NCBI GenBank assembly: GCA_040752835.1
Contig: JBFMGG010000008.1
Location: 1-64,000, forward strand
DNA: 64,000 nucleotides
Direction of reading: 5' to 3'
Source: Campylobacterota bacterium
GTDB taxonomy: Bacteria > Campylobacterota > Campylobacteria > Campylobacterales > Sulfurimonadaceae
Position numbers and translations under genes: made by a program. The notes beneath the pieces are model-generated. The model was not told the origin of the DNA, ran no database searches, and was given only the letters and a program-made list of their open reading frames with translations. Each line of letters starts with the position of its first letter. Position 1 is the stretch's first letter. This document shows positions 1-64,000 of the stretch, one piece after another.

Positions 1-1
1 T

Positions 2-79
2 GAGGTTATCAATTATGGTGTGTCAATCGATAAGCTGGCTCAGATGCTAGAGTCTGGACAGATGAGATTTGACGTTTAA
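2..79 (+). CDS. 3' end of an unidentified AT-rich gene, cut by the left edge
   Basis: An open frame enters from the left edge and ends at a TAA at 77-79, giving a C-terminus that reads VINYGVSIDKLAQMLESGQM then RFDV. The visible 25 residues do not identify a family; they could form a terminal helix. The codons are much more AT-rich than those of the pilus genes beside it, and the gene converges on the shortened mshE-like gene. I infer possible recent acquisition or a rearrangement junction, but with only 78 bases the reading frame itself is not certain. Confidence 0.35.
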   Translation, partial: EVINYGVSIDKLAQMLESGQMRFDV

Positions 80-114
80 GTTTCAGAGGGTCAAAAATGG
101 AAATCAACCACTTT

Positions 115-1527
115 TTAAAGAGACCCGATTTTTTTGAAGAGGCTTTTGTGCGGTTTGACCTCGGTTTTGCATTCGGGGCAGATCCGTCTCACCAGCCGCT
201 GTGCGACGATCCCGATCAGCGAATCGGCGATGAGATAGGGCTGAAGTCCCATCTGGACCATCCTCCCGATGGCACTGGGGGCGTCGTTGGTGTGGAGGGT
301 CGATAAAACCAGGTGTCCCGTCAGGGAGGCCTGTGCCGCGGAGTTGAGCGTTTCGAAATCGCGGATTTCCCCGATCAGGATGATGTCGGGGTCCTGGCGC
401 AGAAATGATTTGAGCGCTTCGTTGAACCCGAAACCGATCCGGTCGTTCACCTGCACCTGCTGGACGAGGGGCAGCTGGTATTCGATCGGGTCTTCGATCG
501 TGAGCACTTTGTTTTCGATGCTTTTGATCTCATTGAGTGCGGCGTAGAGGGTCGTCGTTTTTCCGCTCCCGGTGGGACCGGTGATGAGGACGATCCCATA
601 AGGGGAGCGGATCATTTCATTGAATCGCTCGAGGTTTTTGTTTTCGAAGCCGAGTTCGTGGAGGTTGAGGAGGATCTTTTGCTGATCGAGGATCCGCATC
701 ACGATCGATTCGCCGAACAGGGTCGGGGTGGTCGAGAGGCGGAAATCGTATTTGTTGACGCCGATTTCGAGGCTGAAACGGCCGTCCTGGGCCTTTCGGC
801 GTTCGGAGATGTCGAGATTTCCGAGCAGTTTGATCCGCGACGTGAGTGCGGTGTAGATTTCGAGGTCGAATACGAACGTCTCCTGCAAAATCCCGTCCAC
901 CCGGGTGCGTACCGACATCCCCTGGGCATCGGGTTCGACGTGCAGATCGCTGGCGCGGCGGAGAATCCCGTCTTTGATGATGAGCAGTATCAGCTGCATG
1001 ACGGCGCTCGATTCGGCATTGGCCGCCTTGAGCCCTTCATTATTGATTTCGCGCTTGATCTCCTGGGCGATGGTCTGGGTTTTTTTGACGATCTCGAGGC
1101 GCTGGAAAATGTGTTTGATGTCGGTGCTGAACGCAAGAAAGATTTTGAGCGGCTTGGTCGCAATGTTGCGTTCGAGCGCATCGAGCCCTTCGTAGTTGAA
1201 CGGGTCGGAGGTGGCGACGTAGACGTAGTCTTCGTCCTCTTTAAACGGGATCGCTTCGGCGCCGACGAGCAGCGGAAGGGGAAAACGCTCAAGGGCGTGG
1301 AGGTCGATTTTCTGGCCGTAAAGGTCGACAAACTCGATATTGAGTTGTTTGGAGAGGATGACGGCGATCTCTTTTTGGGTGATGAATCCCTCTTCGATGA
1401 GGATTTCCCCGAGCTTTTTGAGGAAGCGGGACTCTTTTTGTTTTTCCAGTGCCTGGTTCAGCTGGGCCGGGGTGATGAGATCTTTTTCGATCAGCAGGTC
1501 GCCGAGGTGTATTTGCGGGCGTATCAT
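115..1527 (-). CDS. mshE: MshE/GspE-type pilus assembly ATPase, C-terminally shortened
   Basis: Cytoplasmic ATPase that would power pilus extension. The N-terminus (residues 7-61) carries two back-to-back 24-residue MshEN-type motifs (HLG..LL...LIT and KLG..LI...FIT, each ending KQ). Then come the Asp box ASDLHVEPD (192-200), Walker A GPTGSGKT (317-324), Walker B DIILIGEIRD (381-390) and His box STLHTNDA (409-416). The frame stops at residue 470, just after the first zinc Cys pair CPEC (450-453); relatives run about 100 residues further, with a second CxxC and the C-terminal subdomain. ATG at 1527 lies 1 bp after the stop of the upstream gene. Last gene of the pilus operon in this window. Whether the short form still works is unknown. 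Confidence 0.9.
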   Translation of the reverse strand: MIRPQIHLGDLLIEKDLITPAQLNQALEKQKESRFLKKLGEILIEEGFITQKEIAVILSKQLNIEFVDLYGQKIDLHALERFPLPLLVGAEAIPFKEDEDYVYVATSDPFNYEGLDALERNIATKPLKIFLAFSTDIKHIFQRLEIVKKTQTIAQEIKREINNEGLKAANAESSAVMQLILLIIKDGILRRASDLHVEPDAQGMSVRTRVDGILQETFVFDLEIYTALTSRIKLLGNLDISERRKAQDGRFSLEIGVNKYDFRLSTTPTLFGESIVMRILDQQKILLNLHELGFENKNLERFNEMIRSPYGIVLITGPTGSGKTTTLYAALNEIKSIENKVLTIEDPIEYQLPLVQQVQVNDRIGFGFNEALKSFLRQDPDIILIGEIRDFETLNSAAQASLTGHLVLSTLHTNDAPSAIGRMVQMGLQPYLIADSLIGIVAQRLVRRICPECKTEVKPHKSLFKKIGSL

Positions 1528-1528
1528 C

Positions 1529-2284
1529 TCATCTCCATGTCCGGATCAGGTCGGCGGCCGCTTTGGAATTTTTGTAGTTCAGGTAGAGCTCCAGGATGCC
1601 GATCGCTTCGGCCGTGCGCCCCTGGGCGTGCATCGCCCGCGCGTAGAGCAGCCACGACTCTTCCCCCTCGCGGTTGATGCGGTTGGCTTTTTTGGCCCAG
1701 ATCGCGGCGTCGATGTAGTTCTCTTTGGCATAAAAATCGCGGGCGGCGGCCATCGCGGTTTCGTATTTGGGATTGTTGTAATAGGCGTCTACCGGATTGA
1801 GGGCGCTTTGGGTGTTGACCTGGAACAGCGTGCTGGGCGGAGAGGGGATCGCGGGGACCGTGTTGTCGCGGGGCTGCGAGGGTGCTTCGGGCATCTCGGG
1901 CAAAGCCTGGGGGGATACGGGCTCGCCTGCGGCCGAGGGTTTTGGCGGGAGGGGTGCCGCGGCCGGGGTCTTGGGCGGATATTTGGATGCCCGCCCTTGG
2001 CCGCCTTTGGACGGTTCTTGGTGCGTGAAGGGAGCGGTTTCGTTGAGCTCGTCGACCGCGGGGAGGACGTTTTGAGCAATCGGCGCGGGAATGGGCGGCG
2101 GCGCTTTTGTCGGGGAACCCGCATGCGAGGGGGGCGGCGTTTGGGGGGCGAACCATACCCGATACGCCGAAATTCCGGCAATGAGAAACAGCAGTATCCC
2201 CGTCACGATCAGCGAGATGCGGATCATACGGCGGCGTCTTGAGGCCTGGCAGCGGGCGACGAGCTGATCGAAATTCTCAATCAT
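1529..2284 (-). CDS. MshN-like membrane-anchored TPR protein
   Basis: 251 residues. A short basic cytoplasmic tail (SRRRRMIR) leads into one transmembrane helix (about 21-42), then a long Pro/Ala-rich linker, then a C-terminal helical region (about 165-251) with TPR-like spacing (ARDFYAKENYIDAAIWAKKA, then a repeat with ARAMHAQGRTAEAIGILELY). This order of parts and its place between the MshM-type ATPase and the MshE ATPase match MshN of MSHA pilus operons, which is thought to act in pilus assembly at the inner membrane. Its start overlaps the end of the preceding gene by 8 bp. Function is assigned from architecture and neighbours, since linker sequences of this type diverge fast. Confidence 0.75.
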   Translation of the reverse strand: MIENFDQLVARCQASRRRRMIRISLIVTGILLFLIAGISAYRVWFAPQTPPPSHAGSPTKAPPPIPAPIAQNVLPAVDELNETAPFTHQEPSKGGQGRASKYPPKTPAAAPLPPKPSAAGEPVSPQALPEMPEAPSQPRDNTVPAIPSPPSTLFQVNTQSALNPVDAYYNNPKYETAMAAARDFYAKENYIDAAIWAKKANRINREGEESWLLYARAMHAQGRTAEAIGILELYLNYKNSKAAADLIRTWR

Positions 2285-3068
2285 GGATCAGCTCCGCGCT
2301 CATCGCCGCCATCGTGATCGTACACGACGAGGGACGGAGGTATTTCGTTTTCCGGTGGGCGTTGGTGTAGTGCAGCAGATGGAAAAAATGGTAAAAGAGC
2401 TTTTTGAAATTCCGGAAGTTGCCGCCGCTGATGCGGTGTGCTTTTTTGATCAGGGCCGGGGAGAGCTCGTCGATGTCGGCATAGCCGATCCGCAGCAGCT
2501 CCCGGTAGAGGTAGTTTTTGCATTCATTGGGGGTGAGACAGGAGAGTTCGACGACCCGGTGGGGGCGGCTTTTGAAATGGGGGGCCTGCAAGATCGCCTC
2601 CCCCTCTTTTTTGTGCATGGCCAACAGAAACCAGAACGCCTGTGAATCACTGAGCATCCGGACGAACTCACGCATTTCGACGCTGAGCAGCTGCGCTTCG
2701 TCGATCATGACGACGTGGTCCGTGCCGCGATAGAGCTCCGTCGCCTGCACCCGCAGCCGTTCGATGTCTTCCCCTTCGGCGACGACCCCCTTGTGGCGGA
2801 TGAGCTGGTAGAGAAAACTCAAAGGGGTGATAAAAGGGGTCTCGATCAGGATGACGTGGCGTTTCTCGTACCAGCGGTCGTAGAGGAGGTTGAGGAGAAA
2901 GGTTTTGCCGCTGCCGGGCTCCCCGATGAGGTAAACGGGCTGCGGGAATTTTTCGTCGAGGCAGGTAGCGATTTTATCGATCGCCGAGAGGGCGCTTTGC
3001 ATTTCGAAATAGTCCTGCGTATTCCGCCGCTCTTCGAACCGTTCCGCCGCTTTGAGCCAGGTCGTCAT
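2277..3068 (-). CDS. mshM: MshM/ExeA-like AAA+ ATPase
   Basis: P-loop ATPase of the ExeA/MshM group, which work with secretins and pilus assembly at the cell envelope. Walker A GEPGSGKT lies near residues 49-56 and Walker B reads HVVMIDEAQ. The C-terminal half has the helical lid seen in this group (SGGNFRNFKKLFYHF). I chose the ATG at 3068 (MTTWLKAAERF), which sits 1 bp after the secretin stop, over a start at 3095 that would run 27 bp into the secretin gene. There is no transmembrane segment and no peptidoglycan-binding domain, so it resembles MshM more than full-length ExeA. Confidence 0.8.
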   Translation of the reverse strand: MTTWLKAAERFEERRNTQDYFEMQSALSAIDKIATCLDEKFPQPVYLIGEPGSGKTFLLNLLYDRWYEKRHVILIETPFITPLSFLYQLIRHKGVVAEGEDIERLRVQATELYRGTDHVVMIDEAQLLSVEMREFVRMLSDSQAFWFLLAMHKKEGEAILQAPHFKSRPHRVVELSCLTPNECKNYLYRELLRIGYADIDELSPALIKKAHRISGGNFRNFKKLFYHFFHLLHYTNAHRKTKYLRPSSCTITMAAMSAELIHD

Positions 3069-3069
3069 G

Positions 3070-4581
3070 TCAGTCAAACCGTTTGAGCACCGCATCGTCG
3101 ATCGTGGGAAGGGTGTCTTCCTTGATCAGCGTCGGGGTAATCAGGATGAAAAGTTCGCTTTTGCGCACCGTGTCGGTGGTGTTGTGGAACAGCCGACCGA
3201 AGAGGGGAATATCCCCGACCAGCGGCACTTTGGTGTCGTTTTTATCGATTTTTTTCTCGATAAGCCCGCCGATGAGGACTTTTTGGGAGTCTTTGACCTT
3301 GACGATCGACGTCATCTGTTTGACGCGGGTATCGGGAGGCATCGCCCGCTCGGTCTGGGTGGTCGAAGAGGAGGACCCCCCGTTGCCGGAGAGCTCCGAG
3401 TCGTCGATCAGTTCGCTGGTAATCGGGTTGATCCGCATGATGATGTAACCCTCTTCGGTCACTTCGGGGATGATGTTGAGCGTCAGCCCCACGAAGACCG
3501 ATCCGAGGGTGTTCGTCGTCGTCGTCGGGGTCGAAGTGGTGCCGATGATGCTGCCGTTTTGGTAGAGGTAGCTCAGCTGCTGTCCGACGTTGATGACGGC
3601 GGGCTGATTGTTGAGGGTGAGCACTTTGGGGTTCGAGAGGACTTCGACGTCCCCGTAGGTTTTGAGAAAATCGATCAGCCCGGCCGGGTTGAAATCGATA
3701 CCGAATTTGTAAACCGGGTTGGCGACCCCGGTGTTGTTGAAGCTGTTCGAATAGGTACCGTTCAGTGCGAGGCTGAAGTTGCTCCAGTTTACCCCCACCG
3801 AACTGTAGTCGTTGTACGTGAGTTCGATGAGGTGCGCTTCGAGCATCACCTGCGCGTGCATCCGGGATTCGAGTTTGTCGAGATAGCGTTTGACCTCCGC
3901 CAGCTGGCGTTTGGTCGCGGTGACGCTGACGACCGCGGCGTCGCGGTTAACCATCGTTTTGTGGAGGGCTTCGTTGTAGGCGTCGTCGACCTGGAGGATT
4001 TGCTGGATGTGCTCTTTGAGCTGATCCCAGAAGGTAAACGTCGAAATTGCGCGGACCTTGGTATAGTCGGTGTTGGACCCGCTGCTGAGGTTTCCCGATC
4101 CCGATACGTTGTTCCCGGTTCCCGCAACATTTCCGGTCGTACCGTAGCCCCCCGAAGAGGTTCCGGCGTTGGTTCCCGGCCCCACGGTGATCGATTTGGT
4201 CGATTCGGTCACCAGCTCAGACATGTTGATGTAATCGACGTTGAAGTTGACCGTTTTGGTGTAGGAGACCCTCACGACCCCGCGTTGGGCGTCGTAGGTG
4301 TGAAAAAGGTTGTGTTCGTCGAAGATGAACGCAAAGAGTTCGGGGACGCTGTAGTCTTGGATATTGACCATGTCCAGCGGCTGCATCAGCTTTTCGCGGG
4401 CGAGGTTGTCCTCGAACACGACGCTGATGTTGCAGGTCTGCGCCACGTCGCGCACGAGATCGAGCAGGGTAAGCCCGCTTCCGCGGTTTTGGTAGGCGTT
4501 GAGGCTGAACCGTTTGTTGTCGCACTCCTGAGCCCCGAACAGGGCCGAAACAAAGATCAGCGTCAGGAAAAATATTCTCAC
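3070..4581 (-). CDS. mshL: MshL-type outer-membrane secretin
   Basis: Secretin that forms the outer-membrane gate for the pilus. GTG at 4579-4581 gives a 503-residue product with a signal peptide (VRIFFLTLIFVSALFGAQ) and overlaps the upstream stop as GTGA; the longer open frame back to 4722 lies inside that gene and is spurious. An N-domain (LTLLDLVRDVAQTCNISVVF) precedes a Gly/Ser/Thr-rich stretch at about residues 120-165. The C-terminal secretin domain has VGLTLNIIPEVTEEGYIIM, the loop region with Ser/Gly runs, and VPLVGDIPLFGRLF followed by ELFILITPTLI. No C-terminal pilotin-binding extension is apparent. Confidence 0.9.
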   Translation of the reverse strand: MRIFFLTLIFVSALFGAQECDNKRFSLNAYQNRGSGLTLLDLVRDVAQTCNISVVFEDNLAREKLMQPLDMVNIQDYSVPELFAFIFDEHNLFHTYDAQRGVVRVSYTKTVNFNVDYINMSELVTESTKSITVGPGTNAGTSSGGYGTTGNVAGTGNNVSGSGNLSSGSNTDYTKVRAISTFTFWDQLKEHIQQILQVDDAYNEALHKTMVNRDAAVVSVTATKRQLAEVKRYLDKLESRMHAQVMLEAHLIELTYNDYSSVGVNWSNFSLALNGTYSNSFNNTGVANPVYKFGIDFNPAGLIDFLKTYGDVEVLSNPKVLTLNNQPAVINVGQQLSYLYQNGSIIGTTSTPTTTTNTLGSVFVGLTLNIIPEVTEEGYIIMRINPITSELIDDSELSGNGGSSSSTTQTERAMPPDTRVKQMTSIVKVKDSQKVLIGGLIEKKIDKNDTKVPLVGDIPLFGRLFHNTTDTVRKSELFILITPTLIKEDTLPTIDDAVLKRFD

Positions 4582-4937
4582 GGAAGATCCTTGGCCCGAA
4601 GGACCGGGCGGGTAGCGCCGACGCCGAAGACGACGAGGCGGTTCCCTTCCCTGAGGCCGACGAAACGGTTTTGGATGTAGGCCACTTCCCGGTCGTTGAC
4701 CTTGTCGCCGACGCGGTACCATGCCCCGTTGATAAACGCTTTGTCGTTCATTACCGCGCTCACCAGCGTCACCGTCGCAGGCTGCGGTGCGGCGAGCATC
4801 GGCGGAGGGGGGAGCAATGCGGATGAGGGATTCGCATTTTTAGGGCGGGCCGCTTTGCGGAATGGGTCATACATCTGCGCGTCCAGTGCGGTTGAAACGA
4901 TCAGGCAGGCAATTATCCATGCGGTCATTCTCCTCAT
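4578..4937 (-). CDS. MshK/PilP-like small pilus assembly protein
   Basis: 119 residues with a hydrophobic N-terminal segment (MTAWIIACLIVSTALDA), a Pro-rich linker (LLPPPPMLAAP), and a small beta-type domain (INGAWYRVGDKV, then VVFGVGA). This is the layout of MshK/PilP-type proteins, which link the inner-membrane complex to the secretin. It overlaps the MshJ-like gene upstream by ATGA (4934-4937) and the secretin downstream by GTGA. Identification rests on size, layout and operon position rather than on a diagnostic motif. Confidence 0.65.
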   Translation of the reverse strand: MRRMTAWIIACLIVSTALDAQMYDPFRKAARPKNANPSSALLPPPPMLAAPQPATVTLVSAVMNDKAFINGAWYRVGDKVNDREVAYIQNRFVGLREGNRLVVFGVGATRPVLRAKDLP

Positions 4938-5563
4938 ATTTCGATCCCCATGTAGAGGATGACGGCGGTAAAACGCGGGTTCTTCTCGCCGGCGCGTATG
5001 TGGACGCTTTTGACCTGAACCAGCGTGTTTTGCGCTTCGGCAAACGACAAAAACTCCGCGACGGCGGGGAACCTTCCGTTCCCGGTAACCGTCAGTTGCT
5101 TGAGTTGTTTGACTTTTCCGTAGAACACTTTGTCGGTATCGACCGATTCCATCGTCTCGATTTCGAGGCCGAGCTTCAGGGAACGTTCCAGTAGAATATC
5201 CAGCATTTTAGCATAGCGGCGGTTGTCGAACAATAGCCCCTGCGAATCGGACATCTGTTCGAGCAGGGCGATTTTGTTTTGGCGAAGCCGTTCGAGTTCG
5301 TCGTTTTTCTGAGCCAATTCATGATTGACGCGGGCGATTTTTTCCCGGTAAGCCGCGGGAGAATTGCGTTCGACCGTTGTTTCGAGCTCTGCGGTTCGGT
5401 CTTTAAGTGCGGAGAGTTTGTCCAGGGTGTCGGAGATGAAAAACATCCAGCTCATCATCAGGATCCCCGCGCTGATGATGGCGTAAATGAGCCGCCGTTT
5501 GAACGGCTCGTAGGCTTCGAGCTGGCCGTCGAGGATCTCGAGACGGTAGTCCATGCGACTCAT
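4934..5563 (-). CDS. MshJ/PilO-like inner-membrane protein
   Basis: 209 residues: cytoplasmic N-terminus (about 1-24), one transmembrane helix (about 25-44, LIYAIISAGILMMSWMFF), a coiled coil (about 50-100, [24 protein letters not shown]), and a C-terminal ferredoxin-like domain (LKQLTVTGNGRFPAVAEFLS). That order is typical of PilO/MshJ, part of the inner-membrane alignment complex with PilN and PilP. Start overlaps the upstream gene as ATGA at 5560-5563. Confidence 0.75.
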   Translation of the reverse strand: MSRMDYRLEILDGQLEAYEPFKRRLIYAIISAGILMMSWMFFISDTLDKLSALKDRTAELETTVERNSPAAYREKIARVNHELAQKNDELERLRQNKIALLEQMSDSQGLLFDNRRYAKMLDILLERSLKLGLEIETMESVDTDKVFYGKVKQLKQLTVTGNGRFPAVAEFLSFAEAQNTLVQVKSVHIRAGEKNPRFTAVILYMGIEI

Positions 5564-7026
5564 CGGGTCACCTTCACGACGGCGTTATAGGTGTCGTTGT
5601 CCAGGGTGATCTCGTCGGTTTGCACGTTTTGGTATCCCAGGGCGTAGAGACCGCTCATCAGTTTGGCGATGTCGTCGCGTTTACGGTAGTCGGCGACGAC
5701 ATGCAGCGCCATCCCTTTGGAACCGTTTTGTTCCATGCTCAGCGTTCCGAGACGGTAGCGCCCCAGCTCGGACGTGACGTCGAGAAGCATTTGCTGGCGT
5801 TTGAGATGCATTTGCCCGATCAGCTCGGCGGTTTCGCGGCTGCCGCGTACCATATCGATTTCCCGGTTCAGCGCTTCGGCGTCGTGACGCGCCTTTTCGA
5901 GCTGCCGCATCCGGTCGCCGAGCGTCGATGAGAGTTCACTGCTCTGCCCTTCGATGCGTGAGAGCGTTTGGATCAGTTCCGCGTTGCGGCGGGTTTCGTC
6001 CGAAATCTGCCACGATATCGCCAACGGCGCTGCCAGGGCGACGAGTACAGACGCGGCGATGACGCTTAAGAACTTTCCGCTTTCGCGCCGGTACCACGGT
6101 GCCTGGCGTTCGAACGGGGAGAGGTTGAAAGAGGTGTTTCCCATCTGCCCTGCGAGGTGTTCGGCGCACAGCAAGTCGTGGAGAGCGTCGTCGGCGGGGT
6201 GTCCTTTGGTGATCGGAGCGATGGGGGCGCGGGTGATGCCGTAGGCCTCGAAAACGCTCTCCAGCCCCGGTATCGTATGTCCCTTGAAATCGAGATAGAT
6301 CCGGTCGATTTCGGTGAGGCCGAACAGTCCGCGCTTGTGGTTGATCGTATGGACCAGACGTTCGACGTTGCGCGAGAGGGCATCCTGGATCAGCAGGCAT
6401 TTGGCCGATTCTTCGGGGGGATAGTTATCCTCGACGACGCCCCGTTCCCAGAGAACCCTGAACAGCGTTTCACGCTCGCAGCCGCATTCCGCGGCGAGCG
6501 CGGCGAGGCTCTCCAGGCTCCGGTGGGCGATGTAATGCCCCTCTTGGTAGATGGCGGCGTAGGATTCGTTGTCGCCCAAATGGAGGAAAAGGTCGTTTTT
6601 CCCCGGCGGGGTGGTGCCGTCGTAAAACGATCCGTACACCATGATGGCGGGTACGATGAGGTCGATCGATCGGGTTTTGGCGAGGGCGGCGGAAAAATAC
6701 TCGGCTGCTTTGGCATGTGAGAGGGCAAACGCTTCGAACAGGTAGCTGTTCTCGCTCGGAAGGTCATGGCGGACGTAGGCGATCGTATATTCTTCGTTGT
6801 TCTCGAGATTTCCCTCTTCGAACATCCGGATTTCGACGAGGATTTTCTGTTCTTCCTCGCTGAGATGGTTCGGGAGTTTGAGCGTGTGGATGTTGAGCAG
6901 GGAGAGGGGGACGATAGCCCCAGAGGGGATTTTTTGAATGTCGCGGCCGTCCGGTTCGCCGAATACTCCGTCCGTGTAGGTCGATGTCGCGTCATGATCA
7001 ATGTAGAGAATCGTGTTCAGGGGCAT
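5560..7026 (-). CDS. MshI-like protein: PilM-like head fused to PilN-like tail
   Basis: 488 residues. The first 300 or so look like a divergent actin-fold PilM-type cytoplasmic domain (MPLNTILYIDHDATSTYTDG at the start; FLHLGDNESYAAIYQ; IDRIYLDFKG). A transmembrane helix follows (about 330-350, LSVIAASVLVALAAPLAI), then a coiled coil (IEGQSSELSSTLGDRMRQLE) and a PilN-like ferredoxin fold (MALHVVADYRKRDDIAKLM). In many type IV pilus systems PilM and PilN are separate; here they are one polypeptide. It should bridge the cytoplasmic ATPase to the MshJ/MshK/MshL assembly. The head domain is too divergent to be sure of nucleotide binding. Confidence 0.7.
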   Translation of the reverse strand: MPLNTILYIDHDATSTYTDGVFGEPDGRDIQKIPSGAIVPLSLLNIHTLKLPNHLSEEEQKILVEIRMFEEGNLENNEEYTIAYVRHDLPSENSYLFEAFALSHAKAAEYFSAALAKTRSIDLIVPAIMVYGSFYDGTTPPGKNDLFLHLGDNESYAAIYQEGHYIAHRSLESLAALAAECGCERETLFRVLWERGVVEDNYPPEESAKCLLIQDALSRNVERLVHTINHKRGLFGLTEIDRIYLDFKGHTIPGLESVFEAYGITRAPIAPITKGHPADDALHDLLCAEHLAGQMGNTSFNLSPFERQAPWYRRESGKFLSVIAASVLVALAAPLAISWQISDETRRNAELIQTLSRIEGQSSELSSTLGDRMRQLEKARHDAEALNREIDMVRGSRETAELIGQMHLKRQQMLLDVTSELGRYRLGTLSMEQNGSKGMALHVVADYRKRDDIAKLMSGLYALGYQNVQTDEITLDNDTYNAVVKVTR

Positions 7027-7054
7027 CGGTCCGCTTTGTTCGTAGATAATGTGC

Positions 7055-7507
7055 TCAATTATTGTACATGATTATAGCATATCCGCTTTGGGGAAAGAGA
7101 CGGATGAGGACATCGCTCTCTTGCTCATCGTCGGCGTTGTGAAACGTGATGTCGATCGGCGCGTGGATCAGGCTCTCGAGAGCGATCGAATACCCCATAT
7201 CGTGGGGGCGGCCAAGCGCGTCGAAACAGACGGTATCGCCGCGCCCCGTGTGGGTGATCGTCGAGCGGATATCGTGTGCGGAGGTGGCGTTCTCCTCGAG
7301 GCCCGCTTCGGTGAGGGTGACGCACCCTTGCGACTGCACCCCGTCGTACCCGATCGCGCGGTAGCGCGCCTCTTTGAGTTTGAGGAGGGCGTACTGGGCG
7401 TCTTCGTAGGCGTTGTTGGAGCGGTAGGTGTAAAAACCGATGCCGCTGACGATACCGATGAGGACGATGACGAAAATAAATTCCAACAGGGAAAACGCTT
7501 TTTTCAT
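7055..7507 (-). CDS. Type IV pilin-like protein (minor pseudopilin)
   Basis: 150 residues with a class III signal: MKKA followed by FSLLEFIFVIVLIGIVSGIG. Prepilin peptidase would cut after Ala4, leaving Phe1 and the conserved Glu5. The short leader and hydrophobic helix are typical of a pilin. The C-terminal domain has one pair of Cys (QSGCV.. and DTVCF). It overlaps the preceding minor pilin gene by ATGA and sits 28 bp before the MshI-like gene. Probably a minor or priming pilin; its exact homologue (MshB, C, D, O or P) cannot be told by eye. Confidence 0.8.
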   Translation of the reverse strand: MKKAFSLLEFIFVIVLIGIVSGIGFYTYRSNNAYEDAQYALLKLKEARYRAIGYDGVQSQGCVTLTEAGLEENATSAHDIRSTITHTGRGDTVCFDALGRPHDMGYSIALESLIHAPIDITFHNADDEQESDVLIRLFPQSGYAIIMYNN

Positions 7508-7938
7508 GGGCGTTGCAGACTCCTTCGTTCCAGCCGGATCGGATGGAGCACTTTGGCGCCGGAGGCGGTCGTCACGACGACCCTCATGCTGAGCATCCCG
7601 TGCGAGGGGGTATAAGTGATCGGGGTATAAGGGACGTTCGTGCAGCCTGAGCCGTCGGCGAGGTAGTAGCGTTCCACCCTCACCAGCGCGTTAAAGCGCT
7701 GATCTGGGGACGTGACGTTCAGTTCCCTCAGGCAGCCGCCGCCGCTTCGGTCAAAGGCGCTGATCCGCAGCAAGGCCGCTTCGGTCGCGCTTTGCATGAA
7801 CAGCTCGGCCTGCTCGCGGGTGTAGCTGTCGACGTAATGGTTGACGTTGATGGAGGCGTATTTGAGGGTTACCGTCACAATCCCGCCGACGAAGATGAGG
7901 ATCGTCAATGCCTGCGGCAGTCCAAACGCGCGGCGCAT
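7504..7938 (-). CDS. Atypical minor pilin without Glu5
   Basis: 144 residues starting MRRAFGLPQALTILIFVGGI. The leader and hydrophobic helix fit a pilin, but after predicted cleavage at Ala4 the fifth mature residue is Gln, not Glu, and Pro sits at position 4. Loss of Glu5 is a known feature of tip pseudopilins such as GspK. Two Cys (GGGCLREL and GSGCTNV) could pair. ATG shares one base with the upstream stop (TGATG). I infer a tip or priming subunit. Confidence 0.7.
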   Translation of the reverse strand: MRRAFGLPQALTILIFVGGIVTVTLKYASINVNHYVDSYTREQAELFMQSATEAALLRISAFDRSGGGCLRELNVTSPDQRFNALVRVERYYLADGSGCTNVPYTPITYTPSHGMLSMRVVVTTASGAKVLHPIRLERRSLQRP

Positions 7939-8774
7939 CAGAACACCACCTTTTGTTTGGAGAGCTTCACGGGGTTCAGGCTGCCGCGGACGGGACGGTT
8001 CATGTCGATGGAGAGACGGATCGTGCCGTTAAGCATCTGGGCGCGGAACGCGTTGACGCCGGTGGCGACGACGGTGACCTCCCCGTCGCAGAAATTTTCC
8101 CCTTTCCAGGGGCGGTAGTTGTAAAACAGCAGCAGGGTGTCGTCGTCGAACGCGGGATTGGGAAAGCATGACGCGGCGTGTTCTTTGCGGGTGAGCGCGT
8201 ACGCCGAATCGGCGATGCGGTACTGCTCGTAGATCGTTTCGGGCGGGGTGCCGCCCAGCGTGATCGCGTTCGGAAGGCTACCGCTGATGGCGTAGCCTTT
8301 GAACGTCGTTCCCGAAAAGACGAGGAGCAGGTCGGAAAAATCGAGGGCGGGATCGTTCCATTTGATTTTTTCGCGGGCGAGCAGGGCGGAGAGGTTCGTG
8401 TCGGGGGAGTAGAGGGTACGGGTCGCAAAATCGGAGCGGTTGAGATCGACGAATCCGCTGTAATCCCCCGCCAGATAGCCCTCGTTCGCCGAGCCGTACC
8501 ATTCGAGGATCGTTTTGTCGTTCACTTCATCCAGCGGGCGGTAGGGACGCGTGTCGTTGAAGTCGAACCCGACGGCTGAGAAGGGGATGCGGTTGTAGAG
8601 GAGCGAACTGATCTGATCCAGGGCGCTTTGCGAATCGATCGAAAGGGTGCTGAACGCCTTGGCCTTTTCCGAGCGCAGAGCGATCGCTTCGAGCGCTTTG
8701 AACATCCCCATCGAGAGGATCCCCGCGATGGCGACGGTGAGGATGATTTCGATCAGGGTATAGCCGCGGCGCAT
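7938..8774 (-). CDS. Large type IV pilin-like protein (MshO/PilW-like)
   Basis: 278 residues from the ATG at 8774, which gives MRRG followed by YTLIEIILTVAIAGILSMGM, a canonical prepilin peptidase site with Glu5. A longer frame to 8849 would put 25 extra residues before the leader and overlap the upstream gene, so it was rejected. The large C-terminal domain contains two Cys (AASCFPN and ENFCDGEV). The size and position among minor pilins suggest an MshO/PilW/GspJ-type subunit. Confidence 0.8.
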   Translation of the reverse strand: MRRGYTLIEIILTVAIAGILSMGMFKALEAIALRSEKAKAFSTLSIDSQSALDQISSLLYNRIPFSAVGFDFNDTRPYRPLDEVNDKTILEWYGSANEGYLAGDYSGFVDLNRSDFATRTLYSPDTNLSALLAREKIKWNDPALDFSDLLLVFSGTTFKGYAISGSLPNAITLGGTPPETIYEQYRIADSAYALTRKEHAASCFPNPAFDDDTLLLFYNYRPWKGENFCDGEVTVVATGVNAFRAQMLNGTIRLSIDMNRPVRGSLNPVKLSKQKVVF

Positions 8775-8776
8775 CG

Positions 8777-9427
8777 TCAGTTCCAGGGGATCGAGTTGAT
8801 CTGTGCCGTACCGATGTTGAAGGCGTGGTATTGCAACACGCCGATGCATCCGCTGTGGCGGTGGTCGACATGGTAGCCTACTTTGACGGTGACGTATTTG
8901 GTGTTGCTTTTGGACCCGGCTGCCAGGGGAACGGCGGAGAGGAGCGCCGTTCCCGCCGGCGGAGGATCGGCGACGTAGACGACGGTTGGGGTGAGGGTGT
9001 AGAGCTTTTCTCCCGTACTGCGGGAACAGTTACTGTCGGTGTCGATGGGGAGGGCGTAGTCGTCCACGTCGTTCATGTCGCTTCCCTCCGCTCCCGGTGA
9101 TGAGGCGTTGTAATCGATCCCCGCGGGTTCGATGCAGTTGCGTCCGCCGACGAACCCGCCGATCCGGTAGCCCCCGGTCGTATTGCACTCGTAAGCGGGA
9201 TTGCCGTGGGTAACGTGCAGGATCTGGGGGTGGAGGGTATTGTTTTCGTCCCAGGGGAGGTTGACGATGGCGCCCATCAGTGTCATCGCATTGTACATCG
9301 CCTCTTCCTTGACAGCGGTCTGTGAAGTTTGGTTGAGGGCGTGGATGAGGCGGGGAATGACCGTGAAAACGACCCCGATGATGACGGTGGCGAGGATGAG
9401 CTCGATCAGGGTGAGTGCGCGTCTCAT
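8777..9427 (-). CDS. Type IV pilin-like protein (MshD-like)
   Basis: 216 residues from the ATG at 9427, overlapping the adhesin stop as ATGA. The leader MRRA precedes LTLIELILATVIIGVVFTVI with Glu5. Four Cys occur in the mature domain (YECNTTGG, GRNCIEP, SNCSRST, SGCIGV), which could form two disulfides. The open frame upstream to 9820 lies inside the adhesin gene and is not coding. It is 2 bp before the next pilin-like gene. Confidence 0.8.
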   Translation of the reverse strand: MRRALTLIELILATVIIGVVFTVIPRLIHALNQTSQTAVKEEAMYNAMTLMGAIVNLPWDENNTLHPQILHVTHGNPAYECNTTGGYRIGGFVGGRNCIEPAGIDYNASSPGAEGSDMNDVDDYALPIDTDSNCSRSTGEKLYTLTPTVVYVADPPPAGTALLSAVPLAAGSKSNTKYVTVKVGYHVDHRHSGCIGVLQYHAFNIGTAQINSIPWN

Positions 9428-12276
9428 CGGAATACCTTCTCCCCCTTCTGGATGATTTTTTTCGCCGGCGTCAGCGGGAAATCCGATCCCGTGAAGTTTC
9501 CGCTCGTGACGCCGCCGACGGGGGCCGTTCCGAAAAAACGGTAATCGAAACACGGGTGGCGCGAGCAGGTGGTGCCGTCGGCAAAACTGTAATCGTACCC
9601 CGTAGAGTACCACAGCCACGAAGGAATTTCCAAATGGATCAGGGCATGCGCAACGCCGTCGGGATTGACGATACGGATCGGATGCACTCCGTTGAAGGGA
9701 AGGGGGGAAGGATCGATCGAAAGGCTCGAAGAAACTCCCGTTTTGGTCGTCGTAGGGTAATCGTTTCCGCTGAGGACCCCCCCCTGTGCGAGGGAAGAGT
9801 GCCCCAGGTTGCGGTACCATCCCAGGACGTTTTGGGGCATCCCGGCGACGTAGGGCGTGGGAACCGAGCTGTAGACCTCGAGCTCGATGGGGTTGGGTGC
9901 GTTCGTCTGGTCAGTGGAGAGGTCATATCCCCTTGCCCGACCGTAGACGAAGGTCGCGGTTCCCGTCGGGAGCGTCGTCCCCTCGACGCCGTCGGCATCG
10001 TCTACGTCCAGGGCGCTCAGATTGAAATCAAAAGGGTTCAGCGCAACGGAGCGGCTGCGGTCAAAGTTGATCCCCAGTTTCAGCACCGCCGATCCCTGCA
10101 CGAACCGTTCGGGTGAGAGAGCGAACGCGACGGGGGAGGGTTTGGTGACGTTCCCCTCTCCCGCGCCGTAGAGCTCGTAATAAAACACTTTGCCCAGCGC
10201 CGAGGGGAGAGGTGAATAGGAAAACTGCACCCCGGCGGTTTTGGCGTAACATCCGGCGGTGTAATTGCGGGTGACGTTCCCCTCGGCATTTTTGGCGGTG
10301 ACGTTGGCGTCGAGCTGGGCGGACATGTTCAGATCGTTCGAGAGATAGGTGAACTCCCCTGCGTTGAAGTTTGCAAGCGTCGCATTGATGTCGAAACGGT
10401 GCGGTTTGAAGACGATTTGGGCATGGGCGTTCCCGATCGGAAGGAGGTCGGCGGTAAACGCGCTCCCGTCGCTGACGTTGGCGTCGTCGCAGTCGATTCG
10501 GGTGAAACGGGCGGTGCAGGGGAACGAAGTATCGGAGATGTTGACGTCGAGCACTCCCGCTTCGGCGTAACGGGTCGTAAACGCCCGCGTCCCTTCCGCA
10601 AAGGCCCACCCCGACAACGGCGAAGGATTCAGCGTCCCGCTGACGCAATCGGGGTTGTGTTCGGCGTAGCTGACGCCAAACCCGGCTCCGGCGCTTTCGT
10701 TGTATCCGGCGGTAGGGGCGGCCGTAAAATCGGGGGCGCTGAAGGTGAGGTTGAAATCGCTCCCGGCAATCCCCTGCGGCGCACTCAGCGCAAACGCGGC
10801 GGGACGGACCGAAAAATAGTCGCTCGCGAGGGTCGTGTTGTCTTCGCTCGCCAGCGGGCAGGGGAGGGTGACGCCGCGTTTCCAGTGCAGCCTCACCCCG
10901 GCGTAATCGCTGCCGCCGACGGCCCGTGCGACGCTGAAAAGGGCGTTCTGGGTCTGCGTCGAGGCAAACAGCAGCTGCGCCCAGCCGGTGATCGGTGTGC
11001 CGCTTCCATCGACGATCGCGGCGCATACCGTGCCGTTGAAATCCTGCATCGAGGTGCGGGCCGCATCGAGCGACGCGACGGTGAGGGTGAAGCTTTTACC
11101 TGCGATTTTGGTCGAAATGTTCCGGTCGGCGATGCTTCGAAACGGGTCCCAGGCATCGAAGCGTCCTCCGAAGGGGGGGACGTAGGTGATGACATTGAGG
11201 GTATCGGAGGCGCTTGCGGTGCCGGTGTTGTTTTGTTTGAGCGAGAGGGTCGCGGTGTCGGTGATCGTCGTCCCTGCAGAGGCGGTGACCTGCAGCTGCA
11301 GGTTGATTTCGGCGCTCGAACCGGTAGGGAGCGAGAGGAGATAAGAGCCGTTCACAAGTCGCCAGAAAAACTGCGGTGAGGTGGAGACGACCGTTCCGTA
11401 GGGGCTTGAGGGCATCAGGGGATCAAGCAGCGTCCCTCCGTCGTTTGAGACGTAGGAGAGTCCTGCGGGGATGAGGTTGGAGACGTTGACGTCGGTGACG
11501 CCGATCGATCCGAGGGCGGGGTTGGATATCCGCAGGGTCAGGGTCACCGTATCGCCGCTGTAGGCTTCGGTGCGATCAAAGAGCGCTTCGATCGAGACGG
11601 CGGCACTCAAATTCGAATCCGGGGGAAGCAGATCGGTATTGGGGACGCCGGGCGAGGGGGTGATCTCTTCGTCGGTTCCCGGATAGGTCTGGTAAAAGTC
11701 GCCGCTCCCGTCGGTGAGCCGGGCAAACGACTGGAGATTGGGGTCAACGCTGTTCATCACCAGGCTGCACGAAGAGGAAGCGACCGCATAATAATTGTAC
11801 TGCTTGTTTTTGTAGTAGTTGAAATAATCGACGACCACGGCGGCCCCCTCGCTTAGGGGGGCGGTCGTGTTGGCGATGAACACCTCTCCGTCGGAGGGGT
11901 CGAGATCGTCGATCTGGTAGACGATGATGGTCCCTTTGGGATAGGTGGCGGCGGTGTCGCTTCCCGTCGAGCCGTCGGGATAGCGTACGTCCCCCAGCCC
12001 GCTGCCGATGTCGATGTATTTGTGGGTGTTGTGGTCGTTGATGTAAAGCCGCCAGCCGCTGATCGTCGTCGTTTCGTTGAAATAGATCTCGACCATCTCC
12101 AGGTAAAGCCCCGATTGGGTGTAGAGTTCGTTGGCCGTCACGGTACGGATTTGCGCCGCGGGAGAAGCGCAGTTGAGGTTCATGATAGTGGCGGGCGGAG
12201 TGTAGGGGGTTCCGTCGTCGGCGTAGCTCACGAGGGTGAGTAACAGCCACAGCACGGCACCCAGGGCTCTTTTCAT
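9424..12276 (-). CDS. MshQ-like exported pilus-associated adhesin (LTD + DUF11 + DUF6701-like)
   Basis: 950 residues, the largest protein of the cluster. A signal peptide (about 1-19) is followed by a lamin-tail-like domain (about 40-212: MVEIYFNETTTISGWRLYIN early, and a closing SPGVPN turn), a DUF11-like immunoglobulin repeat (about 225-365: YSGDTVTLTLRISNP, IPAGLSYVSNDGG), and a long C-terminal region of about 580 residues with the FSVRPAAFAL signature and beta-rich, Cys-containing sequence of the MshQ/DUF6701 family. No transmembrane anchor is seen at the C-terminus. MshQ proteins are encoded in MSHA operons and are thought to be exposed at the pilus tip or surface. It lies between the major-pilin-like genes and the minor pilins. 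Good AAGGAAA ribosome site before ATG 12276. Confidence 0.8.
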   Translation of the reverse strand: MKRALGAVLWLLLTLVSYADDGTPYTPPATIMNLNCASPAAQIRTVTANELYTQSGLYLEMVEIYFNETTTISGWRLYINDHNTHKYIDIGSGLGDVRYPDGSTGSDTAATYPKGTIIVYQIDDLDPSDGEVFIANTTAPLSEGAAVVVDYFNYYKNKQYNYYAVASSSCSLVMNSVDPNLQSFARLTDGSGDFYQTYPGTDEEITPSPGVPNTDLLPPDSNLSAAVSIEALFDRTEAYSGDTVTLTLRISNPALGSIGVTDVNVSNLIPAGLSYVSNDGGTLLDPLMPSSPYGTVVSTSPQFFWRLVNGSYLLSLPTGSSAEINLQLQVTASAGTTITDTATLSLKQNNTGTASASDTLNVITYVPPFGGRFDAWDPFRSIADRNISTKIAGKSFTLTVASLDAARTSMQDFNGTVCAAIVDGSGTPITGWAQLLFASTQTQNALFSVARAVGGSDYAGVRLHWKRGVTLPCPLASEDNTTLASDYFSVRPAAFALSAPQGIAGSDFNLTFSAPDFTAAPTAGYNESAGAGFGVSYAEHNPDCVSGTLNPSPLSGWAFAEGTRAFTTRYAEAGVLDVNISDTSFPCTARFTRIDCDDANVSDGSAFTADLLPIGNAHAQIVFKPHRFDINATLANFNAGEFTYLSNDLNMSAQLDANVTAKNAEGNVTRNYTAGCYAKTAGVQFSYSPLPSALGKVFYYELYGAGEGNVTKPSPVAFALSPERFVQGSAVLKLGINFDRSRSVALNPFDFNLSALDVDDADGVEGTTLPTGTATFVYGRARGYDLSTDQTNAPNPIELEVYSSVPTPYVAGMPQNVLGWYRNLGHSSLAQGGVLSGNDYPTTTKTGVSSSLSIDPSPLPFNGVHPIRIVNPDGVAHALIHLEIPSWLWYSTGYDYSFADGTTCSRHPCFDYRFFGTAPVGGVTSGNFTGSDFPLTPAKKIIQKGEKVFR

Positions 12277-12313
12277 GTTGACGTTTCCTTATGAGCGCCG
12301 GCGGGTGGGAAGA

Positions 12314-12787
12314 TCAGGGTTCGATCAGTTTAAAGACGCCCGTCGTCGAATTGTATTCCCAGTAATCGTCCCCGTCGGGTTTGTTGGGAATGCCGCGATG
12401 TTCGGTCTTGTTTCCGGTTGCCGGACCGTAATAGCGGGGAGGAGTGAACGCGTCGTTGCGGACCCATTCCCCGTTCTCGGCATTTTTCAGCAGGTTTTTG
12501 AACGGGTTGGCGGCATCTCCCATCGCTTCGGCTTCGGGGTAGCCATAGCTGTTGAGCAGCGAAGAGTTCTGCTCGTTCCCCCACGTGAACATACACCCGT
12601 TCGTGATCCACTCCCCGTGCGTCGCGTCGATGGCGCTCTGGACCGACGAGGCGGTTGAGAGCTCCGAGGCGATTCTCGAATTGTCGATGAGATCCCCAAA
12701 CCGCGGAATCACGAGGGTCGAGAGGATCCCGACGATGACGACGACGAGAATGAGTTCTATGAGGGTGAACCCTTCCCGTTTGGTCAT
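12314..12787 (-). CDS. Type IV prepilin
   Basis: 157 residues. The ATG at 12787 (MTKREG, then FTLIELILVVVIVGILSTLV) has an AAGG ribosome site 7 bases upstream; the alternative TTG at 12793 lacks that spacing. Cleavage after Gly6 leaves Phe1 and Glu5. The mature part has a single Cys (TNGCMF) and ends in a Trp/Tyr-rich segment (DDYWEYNSTTGVFKL) typical of MshA/GspG-like pilins. Located between the first prepilin and the adhesin. Confidence 0.85.
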   Translation of the reverse strand: MTKREGFTLIELILVVVIVGILSTLVIPRFGDLIDNSRIASELSTASSVQSAIDATHGEWITNGCMFTWGNEQNSSLLNSYGYPEAEAMGDAANPFKNLLKNAENGEWVRNDAFTPPRYYGPATGNKTEHRGIPNKPDGDDYWEYNSTTGVFKLIEP

Positions 12788-12796
12788 GCCCAAACC

Positions 12797-13252
12797 TTAG
12801 TAAGTGACGGTTTTGTTCAGATCGGCACCCGTAACGGAGCTGACGTTCAGGTCGCTCAGACATTTTGACTGACTGACCGAATCGACGAAGTTGTCACAAT
12901 CGATCAGATACTGCACGCTGCGGTCGGCGAGGTTGAGGCGGATTGTCGCGACCGTCCCTTCCGTCGTGATGTAGTTGTACGTTCCGTTGGTGTCGTTGGC
13001 GTCGTATGACCACCCTTTGCCCGATACGTTGACCAGTTCGGAGAGGGTGAATTCGCTGTCGTTTTCAAGCCCTACGCGGTTGACCGCGGCGTTGATGGCG
13101 CTGGTTGCCGTGTCGATGGTCGTTTTGATAACCCCTTTGACTTCCGCGTTTTGCTGCAGGTTCAGATACTGCGGGATCGCGACGGCCGCCAAAACCCCGA
13201 TGATGACGATGACCATAATCAGCTCGATGAGCGTGAATGCACTACGTTTCAT
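12797..13252 (-). CDS. MshA-like prepilin, first gene of the pilus operon
   Basis: 151 residues: MKRSA then FTLIELIMVIVIIGVLAAVA, followed by IPQYLNLQQNAE, the post-helix sequence characteristic of MSHA major pilins. Two Cys near the C-terminus (LIDCDNF and SKCLSDL) are placed for the C-terminal disulfide loop of type IV pilins. As the promoter-proximal gene it is the best candidate for the major pilin. Cleavage would be after Ala5 rather than Gly, an accepted but less common variant. Confidence 0.85.
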   Translation of the reverse strand: MKRSAFTLIELIMVIVIIGVLAAVAIPQYLNLQQNAEVKGVIKTTIDTATSAINAAVNRVGLENDSEFTLSELVNVSGKGWSYDANDTNGTYNYITTEGTVATIRLNLADRSVQYLIDCDNFVDSVSQSKCLSDLNVSSVTGADLNKTVTY

Positions 13253-13283
13253 ATTCGATAAATCTCCGATACTGTGATGATTA

Positions 13284-13303
13284 CATTCCGTTTTTCAGGA
13301 ATG
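13284..13303. repeat. Inverted repeat in the leader of the pilin gene
   Basis: CATTCC and GGAATG arms (13284-13289, 13298-13303) with an 8-base spacer lie about 30 bp upstream of the first prepilin, in the gap between it and leuA. It may be a hairpin in the pilin leader or a protein-binding site. No obvious -24/-12 box was seen beside it. Confidence 0.35.
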
Positions 13304-13365
13304 CTTTAGATAAACATTATCGTCCAAACTTCCTTAATGTTTAATGACCTCAAAGGGCTTTTCGC

Positions 13366-13371
13366 TATAAT
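13366..13371 (+). promoter_or_regulatory. -10 box of the leuA promoter
   Basis: TATAAT in the context TTTTCGCTATAATCACG, 62 bases before the leuA ATG. The same CTTCGCTATAATC context recurs before alaS at 15157. No strong -35 box is visible, as is usual for housekeeping promoters in this phylum. Confidence 0.65.
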
Positions 13372-13432
13372 CACGTTACTCATTTGCCCCTTCAGCAAAG
13401 GCGATGAGGAGTTCAAACAAAGAGGTTTCACC

Positions 13433-15100
13433 ATGAAACATACGAAAATGGGCAAATACCGCCCTTATCCCCAAGTCGATTTGCCGAACCGCGTTTGGCC
13501 AACCAAAACCATCACCCGTGCTCCCATCTGGTGCAGCGTCGATCTTCGCGACGGAAACCAGGCGCTCGTGACACCGATGAATTTGGATCAGAAACTTGAA
13601 CTCTTCACCCTATTGCTGAAACTGGGATTTAAAAACATCGAAGTGGGATTCCCCTCGGCGTCGAAAGTCGAGTTCGACTTTTTGCGCACCCTCGTCGATC
13701 AGAAACTGATTCCGGGTGACGTGACGATCCAGGTGCTCGTCCAGGCGCGCGAACACCTGATCGACAAGACGTTCGAAGCCCTCTCAGGGGTCAAAAAAGC
13801 GATCGTTCACCTCTACAACTCCACCTCGATCGCGCAACGCAAGATCGTCTTTGGCAAAGAGCAAGACGACATTATCGCGCTGGCCCTCGAAGGGGTCGAC
13901 ATGGTCAAGGCCCGGGCGCAGAAACACGACGGCGAGATCATGCTCGAATATTCCCCCGAGAGTTTCACGGGGACGGAGCTTGAATTCGCCGCACGGATCT
14001 GTAACGCCGTCATCGAGCGCTGGGGGGTCAACGAAAACCGCAAGGTGATCATCAACCTCCCCGCCACCGTCGAAATGGCGACGCCGAACGTCTACGCCGA
14101 TCAGGTAGAATGGATGGGGCGCCATCTGATCCACCGCGAGCACGTGTTGATTTCGACCCACACCCACAACGACCGCGGAACCTCGGTCGCCGCGACCGAG
14201 CTGGCGCTCCTCGCCGGTGCCGACCGGGTCGAGGGGACGCTGCTGGCCAACGGCGAGCGGACGGGGAACGTCGACATCATCACCCTCGCGCTCAACATGT
14301 ACACGCAGGGGATCGACCCCGAACTCGATTTCAGCGACCTCGACACGGTCGTCCGCACCGTCGAGCGGTGCACCGACATCGAAACGCACGTACGCCATCC
14401 TTACGTCGGGGAACTCGTCTACACGGCATTTTCGGGATCGCACCAGGATGCGATTAACAAAGGGCTTGCGTATCAGCGGGCCAAGCACGACGCGTTTTGG
14501 GAAGTCCCCTATCTCCCCATCGACCCGCAGGACGTGGGACGCAATTACGAGGGGATCATCCGGATCAATTCCCAGTCGGGCAAGGGGGGGGTCGCCTACG
14601 TTCTTGAAGACAAGTTCGGCTATTCGCTCCCCAAAAAGATGCACCCCGAGATCGGCCGGATCGTCCAGCACGTCACCGACGAAGCGGGGCGGGAACTGTC
14701 GAGCGAGGAGATATTCGGGATTTTCGAGAAGACCTATTTCGGCGAACCGCACGACATCGAATTCCTTGATTACTCGGTGATCAGCGAGAGCGCGAAAGAC
14801 AAGCTGGTCAAATGCGTCCTTGAATACAGCCACAAAGGCAAAACGATCCGCAGCGAAGGGCAGGGGAACGGCCCGATCGATGCGTGCAAAAACGCGTTGA
14901 TGGTCGAATATTCCCACCCGTTCAAGATCCTCTGCTACAGCGAGCATTCGCATGGGGAGCTCTCCAGCGCCGAGGCGATCGCTTACATCGAGATTCAGAC
15001 GGAGAAACTGGAGAGTTTCTTCGGCGTGGGGCGCGACAGCGATATCACCGTCGCTTCCATCAAGGCGATGTTCAGTGCGCTGAACCGCGCGTTTTCGTAA
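13433..15100 (+). CDS. leuA: 2-isopropylmalate synthase, LeuA type 2
   Basis: Condenses acetyl-CoA with 2-oxoisovalerate in the first committed step of leucine synthesis. 555 residues, the length of the LeuA2 class. The catalytic TIM barrel begins around [13 protein letters not shown] (substrate and metal-binding DxRDGxQ motif) and includes [20 protein letters not shown] with the metal-binding His pair. The C-terminal regulatory LeuA dimer domain ends [19 protein letters not shown] chose ATG 13433, preceded by AGAGG at 7 bases, rather than an upstream in-frame ATG at 13337 that lies before the promoter. Confidence 0.95.
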
Positions 15101-15102
15101 AG

Positions 15103-15122
15103 TTTCCCGCCTGCGCGGGAAA
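15103..15122 (+). terminator. Hairpin after leuA
   Basis: Perfect 8-bp arms TTTCCCGC/GCGGGAAA around a CTGC loop begin 2 bases after the leuA stop, followed by a pyrimidine-rich run (TCCTCTCC). It probably ends leuA transcription before the alaS promoter. Confidence 0.6.
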
Positions 15123-15156
15123 TCCTCTCCTAATTCTTCTTTTACGACTTCTTCGC

Positions 15157-15162
15157 TATAAT
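15157..15162 (+). promoter_or_regulatory. -10 box of the alaS operon promoter
   Basis: TATAAT 30 bases before the alaS ATG, with the same flanking CTTCGC and TCGC as the leuA promoter. A small CGCAAT...ATTGCG inverted repeat lies just downstream in the leader. Confidence 0.65.
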
Positions 15163-15192
15163 CGCGCAATTTTTACTATTGCGAGTAACCCT

Positions 15193-17748
15193 ATGTTAGA
15201 CGTCCGCGAAGCCTTTTTGGCCTTTTTCGAATCCAAACAACACGAGCGTACTGCCAGTTCGCCGCTGGTTCCCGATGATGCGACCCTCCTCTTTACCAAC
15301 GCAGGGATGGTTCCGTTCAAATCGGTCTTCACCGGAGATATCCCGATCCCGGCCAACCCGCGTGCGACGAGCGCCCAGACCTGCGTCCGTGCCGGCGGAA
15401 AACACAACGACCTCGAAAACGTCGGCCATACGGCCCGCCACCACACGTTTTTCGAGATGCTCGGAAACTTCAGTTTCGGCGACTATTTCAAAGAAGAGGC
15501 GATTGCCTATGCGTGGGAATTCGTCACCGAGGTGATGAAACTGCCGAAGGAGAAATTGTGGGTCACCGTCCATGAAAGCGACGACGAGGCCGAAGAGATC
15601 TGGAAAAAACACATCGCCGCGGATCGGATCATGCGTCTTGGGGACAAGGATAACTTCTGGCAGATGGGTGACACGGGCCCCTGCGGTCCGTGTTCGGAAA
15701 TCTTCATCGATCAGGGTGCCGAACATTTCAACGGTCCCGAGGACTACATGGGGGGAGACGGAGACCGCTTCCTGGAGATCTGGAACCTCGTATTCATGCA
15801 GTACGAGCGCAATGCCAAAGGTGAACTCAAGCCGCTTCCCAAGCCCTCCATCGATACGGGTATGGGGCTGGAGCGGGCGACCGCAGTCCTCGAAGGGGTA
15901 ACGAGCAACTACGACAGCTCGCTGTTCATGCCGATCATCCGCAAGGTCGAAGCCCTCATCGGCAAGCCCTACGTTTATGCCACCGGCGCATCGTATCGCG
16001 TCATCGCCGACCATATCCGCACCGTTACGTTCCTGCTCGCGCAGGGGACGAACTTCTCCAACGAAGGGCGCGGGTACGTCCTTCGCCGGATTTTGCGCCG
16101 CGCGGTGCGCCACGGCTATCTGCTCGGGTTTACCAAACCGTTCATGTTCGAAGTCGCCGATACGGTAGCCGAAGTGATGGGGAAACAATACCCTTACATC
16201 GTCGAAAAACTCGCCGTCGTCAAAGAGCAGATCATGCTCGAAGAAGAGCGTTTCTTCAAGACGATCCAGTCGGGGATCGAACTCTTCAACGAGGAGCTTA
16301 AAAATACCAAAGAGGTCTTCAGCGGCGACGTGGCGTTCAAGCTCTACGATACGTTCGGCTTCCCCCTCGATCTGACCGAGGACATGCTTCGCGAGAAAAA
16401 CATGAGTCTCGATACCGGGACGTTCGAGCGGCTCATGGGTGAGCAGCGCGAACGCGCCAAAGCGGCATGGAAAGGCTCGGGAGACGCCCACGTCGAGGGG
16501 GATTTCAAAACCCTTCTCGAAACCTTCGGCCTCAATACGTTCATCGGTTACGGCTACACCAAAGCGCCGGTCAAAGTACTCTCACTGCTGGGTGAAAATT
16601 TCGAGCGCGTCGACCAGCTCAGCGCTCGTCAAAAAGGGTGGGTGCTCCTCGAAGAGACCCCGTTCTACGCCGAGAGCGGCGGACAGTGCGGAGATACCGG
16701 AACGCTCGGCGACAAAGCGACCGTTCTCGATACGAAAAAATTCCACGGCCTCAACCTCTCGCACATCGAGACGACAGCGACGCTCAGCGTCGGCGAAACG
16801 GTAGACGCGATCGTCGATCCTTCCCGCAACGAGATCGCCAAACACCACTCGGCGACCCACCTGCTGCACGCCGCCCTTTTTGATATCCTGGGCGACCACA
16901 TCAGCCAGGCCGGTTCGCTCGTCGAGCATAACCGTCTGCGCTTCGACTTCTCCCACCCCAAAGCGATGAGTGCGGAGGAGATCGCCCTCGTCGAAGAGCG
17001 GGTCAACCAGCACATTTTTCACGCCCTCGAGGGGATTACCCGCGAAATGAGCATCGACGAAGCGAAAAAAAGCGGTGCGAAAGCGCAATTCGGTGAAAAA
17101 TACGGCGATACGGTCCGCGTTGTCAATTTCGGAACCGCGTCGGTGGAATTCTGCGGCGGAACCCACGTCGACAACACCGCCTCCATCGGGACGTTCGTCA
17201 TCGTCAAGGAGAGCGGCGTAAGCGCCGGGGTACGCCGTATCGAAGCGGTGTGCGGCAACGCGGCCTACAACCTCTTCAAAGCGCAGCGCCATCTTCTCGA
17301 AGAGGTCGAAGCTTCGGTCAAAAACCGCGACGTGCTGGCGGGGATCGAGCGGCTCAAAGAGCAGGTGAAAACCCTCAAAGCCGAGATGAGCGCACTGGCA
17401 TCGGCTTCCAAAGAAGAACTCGCCGTAACGATGATGGGTTCTACCGCCGTGGTCGTCGCCGAACTGGGCGCGGGGGACATCAAAGAGCGGATCGACGAGC
17501 TCAAAAACGCCCACGATTCGGTCGCGGTCATGCTTTTCCAGGTGAAGGACGATAAGGTGATGCTGGCGGCGGGAGCGAAAAACACCTCCCTCAAAGCGGG
17601 AGACTGGATCAAAGCCATCGCGCCGATTCTCGGCGGCGGCGGCGGCGGACGTCCGGACTTCGCCCAGGCGGGCGGAAAAGACGCTTCCAAACTGGGTGAA
17701 GCCAAAGATGCCGCTCTCTCGTACGTGACGCGGGAGCTTGGCGCATGA
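15193..17748 (+). CDS. alaS: Alanyl-tRNA synthetase
   Basis: Charges tRNA-Ala and edits mischarged Ser/Gly. 851 residues, normal length. The class II catalytic core opens at [20 protein letters not shown], with [15 protein letters not shown] in motif 2/3 territory. The editing domain has the zinc-binding HHSATHLLH and CGGTHVDN motifs. The C-terminal C-Ala domain ends with the Gly-rich [19 protein letters not shown] 15193 matches the family start; an open frame extending back into leuA is spurious. First gene of a tightly packed seven-gene plus-strand run. Confidence 0.97.
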
Positions 17749-18284
17749 AAGCCTTTATTATCGAAACGTTCGCCGACCACCGGACGCTGATCGTCTTTTT
17801 GCATGTGCTCAGCGCCGTCGTCTGGGTCGGGGGGATGATTGCGGTCCGCTTTGCGGCGCATCAGTCGCTCTCGATGATCGCCGATCCGAAACTTCGTCTT
17901 GAACGTGCCGCGCATACGCTGAAACGCCTCTTTTCCATCGTGTGGCCGTTCGTCGTCATCCTGATCCTTACGGCGATCTTTATGGCGGTGGGGCTGGGCT
18001 TCCGCGCCGCGGCGCTCGACGCGTCGGGCAACGTGATCGACGACTATGCGATGAGCCTCTACAACACCGTCCACATCAAAGAGGCGATCTGGCTGGTGAT
18101 GGCGCTCAACCTCGCTGCCATGATGTACCGCCGCACCAAAGCCGAAAAAGCATTGAAAGCGGGCAATATTGAAGAAGCCAAAACCATGCTCGCTCTGATC
18201 GCCAAGTATATGGTTCCGGTCAATATCGCTCTTGGAATCGCGGCGATTTATCTCGGCGTCTTTTTGCGGGGCGCCCACGCCTGA
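17745..18284 (+). CDS. CopD-like four-helix membrane protein
   Basis: 179 residues with four predicted membrane helices. The first contains [13 protein letters not shown], the His-plus-WxGG signature shared by CopD-family and related cytochrome-b-like membrane proteins; a second His lies in [13 protein letters not shown]. Such spaced His residues could bind copper or haem, but that is inference. Overlaps alaS by ATGA, so it is translationally coupled, though no link to translation is known. Confidence 0.65.
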
Positions 18285-18285
18285 C

Positions 18286-18840
18286 ATGCTGCGGCTGGCC
18301 TCTTCTTCCCCCACCCGCGCCGAACTGCTTCAGAACGCGGGAATCCCTTTTGTCCAGCAATCGGTCGATTTCGACGAAGATTCGATTCTCGCGACCTCCC
18401 CGAAAAATTTTGTCTACCAGGCGACGCTGGGAAAATACAAAACGAATTTCGAAGCCTTCGGATGTGCCGATTATCCCCTGCTGGTGGCCGACACGGTCGT
18501 AACGGCAGGGGGAAAAATCCTCCGCAAGGCCAAGGACGAAACCGATGCACGGGAGATACTGGCTACCCAAAGCGGCTCGGAAACCGATATCATTACCTGT
18601 ATGATCTACAAAACCCCCCGTCTGGAACTGATCGATATGTCGGTAACCCGTTATTTTTTCGATCCCTTCGAACCTGAGGACCTGGAGCGCTATCTCCAAA
18701 GCGGGCAATGGCGCGGGAAAGCGGGGGCGTGCATGGTGGAGGGGTTTTGCAAACCCTATATCCGGGAAGTACGGGGATTCGAGAGCACCGCGATGGGGCT
18801 TTCCGTCGAAATCCTCAGAATATTCATGGGGGAGGCTTGA
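18286..18840 (+). CDS. maf: Maf-family nucleotide pyrophosphatase
   Basis: 184 residues. The N-terminus MLRLASSSPTRAELL is the Maf signature, and VADTVVTAGGKILRKAKDE is the second conserved block. Maf proteins hydrolyse non-canonical or modified nucleoside triphosphates and can affect septation. Start is the ATG 1 base after the preceding stop; a longer frame from 18232 would run into that gene. The specificity subgroup (YhdE or YceF type) is not clear by eye. Confidence 0.9.
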   Translation: MLRLASSSPTRAELLQNAGIPFVQQSVDFDEDSILATSPKNFVYQATLGKYKTNFEAFGCADYPLLVADTVVTAGGKILRKAKDETDAREILATQSGSETDIITCMIYKTPRLELIDMSVTRYFFDPFEPEDLERYLQSGQWRGKAGACMVEGFCKPYIREVRGFESTAMGLSVEILRIFMGEA

Positions 18841-18841
18841 G

Positions 18842-19594
18842 ATGACGTTGCGTGCGTTGATTCTGGCGGCGGTATTGATGGGGGGGTGCGCGACGACCCC
18901 GGTGACGAACCGGACGCAGTTTATGATGATCTCGACCGATCAGGAGATGAGCCTGGGGGCCAGCGAAGCGCAAAAGGTACTCCAGAAATCCAAACTCAGC
19001 ACCGATAAGGCGCTTCAGGCGAGGGTCAAGCGGATCGGCGAACGGATCGCCGCGGTGAGCGGGCGGAGCGATTTCGCCTGGGAATTCAACGTCATCGAGG
19101 ACGCGACCCCAAACGCTTTTTGTCTTCCCGGCGGAAAAGTCTTTTTTTACACCGGGATTTTGAAGATCGCCGAAAACGACGATCAGATCGCTACGGTGAT
19201 GGGACACGAGATCGCCCATGCCCTGGCGCGGCACGGTGCCGAACGTCTTTCGATGCAGACGGCGAGCAACATCGGGGCGCAGGTGCTGGCCACCGCGCTC
19301 AACATTCCCGCACAGTACCAGAACCTCTATTCGCAGGCGTACGGCATCACCTCGCAGGTTGGGCTGATCCTCCCCTACAGCCGTAAATTCGAACACGAAG
19401 CCGACCAGATCGGGATCTACCTGATGTGGAAAGCGGGACACAATCCCCTCCAGGCGCTCCGTTTCTGGGAAAACATGGCCCGCCTCTCCCGATCGTCGCA
19501 GAAACCGCCCGCGTTTCTTTCGACCCACCCCGCCGACGAAGAGCGGATCGCCGAAATCCGCGCATACATCGCGCAGCTTCCCGTCCGTCCATGA
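18842..19594 (+). CDS. M48-family zinc metalloprotease lipoprotein
   Basis: 250 residues with a lipoprotein signal whose lipobox LMGGC puts the modified Cys at 16. The zinc site HEIAH is at 122-126 (VMGHEIAHALARHG), the third ligand is in EHEADQIG, and NAFCLPGGKVFFYTG is a typical M48 block. Resembles LoiP/YcaL/BepA-type periplasmic proteases that handle outer-membrane protein quality control, without a TPR tail. Begins 1 base after maf and overlaps bioF as ATGA. Confidence 0.88.
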   Translation: MTLRALILAAVLMGGCATTPVTNRTQFMMISTDQEMSLGASEAQKVLQKSKLSTDKALQARVKRIGERIAAVSGRSDFAWEFNVIEDATPNAFCLPGGKVFFYTGILKIAENDDQIATVMGHEIAHALARHGAERLSMQTASNIGAQVLATALNIPAQYQNLYSQAYGITSQVGLILPYSRKFEHEADQIGIYLMWKAGHNPLQALRFWENMARLSRSSQKPPAFLSTHPADEERIAEIRAYIAQLPVRP

Positions 19595-20706
19595 ATCTTC
19601 CCTACGCCGGCGAGCTCAAAGCGCTCAAACGTTCCGGACGCTATCGCGAACGCCGCCTTGCCGACGAGGCGTTGCTCGATGCGGCGTCGAACGACTATCT
19701 GGGATTGGCGCACCTGCCCCTGTTGCACCGCGCGGCGTGCGAGACGCTTGAACGTTCCGCTTACCATGCCCCGAAGGCCTCGATGCTGGTGGGGGGATAC
19801 CACCCCGTCCATGCGGCGTTCGAACGCGCCTTGTGCGAGGCCAACGGCTTCGAAGCGGGGATCGTCATGGGGAGCGGATTCAACGCCAACATCGGCCTCA
19901 TCGAAGCGTTGGTGCGCAAGGGCGATGTGCTGCTCATGGACGAGGATTACCATGCAAGCGGCATCCTCGCCTCCCGCTTATGCGAGGGGGAAGTGCTCTT
20001 TTTCCCCCACAATGACGCGGCGTATCTCGCCGAAGCGCTGGAACGCTTTTCGGGGCGGCGGATCGTCGTCGCGGTCGAGGGGATCTATTCGATGGGGGGA
20101 GATTGCGTCAGCCGCGCGATTCTCGAACTCGCGATGCGTCACGAAACGATTTTGCTGATCGACGAGGCCCACAGCAGCGGGGTGATCGGGCCGAAGCTCA
20201 TGGGGATTCTCGACCATTACGCCATCGCACCCACCCCGCTCATGGTCAAAATGGGGACGCTGGGGAAAGCGTACGGGAGTTTCGGGGCGTACGCGCTGTG
20301 TTCCGAACACGTATGCGAGTATCTGGTTAACCGGGCGAAAAACGTCATCTACGCGACCGCTCCGTCGCTGTACGATACGGCGCTGGCGCACCATGCCCTC
20401 GATTATATCCGCGCCAACGCCGCCTCGCTGGGGAGCAAAATCCGAGCGCGCCGCGCCATCGTAGAGGAGATGCTGGGGATCGACGTCCCGGGCCTGATCG
20501 TTCCGATTCCGATCGGAGACAACCGCGAGGTGATGCGGTTGCAAGAAGAACTCAAAAACGACCTTGGGGTCCATGTCGGCGCGATCCGCCAGCCGACGGT
20601 CAAAAAAGCGATCGTCCGGCTCATCGCGCGGCTCGATCTCGACGAAAACGTTTTACGGCGGGTATGTGAGCGATTTGTCCCGATATTGGATAAAATATCG
20701 CGATGA
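19591..20706 (+). CDS. bioF: 8-amino-7-oxononanoate synthase (BioF) or related AONS-type enzyme
   Basis: PLP-dependent alpha-oxoamine synthase, 371 residues. ASNDYLGLA opens the fold, DEAHSSGVIG is the PLP-ring Asp/His motif, and the Schiff-base Lys lies in MVKMGTLGKAYGSFGAYAL. BioF joins pimeloyl-ACP/CoA with alanine in biotin synthesis. ATG 19591 overlaps the M48 stop as ATGA. No other biotin genes are in the window, so the assignment rests on the protein; KBL (2-amino-3-ketobutyrate ligase) is a less likely alternative. Confidence 0.85.
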   Translation: MNLPYAGELKALKRSGRYRERRLADEALLDAASNDYLGLAHLPLLHRAACETLERSAYHAPKASMLVGGYHPVHAAFERALCEANGFEAGIVMGSGFNANIGLIEALVRKGDVLLMDEDYHASGILASRLCEGEVLFFPHNDAAYLAEALERFSGRRIVVAVEGIYSMGGDCVSRAILELAMRHETILLIDEAHSSGVIGPKLMGILDHYAIAPTPLMVKMGTLGKAYGSFGAYALCSEHVCEYLVNRAKNVIYATAPSLYDTALAHHALDYIRANAASLGSKIRARRAIVEEMLGIDVPGLIVPIPIGDNREVMRLQEELKNDLGVHVGAIRQPTVKKAIVRLIARLDLDENVLRRVCERFVPILDKISR

Positions 20707-21401
20707 ATACCGTCTTGATCGATCGGCTGAAAATTACCCACGGCAAGAGCGTACTCGTCGATATTTCGCTGAATATCGGGAATTCTCTGGCGCTGGTGGG
20801 AGAGAGCGGCAGCGGAAAATCGCTGACCCTCAAAGCCCTCCTGGAACTTTTGGACCCGGGGCTGGAAGTACAACTGCAAAAGCGGTGCGCGTTTGCGTGG
20901 GAGCGGGGGAAAAGCGTCGCCCTGGTCCCGCAAAACCCTTTTACGGCCCTCTCTCCGCTGACACGGATCAAAGACCAGCTTTTCGTGCCGCGCGAACGGA
21001 GCGAAGAACTTTTCGCGCTTCTGGGGCTTGAAAAAGGGTTGCTGGAGCGCTATCCGCCCGAGCTTTCGGGGGGGCAGCTCCAGCGCGTCGTCGTGGCGAT
21101 CGCCCTCTCCAGCATGCCCAGGCTGCTGCTGCTCGACGAGCCTACCACGGCACTCGACCCCGCCTCGAAAGAGGCGATGATCTCCCTACTCGGACGGCTG
21201 CAGTCGAGTATGGGGTTTTCGCTCCTTTTCGTGACGCACGATATGGGGGTCGCCGCATCGTTGTGCGAGGAGATTTGCGTCATCCGAGGCGGCAGGATCG
21301 TAGAAACGGGAAAGACCGCAGAAGTGATCGCCGCTCCCAGAGAAGAATATACCCAAGCGTTAATCGACGCCGAGTTTAAAAACAGAGGATTTAGAATTTG
21401 A
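20703..21401 (+). CDS. Orphan ABC-transporter ATPase (peptide/nickel type)
   Basis: 232 residues. Walker A GESGSGKS, Q-loop in VALVPQNPFTAL, signature LSGGQLQRV, Walker B LLLLDEPTTALD and the H-loop FVTHDMGV are all intact. VPQNPFTALSP and the long C-terminus resemble DppD/OppD/NikD ATPases of peptide or nickel importers. No permease or binding protein is adjacent. It overlaps bioF by ATGA and pbp1A by one base. Confidence 0.85.
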   Translation: MNTVLIDRLKITHGKSVLVDISLNIGNSLALVGESGSGKSLTLKALLELLDPGLEVQLQKRCAFAWERGKSVALVPQNPFTALSPLTRIKDQLFVPRERSEELFALLGLEKGLLERYPPELSGGQLQRVVVAIALSSMPRLLLLDEPTTALDPASKEAMISLLGRLQSSMGFSLLFVTHDMGVAASLCEEICVIRGGRIVETGKTAEVIAAPREEYTQALIDAEFKNRGFRI

Positions 21402-23410
21402 TGAACCTTTATGAACCCGAACAGCTGTCCCTGAAAGCCCGGATGAAAAAATATCTGCTGGCTTTGGCGGCAATTATGATTCTGATCCCCGTCGGTTTCC
21501 TGGGGTATCTCATCTACACGTTCGAATACGAAACCCAGCGCCTGATCAACTATCAGCCGCGCCTCACCACCGAGGTATACGACCGTCACGGCAACAAAAT
21601 CGCCAACCTTTTCAGCGACCAGCACCGGTATTACGTATCGTACGAAAACATCCCGCCTCGACTGATCGAAGCGCTGCTGGCGATCGAGGACACGATGTTC
21701 TTCGAACACTACGGGGTGAATCCCGATGCGATCATGCGGGCGATCATCAAAGACGTCACCGCCGGAAAGCTCAAAGAGGGGGCGAGTACGATCACCCAGC
21801 AGCTGGTCAAAAACACCCTCCTCACCCGCGAGAAAAAGTTTTCGCGCAAATTCAAAGAGGTTCTCTACTCGATCCGGATCGAACAGCAGCTGACGAAAGA
21901 GCAGATCCTCGAGCGCTATTTCAACGAAATCTATCTGGGGCACGGCTATTACGGGATCAAAACGGCCGCCGACGGTTATTTCCGAAAACCGCTTAAAGAG
22001 CTGACTCTCAAAGAGTCGGCGATGCTCGTCGGCCTTCCCAAAGCCCCCAATTTCTATTCGCCGACCCGCAACTACGAACTGTGTCTGGGACGTGCGAACC
22101 GCGTTATCGCGCGGATGCTCGAACTGGGGTGGATCGATCAGGCGACCTACGAAAAAGCGACGCAGGAACGGCCGAAGGTCTACAACGACACGCTGAGCAA
22201 AAACTCCGGTCCCTACATTATCGATGAGGTCATGCGCCAGCTGGGCGACGCGTTTCCCGACATCCGCAGCGGCGGTTACAAGGTGTACACGACGATCGAC
22301 ATGCGGCTGCAGGAGGCGGGATACAAGGCGCTCCAGTCGGGTCGCGACGAAATTCTCAAGCGGGCGCAGGAGGCGGGCGATCTGGACGAAAACATGCAAG
22401 CGCAGCTCAACGGCGCCCTGATCAGTCTCGATCCCTATACGGGGGAGATTCTGGCCATGGTGGGCGGGTATGACTATTCGCTCAGCCCCTTCAACCGCGT
22501 CACTCAGGCCAAGCGCCAGCCGGGTTCGGCGTTCAAGCCCTTCATCTACCAGGTGGCGCTTGATAGCGGAATGTCCCCCGCGTCCCTGGTCCCCGACATC
22601 GCGCGCACCTATACCTATGCGGGGGCGGACGGCGAAGAGAAGACGTGGCAGCCCAAAAACTACAAAAACGAATACAAGGGGATGGTGACGATCCGTGACG
22701 CGCTCACCCATTCGCGCAACCTGGCGACGATCAACATGGTCAGCGACATGGGATTTGGCAAAGTGGTCGAGGGATTGCGCCGGTACGGCATCACCGAGAA
22801 CCTTCCTCCCGATCTTTCGCTGGCGCTGGGGACGATGATGATCTCCCCTCTTGATCTGGCCAAATACTACACGATGTTCGCCAGCGGCGGAGGCCTCACC
22901 AACCCGATTTTGGTGCGCGAGGTCGTTACTCCCTCGGGAGAACGGGTCCGTTACGAAAACAAACGCCGCCAGGTCAACACGCCGCAGCAGATTTACCTGA
23001 TGACGTCGATCCTCAAAGACGTCGTGAACCGAGGAACGGGAACGTTTGCCCGCGTTCCGGGGATCGAGATCGCCGGAAAGACGGGGACGACGAACAAAAA
23101 CGTCGACGCCTGGTTTGCCGGGTATTCGCCGAGCGTCGAAACGGTCGTCTGGTTCGGGCACGACAATAATACTCCGATGCGCCGCAGCGAGACGGGAGGA
23201 CGCGCCGCCGGACAGGCTTTCCGCTACTTTTACGAAGACATGCTGCGCATCTATCCGAATACAAAACGCTATTTCGACCGCCCCGCAGGGGTATACGACA
23301 TCGCGACCGACGGCGAGGGCAACAGCAGCGAGGCGTTCACCGACACCTCAAAAGCCCCGGACGGCACCGAAGGGGCGACCCCCGCGACGAACGAACAGCT
23401 CGTATTCTAG
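21401..23410 (+). CDS. Class A penicillin-binding protein (PBP1A)
   Basis: 669 residues. A cytoplasmic tail and one membrane helix (about 18-40) precede the GT51 glycosyltransferase with catalytic Glu96 (AIEDTMFFEH) and EGASTITQQLVKN. The transpeptidase has SAFK (376-379), SRN (438-440) and KTGT (560-563). It polymerises and cross-links peptidoglycan in the periplasm. I took ATG 21401, which shares one base with the upstream stop; an in-frame TTG three bases earlier is less likely. Last gene of the alaS run. Confidence 0.95.
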   Translation: MNLYEPEQLSLKARMKKYLLALAAIMILIPVGFLGYLIYTFEYETQRLINYQPRLTTEVYDRHGNKIANLFSDQHRYYVSYENIPPRLIEALLAIEDTMFFEHYGVNPDAIMRAIIKDVTAGKLKEGASTITQQLVKNTLLTREKKFSRKFKEVLYSIRIEQQLTKEQILERYFNEIYLGHGYYGIKTAADGYFRKPLKELTLKESAMLVGLPKAPNFYSPTRNYELCLGRANRVIARMLELGWIDQATYEKATQERPKVYNDTLSKNSGPYIIDEVMRQLGDAFPDIRSGGYKVYTTIDMRLQEAGYKALQSGRDEILKRAQEAGDLDENMQAQLNGALISLDPYTGEILAMVGGYDYSLSPFNRVTQAKRQPGSAFKPFIYQVALDSGMSPASLVPDIARTYTYAGADGEEKTWQPKNYKNEYKGMVTIRDALTHSRNLATINMVSDMGFGKVVEGLRRYGITENLPPDLSLALGTMMISPLDLAKYYTMFASGGGLTNPILVREVVTPSGERVRYENKRRQVNTPQQIYLMTSILKDVVNRGTGTFARVPGIEIAGKTGTTNKNVDAWFAGYSPSVETVVWFGHDNNTPMRRSETGGRAAGQAFRYFYEDMLRIYPNTKRYFDRPAGVYDIATDGEGNSSEAFTDTSKAPDGTEGATPATNEQLVF

Positions 23411-23420
23411 GGGTGCGGTT

Positions 23421-23981
23421 TTATCTTTTTTTGGTCGCGGCCGAAAAATAAAGCCAGAGGCTTCCCCCGACGATCAGGAGCGTGAGGGGTGCCAGATAGG
23501 GTTTGTCGGCGACGAGCTCGTACCCTTCGATCAGCGCCGCCCCGCCCAGATAGCTTCCTCCGCCGACCACAACGGTCCAGACCAGCGCTCCCAGCGCGTT
23601 GTAGCCGCTGAATTTCCAAAAATCGTATTTGGTTAGTCCTACCGCCAGCGGAACGAGCGTTTTGAGGCCGTAGACAAACTTTTTGACGACGATGATCCAT
23701 GCCCCGTGCTTTTTGATCAGGAGGTGGGAAAATGCCAGCTTCCGGCGATGTTTTCTGAAATATTCCATCATTTCGGATTTGTGGTAGCGGGACATGTAAA
23801 ACAGCAGGGAATCGCCGATGAAGTTCGCGGTAAAAGCGACCGTCATCGAGAGCGACAGATCCATTTTGCCCATGTAACTGAGCACCCCGGCCCCCAGCAA
23901 GGCGACAAAGCCGCCGCCCAGCGAGTAGAGGAAGACGACCACGTAGCCGTATGTCGAGAGGTTGGTGAGCATTTCATCCAT
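23421..23981 (-). CDS. DedA-family (SNARE-associated/VTT) membrane protein
   Basis: 186 residues from ATG 23981. Multiple hydrophobic helices with the DedA features GAGVLSYMGKMDL, FTANFIGDSLLFYMSRY, and KKFVYGLKTLVPLAVGLTK (the conserved Arg/Gly re-entrant region, here with Lys). DedA proteins act as undecaprenyl-phosphate or lipid flippases needed for envelope integrity. The open frame extends to 24029, but those extra residues overlap an RNA-like hairpin region. No strong ribosome site is visible, so the start is uncertain; ATG 23972 is another option. Confidence 0.85.
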   Translation of the reverse strand: MDEMLTNLSTYGYVVVFLYSLGGGFVALLGAGVLSYMGKMDLSLSMTVAFTANFIGDSLLFYMSRYHKSEMMEYFRKHRRKLAFSHLLIKKHGAWIIVVKKFVYGLKTLVPLAVGLTKYDFWKFSGYNALGALVWTVVVGGGSYLGGAALIEGYELVADKPYLAPLTLLIVGGSLWLYFSAATKKR

Positions 23982-24000
23982 TTTGATTTTTAACGCTGCG

Positions 24001-24068
24001 GGAGTAAAACCCCCGCATGCTACGTTCACACCGGGTTTTCCTCGGCGGAAAGCCCACGCGCAGGTAGC
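24001..24068 (-). other. Structured region between uvrB and the DedA gene
   Basis: On the minus strand, GCTAC and GTAGC arms enclose a hairpin in which GGG-TTTCC pairs with GGAAA-CCC around a GCCGA loop. Immediately after comes a second hairpin, GCGGGG-GTTTTAC-TCCCGC, ending about 20 bases before the DedA ATG. This could be an uvrB terminator, a leader hairpin or a small cis-regulatory RNA. I matched it against riboswitch classes I know and found no fit. Confidence 0.4.
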
Positions 24069-24089
24069 CGCGCTTTCTCCTTTTTAAAT

Positions 24090-26063
24090 TTATAGTTTAC
24101 GAATCTTGGCAATTTCGTCTCGGAGGCGCGCCGCTTCTTCAAACTCCAGTTTTTTCGCCGCCTCCTTCATTTTTGCCGTGAGTTCGTCGACGAGCTTTTT
24201 CCGCTCGGCGGCGGGGAGGGTTTTGGCTTTTTTGGAGCGGTTGTAGAGCTCGGCAGGGTCTTCGAGCTTGAGGTTTTCGTCGAGGGAGCGCTTGGTCGAT
24301 TTGGGGGTGATGCCGTACTCGCGGTTGAACGCCTCCTGCGCGGCGCGCCGTTCGGTCGTGGTGCGGATGGCTCTCTCCATCGATCCGGTGGTTTTGTCGG
24401 CGTACATGATAACCCGTCCCCGTTCGTTTCGCGCCGCCCGCCCGATCGTCTGGATGAGCGAGGTCTCCGAGCGCAGGAACCCCTCCTTGTCGGCGTCGAG
24501 GATCGCCACGAGGCTCACTTCGGGCAGGTCCAGCCCCTCCCGCAGCAGGTTGATCCCCACCAGCACGTCGAAATCGCCTACCCTCAAACCCCGGATGATC
24601 TGGTTGCGCTCGATGGCGTCGATCTCGGAGTGCATGTACTGCACCTTTATCCCCAGATCGGCGAGGTATTTGGTGAGGGCTTCGGCCATTTTCTTGGTCA
24701 GTACCGTCACGAGGACCCGGTCGCCCAGTGCGACCGTCTTTTTGATCTCGTCGTGGAGGTCTTCGACCTGGTTGGCGATCGGCTTGATCGTGATTTCGGG
24801 ATCGAGGAGCCCCGTGGGGCGGATGATCTGATGGGCGAGGGTGGTGGAGAGCTCCAGTTCCTGTGCGGCAGGGGTCGCCGAGACGAACATATAATGAGGC
24901 GCTTTTTCGATGAATTCATCAATCATCAGCGGCCGGTTGTCCAGCGCACTTGGGAGGCGGAAACCGTAGTCGACGAGGACCTCTTTGCGGCTGCGGTCCC
25001 CGGCGTACATCCCCCGAAACTGCGGCAACGACACGTGCGATTCGTCGACGATGATGAGGTATTTGTCGTGGTGGAGGGCGAAGTAATCGAGCAGGGTGTA
25101 GGGTGCTTCTCCCGGGGCTTTGCCGGTGAGGTGGCGGGAGTAGTTCTCGATCCCCTTGCACATCCCGGTGGCCTGGAGCATTTCGAGGTCGAACTCGCAC
25201 CGCTGCTGCAGCCGTTGTGCCTCGACGATTTTTCCCTGCTCGCGCAGCTCTTTGAGCCTCTGCCCCAGTTCCTCTTCGATCGCCCTGATTGCCCGGGAGA
25301 GCTTCTCCTGCCCTACGGCGAACTGGCTCGTGGCGTAGATCGTGATCGTTTCGATGTTCTGGATGACGCTGTTGTTGAGCGGTTCGAAGAGGGCAAGCCG
25401 CTCCACCTCGTCGCCGAAAAACTCGATCCGCAGCGCCTGATCCTGCCAGTAGGGGGGATAGATGTCGACCACCTCGCCGTTGACGCGGAAATGCCCCCCC
25501 TCGAAAACGCTGTCGTTGCGGGCATACCCCATTTCGACGAGGCGCAGCAGCAGTTTTTTCTGGTTCATCTCATCGCCCAGCGCGATCACCTGCACCATCT
25601 TTTCGTACTCTTCGGGGTCTCCCAGACCGTAGTTGGCCGATACCGAGGCGACAACGATGACGTCGTCGTAGCTGAGGAGGTTCGCGGTGGCCGAGAGGCG
25701 CAGCCGCTCGAGCTCGTCGTTGATTGAGCTGTCTTTTTCGATGAAAAGATCCTGGCGGGGAATGTAGGCTTCGGGCTGGTAATAGTCGTAATAGCTGATG
25801 AAATACTCGACGTGGTTTTCGGGAAAAAAGCTTTTGAACTCGCTGTAGAGCTGGGCGGCAAGGGTTTTGTTGTGGGTCATAATGATCGTGGGGAGCTGGA
25901 CGCTCTCGATCACCTTGGCCATCGTGTAGGTTTTGCCCGAGCCTGTCACCCCCTCGAGGGCGACGTAGCGATCCCCCCGTTTGATGCCTCCGCTCAGTGC
26001 TTCGATGGCGACGGGCTGATCGCCTGCGGGTTGATAGGGGGTATGGACTTTAAACAGCGGCAA
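24090..26063 (-). CDS. uvrB: UvrABC excision nuclease subunit B
   Basis: Damage-verification helicase of nucleotide excision repair, 657 residues. Walker A GVTGSGKT is near residues 39-46, and helicase motifs [18 protein letters not shown] and [12 protein letters not shown] follow. The C-terminal UVR domain (about 617-657, [20 protein letters not shown]) binds UvrC/UvrA. The start is a TTG (26061-26063) giving [17 protein letters not shown], the family N-terminus, with GAGGGT upstream. A minus-strand TATAAT lies at 26090-26095. Confidence 0.97.
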
Positions 26064-26117
26064 AAGAGACCCTCAAAAATAGATGTGAAATTATAGCGGA
26101 ATTGTTGTTGCCTGATC

Positions 26118-26158
26118 TTGACTTTTTTAAAAACATGTACTATTATATGTACATGTTT
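26118..26158 (+). promoter_or_regulatory. Promoter and operator of yefM-yoeB
   Basis: TTGACT (26118-26123) and TATTAT (26141-26146) are 17 bp apart, a near-consensus sigma-70 promoter and the best -35 in the window. A perfect inverted repeat with 10-bp arms AAACATGTAC/GTACATGTTT (26131-26140, 26149-26158) covers the -10 box. Its TGTAC cores resemble the TGTACA hexamers bound by YefM-YoeB in other bacteria, which suggests autoregulation by occlusion. Confidence 0.75.
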
Positions 26159-26174
26159 AACAAGGAGGCATTGT

Positions 26175-26429
26175 ATGACCGCCATTACTTATACATCCGC
26201 TCGTGAACAGTTTGCCCGTACGATCGATACGGCTGTCAATGACCATATTCCAGTACTCATAACGCGACGAAGCGGAGGCAATGCCGTGTTAATGTCTGAA
26301 GAAGATTTCCGCTCCTACGAGGAGACCGCTTATCTCATGCAAAGTACAACCAATGCGGTGCGTCTCAACAGCGCTATCGAATCGTTGCGCAGCGGACGCG
26401 GAATCGAAAAAGAGTTGATAGAGGAATGA
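26175..26429 (+). CDS. yefM: YefM-type antitoxin (Phd/YefM family)
   Basis: 84 residues. TAITYTSAREQFARTIDTAV at the N-terminus is the DNA-binding Phd/YefM fold, and VLITRRSGGNAVLMSEEDF is the family signature. The C-terminal segment (about 55-84) would wrap the toxin. ATG 26175 has a strong AAGGAGG six bases upstream; a longer frame from 26118 would begin inside the promoter. Overlaps yoeB by ATGA. The cassette is more AT-rich upstream than its neighbours, in keeping with a mobile module. Confidence 0.93.
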   Translation: MTAITYTSAREQFARTIDTAVNDHIPVLITRRSGGNAVLMSEEDFRSYEETAYLMQSTTNAVRLNSAIESLRSGRGIEKELIEE

Positions 26430-26680
26430 AGATCGTTTTTGCCGAAGAGGCATGGAATGATTATCTCTATTGGCAAGAGACGGATAAAAAAATGCTCAAG
26501 CGGATTAATGAACTGATCAAAGCGATCAGCAGAGAACCGTTTGCGGGGATCGGTGATCCCGAACCGCTGAAATTTAACTGGAGCGGGTTCTGGTCACGGC
26601 GTATCAACCGCGAACATCGGATTGTCTATGCCGTCCAAGACGACTCGATTTTAATCGCCCAGTGCCGATACCATTATTGA
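26426..26680 (+). CDS. yoeB: YoeB-type mRNA interferase toxin
   Basis: 84 residues, exactly the usual length. The catalytic residues known from E. coli YoeB are all at the same numbers: Glu46 (DPEPLK), Arg65 (REHRIVY), His83 and Tyr84 (the terminal RYHY). It would cut mRNA in the ribosomal A site when free of YefM. The toxin therefore looks intact, not degraded. Ends 66 bases before a strong hairpin. Confidence 0.95.
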   Translation: MKIVFAEEAWNDYLYWQETDKKMLKRINELIKAISREPFAGIGDPEPLKFNWSGFWSRRINREHRIVYAVQDDSILIAQCRYHY

Positions 26681-26745
26681 TTCGGTAACCCTCTATGCGT
26701 CTCCGTGTGAAAATAAAGAGCGCGAATGGAAGAGCACATAATTAC

Positions 26746-26769
26746 CTGTATAAAACTACTTTTATACAG
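26746..26769 (+). terminator. Hairpin after yoeB
   Basis: Perfect 10-bp arms CTGTATAAAA/TTTTATACAG with a 4-base loop, 66 bases after yoeB. AT-rich stem and no long T run, so termination strength is uncertain; it may also mark the edge of the cassette. Confidence 0.5.
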
Positions 26770-26869
26770 TCTATAACTCTATGGTTGCTCAAAAGCGAAA
26801 GTGACTATCAAAATGTGTTAAAATTGCGACCAGTAGATCAAACGAAAAAATTCCGATCCGAGGCTAATC

Positions 26870-27142
26870 ATGCTTTTTAATCCGACTCCCCTGGAAAAAC
26901 TCGAAACACTCGCAAGCGACCTTCTCTCCCGCTACAATACGGCTAAAGAAGAACTCGAAACCCTGCGTCAGGAGATTGTCGCCATCCGTGCCCACGGCAG
27001 CGGAAAAGACGATGAGATCGAGCGCCTCACCGCCGAGCTGCGGACCAAAGACGCCGAACTGACGGCCAAAAACGCGGAACTCGCCGAGAAGGATGCCGAG
27101 ATCGAGGCGATCATCGCCAAGATCGAAAGCATGCTGGGCTGA
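26870..27142 (+). CDS. Small coiled-coil protein
   Basis: 90 residues, soluble. From about residue 8 to the end it is nearly continuous heptad coiled coil (ELETLRQEIVAIRA; ELRTKDAELTAKNAELAEKD). Size and character resemble ZapB-like cell-division proteins, but no family-specific motif is visible. It is coupled to the next gene (3-base gap), which has a ZapA-like N-terminal strand pattern. GAGG lies before the ATG. Confidence 0.7.
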   Translation: MLFNPTPLEKLETLASDLLSRYNTAKEELETLRQEIVAIRAHGSGKDDEIERLTAELRTKDAELTAKNAELAEKDAEIEAIIAKIESMLG

Positions 27143-27145
27143 TCC

Positions 27146-27367
27146 GTGAAATCCAAAGTCTCCCTGACGATTAACGCCAAACGTTACGACATCGACGTCG
27201 AAGACGATTTTGCCCGTTTTTTGATCGCCGCGATGAAAGAGGATTTTCATTTCGAGGGGAACAACGACCTCAAAGTACTGTTGCAGGCCTACGTCCGCAA
27301 AAATTTCGCGTTGTTCGAACAGGAAAAGCAGATTGCCCGCTTGATCGAACGGCTGCACAACGCCTGA
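27146..27367 (+). CDS. Small conserved-looking protein, possibly ZapA-like
   Basis: 73 residues starting at GTG 27146, 3 bases after the coiled-coil gene. The N-terminus KVSLTINAKRYDIDVEDDFA has the beta-hairpin pattern of ZapA (vtv.i.g..y.i), followed by helices (FALFEQEKQIARLIERLHNA). It is shorter than typical ZapA. Pairing with a coiled-coil protein makes a division-associated role conceivable, but this is speculation. Confidence 0.6.
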   Translation: MKSKVSLTINAKRYDIDVEDDFARFLIAAMKEDFHFEGNNDLKVLLQAYVRKNFALFEQEKQIARLIERLHNA

Positions 27368-27399
27368 TTTTTCTTCACAATCGCTCCACGATCCTTTTT

Positions 27400-27405
27400 T
27401 ATACT
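27400..27405 (+). promoter_or_regulatory. -10 box before the cytochrome-linked pair
   Basis: TATACT preceded by a T run (CCTTTTTTATACTGCTCC), 57 bases before the ATG at 27462. Confidence 0.55.
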
Positions 27406-27461
27406 GCTCCTATCCAAAGAGGAAAACCTCCCAAAGAGATTCCTCGAAGAAGGAGACGACA

Positions 27462-27791
27462 ATGAAAAAACTTATCATGTTGCTGGCTGCGGCGGCTCTT
27501 GCGGCTTCGATGGCGCAAGCCGACGTGAAAACGGGTCAGAAGGTTTATCTCAAAACGCTCAAGGCGAAATTCGGGATGAACGGGACCAAGTTTGCCGCCG
27601 AACATACGGTGGCCGAATGGGAAGAACTCTTTGCGGATGACGCGAAAGGGTTCATCAAGGAATACGGAGAACGTTTCCCCGCTGCGGTGCCGGTGCTGGC
27701 CAACCCCGCGATGAAGGAGAAGCTGCAGGATATCGGCGATTTCGCTAAAGAATACGGTTCGGACAGCGGAAACGTCCCGTCGTGCGGCTAA
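27462..27791 (+). CDS. Small periplasmic protein next to cytochrome c, no haem motif
   Basis: 109 residues with a clear signal peptide (MKKLIMLLAAAALAASMAQA). The mature part contains KTGQKVYLKTLKAKFGMNG and AEHTVAEWEELF, which recall cytochrome-c-like helices, but there is no CXXCH. The only Cys is near the end (VPSCG). GAAGGAG precedes the ATG. It is 76 bp before a class I cytochrome c gene. It may be a haem-free relative or partner of that cytochrome; function unknown. Confidence 0.75.
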   Translation: MKKLIMLLAAAALAASMAQADVKTGQKVYLKTLKAKFGMNGTKFAAEHTVAEWEELFADDAKGFIKEYGERFPAAVPVLANPAMKEKLQDIGDFAKEYGSDSGNVPSCG

Positions 27792-27867
27792 TACGCCGGC
27801 GGAACAATACCCAAAGGGACGCACCCCTTTAAAAACAAAAACACCGATAAAAGGTAAAGGATAGAAG

Positions 27868-28161
27868 ATGAAAACGTTAATTGCACTTGTAGGATTGACC
27901 GCGATGTTGAGCGCCGCCGACGGAGGCGCTTTGTACCAAAAATGTGCCGCCTGTCACGGTGCCAAAGCCGAAAAACCGGCTCTTGGAAAATCCGAAGTGA
28001 TCGCCGGATGGAGCAGCGCCAAAACGCTTGACGCCCTCAAGGGGTACAAGGCGGGAACGCGCAATACCAAAGGGATGGGCGCGTTGATGAAAGGGCAGGT
28101 TGCCGCCCTTTCGGATGCGGACATGAAAACGCTCGCCGATCACATCGCGAAAATGCAGTAA
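27868..28161 (+). CDS. Class I c-type cytochrome
   Basis: 97 residues. A signal peptide (about 1-16) precedes the haem site CAACH at 26-30. A Met-rich stretch (TKGMGALMKGQ) supplies the likely distal Met, and DADMKTLADHIAKMQ forms the C-terminal helix. A small periplasmic electron carrier like the cytochrome c553 that feeds terminal oxidases in this phylum. AAAGGAT precedes the ATG. Confidence 0.9.
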   Translation: MKTLIALVGLTAMLSAADGGALYQKCAACHGAKAEKPALGKSEVIAGWSSAKTLDALKGYKAGTRNTKGMGALMKGQVAALSDADMKTLADHIAKMQ

Positions 28162-28177
28162 ATTCCGCGCACTCTCT

Positions 28178-28201
28178 CCCGGGGGATTATTTCCCCCAGG
28201 G
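28178..28201. terminator. Hairpin between converging genes
   Basis: GGGGGA/TCCCCC arms with flanking CC/GG lie between the cytochrome stop and the last codons of the opposing gene, overlapping its stop codon. It could serve transcripts from both sides. Confidence 0.45.
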
Positions 28202-28981
28202 CATCTCCACGTACACCCTCATCACCACATCGTCATTCCACGGCAAAATAGGCCGCAGCCCCGCTTTTTGATACGGTTCAAGATTGTAACGGCTATATTC
28301 GGCGCTCATGCCCAGTGTCGCTTTGTTGATCCAGTCGGCCCCATCGTAGCGGACGATCAGCTCTCCGCGGTTTTCAAGCCATGTTTCGTCGTCACGGTAT
28401 TGCTGGACCCGCGCGATCGCACTCGTTTTCGGGGTGAGAGCCGTTCGGGCTTCGGCGACGAGAGTGTAGGCGGGGGTCTCATGAACGAAATCCCCCGCAC
28501 GGTACCCCCGGCTGCGCGGGACGTCGTCGTCGATTTCAAGCATGTAGTATCCCCCCAGCACCTGGAACCCCAGGATCAGCCCGGGGAAGGCGTAGCGCGC
28601 TTCGGTCCCGGCAAAGAGTTTGTAGTGTTTCTCGACGCCGCTGACCGTATTGTGTTTACCGTCGAAGTTTGCGATCCATCCCAGCGTCGCGTCGGGGGAG
28701 AAGCGGTATATATCCTGTCCGGCAGCGGTTCTGAGACGATACCAGATCGGCTGGTAATCGGGGTCGAGTTCGTCGTGGTCGTATTCGAAAAAGAGGGTGA
28801 AATCACCCTCCACTCTGATCCCCCCCGGGGTCAGGCTGCGTCCGATGACCCCTATGTCGGCTCCTGTGGTATGGGAACCCTTGTCGTTCACAAAGGTGTC
28901 GTGGATGCCGTAGGCGGTCGCCCATTCTGCACCTTGCAGCCAGATCGATCCGCAGAACAGTAACGGTGCCAGTCGGTTCAT
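28187..28981 (-). CDS. Outer-membrane beta-barrel protein, function unknown
   Basis: 264 residues from ATG 28981 (AGGAG upstream). Signal peptide MNRLAPLLFCGSIWLQGAEW. The mature part shows alternating, aromatic-bounded strands (FTLFFEYDHDELDP, GFQVLGGYYMLEID, YTLVAEARTALTP) and ends with VMRVYVEMPWGK. Probably a small porin-like barrel. It starts 31 bp after the histidine kinase stop, so it is probably the last gene of the GNAT-NhaC-RR-HK operon. The substrate cannot be inferred. Confidence 0.7.
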   Translation of the reverse strand: MNRLAPLLFCGSIWLQGAEWATAYGIHDTFVNDKGSHTTGADIGVIGRSLTPGGIRVEGDFTLFFEYDHDELDPDYQPIWYRLRTAAGQDIYRFSPDATLGWIANFDGKHNTVSGVEKHYKLFAGTEARYAFPGLILGFQVLGGYYMLEIDDDVPRSRGYRAGDFVHETPAYTLVAEARTALTPKTSAIARVQQYRDDETWLENRGELIVRYDGADWINKATLGMSAEYSRYNLEPYQKAGLRPILPWNDDVVMRVYVEMPWGK

Positions 28982-29012
28982 AGCGGCTCCTGAGTCGTTG
29001 AATGCCGCCATT

Positions 29013-30212
29013 TTAGCCTACCGCAGGGTTGTTCCACCTTACGCATATCGTTGTTCCGACGTTTTCTTCCGATTCAACGGCTATCGTCAAACCGTATTCT
29101 TTGGCGATCATTGCGACGATATGCAGCCCGATTCCGAATCCCCCCACACTTTTGTCGGCGCGGGTGTAGCGTTCGAATATCCGTTCCCGCATCGTTTCGG
29201 GGATGCCGATGCCGTTGTCTTCGACGCACAGCAGCCCGTTGCGCGCGACGACCGATACCGCCCCGCCCGCTCGGGTGTATTTGATCGCGTTGGAGAGGAG
29301 ATTGTCGATCAGCCTGGCCGCTTTGGCCGGATCGATGAGCAGCTCAACCCCCGGATCGATTTCAAGGGCGAGGGAGAGTTTTTTCTGTTCGATCCGGTCC
29401 CTGAAATAATCGATCCGTTCGTGCAACAGCGTGCCCAGATCGAGCTGAACGTTCCGCACCGCAAGATCGTGGTTAAGAACCAGGTAGGTGAGGTCGTCGT
29501 AGAGGGTCGAGATGGTACGCGAGGCAATTTCGATCCGGTGGAGTTTTTTGGCTGCCGCCGGCGGAAGCTCGCCGTTTTTGAGCGCCTCGACGTTGGTGAG
29601 GATGGCGGTGACGGGGGTGTTGAGTTCGTGGGTCGTATCTTTGATAAAGTCGTCCAGCAGTGCAATCGCGTCGTTCATCGGACGCAGGAACATCCGCGAG
29701 AGGCTAAACCCGATCAGGGCGAGGAGGGCAAACAGCCCTCCGCCGAAAAGTGCGATGGTGCGGAACGCCTGTTCTTTCCACAGCCCGTCGTCGGGGGTCT
29801 CGAACACAAGATAATATTCTCCGAGTCCGTAGGGAGAGAGGGGGATGACGAGGTGGACGAACCCCGCGTGCAAGGCGATGTTTTCGTCGAAATCGCGGTG
29901 GCTTTGGCGGAGGTTGCCGACGAGCAGTTCTTTGTCGTAGCCGTAGAGGGCGGTGCGGTAGGCGAGGTCTTCGGGGAAGCGGTTCAGGTCGATCCCCGCT
30001 TCGAGCCAGCGTTTGAGGCGCGGGACATAGTTTTCCGATTGCAATTGCATCGCCAGGCGGTGGGAAGAGAGCATCTGTGCGCGGATCGATTCGTAATACA
30101 GGGTTCCGAGCAACGCCAGGATCAGGACGCTCATCACCCCGTAGAGGGCCAGAAAGGATCGAAGGGTACGGTATTTAGCGAAACTGATACCCGAGGCGTT
30201 TGTGGCTGACAA
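29013..30212 (-). CDS. Membrane sensor histidine kinase
   Basis: 399 residues if translation starts at TTG 30210-30212, which has AAAGGAT five bases upstream and overlaps the regulator gene by 38 bp. Two membrane helices (about 18-36 and 153-172) flank a small periplasmic domain of about 110 residues. The phospho-acceptor is His195 in DTTHELNTPVTAIL, followed by NLLSNAIKYT (N box), VEDNGIGIP (G1) and GGFGIGLHIV (G2). The first ATG in frame (30134) would remove the basic pre-helix segment KYRTLR, so the TTG is preferred. Confidence 0.85.
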   Translation of the reverse strand: MSATNASGISFAKYRTLRSFLALYGVMSVLILALLGTLYYESIRAQMLSSHRLAMQLQSENYVPRLKRWLEAGIDLNRFPEDLAYRTALYGYDKELLVGNLRQSHRDFDENIALHAGFVHLVIPLSPYGLGEYYLVFETPDDGLWKEQAFRTIALFGGGLFALLALIGFSLSRMFLRPMNDAIALLDDFIKDTTHELNTPVTAILTNVEALKNGELPPAAAKKLHRIEIASRTISTLYDDLTYLVLNHDLAVRNVQLDLGTLLHERIDYFRDRIEQKKLSLALEIDPGVELLIDPAKAARLIDNLLSNAIKYTRAGGAVSVVARNGLLCVEDNGIGIPETMRERIFERYTRADKSVGGFGIGLHIVAMIAKEYGLTIAVESEENVGTTICVRWNNPAVG

Positions 30213-30840
30213 TCCGATCCTTTCCGAGGTATTTGCGCAGGGTTTTGATGTAGGTTCGCAGGCTCCCGTCGCTGGGGGTTTCGTCGTAATCCCACAAATG
30301 CTCCATAATCCTTTCGTGGGAGAGGAGTTTGTTCGGATGCTGGATAAAGAGTTTGAGAAGTTTGTGTTCTTTGAGTTGCAGGTTCTGCTCTTTTCCCCCG
30401 ACCCGGAGGGTCTGGCTGTCGATGTCGTAGGTGATCCCTCCGCCCAGATCGAGGGTTTCGGAAGGGTTGTGGAAAAAGTTGCGCTTGAGGATCGTTTTGA
30501 TCCGCAGTAACAGCTCTTTGAGTTCAAAGGGTTTGCGCAGGTAATCGTCGCCGCCGCTTTCGAATCCGCTTTCGAGGTCGCTCATCGCGTTGCGCGAGGT
30601 GATGAAGATCGCGGGGGTGGCGTTTCCGTCGGCCCGCGAGGATTTGAGAAGTGAAAAACCGTCGCCTCCGGGGACGTTGACGTCCAGGAGGAGCAGATCG
30701 AACTTTTGCTCGAACATGGCGTCTTCGGCCTCTTGCGCGTCGTAGACGCAGACCACCTCATAACCGTTCTCTTCAAGGTATTCGCCCACGCTTTCGGAAA
30801 GGTTCGGGTCGTCTTCGAGAAGGAGAATTTTCGCCCTCAT
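30175..30840 (-). CDS. OmpR-family response regulator
   Basis: 221 residues. Receiver with acidic pocket LLLEDDPN and phospho-acceptor Asp53 (LLLDVNVPGG), then a winged-helix DNA-binding domain (SHERIMEHLWDYDE, SLRTYIKTLRKYLG, VSHKRLGYQFR). ATG 30840 overlaps the antiporter stop as ATGA and is the family start. Partner of the adjacent kinase. The target is unknown, but linkage to an antiporter and an outer-membrane protein suggests an ion or envelope response. Confidence 0.93.
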   Translation of the reverse strand: MRAKILLLEDDPNLSESVGEYLEENGYEVVCVYDAQEAEDAMFEQKFDLLLLDVNVPGGDGFSLLKSSRADGNATPAIFITSRNAMSDLESGFESGGDDYLRKPFELKELLLRIKTILKRNFFHNPSETLDLGGGITYDIDSQTLRVGGKEQNLQLKEHKLLKLFIQHPNKLLSHERIMEHLWDYDETPSDGSLRTYIKTLRKYLGKDRIVSHKRLGYQFR

Positions 30841-32063
30841 CCCAAAACTCCCGCACCGACGAAGAGGATGAACGCGATCAGCGCCGAGATGAGGGCGTAG
30901 GGAAGCTGCGTTTTGGTATGTTCGATCACGTCGCACCCCGAGGCCATGGCCGAGATGATCGTCGTGTCGGAAATGGGGGAACAGTGGTCGCCGAAGACCC
31001 CTCCCGAGATCACCGCCCCCATCACGAGGGCGGGAGGCACACCCAGGGCGACGGCGAGCGGCACCGCGATGGGGAGCATGATGCTAAACGTCCCCCAGCT
31101 TGTCCCCGTCGCAAAGGCGATGACCCCCGAAAGGAGAAAGATCGCCGCCGCGAGGTACTGCGGCGGAAGGTAGTCGCCGACGAACGAGGCGAGGTAGCGC
31201 CCCACCTCCATGTCCGAGCAGACCCCTCCGATCGCAAACGCGAACAGCAGGATCGAGGCGATCGGGACCATCGATTTGGCCCCTTCGAATGCCGTTCGCA
31301 GAAATGCCGGCGTTTCCATCGCCCCTTTGGAACGGTAATAGATCCACATCAATGCAAGGGTGAACAGCAGCGTGTAAAAAATGGAACTCGATCCGGAACC
31401 TTTGACGATATCGCCGCCCCCCGTGAGGAACATAAACCCGATCACCCCCGCGATCATCCAGAAGATCGGCCAGAGGAAAAAGCCGACCGAGCCCTCGGGA
31501 TCGGCCGTTTCTTGGGCGGGTTCGTGAATGCGGGCCCGGCGCATGGCCCCCAGATCGATGTCGTACCAGACGGCGATAAACGTCACCCCCAGCGCGACGT
31601 AGGCGTAAAAGTTGAACGCGATCGATTCGACGAGCCATACGGCGCTTTCGCCGACGATGAGCCCCGCGGCGATCTGCCCGCCGATGAGCCCCAGCAGTAA
31701 CGCTCCCCATCCGTTAAGGGTGATGATCGAGCACACCGGTGCCGAGGTGGAGTCGCATACGAACGCCAGTTTGGCACGGCTGATACCGTAGCGGTCGCAA
31801 AACGGCCGTCCGATCGCCCCCGCGACGAGCGAGGTGATGGAGGATTCGATAAAGATGACGAGACCCGCGATAAAGCTGGGGATGAGGGCGCCGCGTCTGG
31901 AACGGACCAGGGAGCGTTTGATGCTCAGTTCATGCACCAGCCCGCTGACTCCGCCGCTGCGTTCGATGAGAAACATGACCGAGCCGACCATGACCGCGAA
32001 GGCGAGCGTTTTGAGGACCCATCCTTCGCTGAGCAGTGCGGCGAAACGCTCGCCGGTGAGCAC
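30837..32063 (-). CDS. NhaC-type Na+/H+ antiporter
   Basis: Multi-helix inner-membrane exchanger. At least 408 residues from the first canonical start, a GTG at 32063. Family motifs include FIESSITSLVAGAIGRPFCD, TGTSWGTFSIMLPIAVPLA and GGVFGDHCSPISDTTIISA. In-frame coding continues 48 codons further upstream (beginning IEYGILGLLPPLVAIVLAL), which reads like the missing first helix, but has only ATC or ATT as possible starts; AAAGGAT sits just before the ATC at 32207. The true protein is therefore probably about 456 residues. Confidence 0.88.
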   Translation of the reverse strand: MLTGERFAALLSEGWVLKTLAFAVMVGSVMFLIERSGGVSGLVHELSIKRSLVRSRRGALIPSFIAGLVIFIESSITSLVAGAIGRPFCDRYGISRAKLAFVCDSTSAPVCSIITLNGWGALLLGLIGGQIAAGLIVGESAVWLVESIAFNFYAYVALGVTFIAVWYDIDLGAMRRARIHEPAQETADPEGSVGFFLWPIFWMIAGVIGFMFLTGGGDIVKGSGSSSIFYTLLFTLALMWIYYRSKGAMETPAFLRTAFEGAKSMVPIASILLFAFAIGGVCSDMEVGRYLASFVGDYLPPQYLAAAIFLLSGVIAFATGTSWGTFSIMLPIAVPLAVALGVPPALVMGAVISGGVFGDHCSPISDTTIISAMASGCDVIEHTKTQLPYALISALIAFILFVGAGVLG

Positions 32064-32216
32064 CAGGGTATCCAGGGGACGAAACCCCGCGATGATGAAT
32101 TCCCCGACGATGACGGCGAAGACGAGGGCGATAAAAACCGAACGGCTGTACAGTGCGAGGACGATTGCGACAAGCGGGGGAAGAAGCCCTAAAATTCCGT
32201 ATTCGATGGGGATCCT

Positions 32217-32840
32217 TTAGAGGGAGAGCTGAAGCCGCGTGATTCCGGCGCGCCCGAACTGCTCTTTGTAGTACTCGCTCCGTTTTTCGTCGACGACGTC
32301 GAAGCCCAGCTTTTTATAGATCATCTCGGTTTCGGCCGAACCGATCTCGATGGAGGTCTGTACTTTACGATACCCTTTGAGACGGGCGGTCAGCATGCTT
32401 TTGCCGATGAGTTCCTTGTAGACGTCGACCGTTTTGAACTCGGGTTTGACGTAGAGGAAATCGAGAACATAGGTTTTATTGTCCACTTCCCCCTCGCACA
32501 GCAGGTAGGCGGCGATCCGCTCGTGATAGCTCTCATCAAACCCGATCTCCTCGAGCGCTTTGGAAAAAATTTCGTGGGTGGCGATGCGCGGTTCGTAACC
32601 GCAGATGACGCCGGCGTTCTGATTTCCCGAAACGGCGACGAAAAAATTGGAGAAATGGCAATAACTTTTGGTGGCGGTAAGGGCAAGGCGTTTGAGATGG
32701 TTCCGCAGGGTCTCTTCATCGGACGTATCGAACACCAGGTCGAAGAGGCCGATTTTCTTTCCGGCCCTCGAACTTTCCAGGAGCGCTTGGGCAATCATTT
32801 CAATGTCCGTCTCGGACGCTTTGCGAACGGTAAGTGCCAT
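32217..32840 (-). CDS. GNAT-like acetyltransferase
   Basis: 207 residues. A GNAT-type start MALTVRKASETDIEMIAQAL, a central strand segment (TYVLDFLYVKPEFKTVDVYK) and the C-terminal IYKKLGFDVVDEKRSEYYK fit a GCN5-related N-acetyltransferase, though the acetyl-CoA loop is weak. It begins the minus-strand operon; the antiporter reading frame starts about 9 bases after its stop. Substrate unknown. Confidence 0.75.
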   Translation of the reverse strand: MALTVRKASETDIEMIAQALLESSRAGKKIGLFDLVFDTSDEETLRNHLKRLALTATKSYCHFSNFFVAVSGNQNAGVICGYEPRIATHEIFSKALEEIGFDESYHERIAAYLLCEGEVDNKTYVLDFLYVKPEFKTVDVYKELIGKSMLTARLKGYRKVQTSIEIGSAETEMIYKKLGFDVVDEKRSEYYKEQFGRAGITRLQLSL

Positions 32841-32871
32841 AATGCCCTCGTTCCTGGATTTTTCAATATGC

Positions 32872-32877
32872 TATACT
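32872..32877 (+). promoter_or_regulatory. -10 box before the L,D-transpeptidase-like gene
   Basis: TATACT in CAATATGCTATACTACC, 33 bases before the ATG at 32911, in the short gap between divergent genes. Confidence 0.55.
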
Positions 32878-32910
32878 ACCTAACTTTAAAAAATCCTAAG
32901 AAAAGTTTCA

Positions 32911-33573
32911 ATGTTTAAAAGTATTCTAAGTTTTATCGCATCTCTCGTCTGCCCTTCCGAACAGCTGGTTGTGGTCGTTTCGAACGATATCAATGCGACG
33001 AGCGCCCTTCTGCAGCGATACGAGAAACGCGGGGAGTGGGAGAAAGTGGGAGAGAGCGTCCCGGTGACGCTCGGACGCGCCGGTATGGGATACGCTTCGC
33101 TGAAAGAACCGCTCAAACGCGAAGGGGACGGCAGATCGCCGCTGGGGGTCTTCGAGATCACCTCCGCGTTCGGATACGCCGAGCAAAGCCGTTCCCGACT
33201 CCCCTATCTTCATGCGGACGACAAGCTGATCTGTATCGACGATCCGCAGGACAACCGCTACAACACGATTACCCGTCTGGAAGGGGAACTTCCCAAAAGT
33301 TTCGAGCGGATGCGGCGCGAGGACGACGTATACCGTTACGGCGCGGTGATCGGCTACAACGCTGCGGGCGAACAAGGGCGCGGCTCGTGCATTTTTTTGC
33401 ATCTCAATCATGCCGACAACCATCCGACTTCGGGGTGTACCGCGATGAACGAAGCCGATTTGGTTGTGTTGCTGGAGTGGCTGGACCCGGAGAAGAAACC
33501 GAAGATACTTCAGATCCCCAAAAGCGAATGCGGAGAGTTTAAAAAAGAGTTCGAAGGAATCGATTGCGATTGA
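32911..33573 (+). CDS. L,D-transpeptidase-like (YkuD-fold) protein
   Basis: 220 residues. A hydrophobic N-terminus (MFKSILSFIASLVCPSEQ) may be an export signal. The catalytic region reads IFLHLNHADNHPTSGCTAMN: His followed by SGC is the active-site pattern of the YkuD/ErfK fold. GDGRSPLGVFEI is the typical preceding block. Such enzymes make or edit 3-3 cross-links or anchor proteins; in this phylum related proteins trim the cell wall. This short form lacks LysM or other binding domains. Confidence 0.8.
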   Translation: MFKSILSFIASLVCPSEQLVVVVSNDINATSALLQRYEKRGEWEKVGESVPVTLGRAGMGYASLKEPLKREGDGRSPLGVFEITSAFGYAEQSRSRLPYLHADDKLICIDDPQDNRYNTITRLEGELPKSFERMRREDDVYRYGAVIGYNAAGEQGRGSCIFLHLNHADNHPTSGCTAMNEADLVVLLEWLDPEKKPKILQIPKSECGEFKKEFEGIDCD

Positions 33574-33583
33574 GAGTGACGGT

Positions 33584-33621
33584 CGCGTACCCGTCGGGAG
33601 CCGTTCCCGATGGGGTATGCG
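33584..33621. terminator. Strong hairpin between converging genes
   Basis: CGCGTACCC...TCGGGA pairs with TCCCGA...GGGGTATGCG across a short loop, about 15 bp with one bulge, placed between two convergent stop codons. Probably a bidirectional terminator, though no T run follows on either side. Confidence 0.5.
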
Positions 33622-33629
33622 ATGAGGCT

Positions 33630-34649
33630 TTAGTCGTTATGAACGTCGACTTTTGGCGTTTTCGCCGTTGAAGCGGGGAGCATCGGGTAGGCGATGGCGG
33701 GTTTTTTCCCTTCAAGCGCTTTGAGGAAGGTTTCGATTTCGGCGGTTTCGGCGTCGCTGAGGTCAACGCCCAGCTGAATCCGTCCCATCTCTTTGATCGC
33801 TTCGGAGAGGGTCGCGATCTGACCATTGTGGAAATAGGGGGCCGTTTCAGTAACGTTGCGCAGTGTCGGAACGCGTACGAGGCCGTTTGCGTTCCCTTTG
33901 AAGTCACCGACGTTGGCGTGTTTGTATTGTCCGGCTACGCCGAACGCCTGCATCGTACCGCCCAGGGCGATGTCGTTGTGGCAGGTGGCGCACCCTTTGT
34001 CGATAAAGGTTTTAAGCCCTTTTTGCTCCGCCTTCGAGAGAGCGTTTTTCTTGCCGTTCAGGAAATCGTCGTAGCGTGAGGGAGTCACGAGGGTCCGTTC
34101 GAACACTGCGATGGTGTCGGCCACTTTTTCAAAGGTGATTTTGACGTCTTTGCCGTAGGCTTTCTGAAAAGCACCGACATACGCGGGGATCGAGTTGACG
34201 ACCGCTTCGACGTGCTCTTTGGGAGCGGCCATCTCCGGTCCCGCCTGGATCGGCCCTTGCGCCTGGTCTTCGAGGTGCGGGCTGCGGCCGTCCCAGAACT
34301 GCTGGGCGTAGAACACGGCGTTGTAGACCGTCGGAGAACTCAGGTGATGCGGATTCGCTTTCCATTTGTGGCCGATCGCGGCGCTCATCCCGTCGCTCCC
34401 GCCCAGGGCGAGGTTGTGACAGGTGTTGCAGCTGACCAGTCCGCTTTTGGAGAGGCGGGGATCGAAATAGAGCATTTTCCCCAGTTCCGCTTTGGCGGCA
34501 GTGGTGGGGTTTTTGGGATTCGAAGTGAGTTTTTCGACCGCTTTTTTATTAGCCGGGATCGGCTTGAGACCGGCGTTTTTGGCTTCGTCGACAAGGGACG
34601 CGCCCATCACGGCGGTAGCGACAACGGCGGAAATCATCAATGCTTTCAT
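33630..34649 (-). CDS. Di-haem cytochrome c peroxidase
   Basis: 339 residues with a signal peptide (about 1-16). Two haem sites CNTCH (74-78) and CATCH (220-224) match the MauG/CcpA family. Blocks LYFDPRLSKSG, SPTVYNAVFYAQQFWDGR and VPTLRNVTETAPYFHNG are typical. It reduces hydrogen peroxide in the periplasm with electrons from small cytochromes such as the one at 27868. A minus-strand TATACT lies at 34684-34689 and AAAGGA precedes the ATG. Confidence 0.95.
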   Translation of the reverse strand: MKALMISAVVATAVMGASLVDEAKNAGLKPIPANKKAVEKLTSNPKNPTTAAKAELGKMLYFDPRLSKSGLVSCNTCHNLALGGSDGMSAAIGHKWKANPHHLSSPTVYNAVFYAQQFWDGRSPHLEDQAQGPIQAGPEMAAPKEHVEAVVNSIPAYVGAFQKAYGKDVKITFEKVADTIAVFERTLVTPSRYDDFLNGKKNALSKAEQKGLKTFIDKGCATCHNDIALGGTMQAFGVAGQYKHANVGDFKGNANGLVRVPTLRNVTETAPYFHNGQIATLSEAIKEMGRIQLGVDLSDAETAEIETFLKALEGKKPAIAYPMLPASTAKTPKVDVHND

Positions 34650-34714
34650 GCGGAATCCTTTGGAAGAAAATTTTGATGGAATCAGTATAACACATTTTTT
34701 CTAAAGGAAAATTT

Positions 34715-36955
34715 TTATCCTTTAGCTAATTCGCGCATGACCGTGGCGCGTCTGGTGTGTTCGAGGCGGCGCGACGCCGATTCGAACGCCCCGCTTTCGC
34801 CGACGACGATGCAGCGGCGTTTGGCCCTGGTGAGGGCGGTGTAGAGGAGTTTGGTGTTGAGCATGATGTGATGCGAGAAACTCATGACGATGACGACGGT
34901 ATCGTATTCCATCCCCTGAACCTTGTGGATGCTCAGGGCGTAGGAGAGGTTGAGCAGCTCCCCGATCCCTTCGAATTTGTACTGGACGATCAGCTCTTCG
35001 TTGGGGTAATAGACGAACGCGAGTTCCTCGTCGTCGTCAATCCGAAACAGCAGCCCGCACATTCCGTTGAAAATGCGCCGTTCGCTCGCTTCGCCCCCCT
35101 CTTTGAACTCTTCGGGGGTATAGGAGGGGATGTTTTCGTTTTTGACGTGGACCACCTTGTCCATCAGGCGCAGTTCCCCTTTACGGGTTGAAATTTTCTT
35201 TTTTGCCTTCGGGTTGAAATACTCCTGCAAGACGGTGTTGAGATTATCTACGCCCAGTGTATTCGAGCGCATCGGGGAGAGGACCTGGAATGCGGTGAGG
35301 TAGTCGCGGATCTCTTTGGCGCGCAGTTTTTCACGCGAATCGGCCAGATGTTCGAGCGTCACTTCGGCGATTCGGGCGAGGGTGTTGTGGGCGAGCGTCT
35401 GGATCGCTTCGGAAAACGCGTCGGCGCCGAGGCTGTTTTTGAGGGCATGGCGGTTGGGAAGTTCGACGGGGAGAAAGGCGAAGTCGTCGTAGGTTTCACG
35501 GTACGGGGGGATCTTTCCCTGCCGGATGTCGTTGGCGATGAGTGCGATGGCCTGATCGTCGCGCTGACGGTAGATATGGGTAAGGGTGATTGTCGGCGCG
35601 AGATTTAGCGCGATGGCGTCGCTGAGGGGATTGCCCGCGCCGATCGGGGGGAGCTGGGCATCGTCGCCGACGACGATGACGATCGCATCGGAAGATATTT
35701 TGGCGATCAGGCGGGCAAAAAGGGTCGAATTGATCATCGAAGCTTCGTCGATCAGGACCGCCTTGTAGGGCATTTCGTCGTGGGACTCGAACCGTACCAG
35801 CAGGCTTTGGATCGTGGAACTCTGATAACCGCTCCGCTCCCGTATCCGCTGGGAAGCGATGCCGCTCAGCGCGCAGGTCATGATCAGCGCGGCGTCATGG
35901 CGGAGGCTGAGCAGATCGAGCAGTGCTTTGGCCGTCGTGCTTTTCCCGGTTCCGGCGTATCCTACGAGAAAGAGGAGTCCGGTTCCCGAATTGATGGCTT
36001 CGAGCGCTTTGTACTGCTGTTCGCCCAGATTTAGGCCCCGCTCGGACAAAAAAGCGGCCAGGTCATCACACAGCTCGGGGAAAAGGGGCTTTCCCCGTTT
36101 GCGAAACTGCTCCAGGAGAAACTGTTCGGCCTCAAAAATCCGTGTCGGGGCGAGCTTGCCGCTGCGGAGACGGACGATGCTCCCCTCGCGGATACGGTCT
36201 TCGAGCGCTTCGTCGTAGGGGGCATGGTCTCCGAGTTCGAGGAGCAGGTCGAGTTTGTCGTAGAGGGTTTCGCGCTCGATGCAGCTGTTCCCCTCCGCGT
36301 CGCAATATTCCCCCAGCGTGTATTCCATGGCGGCCTGGATGCGGCGGGGATCATGGACTCCTATTCCCATCTGGATGGCGATTTCGTCGGCTTTTTTGAA
36401 ACCGATCCCGTTGATTCGCATCAGGCCGTAGGGGTTGGAACGGATCGCTTCGATCGGATCGCCGACATCGCGCATCGCTTCGGCGATGAGGCGCAGCAGG
36501 GAGGGGGTGACCCCTAAGGGGGCGAGATATTCGCCCAGAAGCCGCATGGAGCGAAACTGTTTCCATCCGGCCGAGAGCTTGGCGAGCCGTTTGGCGCTCA
36601 TCCCTTTGATCTCCATGAGGCGGTCGATGTCGTTGTCGAGGATGTCGATCAGTCCTTCGGTGGTGTAGCGCTCGATCAGCTCGGCGGTCAGCTTTTTCGT
36701 AAAGCCTTTCACGACGCGGTTGAGGAAAAAGAAGAGCTCATGCTGGTTGACCAGCAGCGATTCGGCCCGGAAGCTCCGGCCGTACTTCTCGTGCTCCTCC
36801 CACGCCCCTTTGAGCGTGATCGCCGCCCCCTCAAGGTGCGCGACGTCGCTCTCGTAATAATGGGCGCTGATCTTCTCCCCGCTGCGCAGCCGCGCGATGA
36901 AGAAGCCGTTGTTCTCGTAGATGATTTTGTCGATTTGGCCGATCAGGGTTTGCAT
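34715..36955 (-). CDS. recD2: RecD2-type helicase
   Basis: 746 residues, SF1B 5'-3' DNA helicase. The N-terminal OB-like and helix-hairpin-helix region (GLIDILDNDIDRLMEIKGM; NPYGLMRINGIGFKKADEIA) is the RecD2 hallmark. The motor has Walker A GYAGTGKST, Walker B VLIDEASMINS, VVGDDAQLPPIGAGNPL, and the C-terminal SIHKVQGMEYD and YTALTRAKRRC. No RecB/RecC lie nearby, as expected for RecD2, which acts alone in replication-fork or repair work. Confidence 0.93.
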   Translation of the reverse strand: MQTLIGQIDKIIYENNGFFIARLRSGEKISAHYYESDVAHLEGAAITLKGAWEEHEKYGRSFRAESLLVNQHELFFFLNRVVKGFTKKLTAELIERYTTEGLIDILDNDIDRLMEIKGMSAKRLAKLSAGWKQFRSMRLLGEYLAPLGVTPSLLRLIAEAMRDVGDPIEAIRSNPYGLMRINGIGFKKADEIAIQMGIGVHDPRRIQAAMEYTLGEYCDAEGNSCIERETLYDKLDLLLELGDHAPYDEALEDRIREGSIVRLRSGKLAPTRIFEAEQFLLEQFRKRGKPLFPELCDDLAAFLSERGLNLGEQQYKALEAINSGTGLLFLVGYAGTGKSTTAKALLDLLSLRHDAALIMTCALSGIASQRIRERSGYQSSTIQSLLVRFESHDEMPYKAVLIDEASMINSTLFARLIAKISSDAIVIVVGDDAQLPPIGAGNPLSDAIALNLAPTITLTHIYRQRDDQAIALIANDIRQGKIPPYRETYDDFAFLPVELPNRHALKNSLGADAFSEAIQTLAHNTLARIAEVTLEHLADSREKLRAKEIRDYLTAFQVLSPMRSNTLGVDNLNTVLQEYFNPKAKKKISTRKGELRLMDKVVHVKNENIPSYTPEEFKEGGEASERRIFNGMCGLLFRIDDDEELAFVYYPNEELIVQYKFEGIGELLNLSYALSIHKVQGMEYDTVVIVMSFSHHIMLNTKLLYTALTRAKRRCIVVGESGAFESASRRLEHTRRATVMRELAKG

Positions 36956-37024
36956 GGGGCGATTGTAGCTAAAATTTAAACGTGGGGGGAGTTTTCGGGC
37001 AGGATGAAATGCCCGGGGAAGGAT

Positions 37025-37906
37025 TTAGGCTTTGACCCGCTTGATCCGATCCTCTTCCTGCTCTTTGTAGAGTTCCGCACATCCGCGCGCGAGTTCGCGG
37101 ATTTTGAGGATGTAATTGGCCCGTTCGGTCACCGAGATCGCTTTGCGCGCATCGAGGGTGTTGAACGTGTGCGAGGCCATCATGCACAGATCGTACGCGG
37201 GAAGGGGAAGCCCCGCATCCAGACACCGTTTGCATTCGGCCGCTTTGGCTTCGAAATCGGCAAAGAGCATTGCGGTATCGGCGATTTCGAAATTGTATTT
37301 GCTGAATTCGATTTCCCCTTCCTTGTGGATGTCGCGGTAAAGGGTTTTTCCGAAGGCATTTTCACTCCAGACGATGTCAAAGACCGTATCGACCCCCTGC
37401 AGGTACATCGCCAGACGTTCCGTACCGTAGGTGATTTCGACCGCCACGGGATCGCAGGCAACGCCTCCGACTTGCTGGAAGTAGGTAAACTGTGTCACTT
37501 CCATACCGTTGAGCCATACTTCCCAGCCCAGTCCCCAGGCTCCCAGCGTCGGGGATTCCCAGTTGTCCTCGACGAAGCGGATGTCATGGTCGGCAAGGTT
37601 GAGCCCCAGGTATTCGAGGCTTTTGAGGTAGAGTTCCTGGATATTTTCGGGGCTCGGTTTGATCAGCACCTGAAACTGGTAGTAGCTTCCCAGGCGGTTG
37701 GGATTTTCGCCGTAGCGCCCGTCGGTGGGACGACGGCTGGGCGCGACGTAGGCGACCGACCAGGGCTGGGAATCCAAAGAGCGCAGGAAGGTTGCGGGAT
37801 GAAACGTCCCCGCCCCTGCGGCAACGTCGTAGGGCTGTACAATTGCGCACCCCTGTTCGTTCCAGAATTGTTGCAGTTTCAAAAGCAGATCGCCGAAAGT
37901 AATCAT
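37025..37906 (-). CDS. glyQ: Glycyl-tRNA synthetase alpha subunit
   Basis: 293 residues, the usual length of the alpha chain of the alpha2-beta2 bacterial enzyme. Begins [20 protein letters not shown], with the class II core [26 protein letters not shown] and [23 protein letters not shown] 37906 is the family start; the extra N-terminal residues up to 37972 are spurious. A minus-strand TATAAT lies at 37934-37939. The beta subunit glyS is not in the window. Confidence 0.96.
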
Positions 37907-38030
37907 TGAAAATCCCGATAAAAAAATTGTGCCATTATACCAAAACCCGTCCCCGTCTTGTTCGCTCCCCAAAGGCTTTCTTAATCAAATTGCCCCTATT
38001 ATAAGGCTAACCAATACCAAGGCAGGCGGA

Positions 38031-40289
38031 ATGATCCGTTTTTGGATACTTTTTTTAGTGTGTGCGGCGTTTTTGCATGCCCAAAAGCCGCTCGAGAGAG
38101 TTTCGGTGCAGCTTCAATGGGCGGACCAGTTCCAGTTCGCCGGGTATTACGTGGCCAAGGAAAAAGGGTTTTACGCCGAAGCGGGGCTGGACGTTTCCAT
38201 CCGCCCCTTTGATCCCAAAAGACTTGCGATCGATGAGGTGATGGAAGGTCGCTCCGAATACGGGATCGGACGCTCCTCGCTTCTGGTCGACCGGATGAGG
38301 GGCAAACCGGTCGTGGCACTGGCGGCGATTTTTCAAAGTTCCCCTTTCGTGTTGCTCTCCGCGCGATCAGCCAATATCCGAAGTCCCAAAGACCTGATCG
38401 GCAAACGGATCATGATGACGCAGGATTTTCAGGATACGATTGCGATTCGCGCGATGGTCAATTCGCAGGGAATGCGGATGGAAGAGCTCAAATTCATCGA
38501 GCACAGTTATAATCCCATCGACATCGCCAACGGAAAAACCGACGTCATGGCGTGCTATATTTCGAACGAGCCGTTCACCCTCAAAGAAAAGGGGATCGAA
38601 ACCAACGCCCTCAATCCCGAACAGTACGGGTTCGATTTTTACAGCGATATACTCTTTACCAGCGAGAAGGAACTCAAACACCACCCCGAACGGGTGCGCG
38701 CCTTCGTCACCGCGACCCTGAAGGGATGGCAGTACGCGTTCGACCATATCGAAGAGACCGCAAGGCTGATCAAAACCCGATACAACACTCAGAACAAATC
38801 GTACGCAAGCCTCGTTTACGAGGGGCAGATACTCAAAGAGCTCGCTTACCGGGGCAATCAGCCGCTGGGGGCCATGAACCTCGAAAAATTCCGCCGTATT
38901 TCGGATATTTACAAAGTGATGGGGATACCGCAGGACGAAAAGAGGCTGAGAGGATTTTTGTACGAAGATACCTCGCGGATCGCTCTTCCTTTGAGCATCG
39001 AGGAGCGTTCCTTGCTGCAGATGCGGACGATACGCTACACCTCTACGTTCAGCTGGCCCCCCTTCAACTACCGTTCGCAAAGCGGCGCGCTCGAAGGGAT
39101 CGCGGCCGACTTCTGGGCACTTGTCGTCAAACGCAGCGGGATGCAAACCGAGTTTACCCCCGCACTGACATGGAACGGCGTACTCGATGCGATCAAGACC
39201 AAATCGGCCGACGTGACGCTGGGGACGTCGATTTCCCCCGACAAAGAACCCTACGCCCTTTTCTCCAAACCCTACGCCTCTTTCCCAAACGTAATCGTGA
39301 CCAACAAAAAAATCGATTTTCTCCCCGGCCTTTCGGCACTGGAAGGGAAAAACGTCGCGATCGGAAACGGGTACGGAATCGCCGACCTGATTGCGCGAAA
39401 ATACCCCGCCATCCGTATCGTCGGGGTGGACGACACGCGAGAGGGGCTTAAACTGCTCAGCTCCGGACGGGTCGACGCGGTGATCGACATCCTCCCCGTC
39501 GTAGCGTTTTTGATGAACGAATACCATTACGTCGATTTGAAAATTTCGGGGACAACCGAGTTTATGTTCGACGTGCGGATGATGATCCGAAACGATTATC
39601 CCGAACTCAAGTCGATCATCGACAAAGGGATCGATTCGATCACCCCGGCCGAGCGGCAGAAGATTTTCAACCGTTACATCGCGGTGACCTACGAAGACAG
39701 CATCGACTATCGCTGGGTATACGGAATCGCCTTGGGGGCACTGACGATCATAGCGTTGTTCATGTGGCGTCAGTTCGAACTGGGGCGCTACAACCGCAAA
39801 CTGTTGGAGATGGCGTCGACCGATCCGCTGACCCAGCTTCCCAACCGGATCAGAACGGACGAAAAACTTGCCGAATGCCACGCCTATTACGAACGCCACC
39901 GCAGACCCTACGCGGTCATTATCATCGATATCGACTGGTTCAAGCGGATCAACGATACGTTCGGGCATCTGGCAGGAGACAAGACACTCATCAGTATTGC
40001 GCAGATCCTGCGCAGCCACGTTCGCGGGACCGATACCGTCGGACGTTGGGGCGGTGAAGAATTCATCATCGTCTGTCCCGAAACCGATATAGAGGGGGCG
40101 CGTCAGGTAGCCGAGAAACTGCGCGGTGTTATCAACGAATACGATTTCGAGACGGTGCACACGCTTACCTGCAGTTTCGGGATCAGCGAATCGCGCGATG
40201 ACGATCGTGTGGAGGATGTCGTCGGGCGTGCCGACAGTGCCTTGTATCAGGCCAAAGAAGAGGGGAGAAACCGGGTCTGCGCCCTTTGA
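38031..40289 (+). CDS. Membrane diguanylate cyclase with two fused periplasmic binding domains
   Basis: 752 residues. Signal peptide (about 1-17), then an NMT1/THI5-like binding domain (VQLQWADQFQFAGYYVAKEK onward, to about 310), then a second SBP_bac_3-like domain (about 335-560: FSWPPFNYRSQSGALEGIAA; NVAIGNGYGIADLIA), one membrane helix (about 566-585), and a cytoplasmic GGDEF domain with GGEEF at 674-678. The inhibitory I-site RGTD sits at 665-668, five residues before it. The enzyme should make c-di-GMP in response to a periplasmic ligand, with product feedback. ATG 38031 chosen because it starts the signal peptide. Confidence 0.92.
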   Translation: MIRFWILFLVCAAFLHAQKPLERVSVQLQWADQFQFAGYYVAKEKGFYAEAGLDVSIRPFDPKRLAIDEVMEGRSEYGIGRSSLLVDRMRGKPVVALAAIFQSSPFVLLSARSANIRSPKDLIGKRIMMTQDFQDTIAIRAMVNSQGMRMEELKFIEHSYNPIDIANGKTDVMACYISNEPFTLKEKGIETNALNPEQYGFDFYSDILFTSEKELKHHPERVRAFVTATLKGWQYAFDHIEETARLIKTRYNTQNKSYASLVYEGQILKELAYRGNQPLGAMNLEKFRRISDIYKVMGIPQDEKRLRGFLYEDTSRIALPLSIEERSLLQMRTIRYTSTFSWPPFNYRSQSGALEGIAADFWALVVKRSGMQTEFTPALTWNGVLDAIKTKSADVTLGTSISPDKEPYALFSKPYASFPNVIVTNKKIDFLPGLSALEGKNVAIGNGYGIADLIARKYPAIRIVGVDDTREGLKLLSSGRVDAVIDILPVVAFLMNEYHYVDLKISGTTEFMFDVRMMIRNDYPELKSIIDKGIDSITPAERQKIFNRYIAVTYEDSIDYRWVYGIALGALTIIALFMWRQFELGRYNRKLLEMASTDPLTQLPNRIRTDEKLAECHAYYERHRRPYAVIIIDIDWFKRINDTFGHLAGDKTLISIAQILRSHVRGTDTVGRWGGEEFIIVCPETDIEGARQVAEKLRGVINEYDFETVHTLTCSFGISESRDDDRVEDVVGRADSALYQAKEEGRNRVCAL

Positions 40290-40290
40290 A

Positions 40291-41148
40291 TCAGTCGAAT
40301 TTGCAGACGATATCGCCGATGTTTTGCCCCAGCGAAGCGGCGACAACGGAGCATTTTACCTTGAGTAAAAAGGCGATCCCTTTCCGGCGCTGTGGGGTCA
40401 TGCATTCGTAATTCCCCATCCCTTTGGCGAGGATCAGATCAGCCGTGTCGAAGAGGCTTCGGGCCTCTTGCGTTGCCAGCTCGTAGACGAATCCCGGAGT
40501 CGGAACCCCGCTGTCGCAAAGGGAACAGTAGCGCTCGAACCCAGCCTCGCGGACCTCTTTCATCGTGACGTCGTTTATGATGGGATTTCCGCGCACCGCG
40601 TAGGTGATTGCACACCCGGGATAGAGGGTCGAGAGCTTTTCGATGACGAGAGCGTCGAAAATGTGTTCTCCCGTATTGTCCCCGATGTAGAGCAATGTTT
40701 TCGCGTTTTGAAGCGCTTGGTGCAAAGCATGAGAATCATCAAGCGCAAAAGGGGTGTCGAAAACCGAATTGATCGCGTCGTGAAGGTCAAAACTCACTTC
40801 CGCCGCCAGATCGATGACGTTGCCGACGACCGCCGTTTTCAGCAGGGCGGTAAACGGGTCTTCAGCTGATTCGATCGTTTCGCGAAGGTAGGGAAGATAT
40901 TCACGCGCCTGCGCGGTTGCCTGGCGTTTTTGTTCGTCATACAGATCGTATTTTCCGGCGATACGCGCCATCGCTTCATAAAGCGGTGCGGCCAGAACGG
41001 GAGGCGAAAGGGAGAAATCGGCTTCTTCGAGTTTTCCGTCCACATAGCGGGTGATTTCGCCGCGCAGGGTTTCATCGGCATGGATCGCATCGCATACGCG
41101 ACGGCTTTGGGCGGCGATGCACCCGATACATTCGGGCTGGATAGTCAC
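40291..41148 (-). CDS. DUF89/ARMT1-family metal-dependent phosphatase
   Basis: 285 residues. Begins ECIGCIAAQSRRVCDAI, with the Cys pair seen in the archaeal/bacterial DUF89 subgroup. Conserved blocks are LYIGDNTGEHIFDALVIEKL (metal-binding Asp/Asn), AVRGNPIINDVTMKE and LILAKGMGNYE. DUF89 enzymes are damage-control phosphatases acting on sugar or cofactor phosphates. It overlaps the DUF3972 gene by ATGA and its stop is one base from that of the converging cyclase gene. Confidence 0.85.
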   Translation of the reverse strand: MTIQPECIGCIAAQSRRVCDAIHADETLRGEITRYVDGKLEEADFSLSPPVLAAPLYEAMARIAGKYDLYDEQKRQATAQAREYLPYLRETIESAEDPFTALLKTAVVGNVIDLAAEVSFDLHDAINSVFDTPFALDDSHALHQALQNAKTLLYIGDNTGEHIFDALVIEKLSTLYPGCAITYAVRGNPIINDVTMKEVREAGFERYCSLCDSGVPTPGFVYELATQEARSLFDTADLILAKGMGNYECMTPQRRKGIAFLLKVKCSVVAASLGQNIGDIVCKFD

Positions 41149-41627
41149 GCTTTTTCCGTGCCGTACTCGTCGATCACTTTACCCCACATCAGTTTGTATT
41201 TGCGGCGCATGAACTCGACCTCCTGCTGGGAGAGGCGGAGCTGCTCGGTGAGGGTTTCGATCGTTTTGCGGTCTTCTTCGTAGAGCTCCTGAAGTGACGC
41301 GAGGGCCTCTTTGAGAAATTCGTTTTCGTTCTTGATCGATTCGATCGTCTCTTCTTTGGCAACGAGGACTTTTTCGTGGAGGTTGATGATGGTCCCGATC
41401 GTCTTTTCGACGAAATTGGCCCCCATCGTAACGTCGGCTTCGGACGCGCTGAGCTCATGCAGGGTTGAGGGGACGATTCCCGCCATCCCCTGTGTCGCGT
41501 CGATGAGTACCTTTCCGTCTTCGACGAGGGTGGTGAGCTTTCCGCGAACGATCAGCGTCTCAACCTCGCTTCGGTCCATTTGCGCCAGCCGCGCGTATTC
41601 GTCGATACTCATCCAATGTCCCTGCAT
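41145..41627 (-). CDS. DUF3972-family coiled-coil protein
   Basis: 160 residues, soluble. The N-terminus (WMSIDEYARLAQMDRSEVET) looks like a small winged-helix or MerR-like recognition domain, followed by a long coiled coil (about 80-150, ENEFLKEALASLQELYEEDR). This matches a family largely confined to Campylobacterota, function unknown. A minus-strand TAAACT -10-like box lies at 41664-41669. Translationally coupled to the DUF89 gene. Confidence 0.75.
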   Translation of the reverse strand: MQGHWMSIDEYARLAQMDRSEVETLIVRGKLTTLVEDGKVLIDATQGMAGIVPSTLHELSASEADVTMGANFVEKTIGTIINLHEKVLVAKEETIESIKNENEFLKEALASLQELYEEDRKTIETLTEQLRLSQQEVEFMRRKYKLMWGKVIDEYGTEKA

Positions 41628-41732
41628 GCCTAACCGCCTTTAAATAGGTGTAATCTTTTGAATAGTTTAGCAAAAAGTGTACCGAAAAGCCGATTCGGTT
41701 TAAGAGAAGGGGAAAAAGATAATGTCAGAGTA

Positions 41733-41758
41733 GACTGATCCGGCTTCGCCGGACAGTC
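41733..41758 (-). terminator. Hairpin after purE
   Basis: GACTG(T)CCGGC-GAAG-CCGGATCAGTC is a near-perfect stem about 10 bases past the purE stop, followed on the minus strand by an AT-rich stretch with a TTTTT run further on. Confidence 0.6.
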
Positions 41759-41767
41759 GTATAAAAT

Positions 41768-42262
41768 TTATAGAATGGTCTCGATTTCGAGTGAATCCAT
41801 CTCCACTTTTTTCGCTTTGGAGATGCGGTCTTCCTGAAGCTTCATACGAAGTTCTTCGTTTTCGAGGGCCATGATCTGCATCGCGAGATAGGCCGAGTTG
41901 ATGGCTCCCGCTTTTCCGATGGCGACGGTCGCGACCGGCATACCCGCAGGCATCTGAACCGTGGAGAGGAGGGCGTCGATACCGCTCAGTGCCGATGCGC
42001 TCATCGGTACCCCGATGACCGGCTTGATCGTTTTGGAAGCCAGAACGCCCGCCAGATGTGCCGCCATGCCGGCTGCAGCGATGAAAACCTGCGCCCCTTT
42101 GGCTTCGGCTTTCGCGATATAGTCTTTCGTACGTTCCGGGCTTCGGTGAGCCGAGGAGATGATCAGTTCGTACTGTACGCCGAACGCTTCGAGTGTTTCC
42201 GAGCACGATTTCATAACGTCGAAATCGCTTTTGCTCCCCATGATGATTGATACAAATTTCAT
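41768..42262 (-). CDS. purE: N5-carboxyaminoimidazole ribonucleotide mutase (PurE class I)
   Basis: 164 residues. The substrate-binding MGSKSDFDVMK and SAHRSPERTKDY with its catalytic His, and AAAGMAAHLAGVLA, are diagnostic. It moves the carboxyl group of N5-CAIR to give CAIR in purine synthesis. ATG 42262 gives the family start MKFVSIIMGSKSD; the 14 extra residues up to 42304 are unlikely. No other pur genes adjoin it. Confidence 0.96.
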   Translation of the reverse strand: MKFVSIIMGSKSDFDVMKSCSETLEAFGVQYELIISSAHRSPERTKDYIAKAEAKGAQVFIAAAGMAAHLAGVLASKTIKPVIGVPMSASALSGIDALLSTVQMPAGMPVATVAIGKAGAINSAYLAMQIMALENEELRMKLQEDRISKAKKVEMDSLEIETIL

Positions 42263-42387
42263 TGTCTGTTCTCTTCCTCGTATGTGAATTTTAAACTCTG
42301 GCAATTAAAGCGCATGCGTGCGCACCGATTGTCTCCTGAAGAGATCGCTTATCAATCCGGCCCGGGAAAGCTTTCGCTTCGGGCATC

Positions 42388-43680
42388 TCAACATTTGGTT
42401 ATCACCCCCATTTCTTCGGTAGCTGGAATACGGAAAAACGTAAACGGCGGCAATTTGGCCGGCAGGACGAAACGGTTGAGGTTGCCGCTGTGGACCTGGT
42501 CCCACACCTTGCCGCTTTCGGCCAGGAGTTGTTTGAAGGAGATTTTCCATCCCCCTTCCTCCTCCCAGATGCGTCCGATGTCGTTCTCGACCGCTTCGAC
42601 GGGTGATCCTTCGGGGAAGACCAGCTCCATCGCATCGCCTGGGAAGGTTTTGTATTTGCATTCGAAAAACTCTCCGCTCTCATCGACGAGGCCGCTCACC
42701 TGGTGGGTCCCCATCATCATCGTGAAATCGAGATTCTGGGTGTCGTGTTTCTCGAACGGGCGGTTGATGAGGTAGGCGTCGGTGAAACCGCGGTTTTGCA
42801 TCGTGTTCAGTTCGCGCTGGTACGTCTCGCCGTCGAATTGCCCGGCATAATAATCGTCAATCGCACGACGATAGACTTTTGCGGTGATCGCGGCGTAATA
42901 GGGGGCTTTGGTGCGTCCTTCGATTTTGAGTGAATCGACACACCCCGCATCCAGAATCTCCTTGATATGGCTGGCAAGATTGAGGTCTTTGGAATTCATG
43001 ATGTAGGTTCCGACCCCTTCGTCCTCGACAAGCTTGAAAAGCGTCCCCGTTTCGGGATTGGCGGCGTACATTTCGTAGGGGAAACGGCAATCGTTAGCGC
43101 AGCTTCCGCGGTTGGGAACACGCCCGCTCTGGAGCGTCGAGATGAGGCAGCGCCCGCTGTAGGCAAAACACATCGATCCGTGGACGAAAACTTCGATTTC
43201 GAGGTCGGGGAGTTCGGCTTTGATCTGCTGGAGGTCTTTGAGCGAAATCTCGCGCGCCGCGATGATGCGCCGCGCGCCCATGTCGTAATAGACCTGCGCA
43301 TCCAGCACGTTCATGACGTTTGCCTGCGTCGAGAGGTGCAGCGGAATGTGCGGAGCGATCTGGTGGGCGAGTTTGAGGACCCCCGGCGTCGCGACGATGA
43401 ACGCATCGGGTTCCAGTGACGCCATCTGGGAAATGTGTTCTTTGAGGAGCTTCAGCTGCGAATTGAACGGAAAACCGTTAATCGTGACATAGACTTTTTT
43501 GCCCCGCGCATGGGCGTAGTCGATCCCTTCTTTGAAACTCTCCATGTCGAACTCTTTCCCCGAACGGATCCGGAGCGAAAAATGGCTCACGCCGCCGTAC
43601 ACGGCATCGGCACCGTAATCAATGGCGATTTTGAGCTTTTCGAGATTGCCCGCGGGAGAGAGGAGTTCGACTTTGTTCAA
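42388..43680 (-). CDS. U32-family protein (TrhP/YegQ-like)
   Basis: 430 residues. MNKVELLSPAGNLEKLKIAI, DAVYGGVSHFSLR and VFVHGSMCFAYSGRCLIS are U32 signatures, and the further Cys in GSCANDC suggest a 4Fe-4S cluster. Although named peptidases, YegQ/TrhP-type members take part in tRNA uridine hydroxylation (ho5U34) using prephenate. A C-terminal domain after about 340 is the extension found in that subgroup. It is upstream of purE on the same strand with a 125-bp gap. Confidence 0.88.
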   Translation of the reverse strand: MNKVELLSPAGNLEKLKIAIDYGADAVYGGVSHFSLRIRSGKEFDMESFKEGIDYAHARGKKVYVTINGFPFNSQLKLLKEHISQMASLEPDAFIVATPGVLKLAHQIAPHIPLHLSTQANVMNVLDAQVYYDMGARRIIAAREISLKDLQQIKAELPDLEIEVFVHGSMCFAYSGRCLISTLQSGRVPNRGSCANDCRFPYEMYAANPETGTLFKLVEDEGVGTYIMNSKDLNLASHIKEILDAGCVDSLKIEGRTKAPYYAAITAKVYRRAIDDYYAGQFDGETYQRELNTMQNRGFTDAYLINRPFEKHDTQNLDFTMMMGTHQVSGLVDESGEFFECKYKTFPGDAMELVFPEGSPVEAVENDIGRIWEEEGGWKISFKQLLAESGKVWDQVHSGNLNRFVLPAKLPPFTFFRIPATEEMGVITKC

Positions 43681-43801
43681 GGGTTTTCCGTCTGTTAAAA
43701 ATGTGGGCGAATTTTATCGAAAAAAAGTTACAAGGAGAATGAAAATTTGGGGTTAAATGCAGATTTGCAGGCCGATGCGGGGAACCCGCGGAATGAGAGG
43801 C

Positions 43802-44500
43802 CTATTTTTTCCCGAAAGAGGCGAGCAGGGCTTCAATATCGTCGCTGCTGACGACGTCGTCGGTCGTTGTGTCGCCGGGGAGGTGAACGGCGGAAGTAAC
43901 CCGTTTGGAATCGTCGATTTTACCGGCGAAAAGGTGATTCATGTAGGTGGAAAGGGCGCGCATGACGTTGATGACCCGTTCGATTTTCTGGCGGTGGATA
44001 TCCTGGTATTGCATGATGTCCATCACGTTCATGATCGTGTCCCCGCCGTTTTGGAGCATATCGAGGATCGCGTCGGCTTCACTCTGCGCTTCACGGTTTT
44101 TCTCCAGCTGCGTTTTGAACGCGTCGACGTGGGGGAATTTCTGGCTGAGGGTTTCGAAAAGGTCGATGTTACCCTGTAATATGCCGCCCACTTTCTTGAT
44201 CTGTTTTTCGCCGTCGGCGAGATCGTTGCTGATCCCTTCGATCAAATCGAAGATTTCGGTCGCTTTCTGCTCGCTCTCTTTGGTCACGTCGTCGAGCTGA
44301 TGGACCATTTTGTTGTCGTCCGTCGGCGGTGGAGGCGGCCAGCTGTGAAGGGCGGATACGCGGTAGCTGTGCGGATCGGGTTCGTCGGAGGGCGCTTCTT
44401 CGCTCTCTTCGGCATCGGGCTGGGGCGTTTCGCTCTCTTCGAACGTTTCGTCCAAGTCCATGTCGCCGTTCATTAATGCGTCCAGTTCTTCTTGCGTCAT
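43802..44500 (-). CDS. cheZ: CheZ-like chemotaxis phosphatase
   Basis: 232 residues from ATG 44500. An acidic, Pro-rich N-terminus (MTQEELDALMNGD; SWPPPPPTDD) precedes a long helical region. QDIHRQKIERV contains Asp167 and Gln171, with the same D-x3-Q spacing as the active site of E. coli CheZ (Asp143/Gln147). The C-terminal SSDDIEALLASFGKK is a likely CheY-binding helix. It resembles the remote CheZ of Helicobacter, which removes phosphate from CheY. Confidence 0.8.
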   Translation of the reverse strand: MTQEELDALMNGDMDLDETFEESETPQPDAEESEEAPSDEPDPHSYRVSALHSWPPPPPTDDNKMVHQLDDVTKESEQKATEIFDLIEGISNDLADGEKQIKKVGGILQGNIDLFETLSQKFPHVDAFKTQLEKNREAQSEADAILDMLQNGGDTIMNVMDIMQYQDIHRQKIERVINVMRALSTYMNHLFAGKIDDSKRVTSAVHLPGDTTTDDVVSSDDIEALLASFGKK

Positions 44501-44568
44501 AACGGTAACCTCACAAAAAATTGCACTATAATAGCATGATAAATCTTTAATTTTTCGGATGAACGGTA

Positions 44569-45348
44569 ATGAAAGTCGATCTTCACAACCATACGGTTTT
44601 GTGCAATCATGCAACGGGAAGCGTGAACGAATACGTCGAGACGGCGATTGCGTGCGGAACCGAATATTTCGGTTTTTCCGACCATGCGCCGATGCATTAC
44701 GATCCCGAGTACCGGATGCGTTTTGAAGAGATGGATCTCTACGAAGCGTGGATCCGCGAAGCCCAGCAGCGATACGGCGGGCGCATTACCGTTTTGGCGG
44801 GATACGAAGTCGATTATTTGCCGGGGTATATGGACGATCGGGTACTGGAACGCCCGTGCGATTACCTGATCGGCAGCGTCCATTTTATCGACGACTGGGG
44901 CTTTGACAACCCCGAATTCATCGGCCGTTACGAAGGGATGGACCTGGATACGGTCTATCGCCGCTATTTCGGCCTGATCGAAGCGATGGCAAAGAGCGGC
45001 CGTTTCGACATTGTCGGACATCTTGATTTGCTCAAGGTCTTCAAGTTTCTTCCCCAAACCGACATACGGCTGTTGGCCAAAGAGGCGCTCAAAGCGATCA
45101 AAAAAGCCGATATGGCGGTCGAAATCAACGTCGCGGGATGGCGGAAGCCGATCAACGAATCGTATCCTTCTCCTTCGCTGCTGGCCGAAATCGCCGAACT
45201 CGATATTCCGATCACGTTCGGTTCGGATGCCCACCGCCCCGACCAGGTCGGCCTCTACAGCGACGAGGTTGAAGCGGTCGCCCGAAGATTCGGGTACACA
45301 AAATGCGCACTATACCGGGGGCGTGATCGAGAATTGATTAATTTTTAA
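44569..45348 (+). CDS. PHP-family phosphatase (histidinol-phosphatase type)
   Basis: 259 residues. The PHP metal-binding motifs [38 protein letters not shown] and [11 protein letters not shown] are present, as is [13 protein letters not shown] at the C-terminus. The order fits HisJ/HisK-type histidinol-phosphate phosphatases, the likely source of this histidine-pathway step. Divergent from cheZ; TATAAT at 44527-44532 lies 36 bases before the ATG. Confidence 0.85.
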
Positions 45349-45383
45349 TCAATATTTTTCCCTCCAAAACGGGGTATTTTTGC

Positions 45384-45389
45384 TATACT
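45384..45389 (+). promoter_or_regulatory. -10 box of the glnA promoter
   Basis: TATACT in TTTTTGCTATACTGCCG, 30 bases before the glnA ATG. AGGAGA at about 45410 is a strong ribosome site, in line with a highly expressed gene. Confidence 0.65.
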
Positions 45390-45419
45390 GCCGTAAGTAA
45401 AAATATTCAGGAGAAATAC

Positions 45420-46850
45420 ATGGGTAAATTCGTAAACAGCGTAGACGAGTTTTTCAGTTTTTGTAAAGAAAACGACGTTCAGTTCGTCGATTTCCGCTTC
45501 ACCGACATGAAAGGGACATGGCACCACGTAACGTACCGCATGAGCGCGGTCAACGCGGGTCATTTTGAAAACGGTCTCCCTTTCGACGGTTCGTCCATCG
45601 AAGCATGGCAGCCGATCAACCGTTCGGACATGATTCTTAAACCGGATGCGCCGACGGCGTTCATGGATCCGTTTACGGCCGATCCTACCATTATCGTTTT
45701 CTGTGACGTTTACGATATCTACAAAGGCCAGATGTACGAAAAATGCCCACGTTCTATCGCGAAAAAAGCTCTTGAGCACCTTGCCAACGCAGGTGTCGGT
45801 GATGTCGCGTATTTCGGTCCTGAAAATGAATTCTTCGTCTTCGACGACGTCAAAATCCGTGACGAAGCGAACTGCTCGTACTACGAAGTCGACACCGAAG
45901 AGGGTGTATGGAACGACGGTAAATCGTTCAAAGACGGTTACAACACAGGCCACCGCCCACGCACCAAAGGGGGATATTTCCCGGTCGCTCCGATCGATAC
46001 GATGGTAGACCTCCGCGCCGAGATGATGCTTGTGCTTGAGCAGGTCGGACTTGAAGTCGTTCTCGGACACCACGAAGTTGCACAGGGACAGGGCGAGATC
46101 GGTATCGTTTTCGGTACGCTCGTCGAAGCGGCGGACAACGTCCAGAAACTCAAATACGTCATCAAAATGGTTGCCCACCTCAACGGCAAAACCGTTACGT
46201 TCATGCCAAAACCGCTCTACGGAGACAACGGTAACGGTATGCACGTTCACCAGTCGATCTGGAAAAACGGCAAAAACCTTTTCTACGGAGAAGGCGGATA
46301 CGGCAACCTGAGCGAAACGGCGCTCCACTACATCGGCGGTATCTTCCACCACGCGCGTGCGGTTGCGGCGTTTACAAACCCTTCAACCAACTCGTACAAA
46401 CGTCTGATCCCCGGATTCGAAGCTCCTTCGATCCTCACCTATTCGAGCCAGAACCGTTCGGCTTCTTGCCGCGTCCCTTACGGTGCGGGTGAAAAAGCGG
46501 TTCGCGTCGAAATGCGCTTCCCGGATTCAACCGCGTGTCCGTACCTTGCGTTTACCGCGATGCTCCTTGCAGGACTTGACGGTATCAAAAACAAAATGGT
46601 GCCGGTAGGACCGATGGACGAAGACCTTTTCGAACTCAGCCTCGACGAAATCCGTGAAAAAGGGATCCCGCAAATGCCGCACACGCTTCGCGGTTCACTC
46701 GAAGCGCTGATTCGCGACAACGAGTTCCTCAAGCCTGTTATGACCGATTTGTTTATCGATACGTATCAGCACTACAAATTCGAAACGCAGGTATGGCCTT
46801 ACGAAGCCCGTCCTACGGCGTTCGAGTTCAAAACTACCTACTCTTGCTAA
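45420..46850 (+). CDS. glnA: Glutamine synthetase type I
   Basis: 476 residues. [46 protein letters not shown] and the NRSASCRVP segment cover the GSI beta-grasp and catalytic barrel. It joins ammonia and glutamate. At the site matching the adenylylated Tyr of the enteric enzyme (MDKNLYDLP) this protein has MDEDLFELS, that is Phe404, so regulation by adenylylation is not expected. Its codon use is more T-ending than its neighbours, consistent with high expression. Confidence 0.97.
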
Positions 46851-46855
46851 TCTTC

Positions 46856-46890
46856 CGGCAGGGCTTTTTCTCCGCCCTGCCGTTTTTTCC
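46856..46890 (+). terminator. Terminator of glnA
   Basis: Perfect 9-bp arms CGGCAGGGC/GCCCTGCCG followed by TTTTTT, 6 bases after the glnA stop. A textbook intrinsic terminator. Confidence 0.9.
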
Positions 46891-46968
46891 GCGATCCATT
46901 TTTTCTTATCTCTTTTAATTATTACAGGTTCAGGGTGTGTTGCGAGGGCAATGCGTTTTCATGAAATG

Positions 46969-47117
46969 ATTTTTGCAGAACGCAAAAATAGACACCAAAA
47001 TACCCGTGAACTAATACTTAGAACCGTTTCAAAGGCGTAGTGTCGAGAAGAACGAGCGTTCTTGGATCGCGGTATGCTCTTTTTTCTGCTTTTCTCGCAG
47101 AAGAGAAAAGCAGAAAA
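46969..47117. repeat. Cluster of three inverted repeats in the glnA-pckA gap
   Basis: The 247-bp stretch between the glnA terminator and the pckA stop holds no credible gene. It has three perfect inverted repeats: ATTTTTGC/GCAAAAAT (46969-46989), AAGAACG/CGTTCTT (47048-47063) and 15-bp arms TTTTCTGCTTTTCTC/GAGAAAAGCAGAAAA (47082-47117). The last could end pckA transcription, but no clean T run follows it on the minus strand. Confidence 0.6.
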
Positions 47118-47137
47118 GACGTTAAAAAGAAAAAAGA

Positions 47138-48724
47138 TTAGGGAAGCTGCGGGCCGGCTGCGGAGTAGTCGAAATTGCTGTCGGCATTTCCGATATATTT
47201 TTTGAAGTTTTCGATGAACATGGCGGCAAGTTTGTCGCGCTGTACGAGGTAAGCGTCTTTATCCGCCCACGCGTTGCGCGGGTTGAGGATCACCGGATCG
47301 ATGTCTCCCAGGGTTTTGGGGATGTAAAAACCGAACGTGTTGGTCTTGTCGAATTCGCTTTCGCGGATCGATCCGTCGAGGATGGCGTTGATGCACGCGC
47401 GGGTATCTTTGATGCTCATCCGTTTTCCGACGCCGTAACCGCCTCCGGTCCATCCGGTGTTGACGAGGTAGACATTGACGCTGTAGCGGTCGATCTTCTC
47501 ACCGAGCAGTTTCGCATAGACGGTCGGATGCAGAGGAAGGAACGCTTCCCCGAAGCACGAGCTGAACGTTGCGACCGGCTCGGTAATGCCCCGTTCGGTT
47601 CCGGCAACTTTGGCCGTATAGCCGCTGAGGAAGTAGTACATAGCCTGCTCTTTGGTCAGTTTGCTGACCGGGGGCAATACGCCGAATGCGTCGGCGGAGA
47701 GGAAAATGATGTTTTTGGGATGAGGCGCTTTGAGGGAAGGCTGATGGTTTTCGATGTGCTCGATCGGATACGAAACACGGGTGTTTTCCGTTTTTGAACC
47801 GTCGTGGTAGTGGACGTTTCCGTCTTCGTCGAATACGACGTTTTCGAGGAGCGCGTTACGGCGGATTGCCTGATAGATTTCAGGCTCGCTGGCGGGATCG
47901 AGGTTGATGACTTTGGCGTAACATCCCCCTTCGAAGTTGAAGATCCCCTCTTCGTCCCATCCGTGCTCGTCGTCCCCGATCAACGCCCGTTTCGGGTCGG
48001 TCGAGAGGGTGGTTTTACCGGTGCCGCTGAGGCCGAAGAACAAGCAGGTGTCACCTTCGGGCCCGACGTTGGCCGAACAGTGCATCGGGAGCTTCCCTTC
48101 GAGGGGAAGCCAGTAGTTCATCATCGAGAAGATCCCTTTTTTCATTTCGCCGCCGTACCACGTTCCACCGATGATGCAGAGGTTGTCTTCGACGCTGAAG
48201 AGGACGAATACTTCGGAATTGAGCCCGTGGTTTTTCCACTTTTCATTGACCGCTTTACATGCGTTGAGGACGGTGAAATCGGGCGAGAACCCTTCGAGTT
48301 CTTTCTCGGTGGGACGGATAAACATGTTTTTGACAAAATGGGACTGCCATGCGATTTCGGAGACAAAACGGACGGAGCGTTTGCTCGAAAGGCTCGAGCC
48401 GCAGAAAACGTCGGTGACGTAGAGGTCTTTGTTGGAGAGCTGTTCGCGGGCCACTACCAGCAGCTCGTCGAAAACGGCTTTGTCAACTTTTTTGTTGACG
48501 TCGCCCCACGCGATGTATCGGTTCGAAGGATCGCGGTCGACAAAATATTTGTCCTTGGGGCTTCGACCGGTAAAGATACCGGTGTCGACCATCGTGGCGC
48601 CGTTGCTGGCGAGGTGACATTCACCGTTTGCGAGTTCGTGTTCGATCAATTCGTCGTAACTGAGGTTGTGGAAAATTTTTCCGGTATTTTTTATGCCTAA
48701 CGTCTCAATTTCTGCGGAAATCAT
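47138..48724 (-). CDS. pckA: ATP-dependent phosphoenolpyruvate carboxykinase
   Basis: 528 residues. Substrate loop [15 protein letters not shown]-loop [11 protein letters not shown], metal-binding LIGDDEHGW and [14 protein letters not shown] identify the ATP-type enzyme. It converts oxaloacetate to PEP. With a reductive TCA cycle common in this phylum it would feed gluconeogenesis. ATG 48724 gives [15 protein letters not shown]; 15 codons of upstream frame are not needed. Followed by a region rich in inverted repeats. Confidence 0.96.
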
Positions 48725-48848
48725 GGTGTTGTTTTGCCTTTTGGGTTCGCCGCCGTACTGTACGGTCAACGAAAATTTGAAGCGAGCCGCTCCGTTTACG
48801 GGGCGAATTATACGCCTCCAATTTATAAACGAGAATTAAAGCGGCGGA

Positions 48849-49247
48849 TTATTTGAACTGAGGAGCCAATTCGGTGAGGATTTTCGGTGCCAGGGCTTCG
48901 CTGCCGTTGTACTTTTGCAGTTTGACGCCGACGTTGTTCATGCTTTTGGCGGTGTTTTTGCACGCCATTTTGACCACGAGGTAGTCGCAGTCTTCGATCG
49001 CTTCGGCCATCGTATCGTGGGCGCGGATGTGCTCGACGTCGTCATCGTCGTGGTCGCAGGTGTGCGGAGCGTCGTGGTCGTGATGGTGATCCTCTTCTCC
49101 CGCTACTTTGGGATTGGGGCGGAGCCCTTCGAGGGTGAAGCTCTTGAACATCCCTCCGCTGAGGTTAAAAACCGCAAAATAGGGGGTATGACCCGCATTG
49201 CCGGCCATTTTGAGCGTCTCATCCACTACGGGAACGGCTATTTTCAT
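48849..49247 (-). CDS. NifX/NafY-like protein with a His/Asp-rich insert
   Basis: 132 residues. MKIAVPVVDETLKMAGNAGH and the closing VGVKLQKYNGSEALAPKIL match the dinitrogenase iron-molybdenum-cofactor-binding (NifX/NafY-type) fold. Between about residues 51 and 77 it has a metal-binding-looking insert (GEEDHHHDHDAPHTCDHDDD). A strong AGGAGG precedes ATG 49247. No nif genes are in the window, so it may bind or traffic a metal cluster in another setting. Nine extra codons upstream were rejected. Confidence 0.8.
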   Translation of the reverse strand: MKIAVPVVDETLKMAGNAGHTPYFAVFNLSGGMFKSFTLEGLRPNPKVAGEEDHHHDHDAPHTCDHDDDDVEHIRAHDTMAEAIEDCDYLVVKMACKNTAKSMNNVGVKLQKYNGSEALAPKILTELAPQFK

Positions 49248-49422
49248 GATTTTCCTCCTGGGTCGTTTCGACAATTATGCCACACTCTCATTGAAGCTTT
49301 ACTGTAGCATCATGTATTGTCGGTTTCTGTTTAAATTCAACATTTTCTAAGAAAAATGGGTTCATAATCACCGTAGCGTTACGAGTGTAATGCATATTTT
49401 ATCCGTAAAAAAGGAGTAAACC

Positions 49423-49764
49423 ATGAAACGTTCTGGTTTTACTATGATCGAGTTGATCTTCGTGATCGTTATTCTGGGTATTTTGGCGGCGGTTGCGATT
49501 CCCCGTCTGGCGGCAACGCGTGATGACGCGACACAGTCGGCGTTGCTGGCAAACGCACGGACATGTATCAGTGACGTCGCATCCGTGGCTCAGGCAACCG
49601 GAACCGTACCGACTGATCTTTCGACAATCGAATCGTGTGCCGCTGCGAATGATTTGGCAGCCGGCACAGCGTCGATTGCCGGAAATACACTGACGATTAC
49701 CGGTACTATCGACGCTAGCGTCAACGGTGCTCACGTTGTCGGCGGACAGCAAGTTACTCGCTAA
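49423..49764 (+). CDS. Type IV/II prepilin
   Basis: 113 residues: MKRSG then FTMIELIFVIVILGILAAVA and IPRLAATRDDA. Canonical Gly before the cleaved bond and Glu5. Two Cys in the mature domain (ARTCISD, IESCAAA). AAAGGAG precedes the ATG. A separate transcription unit closed by a terminator, far from the pilus operon. It may be a pilin for another type IV or type II system. Confidence 0.88.
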   Translation: MKRSGFTMIELIFVIVILGILAAVAIPRLAATRDDATQSALLANARTCISDVASVAQATGTVPTDLSTIESCAAANDLAAGTASIAGNTLTITGTIDASVNGAHVVGGQQVTR

Positions 49765-49781
49765 CGGTCCATTGCTATACT

Positions 49782-49820
49782 GTTTCTTCGGCGCAAAGCC
49801 GAAGAAACCCCTCTTTTTTA
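49782..49820 (+). terminator. Terminator after the 49.4-kb prepilin
   Basis: Perfect 11-bp arms GTTTCTTCGGC/GCCGAAGAAAC with a 5-base loop, then CCCTCTTTTTT. Strong intrinsic terminator. Confidence 0.92.
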
Positions 49821-49844
49821 ACTTTCGAAAGTGTAATCTACATG

Positions 49845-49850
49845 TATAAT
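49845..49850 (+). promoter_or_regulatory. -10 box before the second prepilin
   Basis: TATAAT 56 bases before the ATG at 49907, just after the preceding terminator, so the two prepilins appear to be transcribed separately. Confidence 0.55.
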
Positions 49851-49906
49851 TCCCGGTGAATGGATAGGTCGATTCCACTTTTTAGCCTCAGAAACAGGTG
49901 ATACCG

Positions 49907-50347
49907 ATGAAAAATAGAAATGCGTTTACGATGATCGAACTGGTTTTTGTGATCGTTGTGCTGGGAATCCTCGCGGCCATCGCCATACCCAGGCTCGGGG
50001 CGACCCGGGATGACGCCCACGTCTCCAAAGGGCGTAGCGACGTCGCCGCGATACGTGCCGGGATCATCAGCGAACGGCAGGGACGTTTACTGACGGGGGA
50101 CACCACTTTTATCGCATCGCTTGACGCCGCGGCCGAAAACACCGAAGGGGTGACGCTGTTTAACAACAACGGCATACTGACGTACGGGATCGTATCGGCG
50201 AACACCCCCGGCCACTGGATGAAAACGGGGGCGAATACCTACACGTATCAGGCGGCCGGAGGGACGGCGACGTTTACCTATACCCGTGCGAACGGTACGT
50301 TCTCGTGCGATCGCGCTTCCGCGCTGTGCCAGAGTCTGACCGATTGA
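49907..50347 (+). CDS. Type IV/II prepilin, paralogue of the preceding one
   Basis: 146 residues from ATG 49907 (AGG eight bases upstream); a GTG nine bases earlier is in frame but badly spaced. MKNRNA then FTMIELVFVIVVLGILAAIA and IPRLGATRDDA, nearly identical in its first 35 residues to the previous gene. The C-terminal domain differs, is larger and has two Cys (TFSCDRASALCQ). Cleavage would be after Ala. Possibly cotranscribed with priA. Confidence 0.88.
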   Translation: MKNRNAFTMIELVFVIVVLGILAAIAIPRLGATRDDAHVSKGRSDVAAIRAGIISERQGRLLTGDTTFIASLDAAAENTEGVTLFNNNGILTYGIVSANTPGHWMKTGANTYTYQAAGGTATFTYTRANGTFSCDRASALCQSLTD

Positions 50348-50381
50348 GTTCTCAAAAATTTCCTGCAAAGCAAACACCGAC

Positions 50382-52232
50382 GTGCATTTTTACCGCATCG
50401 CCCTGCTGGGCTCCCCGCTTGAGCCGCTGACCTACTCTCACGATGCTCCGCTCGACATCGGCGAAGTGGTCGGCGTCACCCTCTCGGGACGATCCATGCA
50501 GGGGGCGGTGATCGAGGCGGTGCCGAAGCCGGCGTTTGAAACCCTCGGCATCAGTGCCGGCGAAGGGGGAATCTTCGGCGAAGCACAGTTGCGGACGGCC
50601 TCTTTTATGGCCGAGTACTACGGGTGTTCGCTGGGCGAAGCACTCAACCTGTTCGTCCCCTACGCGGTCCGGGATACGGTAGAAGAAGCGGACGAACCGC
50701 CTTTCCATTCCCCGGTGACGATCACCCTCTCTTCCAAGCAGGGCGAAGCGCTCGAGTTTATCCGGCGTCATAGCGTGTCGCTTCTTTTCGGGGATACGGG
50801 TGCGGGCAAAAGCGAGATTTACATGAAGCGGATGGATGAGGTGCTCTCCCTGCGGAAACGGTGTCTCCTGCTGCTGCCCGAAATCTCCCTTACCCCCCAG
50901 ATGGAAAAGCGTTTTCGGAACCATTTCGGCGAGGGGGTCGTATTGTGGCATTCGAAAATGACCCCCAAACAGAAAAAAGAGGCGCTGGAAAAGATCCGGA
51001 ACGGATTGGCCCGCATCATCGCGGGGCCGAGGTCGGCCCTCTTCCTCCCGATCCGTGATCTGGGGCTGATCGTCGTCGACGAAGAGCATGACGAGAGTTA
51101 CAAATCCTCGTCCCGCCCCCGTTACAACGCCCGGGATATGGCGGTTTACATCGGCAAAACATTGTCGATCCCCGTCGTGCTCGGGAGTGCCACGCCGAGT
51201 TTGTCGAGTTATGCGAAATTTCCCGCTTTCCGTTTGCGCGGCGGGTATTTCGGTTCGCGGCGGCGGTTCGTATTCGAGCCCTCCATCGAGGCGCTGAGCC
51301 CCGCGATCGACGAGGCGGTGCGTGAAAATTTCCGTGAGGGGCATCAGGGGATCATTTTTATTCCGACGCGAGCCAATTTCAAATACCTCGTGTGCGGCAC
51401 GTGCGGCTACAGGGTCGAGTGTCCGTTTTGCAGCGTCGGCATGAGTCTGCACAAAAATGCCCGTGCCCTCAAATGCCATTACTGCGGTTACAGCGAGATG
51501 ATCCCCTCGGTGTGCCCCAAATGCCAAAGCGGCACCCTCGAAACCTCGCGTCTGGGGACCGCCGAGGCGGCGGAGCATTTCGCCGCCCTGGAAACGGAAC
51601 TGCGGGTTGCGCAGTTCGACCGGGACAAAATAACGACCCAGAACAAACTGGTCAAGACCCTCAAAGCGTTCAATAACCGTGAAATCGACCTGCTCGTCGG
51701 GACCCAGATGCTCTCGAAAGGGCACGATTACCACGATATTGCCCTTGCCGTCGTGATGGGGATCGACAATCTTCTCGCGCAGGCCGACTACCGTGCCCGC
51801 GAGAGGGCTCTTTCGCTGCTCATACAGATCGCGGGACGCAGCGGCCGAAAAGGGGAGGCGACGGTTTATGTCCAGAGTTTCAACGAACATTTTTTCCGCC
51901 GTTACCTGGACGATTACGAACTCTTTTTGCAAGAAGAACTCAGCGCGCGCGAAGGGCGTTATCCCCCGACCAAAAAACTGGCCCGGCTGCTGTATGCGGA
52001 CAAGAACGGCCTCAAGGCGAAGACGCAGATGGAGCAGGCGCTGAGAATTCTTGAGGGGATCGGAACGGTCGAGATAATCGGCTATGGTCCCTCGGCGATC
52101 GAGAAGATCGGGAACAAATACCGTTTCCAGATTTTGGTGCGCAGCGACAAAAGCACCGAGCTTATCCGCGCACTCAAATACGTCAAATCGCCGTTGTGCG
52201 AGATCGATATGGATCCGATTGAGTTTACGTAA
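50382..52232 (+). CDS. priA: Primosomal protein N' (PriA) helicase
   Basis: 616 residues from GTG 50382. It restarts stalled replication forks. Walker A GDTGAGKSEIY, DEEHDESYKS (motif II) and GSATPSLSSY are present, and the zinc-binding Cys pairs occur in CGTCGYRVECPFC, CHYCGY and CPKC. The N-terminal 3'-DNA binding domain is shorter than in E. coli, as usual for this phylum. ispG and dnaB follow closely, forming a replication/isoprenoid cluster. Confidence 0.95.
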   Translation: MHFYRIALLGSPLEPLTYSHDAPLDIGEVVGVTLSGRSMQGAVIEAVPKPAFETLGISAGEGGIFGEAQLRTASFMAEYYGCSLGEALNLFVPYAVRDTVEEADEPPFHSPVTITLSSKQGEALEFIRRHSVSLLFGDTGAGKSEIYMKRMDEVLSLRKRCLLLLPEISLTPQMEKRFRNHFGEGVVLWHSKMTPKQKKEALEKIRNGLARIIAGPRSALFLPIRDLGLIVVDEEHDESYKSSSRPRYNARDMAVYIGKTLSIPVVLGSATPSLSSYAKFPAFRLRGGYFGSRRRFVFEPSIEALSPAIDEAVRENFREGHQGIIFIPTRANFKYLVCGTCGYRVECPFCSVGMSLHKNARALKCHYCGYSEMIPSVCPKCQSGTLETSRLGTAEAAEHFAALETELRVAQFDRDKITTQNKLVKTLKAFNNREIDLLVGTQMLSKGHDYHDIALAVVMGIDNLLAQADYRARERALSLLIQIAGRSGRKGEATVYVQSFNEHFFRRYLDDYELFLQEELSAREGRYPPTKKLARLLYADKNGLKAKTQMEQALRILEGIGTVEIIGYGPSAIEKIGNKYRFQILVRSDKSTELIRALKYVKSPLCEIDMDPIEFT

Positions 52233-52262
52233 AATTAACATCGAAGAAGCTACAATCACCCT

Positions 52263-53324
52263 ATGATAAAACGCTATCCAACCAAACAGATATTTGTCGG
52301 AAACGTCGCAGTAGGCGGAGATGCGCCGATATCGGTGCAGTCGATGACCTATTCGCGCACGGCGGATGTCGCCGCCACGGTCGAGCAAATCAACCGTCTC
52401 CATTTCGCGGGATGCGACATCGTCCGGGTAGCCGTTCCGGATGAAGAGGACGCCCTGGCCCTCAAAGCGATCAAGGAGCAGATCGCCCTCCCCCTCGTCG
52501 CCGATATCCATTTCAATTACAAGCTCGCCCTCATCGCCGCCGAAAGCGTCGATTGTATCCGGATCAACCCCGGAAACATCGGGGAGAAAAATCGGGTCCG
52601 TGAAGTGGTCAAAGCGTGTCAGGAACGGAACATTCCAATCCGGATCGGGGTCAACGCGGGGAGCCTGGAAAAAGAGTTCGAACAGCGTTACGGGCAGAGC
52701 GCGGAGGGGATGGTCGCCTCGGCCGAATACAACATCAAATTTCTTGAAGATCTCGGTTTTACCGACATCAAGGTCTCCCTCAAGGCCAGCGATGTTCAGC
52801 GCACCGTTGAAGCATACCGGCTGCTGCGCCCGAAAAACAACTATCCGTTCCATCTGGGGGTAACCGAAGCCGGGACCGTCTTTCATGCCACGATCAAAAG
52901 CGCAATCGGGCTGGGGACGCTGCTGCTGGAGGGGATCGGCGATACGATGCGCGTCTCGATTACAGGGGAACTCGAAGAGGAGATCAAGGTAGGCCGTGCC
53001 ATCCTTAAAGACAGCGGGGTCGCCAAAGAGGGTCCCAATATCATCTCCTGCCCGACCTGCGGGAGGATTGAAGCCGATCTGGTGAGTGCGGTCAGCGTCA
53101 TCGAAGCAAAAGTCAAACACATCAAAAAACCGCTCGATCTTTCGGTCATGGGGTGTGTCGTCAACGCGATCGGCGAAGCGAAACATGCCGATGTCGCCAT
53201 CGCGTACGGCAAGGGATCGGGTCTTGTAATGGTCAAGGGCGAAGTGGTCGCCCGTCTCGACGAGGACAAGCTTGTTGACCGGTTTGTGGAAGAGGTGGAA
53301 AAAATGGCGAAGGAAGAGGAATAA
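52263..53324 (+). CDS. ispG: 4-hydroxy-3-methylbut-2-enyl diphosphate synthase (IspG/GcpE)
   Basis: 353 residues. [39 protein letters not shown] and IRINPGNIG are the TIM-barrel signatures. The 4Fe-4S ligands are in SCPTCGR and MGCVVNA near the C-terminus. It acts late in the MEP isoprenoid pathway. Its TAA shares one base with the dnaB ATG (TAATG). Confidence 0.97.
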
Positions 53325-54775
53325 TGGAAGAATCTTTATACAACCTGGCCTTTGAACGCTCGGTCCTCAGTTCGATCGTTTTCGACCCTTCGCAGTTCGA
53401 CGAATTCGAAGCGGTTCTGAGCCCCGAAGATTTCTATCTCGCGGCGCATCAGGAGATTTACCGTGCGATGCTTTCCCTCTCCCATCGCGACCTTCCCATC
53501 GACGAGGAGTTCATCAAAAAAGAGCTGAACGCCAAAGGGCAGTTCGACGAGCGGGTGATGGTCGAGATCCTCACCGCCAACCCGATCGCGAATACCAAAG
53601 CCTACGTGCAGGAGATCAAAGACAAAGCGATCAAGCGCCATTTGTTGACGTTGACGACCGAAATCAAGCGGGTAACCCTCGAAGAGGAACTGGGGGGGAG
53701 CGATGTGGTCGATCTCGTCGAGAAAAAACTCTACGAAATCACCCAAAGTTCGCAGGCGACCGATTTCAAGGATGCCCCGACGGTAACGGACGAGACGATG
53801 CGCTACATCGAGGAGATGAAAGCACGCGGCGACGCTGTTCTTGTAGGGGTTGATACCGGGTATGCGGAGCTGAACAAAATGACGACGGGATTCGGGAAGG
53901 GGGATTTGGTCATCATCGCGGCGCGTCCGGCGATGGGGAAAACCTCGTTTGCCCTGAACATGGTCCAAAACCTCCTCGACAAGGGGAGCGGGGTCGCCTT
54001 TTTCTCCCTCGAGATGCCCGCCGAGCAATTGATGCTGCGTCTGCTCAGCGTCCAGACCTCGATTCAGCTGCAACGGCTGCGGGTCGGAGACATGAACGCC
54101 GAGGAGTGGAAACGGCTGAACGATGCGGTGGAGAAAATGCGCCATTCCAAGCTCTTCGTCGACGACCACGGATCGGTGAACATCCATCAGCTGCGCTCGA
54201 AGCTGCGCAAACTCAAGTCGCGCCATCCCGAGATCGAACTCGCCGTCATCGACTACCTCCAGATCATGAACGGCACCGGGGGCAAAGACCGGCACCTCGA
54301 GGTGAGCGAGATTTCGCGGGGACTTAAAATGCTGGCGCGGGAGCTCGGGATCCCCATCGTCGCCCTCTCGCAGCTCAACCGAAGTCTCGAATCGCGCGCC
54401 GATAAACGTCCGATGCTCAGCGACATCCGCGAGTCGGGATCGATCGAGCAGGACGCCGACATCATCCTTTTCGTCTACCGGAACGACGTCTACCTCTACA
54501 AAGAGGAGAAAGAGCGCGAAAAAGAGGCGATCGCTTCGGGCAAAGAGTTCATCTCCAAATATGTCGAAAAAGAAGAAGAAGAAGCCGAGATCATCATCGG
54601 CAAGCAGCGTAACGGTCCTACGGGCCATGTGAAGCTGATGTTCCAGAAGAAATTCACCCGGTTCGTCGACCGTCCGACATTCGGTGCCGCGCAGATCGTG
54701 TATGAAAACATCGACATGAAGAGTGCGACGATGAACGTCGGGGGAGACGAAATCGTCTCAATGCCGGTGATTTAG
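53324..54775 (+). CDS. dnaB: Replicative DNA helicase DnaB
   Basis: 483 residues. The N-terminal domain (NLAFERSVLSSIVFD onward) is followed by the RecA-like motor with Walker A ARPAMGKTSFALN, LEMPAEQLMLRLLS, Walker B IELAVIDYLQIM and SDIRESGSIEQDADIILFVYR. No intein is present. Overlaps ispG by one base and is followed 2 bp later by comEC. Confidence 0.97.
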   Translation: MEESLYNLAFERSVLSSIVFDPSQFDEFEAVLSPEDFYLAAHQEIYRAMLSLSHRDLPIDEEFIKKELNAKGQFDERVMVEILTANPIANTKAYVQEIKDKAIKRHLLTLTTEIKRVTLEEELGGSDVVDLVEKKLYEITQSSQATDFKDAPTVTDETMRYIEEMKARGDAVLVGVDTGYAELNKMTTGFGKGDLVIIAARPAMGKTSFALNMVQNLLDKGSGVAFFSLEMPAEQLMLRLLSVQTSIQLQRLRVGDMNAEEWKRLNDAVEKMRHSKLFVDDHGSVNIHQLRSKLRKLKSRHPEIELAVIDYLQIMNGTGGKDRHLEVSEISRGLKMLARELGIPIVALSQLNRSLESRADKRPMLSDIRESGSIEQDADIILFVYRNDVYLYKEEKEREKEAIASGKEFISKYVEKEEEEAEIIIGKQRNGPTGHVKLMFQKKFTRFVDRPTFGAAQIVYENIDMKSATMNVGGDEIVSMPVI

Positions 54776-54777
54776 CG

Positions 54778-56040
54778 ATGCGGGTGCTGGAGCGGGTCGA
54801 ATTGTTCGATCGCTCCGGCGCTTTGGTGTTTGCCGCATTCGTTCTCCTCATCGCTTTTTTCTCCCTTGCGTGGGAATATCACGGCTACCGCGGACTGACC
54901 CGTTTCGACGATCCTCTGGTCCGCGCATCGGTCGTCGATCAGGAAGTCCGGCTGATCGGCAACGTCCCGAAAACGTCCATCAAATTCCGTCTTGAGGGGG
55001 GAATGACCCTACGCAGCGCAATGAGCCCGTATTTGCGGGATTTGCGGGGGCGGGAAGTTTTGCTGGAACTTCAAACCGACCGGCTGACGTTTCTCGATTA
55101 TCTGCGGGGAGGGCGGGCCCGCGTGACGATCGAAGAGGTCTATCCGCCGCTGAGCCTCAAGGAAAGAGGCTACAGGGCCATCGCCGCGATGCACGAAGAT
55201 GTCTGGATGCAAGAGCTTTACGGGGCGCTTTTCGTTGCAACCCCATTTTCGCAGGAGCTTCAGGAACTCGTCGGCGCAATGGGCCTGAGCCATATCCTCT
55301 CCATCAGCGGCTACCATTACGGCATCATCACCCTGATCGTCTATTTCCTCTTGCGCAGGCCCTACGGATGGGTGCAAAGCCGCTATTTTCCCTACCGTCA
55401 CGGTAACCGGGACCTTTTTGCGGTCGTGGCGGCCGTGTTGTTCGCCTATTTGTGGGCGTTGGAATTCAATCCCGCAATGGTGCGCGCTTTCGGGATGCTC
55501 GTCGTGGGGTATTGGCTGTACGACCGCGGCATACGGATCGTTTCATTTCAGACCCTGTTCATCGCGGTCGTTTTGTTACTGGCGTTTTGGCCGAGGCTCT
55601 TTTTTGCGCTGGGATTCTGGTTTTCGGCATTGGGCGTGCTGTCGATTTTCGTCTTTCTCCGCCATTACGAACACTGGAAGGCGTGGCAGATTTTTTTGGC
55701 GTTGCACGTATGGTGCTATCTCGTACTGCTCCCCGTTTCACTCGCGGTTTTCGGGACGTTCGGTTGGGCCCACATCGCCTCGATTCCGCTGGCGCTGCTG
55801 TTCAATCTCTATTATCCGGTTGTAGCGGCGCTGCATCTCACCCCGTGGGCGTCGTGGTTTGACCCTTATCTGATCGCGCTGTTCGAATGGGGGGACGTAC
55901 GGACGGTGTACGTTCCGATGTGGACGGGGATTGCTAGCGTCGTTCTCGCCCTTGCGGCAATGGTTCGAAAAGAGGCGTTTTGGGCGTTAGGGGCGATGGG
56001 CGGTGCGGTGTTTGGCGGCGCGGTTTATCAGATAGCATAG
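54778..56040 (+). CDS. comEC: ComEC/Rec2-family DNA-uptake channel protein, short form
   Basis: 420 residues with about eight to ten hydrophobic helices. The Competence-domain motif is LSHILSISGYHYGIITLIVY, and FNPAMVRAFGMLVVGYWLYD matches the later channel helices. A short OB-like N-terminal soluble region lies at about 35-125. It lacks the C-terminal metallo-beta-lactamase domain of full-length ComEC, like Helicobacter homologues. It should carry single-stranded DNA across the inner membrane in transformation. Its 3' end overlaps the opposing YihY gene by 54 bp. Confidence 0.85.
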   Translation: MRVLERVELFDRSGALVFAAFVLLIAFFSLAWEYHGYRGLTRFDDPLVRASVVDQEVRLIGNVPKTSIKFRLEGGMTLRSAMSPYLRDLRGREVLLELQTDRLTFLDYLRGGRARVTIEEVYPPLSLKERGYRAIAAMHEDVWMQELYGALFVATPFSQELQELVGAMGLSHILSISGYHYGIITLIVYFLLRRPYGWVQSRYFPYRHGNRDLFAVVAAVLFAYLWALEFNPAMVRAFGMLVVGYWLYDRGIRIVSFQTLFIAVVLLLAFWPRLFFALGFWFSALGVLSIFVFLRHYEHWKAWQIFLALHVWCYLVLLPVSLAVFGTFGWAHIASIPLALLFNLYYPVVAALHLTPWASWFDPYLIALFEWGDVRTVYVPMWTGIASVVLALAAMVRKEAFWALGAMGGAVFGGAVYQIA

Positions 56041-56796
56041 TTTCATCCCGTAGATGACGATGATCCACGAGACGTAGATCCACAGGAAGAAAAAGATAAG
56101 CGAGGAAAACGAACCGTACATCGTTGCGTACGTATGGTTCATAAAAACGTACTGCACAAAACTGTTTTTGGCGATTCCCCAGACAAGGGCGACAATGAAC
56201 GAGCTGAACGCCGCCGCTTTCGTGGAGACTTCGGCGTTGATGGCGATTTTGTAGATGATGAAAAAAATCCCCCACAACAGCAGGAAAGGGAAAACCGACA
56301 ATACGGTGGCGATCCATTCGCTGCCAAAAGAGGTCTGAATGTACGAACGCAGGCTCATCGACGTGATCAGGACGATCGGGGTAAGGGTGATGAGGGTCCA
56401 GTAGGTGGTGAGCGCATCCCAGAATCGGCGGGGAGGGGCTTTGAAAATCTTTTCGGCGATGTTTTCGAAGTTCTGAAAAAACAGCATCGACGAGACGACC
56501 ATCGTCGTAAACCCGATGATCCCCAGCTGAACCGAGTTCTGGAAGAACGATTCAAGATACCCCGCAATCGCCGCGGTATGGACCGGCATGATGTTTTCGA
56601 AAATGAAAATCTGGATTTTGGCGTATTGCTCTTCGAAAACGGGGACGTTGGCGATGAGGCTCAGCGAAATGATCAACAGCGGGACGACCGTAAAAATCGT
56701 GTAGAAACTGAGGCTGGAGGCGTATACCGTGATGTCACGGTCGAAGAGCATAAGAAAAAAAAGCCGCGTTCGCCGCCATGCCATTCGGTAATCCAT
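55987..56796 (-). CDS. YihY/BrkB-family membrane protein
   Basis: 269 residues, about six helices. ASSLSFYTIFTVVPLLIISL and the C-terminal SFSSLIFFFLWIYVSWIIVI are the YihY/virulence-factor-BrkB signatures. Members were once called ribonuclease BN; they are now considered membrane proteins of uncertain, perhaps lipid or transport, function. Starts 3 bp after the GlcD stop, so it is probably in that operon. Confidence 0.9.
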   Translation of the reverse strand: MDYRMAWRRTRLFFLMLFDRDITVYASSLSFYTIFTVVPLLIISLSLIANVPVFEEQYAKIQIFIFENIMPVHTAAIAGYLESFFQNSVQLGIIGFTTMVVSSMLFFQNFENIAEKIFKAPPRRFWDALTTYWTLITLTPIVLITSMSLRSYIQTSFGSEWIATVLSVFPFLLLWGIFFIIYKIAINAEVSTKAAAFSSFIVALVWGIAKNSFVQYVFMNHTYATMYGSFSSLIFFFLWIYVSWIIVIYGMKLCYLINRAAKHRTAHRP

Positions 56797-56799
56797 CCG

Positions 56800-58188
56800 T
56801 TATTCGAGTCCCATCTTGGCGGGGTTGAGAATGTTGTTGGGATCGAAAGCGCGCTTGATCGACTGGAACAGGGCCATCTCTTCGGGGGTGAAAGCCATGT
56901 GCATGTAAGGGGCTTTGGCCAGTCCGATGCCGTGCTCGCCGCTGAGCGTCCCTCCCAGGTCGACCGTCGCCTGGAACACCTCTTCGATGGCTTTGTAGCC
57001 GATTTTGACCTGTTCGGGGTCTTTGCCGTCAACCATGACGTTCGTATGGACGTTACCGTCCCCAGTATGGCCGAAGCAGGGGATCTTGATGCCGTATTTG
57101 TCGGCGATGGCGTAGAATTTCTCCAGTAGCTCGGGGAGCGCGGAGCGGGGAACGGTGACATCCTCGTTGAGTTTTTTGCTTCCGTAGACCGAAAGCGACT
57201 GGCTCGCGTTACGGCGGGCAAACCACAAATCCGAAGCCTCCTGCTGGTTTTTGGCGATCCGAAAGTCGCTGCATCCGTTTTCACGGAATACCCGTTCGAT
57301 CACGTCCAGCTGGAAGTCAAGATCCTCTTCGAGATTGCCGTCGACGTCGGTGACGAGGATGGCTCCCGCCTCGACCGGAAGGCCTTTGGAGTATACCTGC
57401 TCCACCGCGCGGATGGTGAGATTGTCCAGAAACTCCATCGCCACGGGGGTAACTCCACTGGCCATCGTTTTGTAAACTGCTTCCATTGCGTCTTTGACGG
57501 TGGGGAAGATGCCCATCGCGGTTTTGGTCATTTTGGGTTTGGAGAGGAGTTTGAGGGTCACTTCGGTGGTGACCGCCAACGTCCCTTCCGAAGCGATCAG
57601 GATTCCTGCGATATTGTATCCCGCGACGTCTTTGATCGTCCGTTTGCCCGCTTTGATGACGTCCCCGTTGGGAAGGACCGCACGGATCGCCATGACGTAG
57701 TCTTTGGTGATGCCGTACTTGGCGGCGCGCATGCCCCCCGCGTTTTCGTTGACGTTCCCCCCGATCGTCGAATACTCCTGGCTGGCGGGATCGGGCGGAT
57801 AAAACAGCCCCACTTCCTCGACGGCGCGCTGGAGGTCTTTGTTGATGACCCCCGGCTGAACGACGGCAACCATGTTTTGCATGTCGATTTCGAGGATTTT
57901 GTTCATGTGCTTTTCGAACGCTAGTACGATGCCGCCGTGCGCCGGAAGGGCGCCGCCGGTGAATCCGCTTCCCGCACCGCGCGGAACGATCACGATACGG
58001 TGTTCGTTGCAGTATTTTAAAATATCGCTGACGTCTTGTTCATGACGCGGGAAAAGGACGGCGTCGGGTTCGAACCGTTCGCGGGTCGCGTCGTAGCTGT
58101 AGGCGATAAGGTGGGCTTTGTCGGCGTAGACGTTCTCCTGCCCCAAAAGGCGGGTAAAAAATTCGATTGCGCTGGGTGAGAGCATCAT
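56800..58188 (-). CDS. glcD: GlcD-like FAD-linked oxidase (glycolate/D-lactate)
   Basis: 462 residues. FAD-binding PCMH domain with VPRGAGSGFTGGALPAHGGI and STIGGNVNENAGGMRAAKYG, followed by the FAD-oxidase C-terminal domain containing CFGHTGDGNVHTN and LSGEHGIGLAK with its metal-binding His. It oxidises a 2-hydroxyacid, glycolate or D-lactate. No GlcE/GlcF partners are adjacent here. Its ATG shares one base with the upstream stop. Confidence 0.92.
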   Translation of the reverse strand: MMLSPSAIEFFTRLLGQENVYADKAHLIAYSYDATRERFEPDAVLFPRHEQDVSDILKYCNEHRIVIVPRGAGSGFTGGALPAHGGIVLAFEKHMNKILEIDMQNMVAVVQPGVINKDLQRAVEEVGLFYPPDPASQEYSTIGGNVNENAGGMRAAKYGITKDYVMAIRAVLPNGDVIKAGKRTIKDVAGYNIAGILIASEGTLAVTTEVTLKLLSKPKMTKTAMGIFPTVKDAMEAVYKTMASGVTPVAMEFLDNLTIRAVEQVYSKGLPVEAGAILVTDVDGNLEEDLDFQLDVIERVFRENGCSDFRIAKNQQEASDLWFARRNASQSLSVYGSKKLNEDVTVPRSALPELLEKFYAIADKYGIKIPCFGHTGDGNVHTNVMVDGKDPEQVKIGYKAIEEVFQATVDLGGTLSGEHGIGLAKAPYMHMAFTPEEMALFQSIKRAFDPNNILNPAKMGLE

Positions 58189-58985
58189 TATTCCTTCAGG
58201 TCGAAATGGCGCAATAGTGCACTTTTATCGCTAAATTTCGCTTTGAACAACTCATATAGCTCACGATTCTTGGGATTGTTTAAAACGATCGCTTCGAGAT
58301 AATGGGGTTCGTAACTCTCCATACGTGAGCTTCCCTCGCCGAACCATGCCGCCCGGATGGTCGGGACGCGGGTATAAAACGGTGTCATGCTTTTTTCCGA
58401 TACCGACCGTGAAGGGGTGTTTTGAAGATAGGTGAAGCTTTTGCAGTCGAGCGTGAAGAGCGTTTCGGCGCTCTGAACGTAGAGCAGTCCGATCGAGTTG
58501 GCGGTGCAGTAGCGGTGAAAATCCTCGGTCGTGGGGGTAGGGTGCCCTTCCCGGGAGAGATAGGCGGTAAAAATGTCGGGGTGTACCCATTCCACGCCGC
58601 TCATGCTTTTGGTGATCGCATCGTAGGTGTCGTCGTTGGGAGCGATGAGCATCGCCCGCGAATAGTCGTATCCCAGCACCGCCGCATCGTCGGCTCTGGG
58701 TTGCCAGTTTCCGCCGGGGAGCGAGTCTTGGTGGATGCCGTCGTATTCGCTCAGGCGCAGCAGCGCGCGGCCATTGGCGGGATTGCTCTCTTCGACGAGG
58801 GCATTGGCGATGATCGTGCTGTGCGCGGCGTCGAGATGGCGGACGATGAATCCGCTCATGCCGGGACGAAGCTCTTTGCCCATGACGGCCGCACGGTCGT
58901 TTTGTACGTCAATCAGCGGAGTGGAGATGGGGGAAGCGCCGAGGGCGCCGAATGTGACCAGTGAAATAAACCAGATGCGCATCAT
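58188..58985 (-). CDS. PgbA-N-like periplasmic protein
   Basis: 265 residues with a signal peptide (MMRIWFISLVTFGALGAS). DVQNDRAAVMGKELRPGMSG and FIVRHLDAAHSTIIANALV resemble the N-terminal domain of Helicobacter plasminogen-binding proteins PgbA/PgbB, which is widespread in Campylobacterota including non-pathogens. It lacks the Lys-rich tail that binds plasminogen, so a host role is not implied. AAAGG precedes ATG 58985. Coupled to glcD by TAATG. Confidence 0.72.
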   Translation of the reverse strand: MMRIWFISLVTFGALGASPISTPLIDVQNDRAAVMGKELRPGMSGFIVRHLDAAHSTIIANALVEESNPANGRALLRLSEYDGIHQDSLPGGNWQPRADDAAVLGYDYSRAMLIAPNDDTYDAITKSMSGVEWVHPDIFTAYLSREGHPTPTTEDFHRYCTANSIGLLYVQSAETLFTLDCKSFTYLQNTPSRSVSEKSMTPFYTRVPTIRAAWFGEGSSRMESYEPHYLEAIVLNNPKNRELYELFKAKFSDKSALLRHFDLKE

Positions 58986-59116
58986 GGTAACCTTTTCGTA
59001 GAGTAAATAAGGGCGATTATAGCTTAACACGTCTTTGTAAATGGAATTTTTGCTATTATTTATTTCTTTTTTCTCCGCGCGACGGTGCGGGGAACGTAGA
59101 TTGCCGAAGGATGAGA

Positions 59117-60310
59117 ATGGGTCGTTTTTTCGCGTTGTTATTGTTGCCCATGCTCCTTTTCGGTGCCGTAGTCAAACCGTTCAAATGGAAAGACGGAGAG
59201 AGTTTTTTGAGTTTTCTGGAACGCAAAAAACTCCCTCTTTCGGTCTATTACAATATGGACAAGGAAGACCAGAAACTGACCGAGGACATCCCTTACAACG
59301 CCAACTGCCAGTTGCTCGTCGACCGCAAGAACATCATCCGTCAGATCCTGATCCCCGTCAATGACGAGCTGCAGCTGCAGATTTATTACGTGCCGAAAAA
59401 AGGGTACAAGATGAAGGTGATCCCGATTATCAGCGAAGAGTTCAAAGAGACCCTCTACCTCCCGCTGCAGACGATTCCTTATGACGATATCCTCAAAACG
59501 ACCGGGTCGAAAAATCTCGCTTCGGTCTTCGTCAAAATGTTCAAAGGGCGGGTCGATTTCCGTAAAGGGATCAAAAAAGGAGATCCGATCGTGATGGTCT
59601 ATACCCAGAAGTACCGTTTGGGCAAACCGTTCTCGATGCCCGAAGTCCACGGCGCGATGATTGAAGTCGGGGGAAAACGGTACGCCGTTTACCGCCACAC
59701 CGACGGACGCTATTACGATGAAAAAGGGGCGCAGTACGAAAAATTCATTTTCAAACTTCCGATGCGCAATCCCCGGATTACGTCGCGTTTCACCAAAAGC
59801 CGTTTCCACCCCGTCCTGAAACGTTATCGCGCCCACCTCGGGGTCGATTTCGGAGCCCGCCCGGGTACGCCGATCCTCTCTACCGGGGACGGTCGGGTCA
59901 GTTTTGCGGGCTATTCGCGCGGCTACGGGAAAACGATCAAAATCCGTCATTCCAACGGCCTCACAAGCCTCTACGCCCACCAAAAATCGTTCAAGTCGGG
60001 GATCAAATCCGGGTCGAAGGTGAAACAGGGACAGATCATCGGCTACGTCGGCTCAACGGGACTTTCTTCGGGCCCTCACCTCCATTTTGGGATGTACCGG
60101 GGAAGTACCCCGATCGACCCGCTTACCGTCATGAAGAAAAAAACCGAAGGATTCAGTGGAAAAGAGGCCAAAGCGTTCAAGGCGATCCGGAACAAAATGG
60201 ATCGGGAGTTCAAAGCCGCATTGACCAAAAAACCGGTTCGCAAACCCTATTTCGATTTTCACGAGACCTATTACGTAGACACCGAGACGCTCAAACCCAA
60301 ACCGTTCTAA
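59117..60310 (+). CDS. M23-family peptidoglycan peptidase, Csd3/Pgp3-like
   Basis: 397 residues. Signal peptide MGRFFALLLLPMLLFGAVV, two N-terminal helper domains (about 20-215), then the LytM domain with the zinc site in YRAHLGVDFGARPG and the second motif in GPHLHFGMYRG. Architecture and length match Helicobacter Csd3/HdpA and Campylobacter Pgp3, D,D-endo/carboxypeptidases that shape the cell. GAAGG abuts the ATG at 59111 but is six bases from ATG 59117, so the latter is the better start. Confidence 0.92.
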   Translation: MGRFFALLLLPMLLFGAVVKPFKWKDGESFLSFLERKKLPLSVYYNMDKEDQKLTEDIPYNANCQLLVDRKNIIRQILIPVNDELQLQIYYVPKKGYKMKVIPIISEEFKETLYLPLQTIPYDDILKTTGSKNLASVFVKMFKGRVDFRKGIKKGDPIVMVYTQKYRLGKPFSMPEVHGAMIEVGGKRYAVYRHTDGRYYDEKGAQYEKFIFKLPMRNPRITSRFTKSRFHPVLKRYRAHLGVDFGARPGTPILSTGDGRVSFAGYSRGYGKTIKIRHSNGLTSLYAHQKSFKSGIKSGSKVKQGQIIGYVGSTGLSSGPHLHFGMYRGSTPIDPLTVMKKKTEGFSGKEAKAFKAIRNKMDREFKAALTKKPVRKPYFDFHETYYVDTETLKPKPF

Positions 60311-60323
60311 GCGAGGTTTTCCG

Positions 60324-60881
60324 ATGATACAGGATATTACGGTACTGCCGTGCGAGAAATCCGATTACGTCAAGCCCAAACGGCTTTCCTATCGCCAGGA
60401 CGGCACCGTCAAAACCTGGGACATGGTCGAGGTCCACGACAGCGTGGCGATCCTTTTGTTCCATGAAGAGCACGACTCCCTCATCGTCGTGCGTCAATTC
60501 CGTCCCCCCGTGTATCTCAAAAACCGCGACGGCTATACCTATGAATTGTGTGCCGGGATCGTGGACAAAGACAAACCGCTCCAAAAAATAGCCCACGAGG
60601 AGATCCTCGAAGAGTGCGGCTACGACGTTCCGCTTGAAGCGATCGAGAGGGTGACGTCGTTTTATACGGCGGTCGGCTTTGCCGGTTCGGTGCAGACCTT
60701 GTATTACGCCGTCGTGAACGATGGGATGAAGGTCAGTGAAGGAGGGGGAATCGAGGTCGAATCGATCGAAGTCGTCGAGATTCCGCTCTCCGAAGCCAAA
60801 GCGTTTGCGATGGATGAAACAAAGGCGAAGACGCCGGGACTGATGTTCGGTTTTTCGTGGTTTTTCGAGAAGAAGCGGTAG
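60324..60881 (+). CDS. Nudix hydrolase (nucleotide-sugar pyrophosphatase type)
   Basis: 185 residues. The Nudix box reads GIVDKDKPLQKIAHEEILEE then CGY; the catalytic EExxEE core is kept, while the box's first Glu is Lys and the usual Arg is Glu. Upstream WDMVEVHDSVAILLFHEEHD and VRQFRPPVY match the ADP-ribose/UDP-sugar pyrophosphatase group. Fourteen bases after the M23 gene. Confidence 0.87.
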   Translation: MIQDITVLPCEKSDYVKPKRLSYRQDGTVKTWDMVEVHDSVAILLFHEEHDSLIVVRQFRPPVYLKNRDGYTYELCAGIVDKDKPLQKIAHEEILEECGYDVPLEAIERVTSFYTAVGFAGSVQTLYYAVVNDGMKVSEGGGIEVESIEVVEIPLSEAKAFAMDETKAKTPGLMFGFSWFFEKKR

Positions 60882-60883
60882 GA

Positions 60884-60900
60884 TTCCCCGCCAGGGGGAA
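60884..60900. terminator. Hairpin between converging Nudix and TonB-receptor genes
   Basis: TTCCCC/GGGGAA arms with a 5-base loop fill the 21-bp gap between two convergent stop codons. Probably bidirectional. Confidence 0.5.
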
Positions 60901-60902
60901 AG

Positions 60903-62909
60903 TCAGAATTTGTAGCTGAGGGTTGCGTAGAAGTTGCGTCCCGGTTCGTTGAGTACCAGGGGTTGCGCTCCTTCCATGATGGTGGTCAGGCCGATGTAGC
61001 TGTTGCTGACGGCATAGGTGCGGTCGAAAAAGTTGTTGATCCCCGCACTCAGGGAGAAGCCGTTGTTGAAATCGGTACCGTATTTGAGGTTCAGAATACC
61101 GTAACCGCCGATCGCCTGTTCGCCGTTGTTTTCGTCGTACGTCTGGTGTCTGGCGGCAATCCATTCGGCTTCGGCGTAGTGGCGTTCATCGTTGAATACC
61201 AGCGCTACACGCCCTTTGAGCGGCGGAATGTCGGCAAGGTCTTTGTCGGTTTGGGGCAGTGTGGCCAGAGCATCGAGCTGGTTGGTGTCTTTTTTGCTCC
61301 CACGCTGATAGGCGACGCCCGATTCGATGCTCCATTCCCGGTTAAGCGCATAGTCGGCACTGATGTCGCCACCGACGATGCGCGCGTCGATATTGGCGAA
61401 CGATGTGGTTGAACCGGCCACTTTGTAAGCATAGATGTAATCTTTGAGATCGCTGTAGAACAGGGTCCCTTTGAGGTGAAGATTACCGAACGTGTGTTCT
61501 ACCCCCGCATCGACTTCGCGGTTGATCGTTTCGTTGAGGTTGGTGTTCCCCATGTCTTTAAAATAGAGCTCGCGCGCATCGGGAACGCGGACCGATTGCC
61601 CGGCTCCGACGAAGAGGTTGCCGTTGGCGCTGTAGTGGTAGCGTCCCAGAAGGTTGGCGCTGATGTTGTCGTAATCACGGTCTTTGGCCGCAGCCATGAG
61701 GGCCTGATCGGCATCCACGCTCGTATCGTCGTAGCGTAGCCCCCCGCTCACGTCGAGTGCGCCGAACGTTTTGACCGCTTTGGCGTAAATACCGACGTTG
61801 TCGGTATCGGCATCGGGGATTTGAATCTGTGCGTAGGGGTTGACCCGTGTCCCTTTGGTCCCGTTCCAGTTGCGTGTCGAGAGGTCGATCCCGAGGGTGA
61901 CGTCGGCTTCAGCCACGGAGGCGGTGTTTTCGGCACGTACCCCTTTGATCGTCGCATCGACCAGGGAAACCATTGTGGCCGCAGGGCTGGTCGCTCCGGC
62001 TCTGAAATCGGTTCCCATATCGTGTTTGACTTTGGAGTGGTACGCTTCGATAAGCAGCTCATCCGAATAGCTGCCAAGGCCGAAGATCTGGTATTTGGCT
62101 TTGAACATATCGGTATCGTCCATCAGCGCATCCATCGGATAGCGTGCATACAGGACGTTGTCCGCGCGGTCCCCGAAATAGCTGAGGGTGAGTTTCTGGT
62201 TGTCGCCGATGTTGCCGACGATTTTGGTCCAGAAATTCTGACGCTCATAGGCATCGTCGTTTTTGTGCGCGGCCGAGTAACGCTGTCCGGCGGTAGTGGC
62301 GCTGTCGGCCTGTTCCGCCATCGTTTTGCCGTCGCCGTCTTTGTACTGGCCGCTCGTTTCGCGGCTGTACCCGACCAGGGCCTGGACCGTATCGTTCCCC
62401 GCTTCGAGGGTGGCGCCGACTTTGCGGTAGTCAAAGCTGCCCAGCGTTGCGGAGACTTCCCCGTGTACCCCTTTGGAAGGGTCTTTGGTCACGACGTTGA
62501 TCGCTCCGCCGAGGCTGCCGAACTGGGTGACGTCGAACGGCCCTTCCTTGACTTCGACCGATGCGATCTGGCTGGAAGAGACGTGCATTGCCGGCGGGTC
62601 CATCCGGTTGGGACAGGCGCCGCATACTTTGGCGTCGTCGATGGTGACGTTGAGGTTGTCGCGTTTAAAACCGCGCAGGACGATATCATTGCCGATGGCG
62701 CTGGTCCGGACGTGGGTGATTTCGGGGAGGGCCCCCGAGAGCATTTCCCCCAGATCGCTCTGGCGTGAAAACTTGACGATTTCATCGGCGCTGATACTCT
62801 GGGTATCACCTTTGGGCGCAGTCGCCTCGACGGTGATTTTCTGGATCGTGACGGGTTCGGTAGCCAGCGCAGCAACGGCCGCTACCGAAAGGAGGGTAAA
62901 TTTCTTCAT
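60903..62909 (-). CDS. TonB-dependent outer-membrane copper receptor (OprC/NosA type)
   Basis: 668 residues. Signal peptide, plug domain (about 35-150, ending FGSLGGAINVVTKDPSKGVH) and a 22-strand barrel closing with an aromatic residue (YATLSYKF). The plug has CGACPNRMDPP at 96-106, and the barrel has VKHDMGTDF at 294-302: together Cys99-x3-Met103 and His296-x-Met298, the CxxxM-HxM copper site described for OprC. It should import copper across the outer membrane. No TonB/ExbB genes are nearby. Confidence 0.92.
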   Translation of the reverse strand: MKKFTLLSVAAVAALATEPVTIQKITVEATAPKGDTQSISADEIVKFSRQSDLGEMLSGALPEITHVRTSAIGNDIVLRGFKRDNLNVTIDDAKVCGACPNRMDPPAMHVSSSQIASVEVKEGPFDVTQFGSLGGAINVVTKDPSKGVHGEVSATLGSFDYRKVGATLEAGNDTVQALVGYSRETSGQYKDGDGKTMAEQADSATTAGQRYSAAHKNDDAYERQNFWTKIVGNIGDNQKLTLSYFGDRADNVLYARYPMDALMDDTDMFKAKYQIFGLGSYSDELLIEAYHSKVKHDMGTDFRAGATSPAATMVSLVDATIKGVRAENTASVAEADVTLGIDLSTRNWNGTKGTRVNPYAQIQIPDADTDNVGIYAKAVKTFGALDVSGGLRYDDTSVDADQALMAAAKDRDYDNISANLLGRYHYSANGNLFVGAGQSVRVPDARELYFKDMGNTNLNETINREVDAGVEHTFGNLHLKGTLFYSDLKDYIYAYKVAGSTTSFANIDARIVGGDISADYALNREWSIESGVAYQRGSKKDTNQLDALATLPQTDKDLADIPPLKGRVALVFNDERHYAEAEWIAARHQTYDENNGEQAIGGYGILNLKYGTDFNNGFSLSAGINNFFDRTYAVSNSYIGLTTIMEGAQPLVLNEPGRNFYATLSYKF

Positions 62910-62988
62910 ACGCTAAATCCTTCAGTAAATAGGAAGACAGTGTAGGAAAGAAGTGTTACATTAGTGTTAAATTGCTATACTTGCGGCC

Positions 62989-63084
62989 ATGAAACCGACT
63001 TACAGACGTCTACTTTTTACCGTTTTACTCTTCGCCGCTTCGGGGTACTTCCTCTACACCGGCTTCAGCATCCTCTTTAAATAA
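62989..63084 (+). CDS. 31-residue single-helix membrane peptide, possibly leaderless
   Basis: Reads MKPTYRRLLFTVLLFAASGY then FLYTGFSILFK. Basic N-terminus, one hydrophobic helix (about 8-27) and terminal Lys look like a true small membrane protein. TATACT at 62976-62981 ends only 7 bases before the ATG and no ribosome site is present, so transcription would start at or beside the ATG. It is divergent from the copper receptor. Too small to assign; conservation would decide if it is real. Confidence 0.5.
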   Translation: MKPTYRRLLFTVLLFAASGYFLYTGFSILFK

Positions 63085-63134
63085 GCAATTCGGTCGATGA
63101 TTCCTCCCGCATCCGGAAGATGCGAGAAGCTTTA

Positions 63135-63144
63135 GGGGGGGGGG
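63135..63144. repeat. Ten-G homopolymer tract
   Basis: TTTA followed by ten G in a row, then TAAAATCGGG. Poly-G runs of this length are slippage-prone and drive phase variation in Campylobacter. It lies in a 144-bp gap downstream of both flanking genes, with a GCATC/GATGC hairpin at 63109-63123 beside it; no reading frame of clear value spans it. Confidence 0.8.
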
Positions 63145-63195
63145 TAAAATCGGGTTGAGAAAAAGCGACAGGATCGCGTGAGCCCTCGGCTGACG

Positions 63196-63226
63196 AGCTC
63201 ATTGCCGGCAAAGCCGGCAGTGTGAG
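63196..63226 (-). terminator. Hairpin after the agmatine deiminase gene
   Basis: GCTCA.TTGCCGGC-AAA-GCCGGCAG.TGAGC stem just past the stop codon on the minus strand. Strong stem, no T run immediately after it. Confidence 0.6.
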
Positions 63227-63228
63227 CA

Positions 63229-64000
63229 TCAAAAACGGAGTGAAACTTCTTCGGGAAACTGCATCGTGACGCAGTGGAGAGAGCCGTGCTGGCGGATCAG
63301 GATCGAACAGTCGATGGGGACGATGTCGCGCCCTTTGAATGCCTTGCGGCAGATTTCGACCGCTTCGGCGTCGTGCGGGTCGTTGTAGACCGGCAGCAGC
63401 ACGGCATCGTTGATAATGAGAAAATTCGCATAGGTTGCCGGCAGCCGCTCGCCCTCGTAATAGGCGGGCGTACACATCGGCAGTGCGATCAGATTGAACG
63501 GTTCGCCGTCCAAATCCCGCAGCGCCTTTAACTCTTCTTCCATTTTTTTCAGCGCTTCGTAGTGCTCGTCTTCGGTGTCGCCGCATTGGACGTAGAGGAT
63601 CGTATCGGTATCGATGAAGCGGGCGAGGGTATCGATGTGGCTGTCGGTGTCATCGCCTGCGAGGTAGCCGTGGTTCAGCCACAAAATCTGTTCAACACCG
63701 AACTCTTGCTTGAGGATCGCTTCGGTCTGCGTTTTGGAAAGATGGGCGTTGCGGTTGGGATTGAGGAGGCATTCGGAGGTGACCAGCAGCGATCCCGCGC
63801 CGTTGGATTCGACGCCGCCCCCTTCCAAAATCAGGTCGACCTTCTCCATCCGCGCGCCGTAAATCGGCGCAAGGGCCGCGCTCATCGCATTGTCGCGCGA
63901 CGCGTCGAATTTCCCGCCCCACCCGGTGAAGGTGAAGTCGAGCAGCAGCGGCTCGTCTTCCTCCTCGTCGATGACGGTGAGCGCGCTGCAGTCGCGCGCC
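63229..64000 (-). CDS. aguA: Agmatine deiminase, 5' end beyond the window
   Basis: The frame runs off the right edge; 256 codons are visible. FTGWGGKFDASRDNA, ILEGGGVESNGAGSLLVTSE, NRNAHLSK and GDDTDSHIDTLARF carry the guanidino-group enzyme motifs, including the catalytic His (SHID). The nucleophile Cys is in SLHCVTMQFP at the C-terminus. It converts agmatine to N-carbamoylputrescine in polyamine synthesis. An ATG at 63885 is internal, since conserved sequence continues upstream of it. Confidence 0.93.
   Translation of the reverse strand, partial: ARDCSALTVIDEEEDEPLLLDFTFTGWGGKFDASRDNAMSAALAPIYGARMEKVDLILEGGGVESNGAGSLLVTSECLLNPNRNAHLSKTQTEAILKQEFGVEQILWLNHGYLAGDDTDSHIDTLARFIDTDTILYVQCGDTEDEHYEALKKMEEELKALRDLDGEPFNLIALPMCTPAYYEGERLPATYANFLIINDAVLLPVYNDPHDAEAVEICRKAFKGRDIVPIDCSILIRQHGSLHCVTMQFPEEVSLRF

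Follow-up and report, generated by a model that had tools for sequence, protein, structure and literature searches.

A probable adhesin of an MSHA-type pilus with a lamin-tail-like head that was most likely exchanged between lineages

A sulfur-oxidising bacterium encodes, among the genes of a type IV pilus, a protein of 950 amino acids that seems to be put together from unlike parts, which raises the question of whether head and body of this protein share one history. The gene is a genuine ORF with an ATG start, located on the minus strand at 9424–12276 of the window, by which we mean the whole stretch of 64,000 nucleotides analysed here. The initial annotation, made from the DNA letters, had described a composite pilus adhesin with an N-terminal lamin-tail domain (LTD), a DUF11-type repeat and an MshQ-like C-terminus, and had considered its place in the operon unusual.

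All features given below lie on the minus strand. The protein begins with a signal peptide, MKRALGAVLWLLLTLVSYA (residues 1–19, 12220–12276), read by eye in the translation and found at the same place in three full-length relatives. This is followed by an LTD-like domain ending in SPGVPN (about residues 36–214, 11635–12171) and by a DUF11 repeat (residues 228–351, 11224–11595), for which both PF01345 (29.3 bits, cut-off 24.6) and TIGR01451 (26 bits) scored over their cut-offs. The rest comprises a conserved junction, FDAWDPFRSIADRNISTKI (FDAWD...NISTK, residues 373–391, 11104–11160), the DUF6701 or MshQ-type body (about residues 367–950, 9427–11178), which is covered by a profile of 34 bodies, and the C-terminal tail KGEKVFR (residues 944–950, 9427–9447). 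DUF6701 (PF20419), which we take to be the MshQ body, scored 46 bits (cut-off 27) over 9874–10839 and was found in none of 14 control genomes. The domain was absent from the plain hmmscan output for the 950-aa protein, and hmmscan reported it in just 2 of 36 homologues, so that the model is barely sensitive here. Both the DUF11-type repeat and the MshQ-like C-terminus were thus borne out. A Pfam Cohesin match (E 0.00084) was below its cut-off and overlapped DUF11, and was rejected. The Pfam scan of the window protein found no nuclease or hydrolase domain, nor any match to the PilC/PilY1 C-terminal family at E up to 1, and an Rfam search of the 64-kb window returned no matches.

We then examined the head. 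Pfam LTD (PF00932) did not match the window protein. Four relatives of the head matched it under the cut-off (E 0.0006–0.0073, 17.1–20.6 bits against 34.3), namely the fragments of G168 (0.0006), G120 (0.0013) and G305 (0.0073) and the head of a Sulfurimonas MAG (0.0029), and no Pfam LTD match was obtained for the heads of a Sulfuricurvum MAG and of G197. As reference for profile–profile comparison we aligned ten LTDs of the same phylum that score above the Pfam cut-off, leaving out two sub-cut-off matches. Against these, hhalign gave a probability of 90.6% with five head rows and 95.5% with seven; control alignments of DUF11, Calx-beta and LamG stayed at or below 1.7%, and none of 20 column-shuffled heads exceeded 0.72%. 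Among the columns invariant across all seven are NE, E.Y.N, I and a late G, which presumably represent the LTD signature. The structural check proposed for head and body failed: the AlphaFold2 models, each from a three-row alignment, had pLDDT values of 44 (head) and 34 (body) and were kept out of the evidence. Foldseek with the low-confidence head model returned nothing at E <0.03 and placed lamin chains (Ig domains) at ranks 21, 25, 32 and 42, and a PDB profile search with the head found no LTD, its best match being ShosT (E 0.02). Since profile–profile support stands beside the Pfam miss, the poor models and the non-significant Foldseek result, we call the domain LTD-like, by remote homology only, rather than a member of Pfam LTD. 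The lamin-tail claim stood in this weaker form, and the domain reading of the initial annotation is right in substance.

The DUF6701 gene is the third, after two pilin genes, in a complete one-strand MSHA-type pilus locus. Both pilins (12797–13252 and 12314–12793) match PF07963 over its cut-off, and the true start of the second may be an ATG two codons further in. An MshD-like minor pilin (8777–9427, N_methyl below cut-off) follows; it starts at 9427, where its ATG and the stop of the DUF6701 gene overlap as ATGA. Next come an MshO-like minor pilin (7938–8849, PF07963 over cut-off, conserved order) and an MshP-like protein (7504–7938), the latter recognised by position, resemblance and conserved order, with no match in the family search. 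The remaining locus (115–7507) holds a GspH-like pilin, MshI-, MshJ- and MshK-like genes, the MshL secretin, MshM- and MshN-like genes and an MshE-type ATPase. For the secretin, TIGR02519 was the best family by E-value with 233.6 bits, under its cut-off of 250.2, and the c-di-GMP domain of the ATPase (NF053729) reached 62.6 bits against a cut-off of 38; the other Msh names come from gene order and resemblance. The association with a pilus was thereby supported. In Vibrio, mshQ is the last gene of the operon, and a peculiar position had been claimed for the present gene. It is indeed third, yet the order Q-D-O-P followed by the machinery is the same around the homologues, with an MshD-like gene recognised immediately after the DUF6701 gene in 32 of the 41 loci, and an odd operon position was rejected as this order is ordinary in the bacterial family. 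L060 was the only locus seen with the MshP-like gene upstream, and not downstream, of the DUF6701 gene.

How widely are the two parts distributed? Of 151 genomes screened in this family, 77 contain a match to the 950-aa protein. Just four among the matches listed start further towards the N-terminus than residue 30, those in G094, G116, G121 and the genome of the window itself; the match in G120 spans residues 45–213 alone, at a contig end, and all others listed start past residue 300. Two of the matches that reach into the head come from named MAGs, one of Sulfuricurvum sp. and one of Sulfurimonas crateris. Of 298 genomes of the phylum, 136 matched the 34-body profile. Among 398 genomes in the order, just 4 matched the head profile, including that of the window and with G094, G116, G121 and G120 presumably outside the sample, in agreement with the rarity proposed for a lamin-tail head. 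LTD-like N-termini also precede Calx-beta, DUF11 and a DUF6701 body in G197 and are joined to a DUF6701 body in a 3002-aa protein of G154; the head fragments of G120 and G305 stop at contig ends, and a scan of viral contigs with the head gave no relative. In a set of 36 full-length proteins from the same bacterial family, the body is shared and the front ends vary, carrying mostly carbohydrate- or adhesion-type modules: Laminin_G_3 (14), DUF11 (12), Calx-beta (9) and, more rarely, H-lectin (3), cadherin (2) and L-type lectin (2); PilY1/PilC was absent from the 25 families listed for the 36 homologues. When proteins were paired by body similarity, 15 of the top 20 pairs (normalised body score at least 0.51; pairs non-independent) had head scores of at most 0.11.

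Some loci showed further peculiarities. In L039 (7622–11635), an extra copy of the segment that follows the junction (query residues 372–602) lies inside the head region, as if head-junction units were stacked. In G197, a Pfam HEPN protein (L078, 9037–9438) lies directly upstream of the LTD-headed gene and overlaps its start, and in G168 (L073) frames resembling HepT and nucleotidyltransferase were seen by eye directly upstream of the LTD-headed gene. A toxin–antitoxin module adjoining the head might be a mark of mobility.

We compared the identities of head, body and neighbouring genes between loci. Relative to the window, the Sulfurimonas MAG protein is about 61–62% identical in the head and about 28–29% in the body, and its neighbours MshD, MshO, MshP and MshL are 32, 35, 43 and 38% identical. 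The opposite was found for the congener G057: the body is 58% and the neighbours (same order) are 73, 74, 70 and 68% identical, with an unrelated head at 25%, which is the background for forced alignments. The best single change point lay after residue 398 for the Sulfurimonas MAG (61 to 28%, LLR 51.8) and after residue 370 for G057 (25 to 58%, LLR 52.7), so that the two strong change points flank FDAWDPFRSIADRNISTKI. For G094 and G116, which have both parts in common with the window, best change points were weak (LLR 3.1 and 12.4). In a maximum-likelihood tree of 34 bodies, the LTD-head label, for a group named ahead of building the tree, changes three times, as forced by starred branches, these changes having no direction so that gains and losses are not told apart. 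A single clade of LTD-headed proteins was rejected on this tree (AU p 0.0009, log-likelihood 116 lower). Given the discordant identities, the change points at the junction and the AU rejection, we consider a transfer of the head between lineages most likely, with the body kept alongside its locus.

Base composition did not point to a recent foreign origin, as there is no step in GC or GC3 at the junction of the window protein (GC3 0.79 in the head, 0.76 in the body). The even GC3 of the Sulfurimonas MAG gene (0.24 and 0.22) speaks against an assembly chimera. The window (1–64000) has a G+C content of about 56%, compared with 43–48% in the congener loci L033, L034, L036, L037 and L038, and L032 (58%) is the sole congener locus like it.

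The same patterns could arise without exchange if the LTD-DUF11 head were ancestral, slow-evolving and lost elsewhere. The undirected changes on the body tree, the absence of a GC3 step and the head identity somewhat above that of the body between congeners too (63 vs 51%) are in line with this view, yet we hold it to be quite unlikely. The Sulfurimonas and L033 (G116) heads are 68% identical, more than the 64% between the window and L033 heads, whereas the bodies of the same pairs show the reverse (34 vs 50%). The abrupt drop of identity at a single place likewise speaks against this view, as does the same head in a third lineage: in G168 (family f19) it is 73% identical to that of L033 over 99 residues, the contig ending before the body. 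Loss elsewhere would also have to account for a head profile that matches so few genomes of the order.

Two further alternatives concern the nature of the head and not its transfer. It could be another beta-sandwich that carries LTD motifs by chance, as the Pfam miss and the Foldseek ranks of the poor model would permit; the hhalign probabilities against LTDs, with three other beta-sandwich sets and the shuffled heads near the floor, make this very unlikely. Or it could target or anchor the protein to the membrane or cell envelope and bind no ligand, since a membrane-directing role has been suggested for bacterial LTDs (cited in the accessible part of PMC6085458). This too is unlikely, as LamG, lectin, cadherin and Calx-beta, binding or spacer modules, fill the same place in other homologues, and most bodies have no LTD-like head. 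An exchanged head that probably binds ligands is the reading we retain, and the separate histories of the two parts strengthen the earlier notion of an MshQ body with a binding head.

The C-terminal tail was examined in 41 loci by reading the last residues and seeking MshI/J/L/M-like genes downstream; 34 offered the required room of at least 5.6 kb, the other 7 having too little or being cut. In all 34, tail type matched locus type: the 21 machinery-bearing loci all had tails of the form G[VIE][KR][VIL][FL]R, and the 13 loci without machinery all had other tails, NRR/SKR..W (8) or YAP..R (5). The tail types form separate clades on the body tree, and common ancestry of the body clades could alone explain the agreement, which is also compatible with docking of the tail on a matching set of minor pilins. 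The window's genome encodes a second DUF6701 protein (G000:C1, L109, 8235–13004) of 1589 aa with the tail YTPSTR. Only MshD-, MshO- and MshP-like genes were found beside its gene, with no pilus machinery recognised within the stretch examined, and it is possibly an alternative tip cassette.

Like MshQ of Vibrio, Shewanella and Aeromonas, the window protein is a large non-pilin of an msh locus with MshD/O/P-like minor pilins and a DUF6701-type body; it differs in that its gene is third, before the mshD-like gene, and not at the operon end, and in its LTD-like and DUF11 head, Vibrio MshQ being compared here by description and not by sequence. A conserved C-terminal part, differing N-terminal domains, an own minor-pilin cluster and several copies per genome have been described for PilY1 of Myxococcus and Pseudomonas in the available portions of PMC13190605 and PMC7541494. 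The window protein resembles PilY1 in its conserved C-terminal body, varying N-terminal heads, minor-pilin cluster and occurrence in more than one copy per genome; having no PilY1/PilC family match, it would be a functional analogue and not a member. Binding modules are also carried by the bimodular pilins PilB and PilC of Streptococcus sanguinis (PMC8179133, PMC9934059, as far as accessible); these are pilins, whereas the window protein starts with a signal peptide and lacks a pilin motif. As in the nuclease ExeM and similar secreted bacterial LTD proteins (PMC6085458, in part), its LTD-like domain stands right after the signal peptide; unlike them, it has a pilus-type body and no nuclease or hydrolase domain.

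The build is modular, with a conserved D-O-P locus unit and separate histories of head and body. Judged from sequence comparison, the 950-aa protein is probably an adhesin that would sit at the pilus tip and carry an exchangeable head, an MSHA counterpart of PilY1. A simple model would involve export by Sec, docking of the conserved C-terminal tail on the minor pilin complex, and priming and capping of the pilus by the docked body, with the head displayed outermost at the tip, where it would bind a surface or glycan. Exchange of the head would then alter what the pilus holds and leave pilus assembly unaltered. As the MshE-type ATPase has a c-di-GMP-binding domain, extension is probably controlled by c-di-GMP, as in Vibrio cholerae. 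Taken jointly, a modular non-pilin tip component of an MSHA-type pilus, with an exchanged outermost head and c-di-GMP-controlled extension, seems to us a likely reading. In its favour, MshQ of V. cholerae is called a putative adhesin and its loss reduces surface MSHA; against it, pili there are still made without MshQ, at a lower level, and retract (PMC7096442, accessible part). The role of bacterial LTDs is given as unknown in the seen part of PMC6085458, which also counts against the explanation, as do the low confidence of both structure models and the Pfam LTD result. More tentatively, and with somewhat less than even confidence, DUF6701 proteins of the Campylobacterota may in general be exchangeable-head tips: conserved body and tail would fit one out of several minor-pilin cassettes, N-terminal binding heads, LTD-like ones included, would be swapped between species by recombination at FDAWD...NISTK, and each genome could hold alternative tips for one pilus.

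Variability of MshQ is already known, with mshQ strain differences and host specificity reported in V. fischeri (PMC4094467) and an mshQ size difference in Shewanella (PMC7439477), both as far as these sources are accessible. The literature searched, mostly titles and listings, contained no description of head exchange or LTD heads on MshQ, and no paper of the open literature searched named DUF6701. The unexpected element is what was most likely a whole-head exchange between genera at a conserved junction, on a pilus body for which a PDB profile search, run to E values of 10, turned up no sequence relative of solved structure. Should heads be exchanged while the body stays constant, pilus binding specificity would become readable, predictable and testable per module, as for PilY1, and bacterial lamin-tail domains would gain a setting for direct binding tests. 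The protein appears to be a pilus tip with an exchangeable grip.
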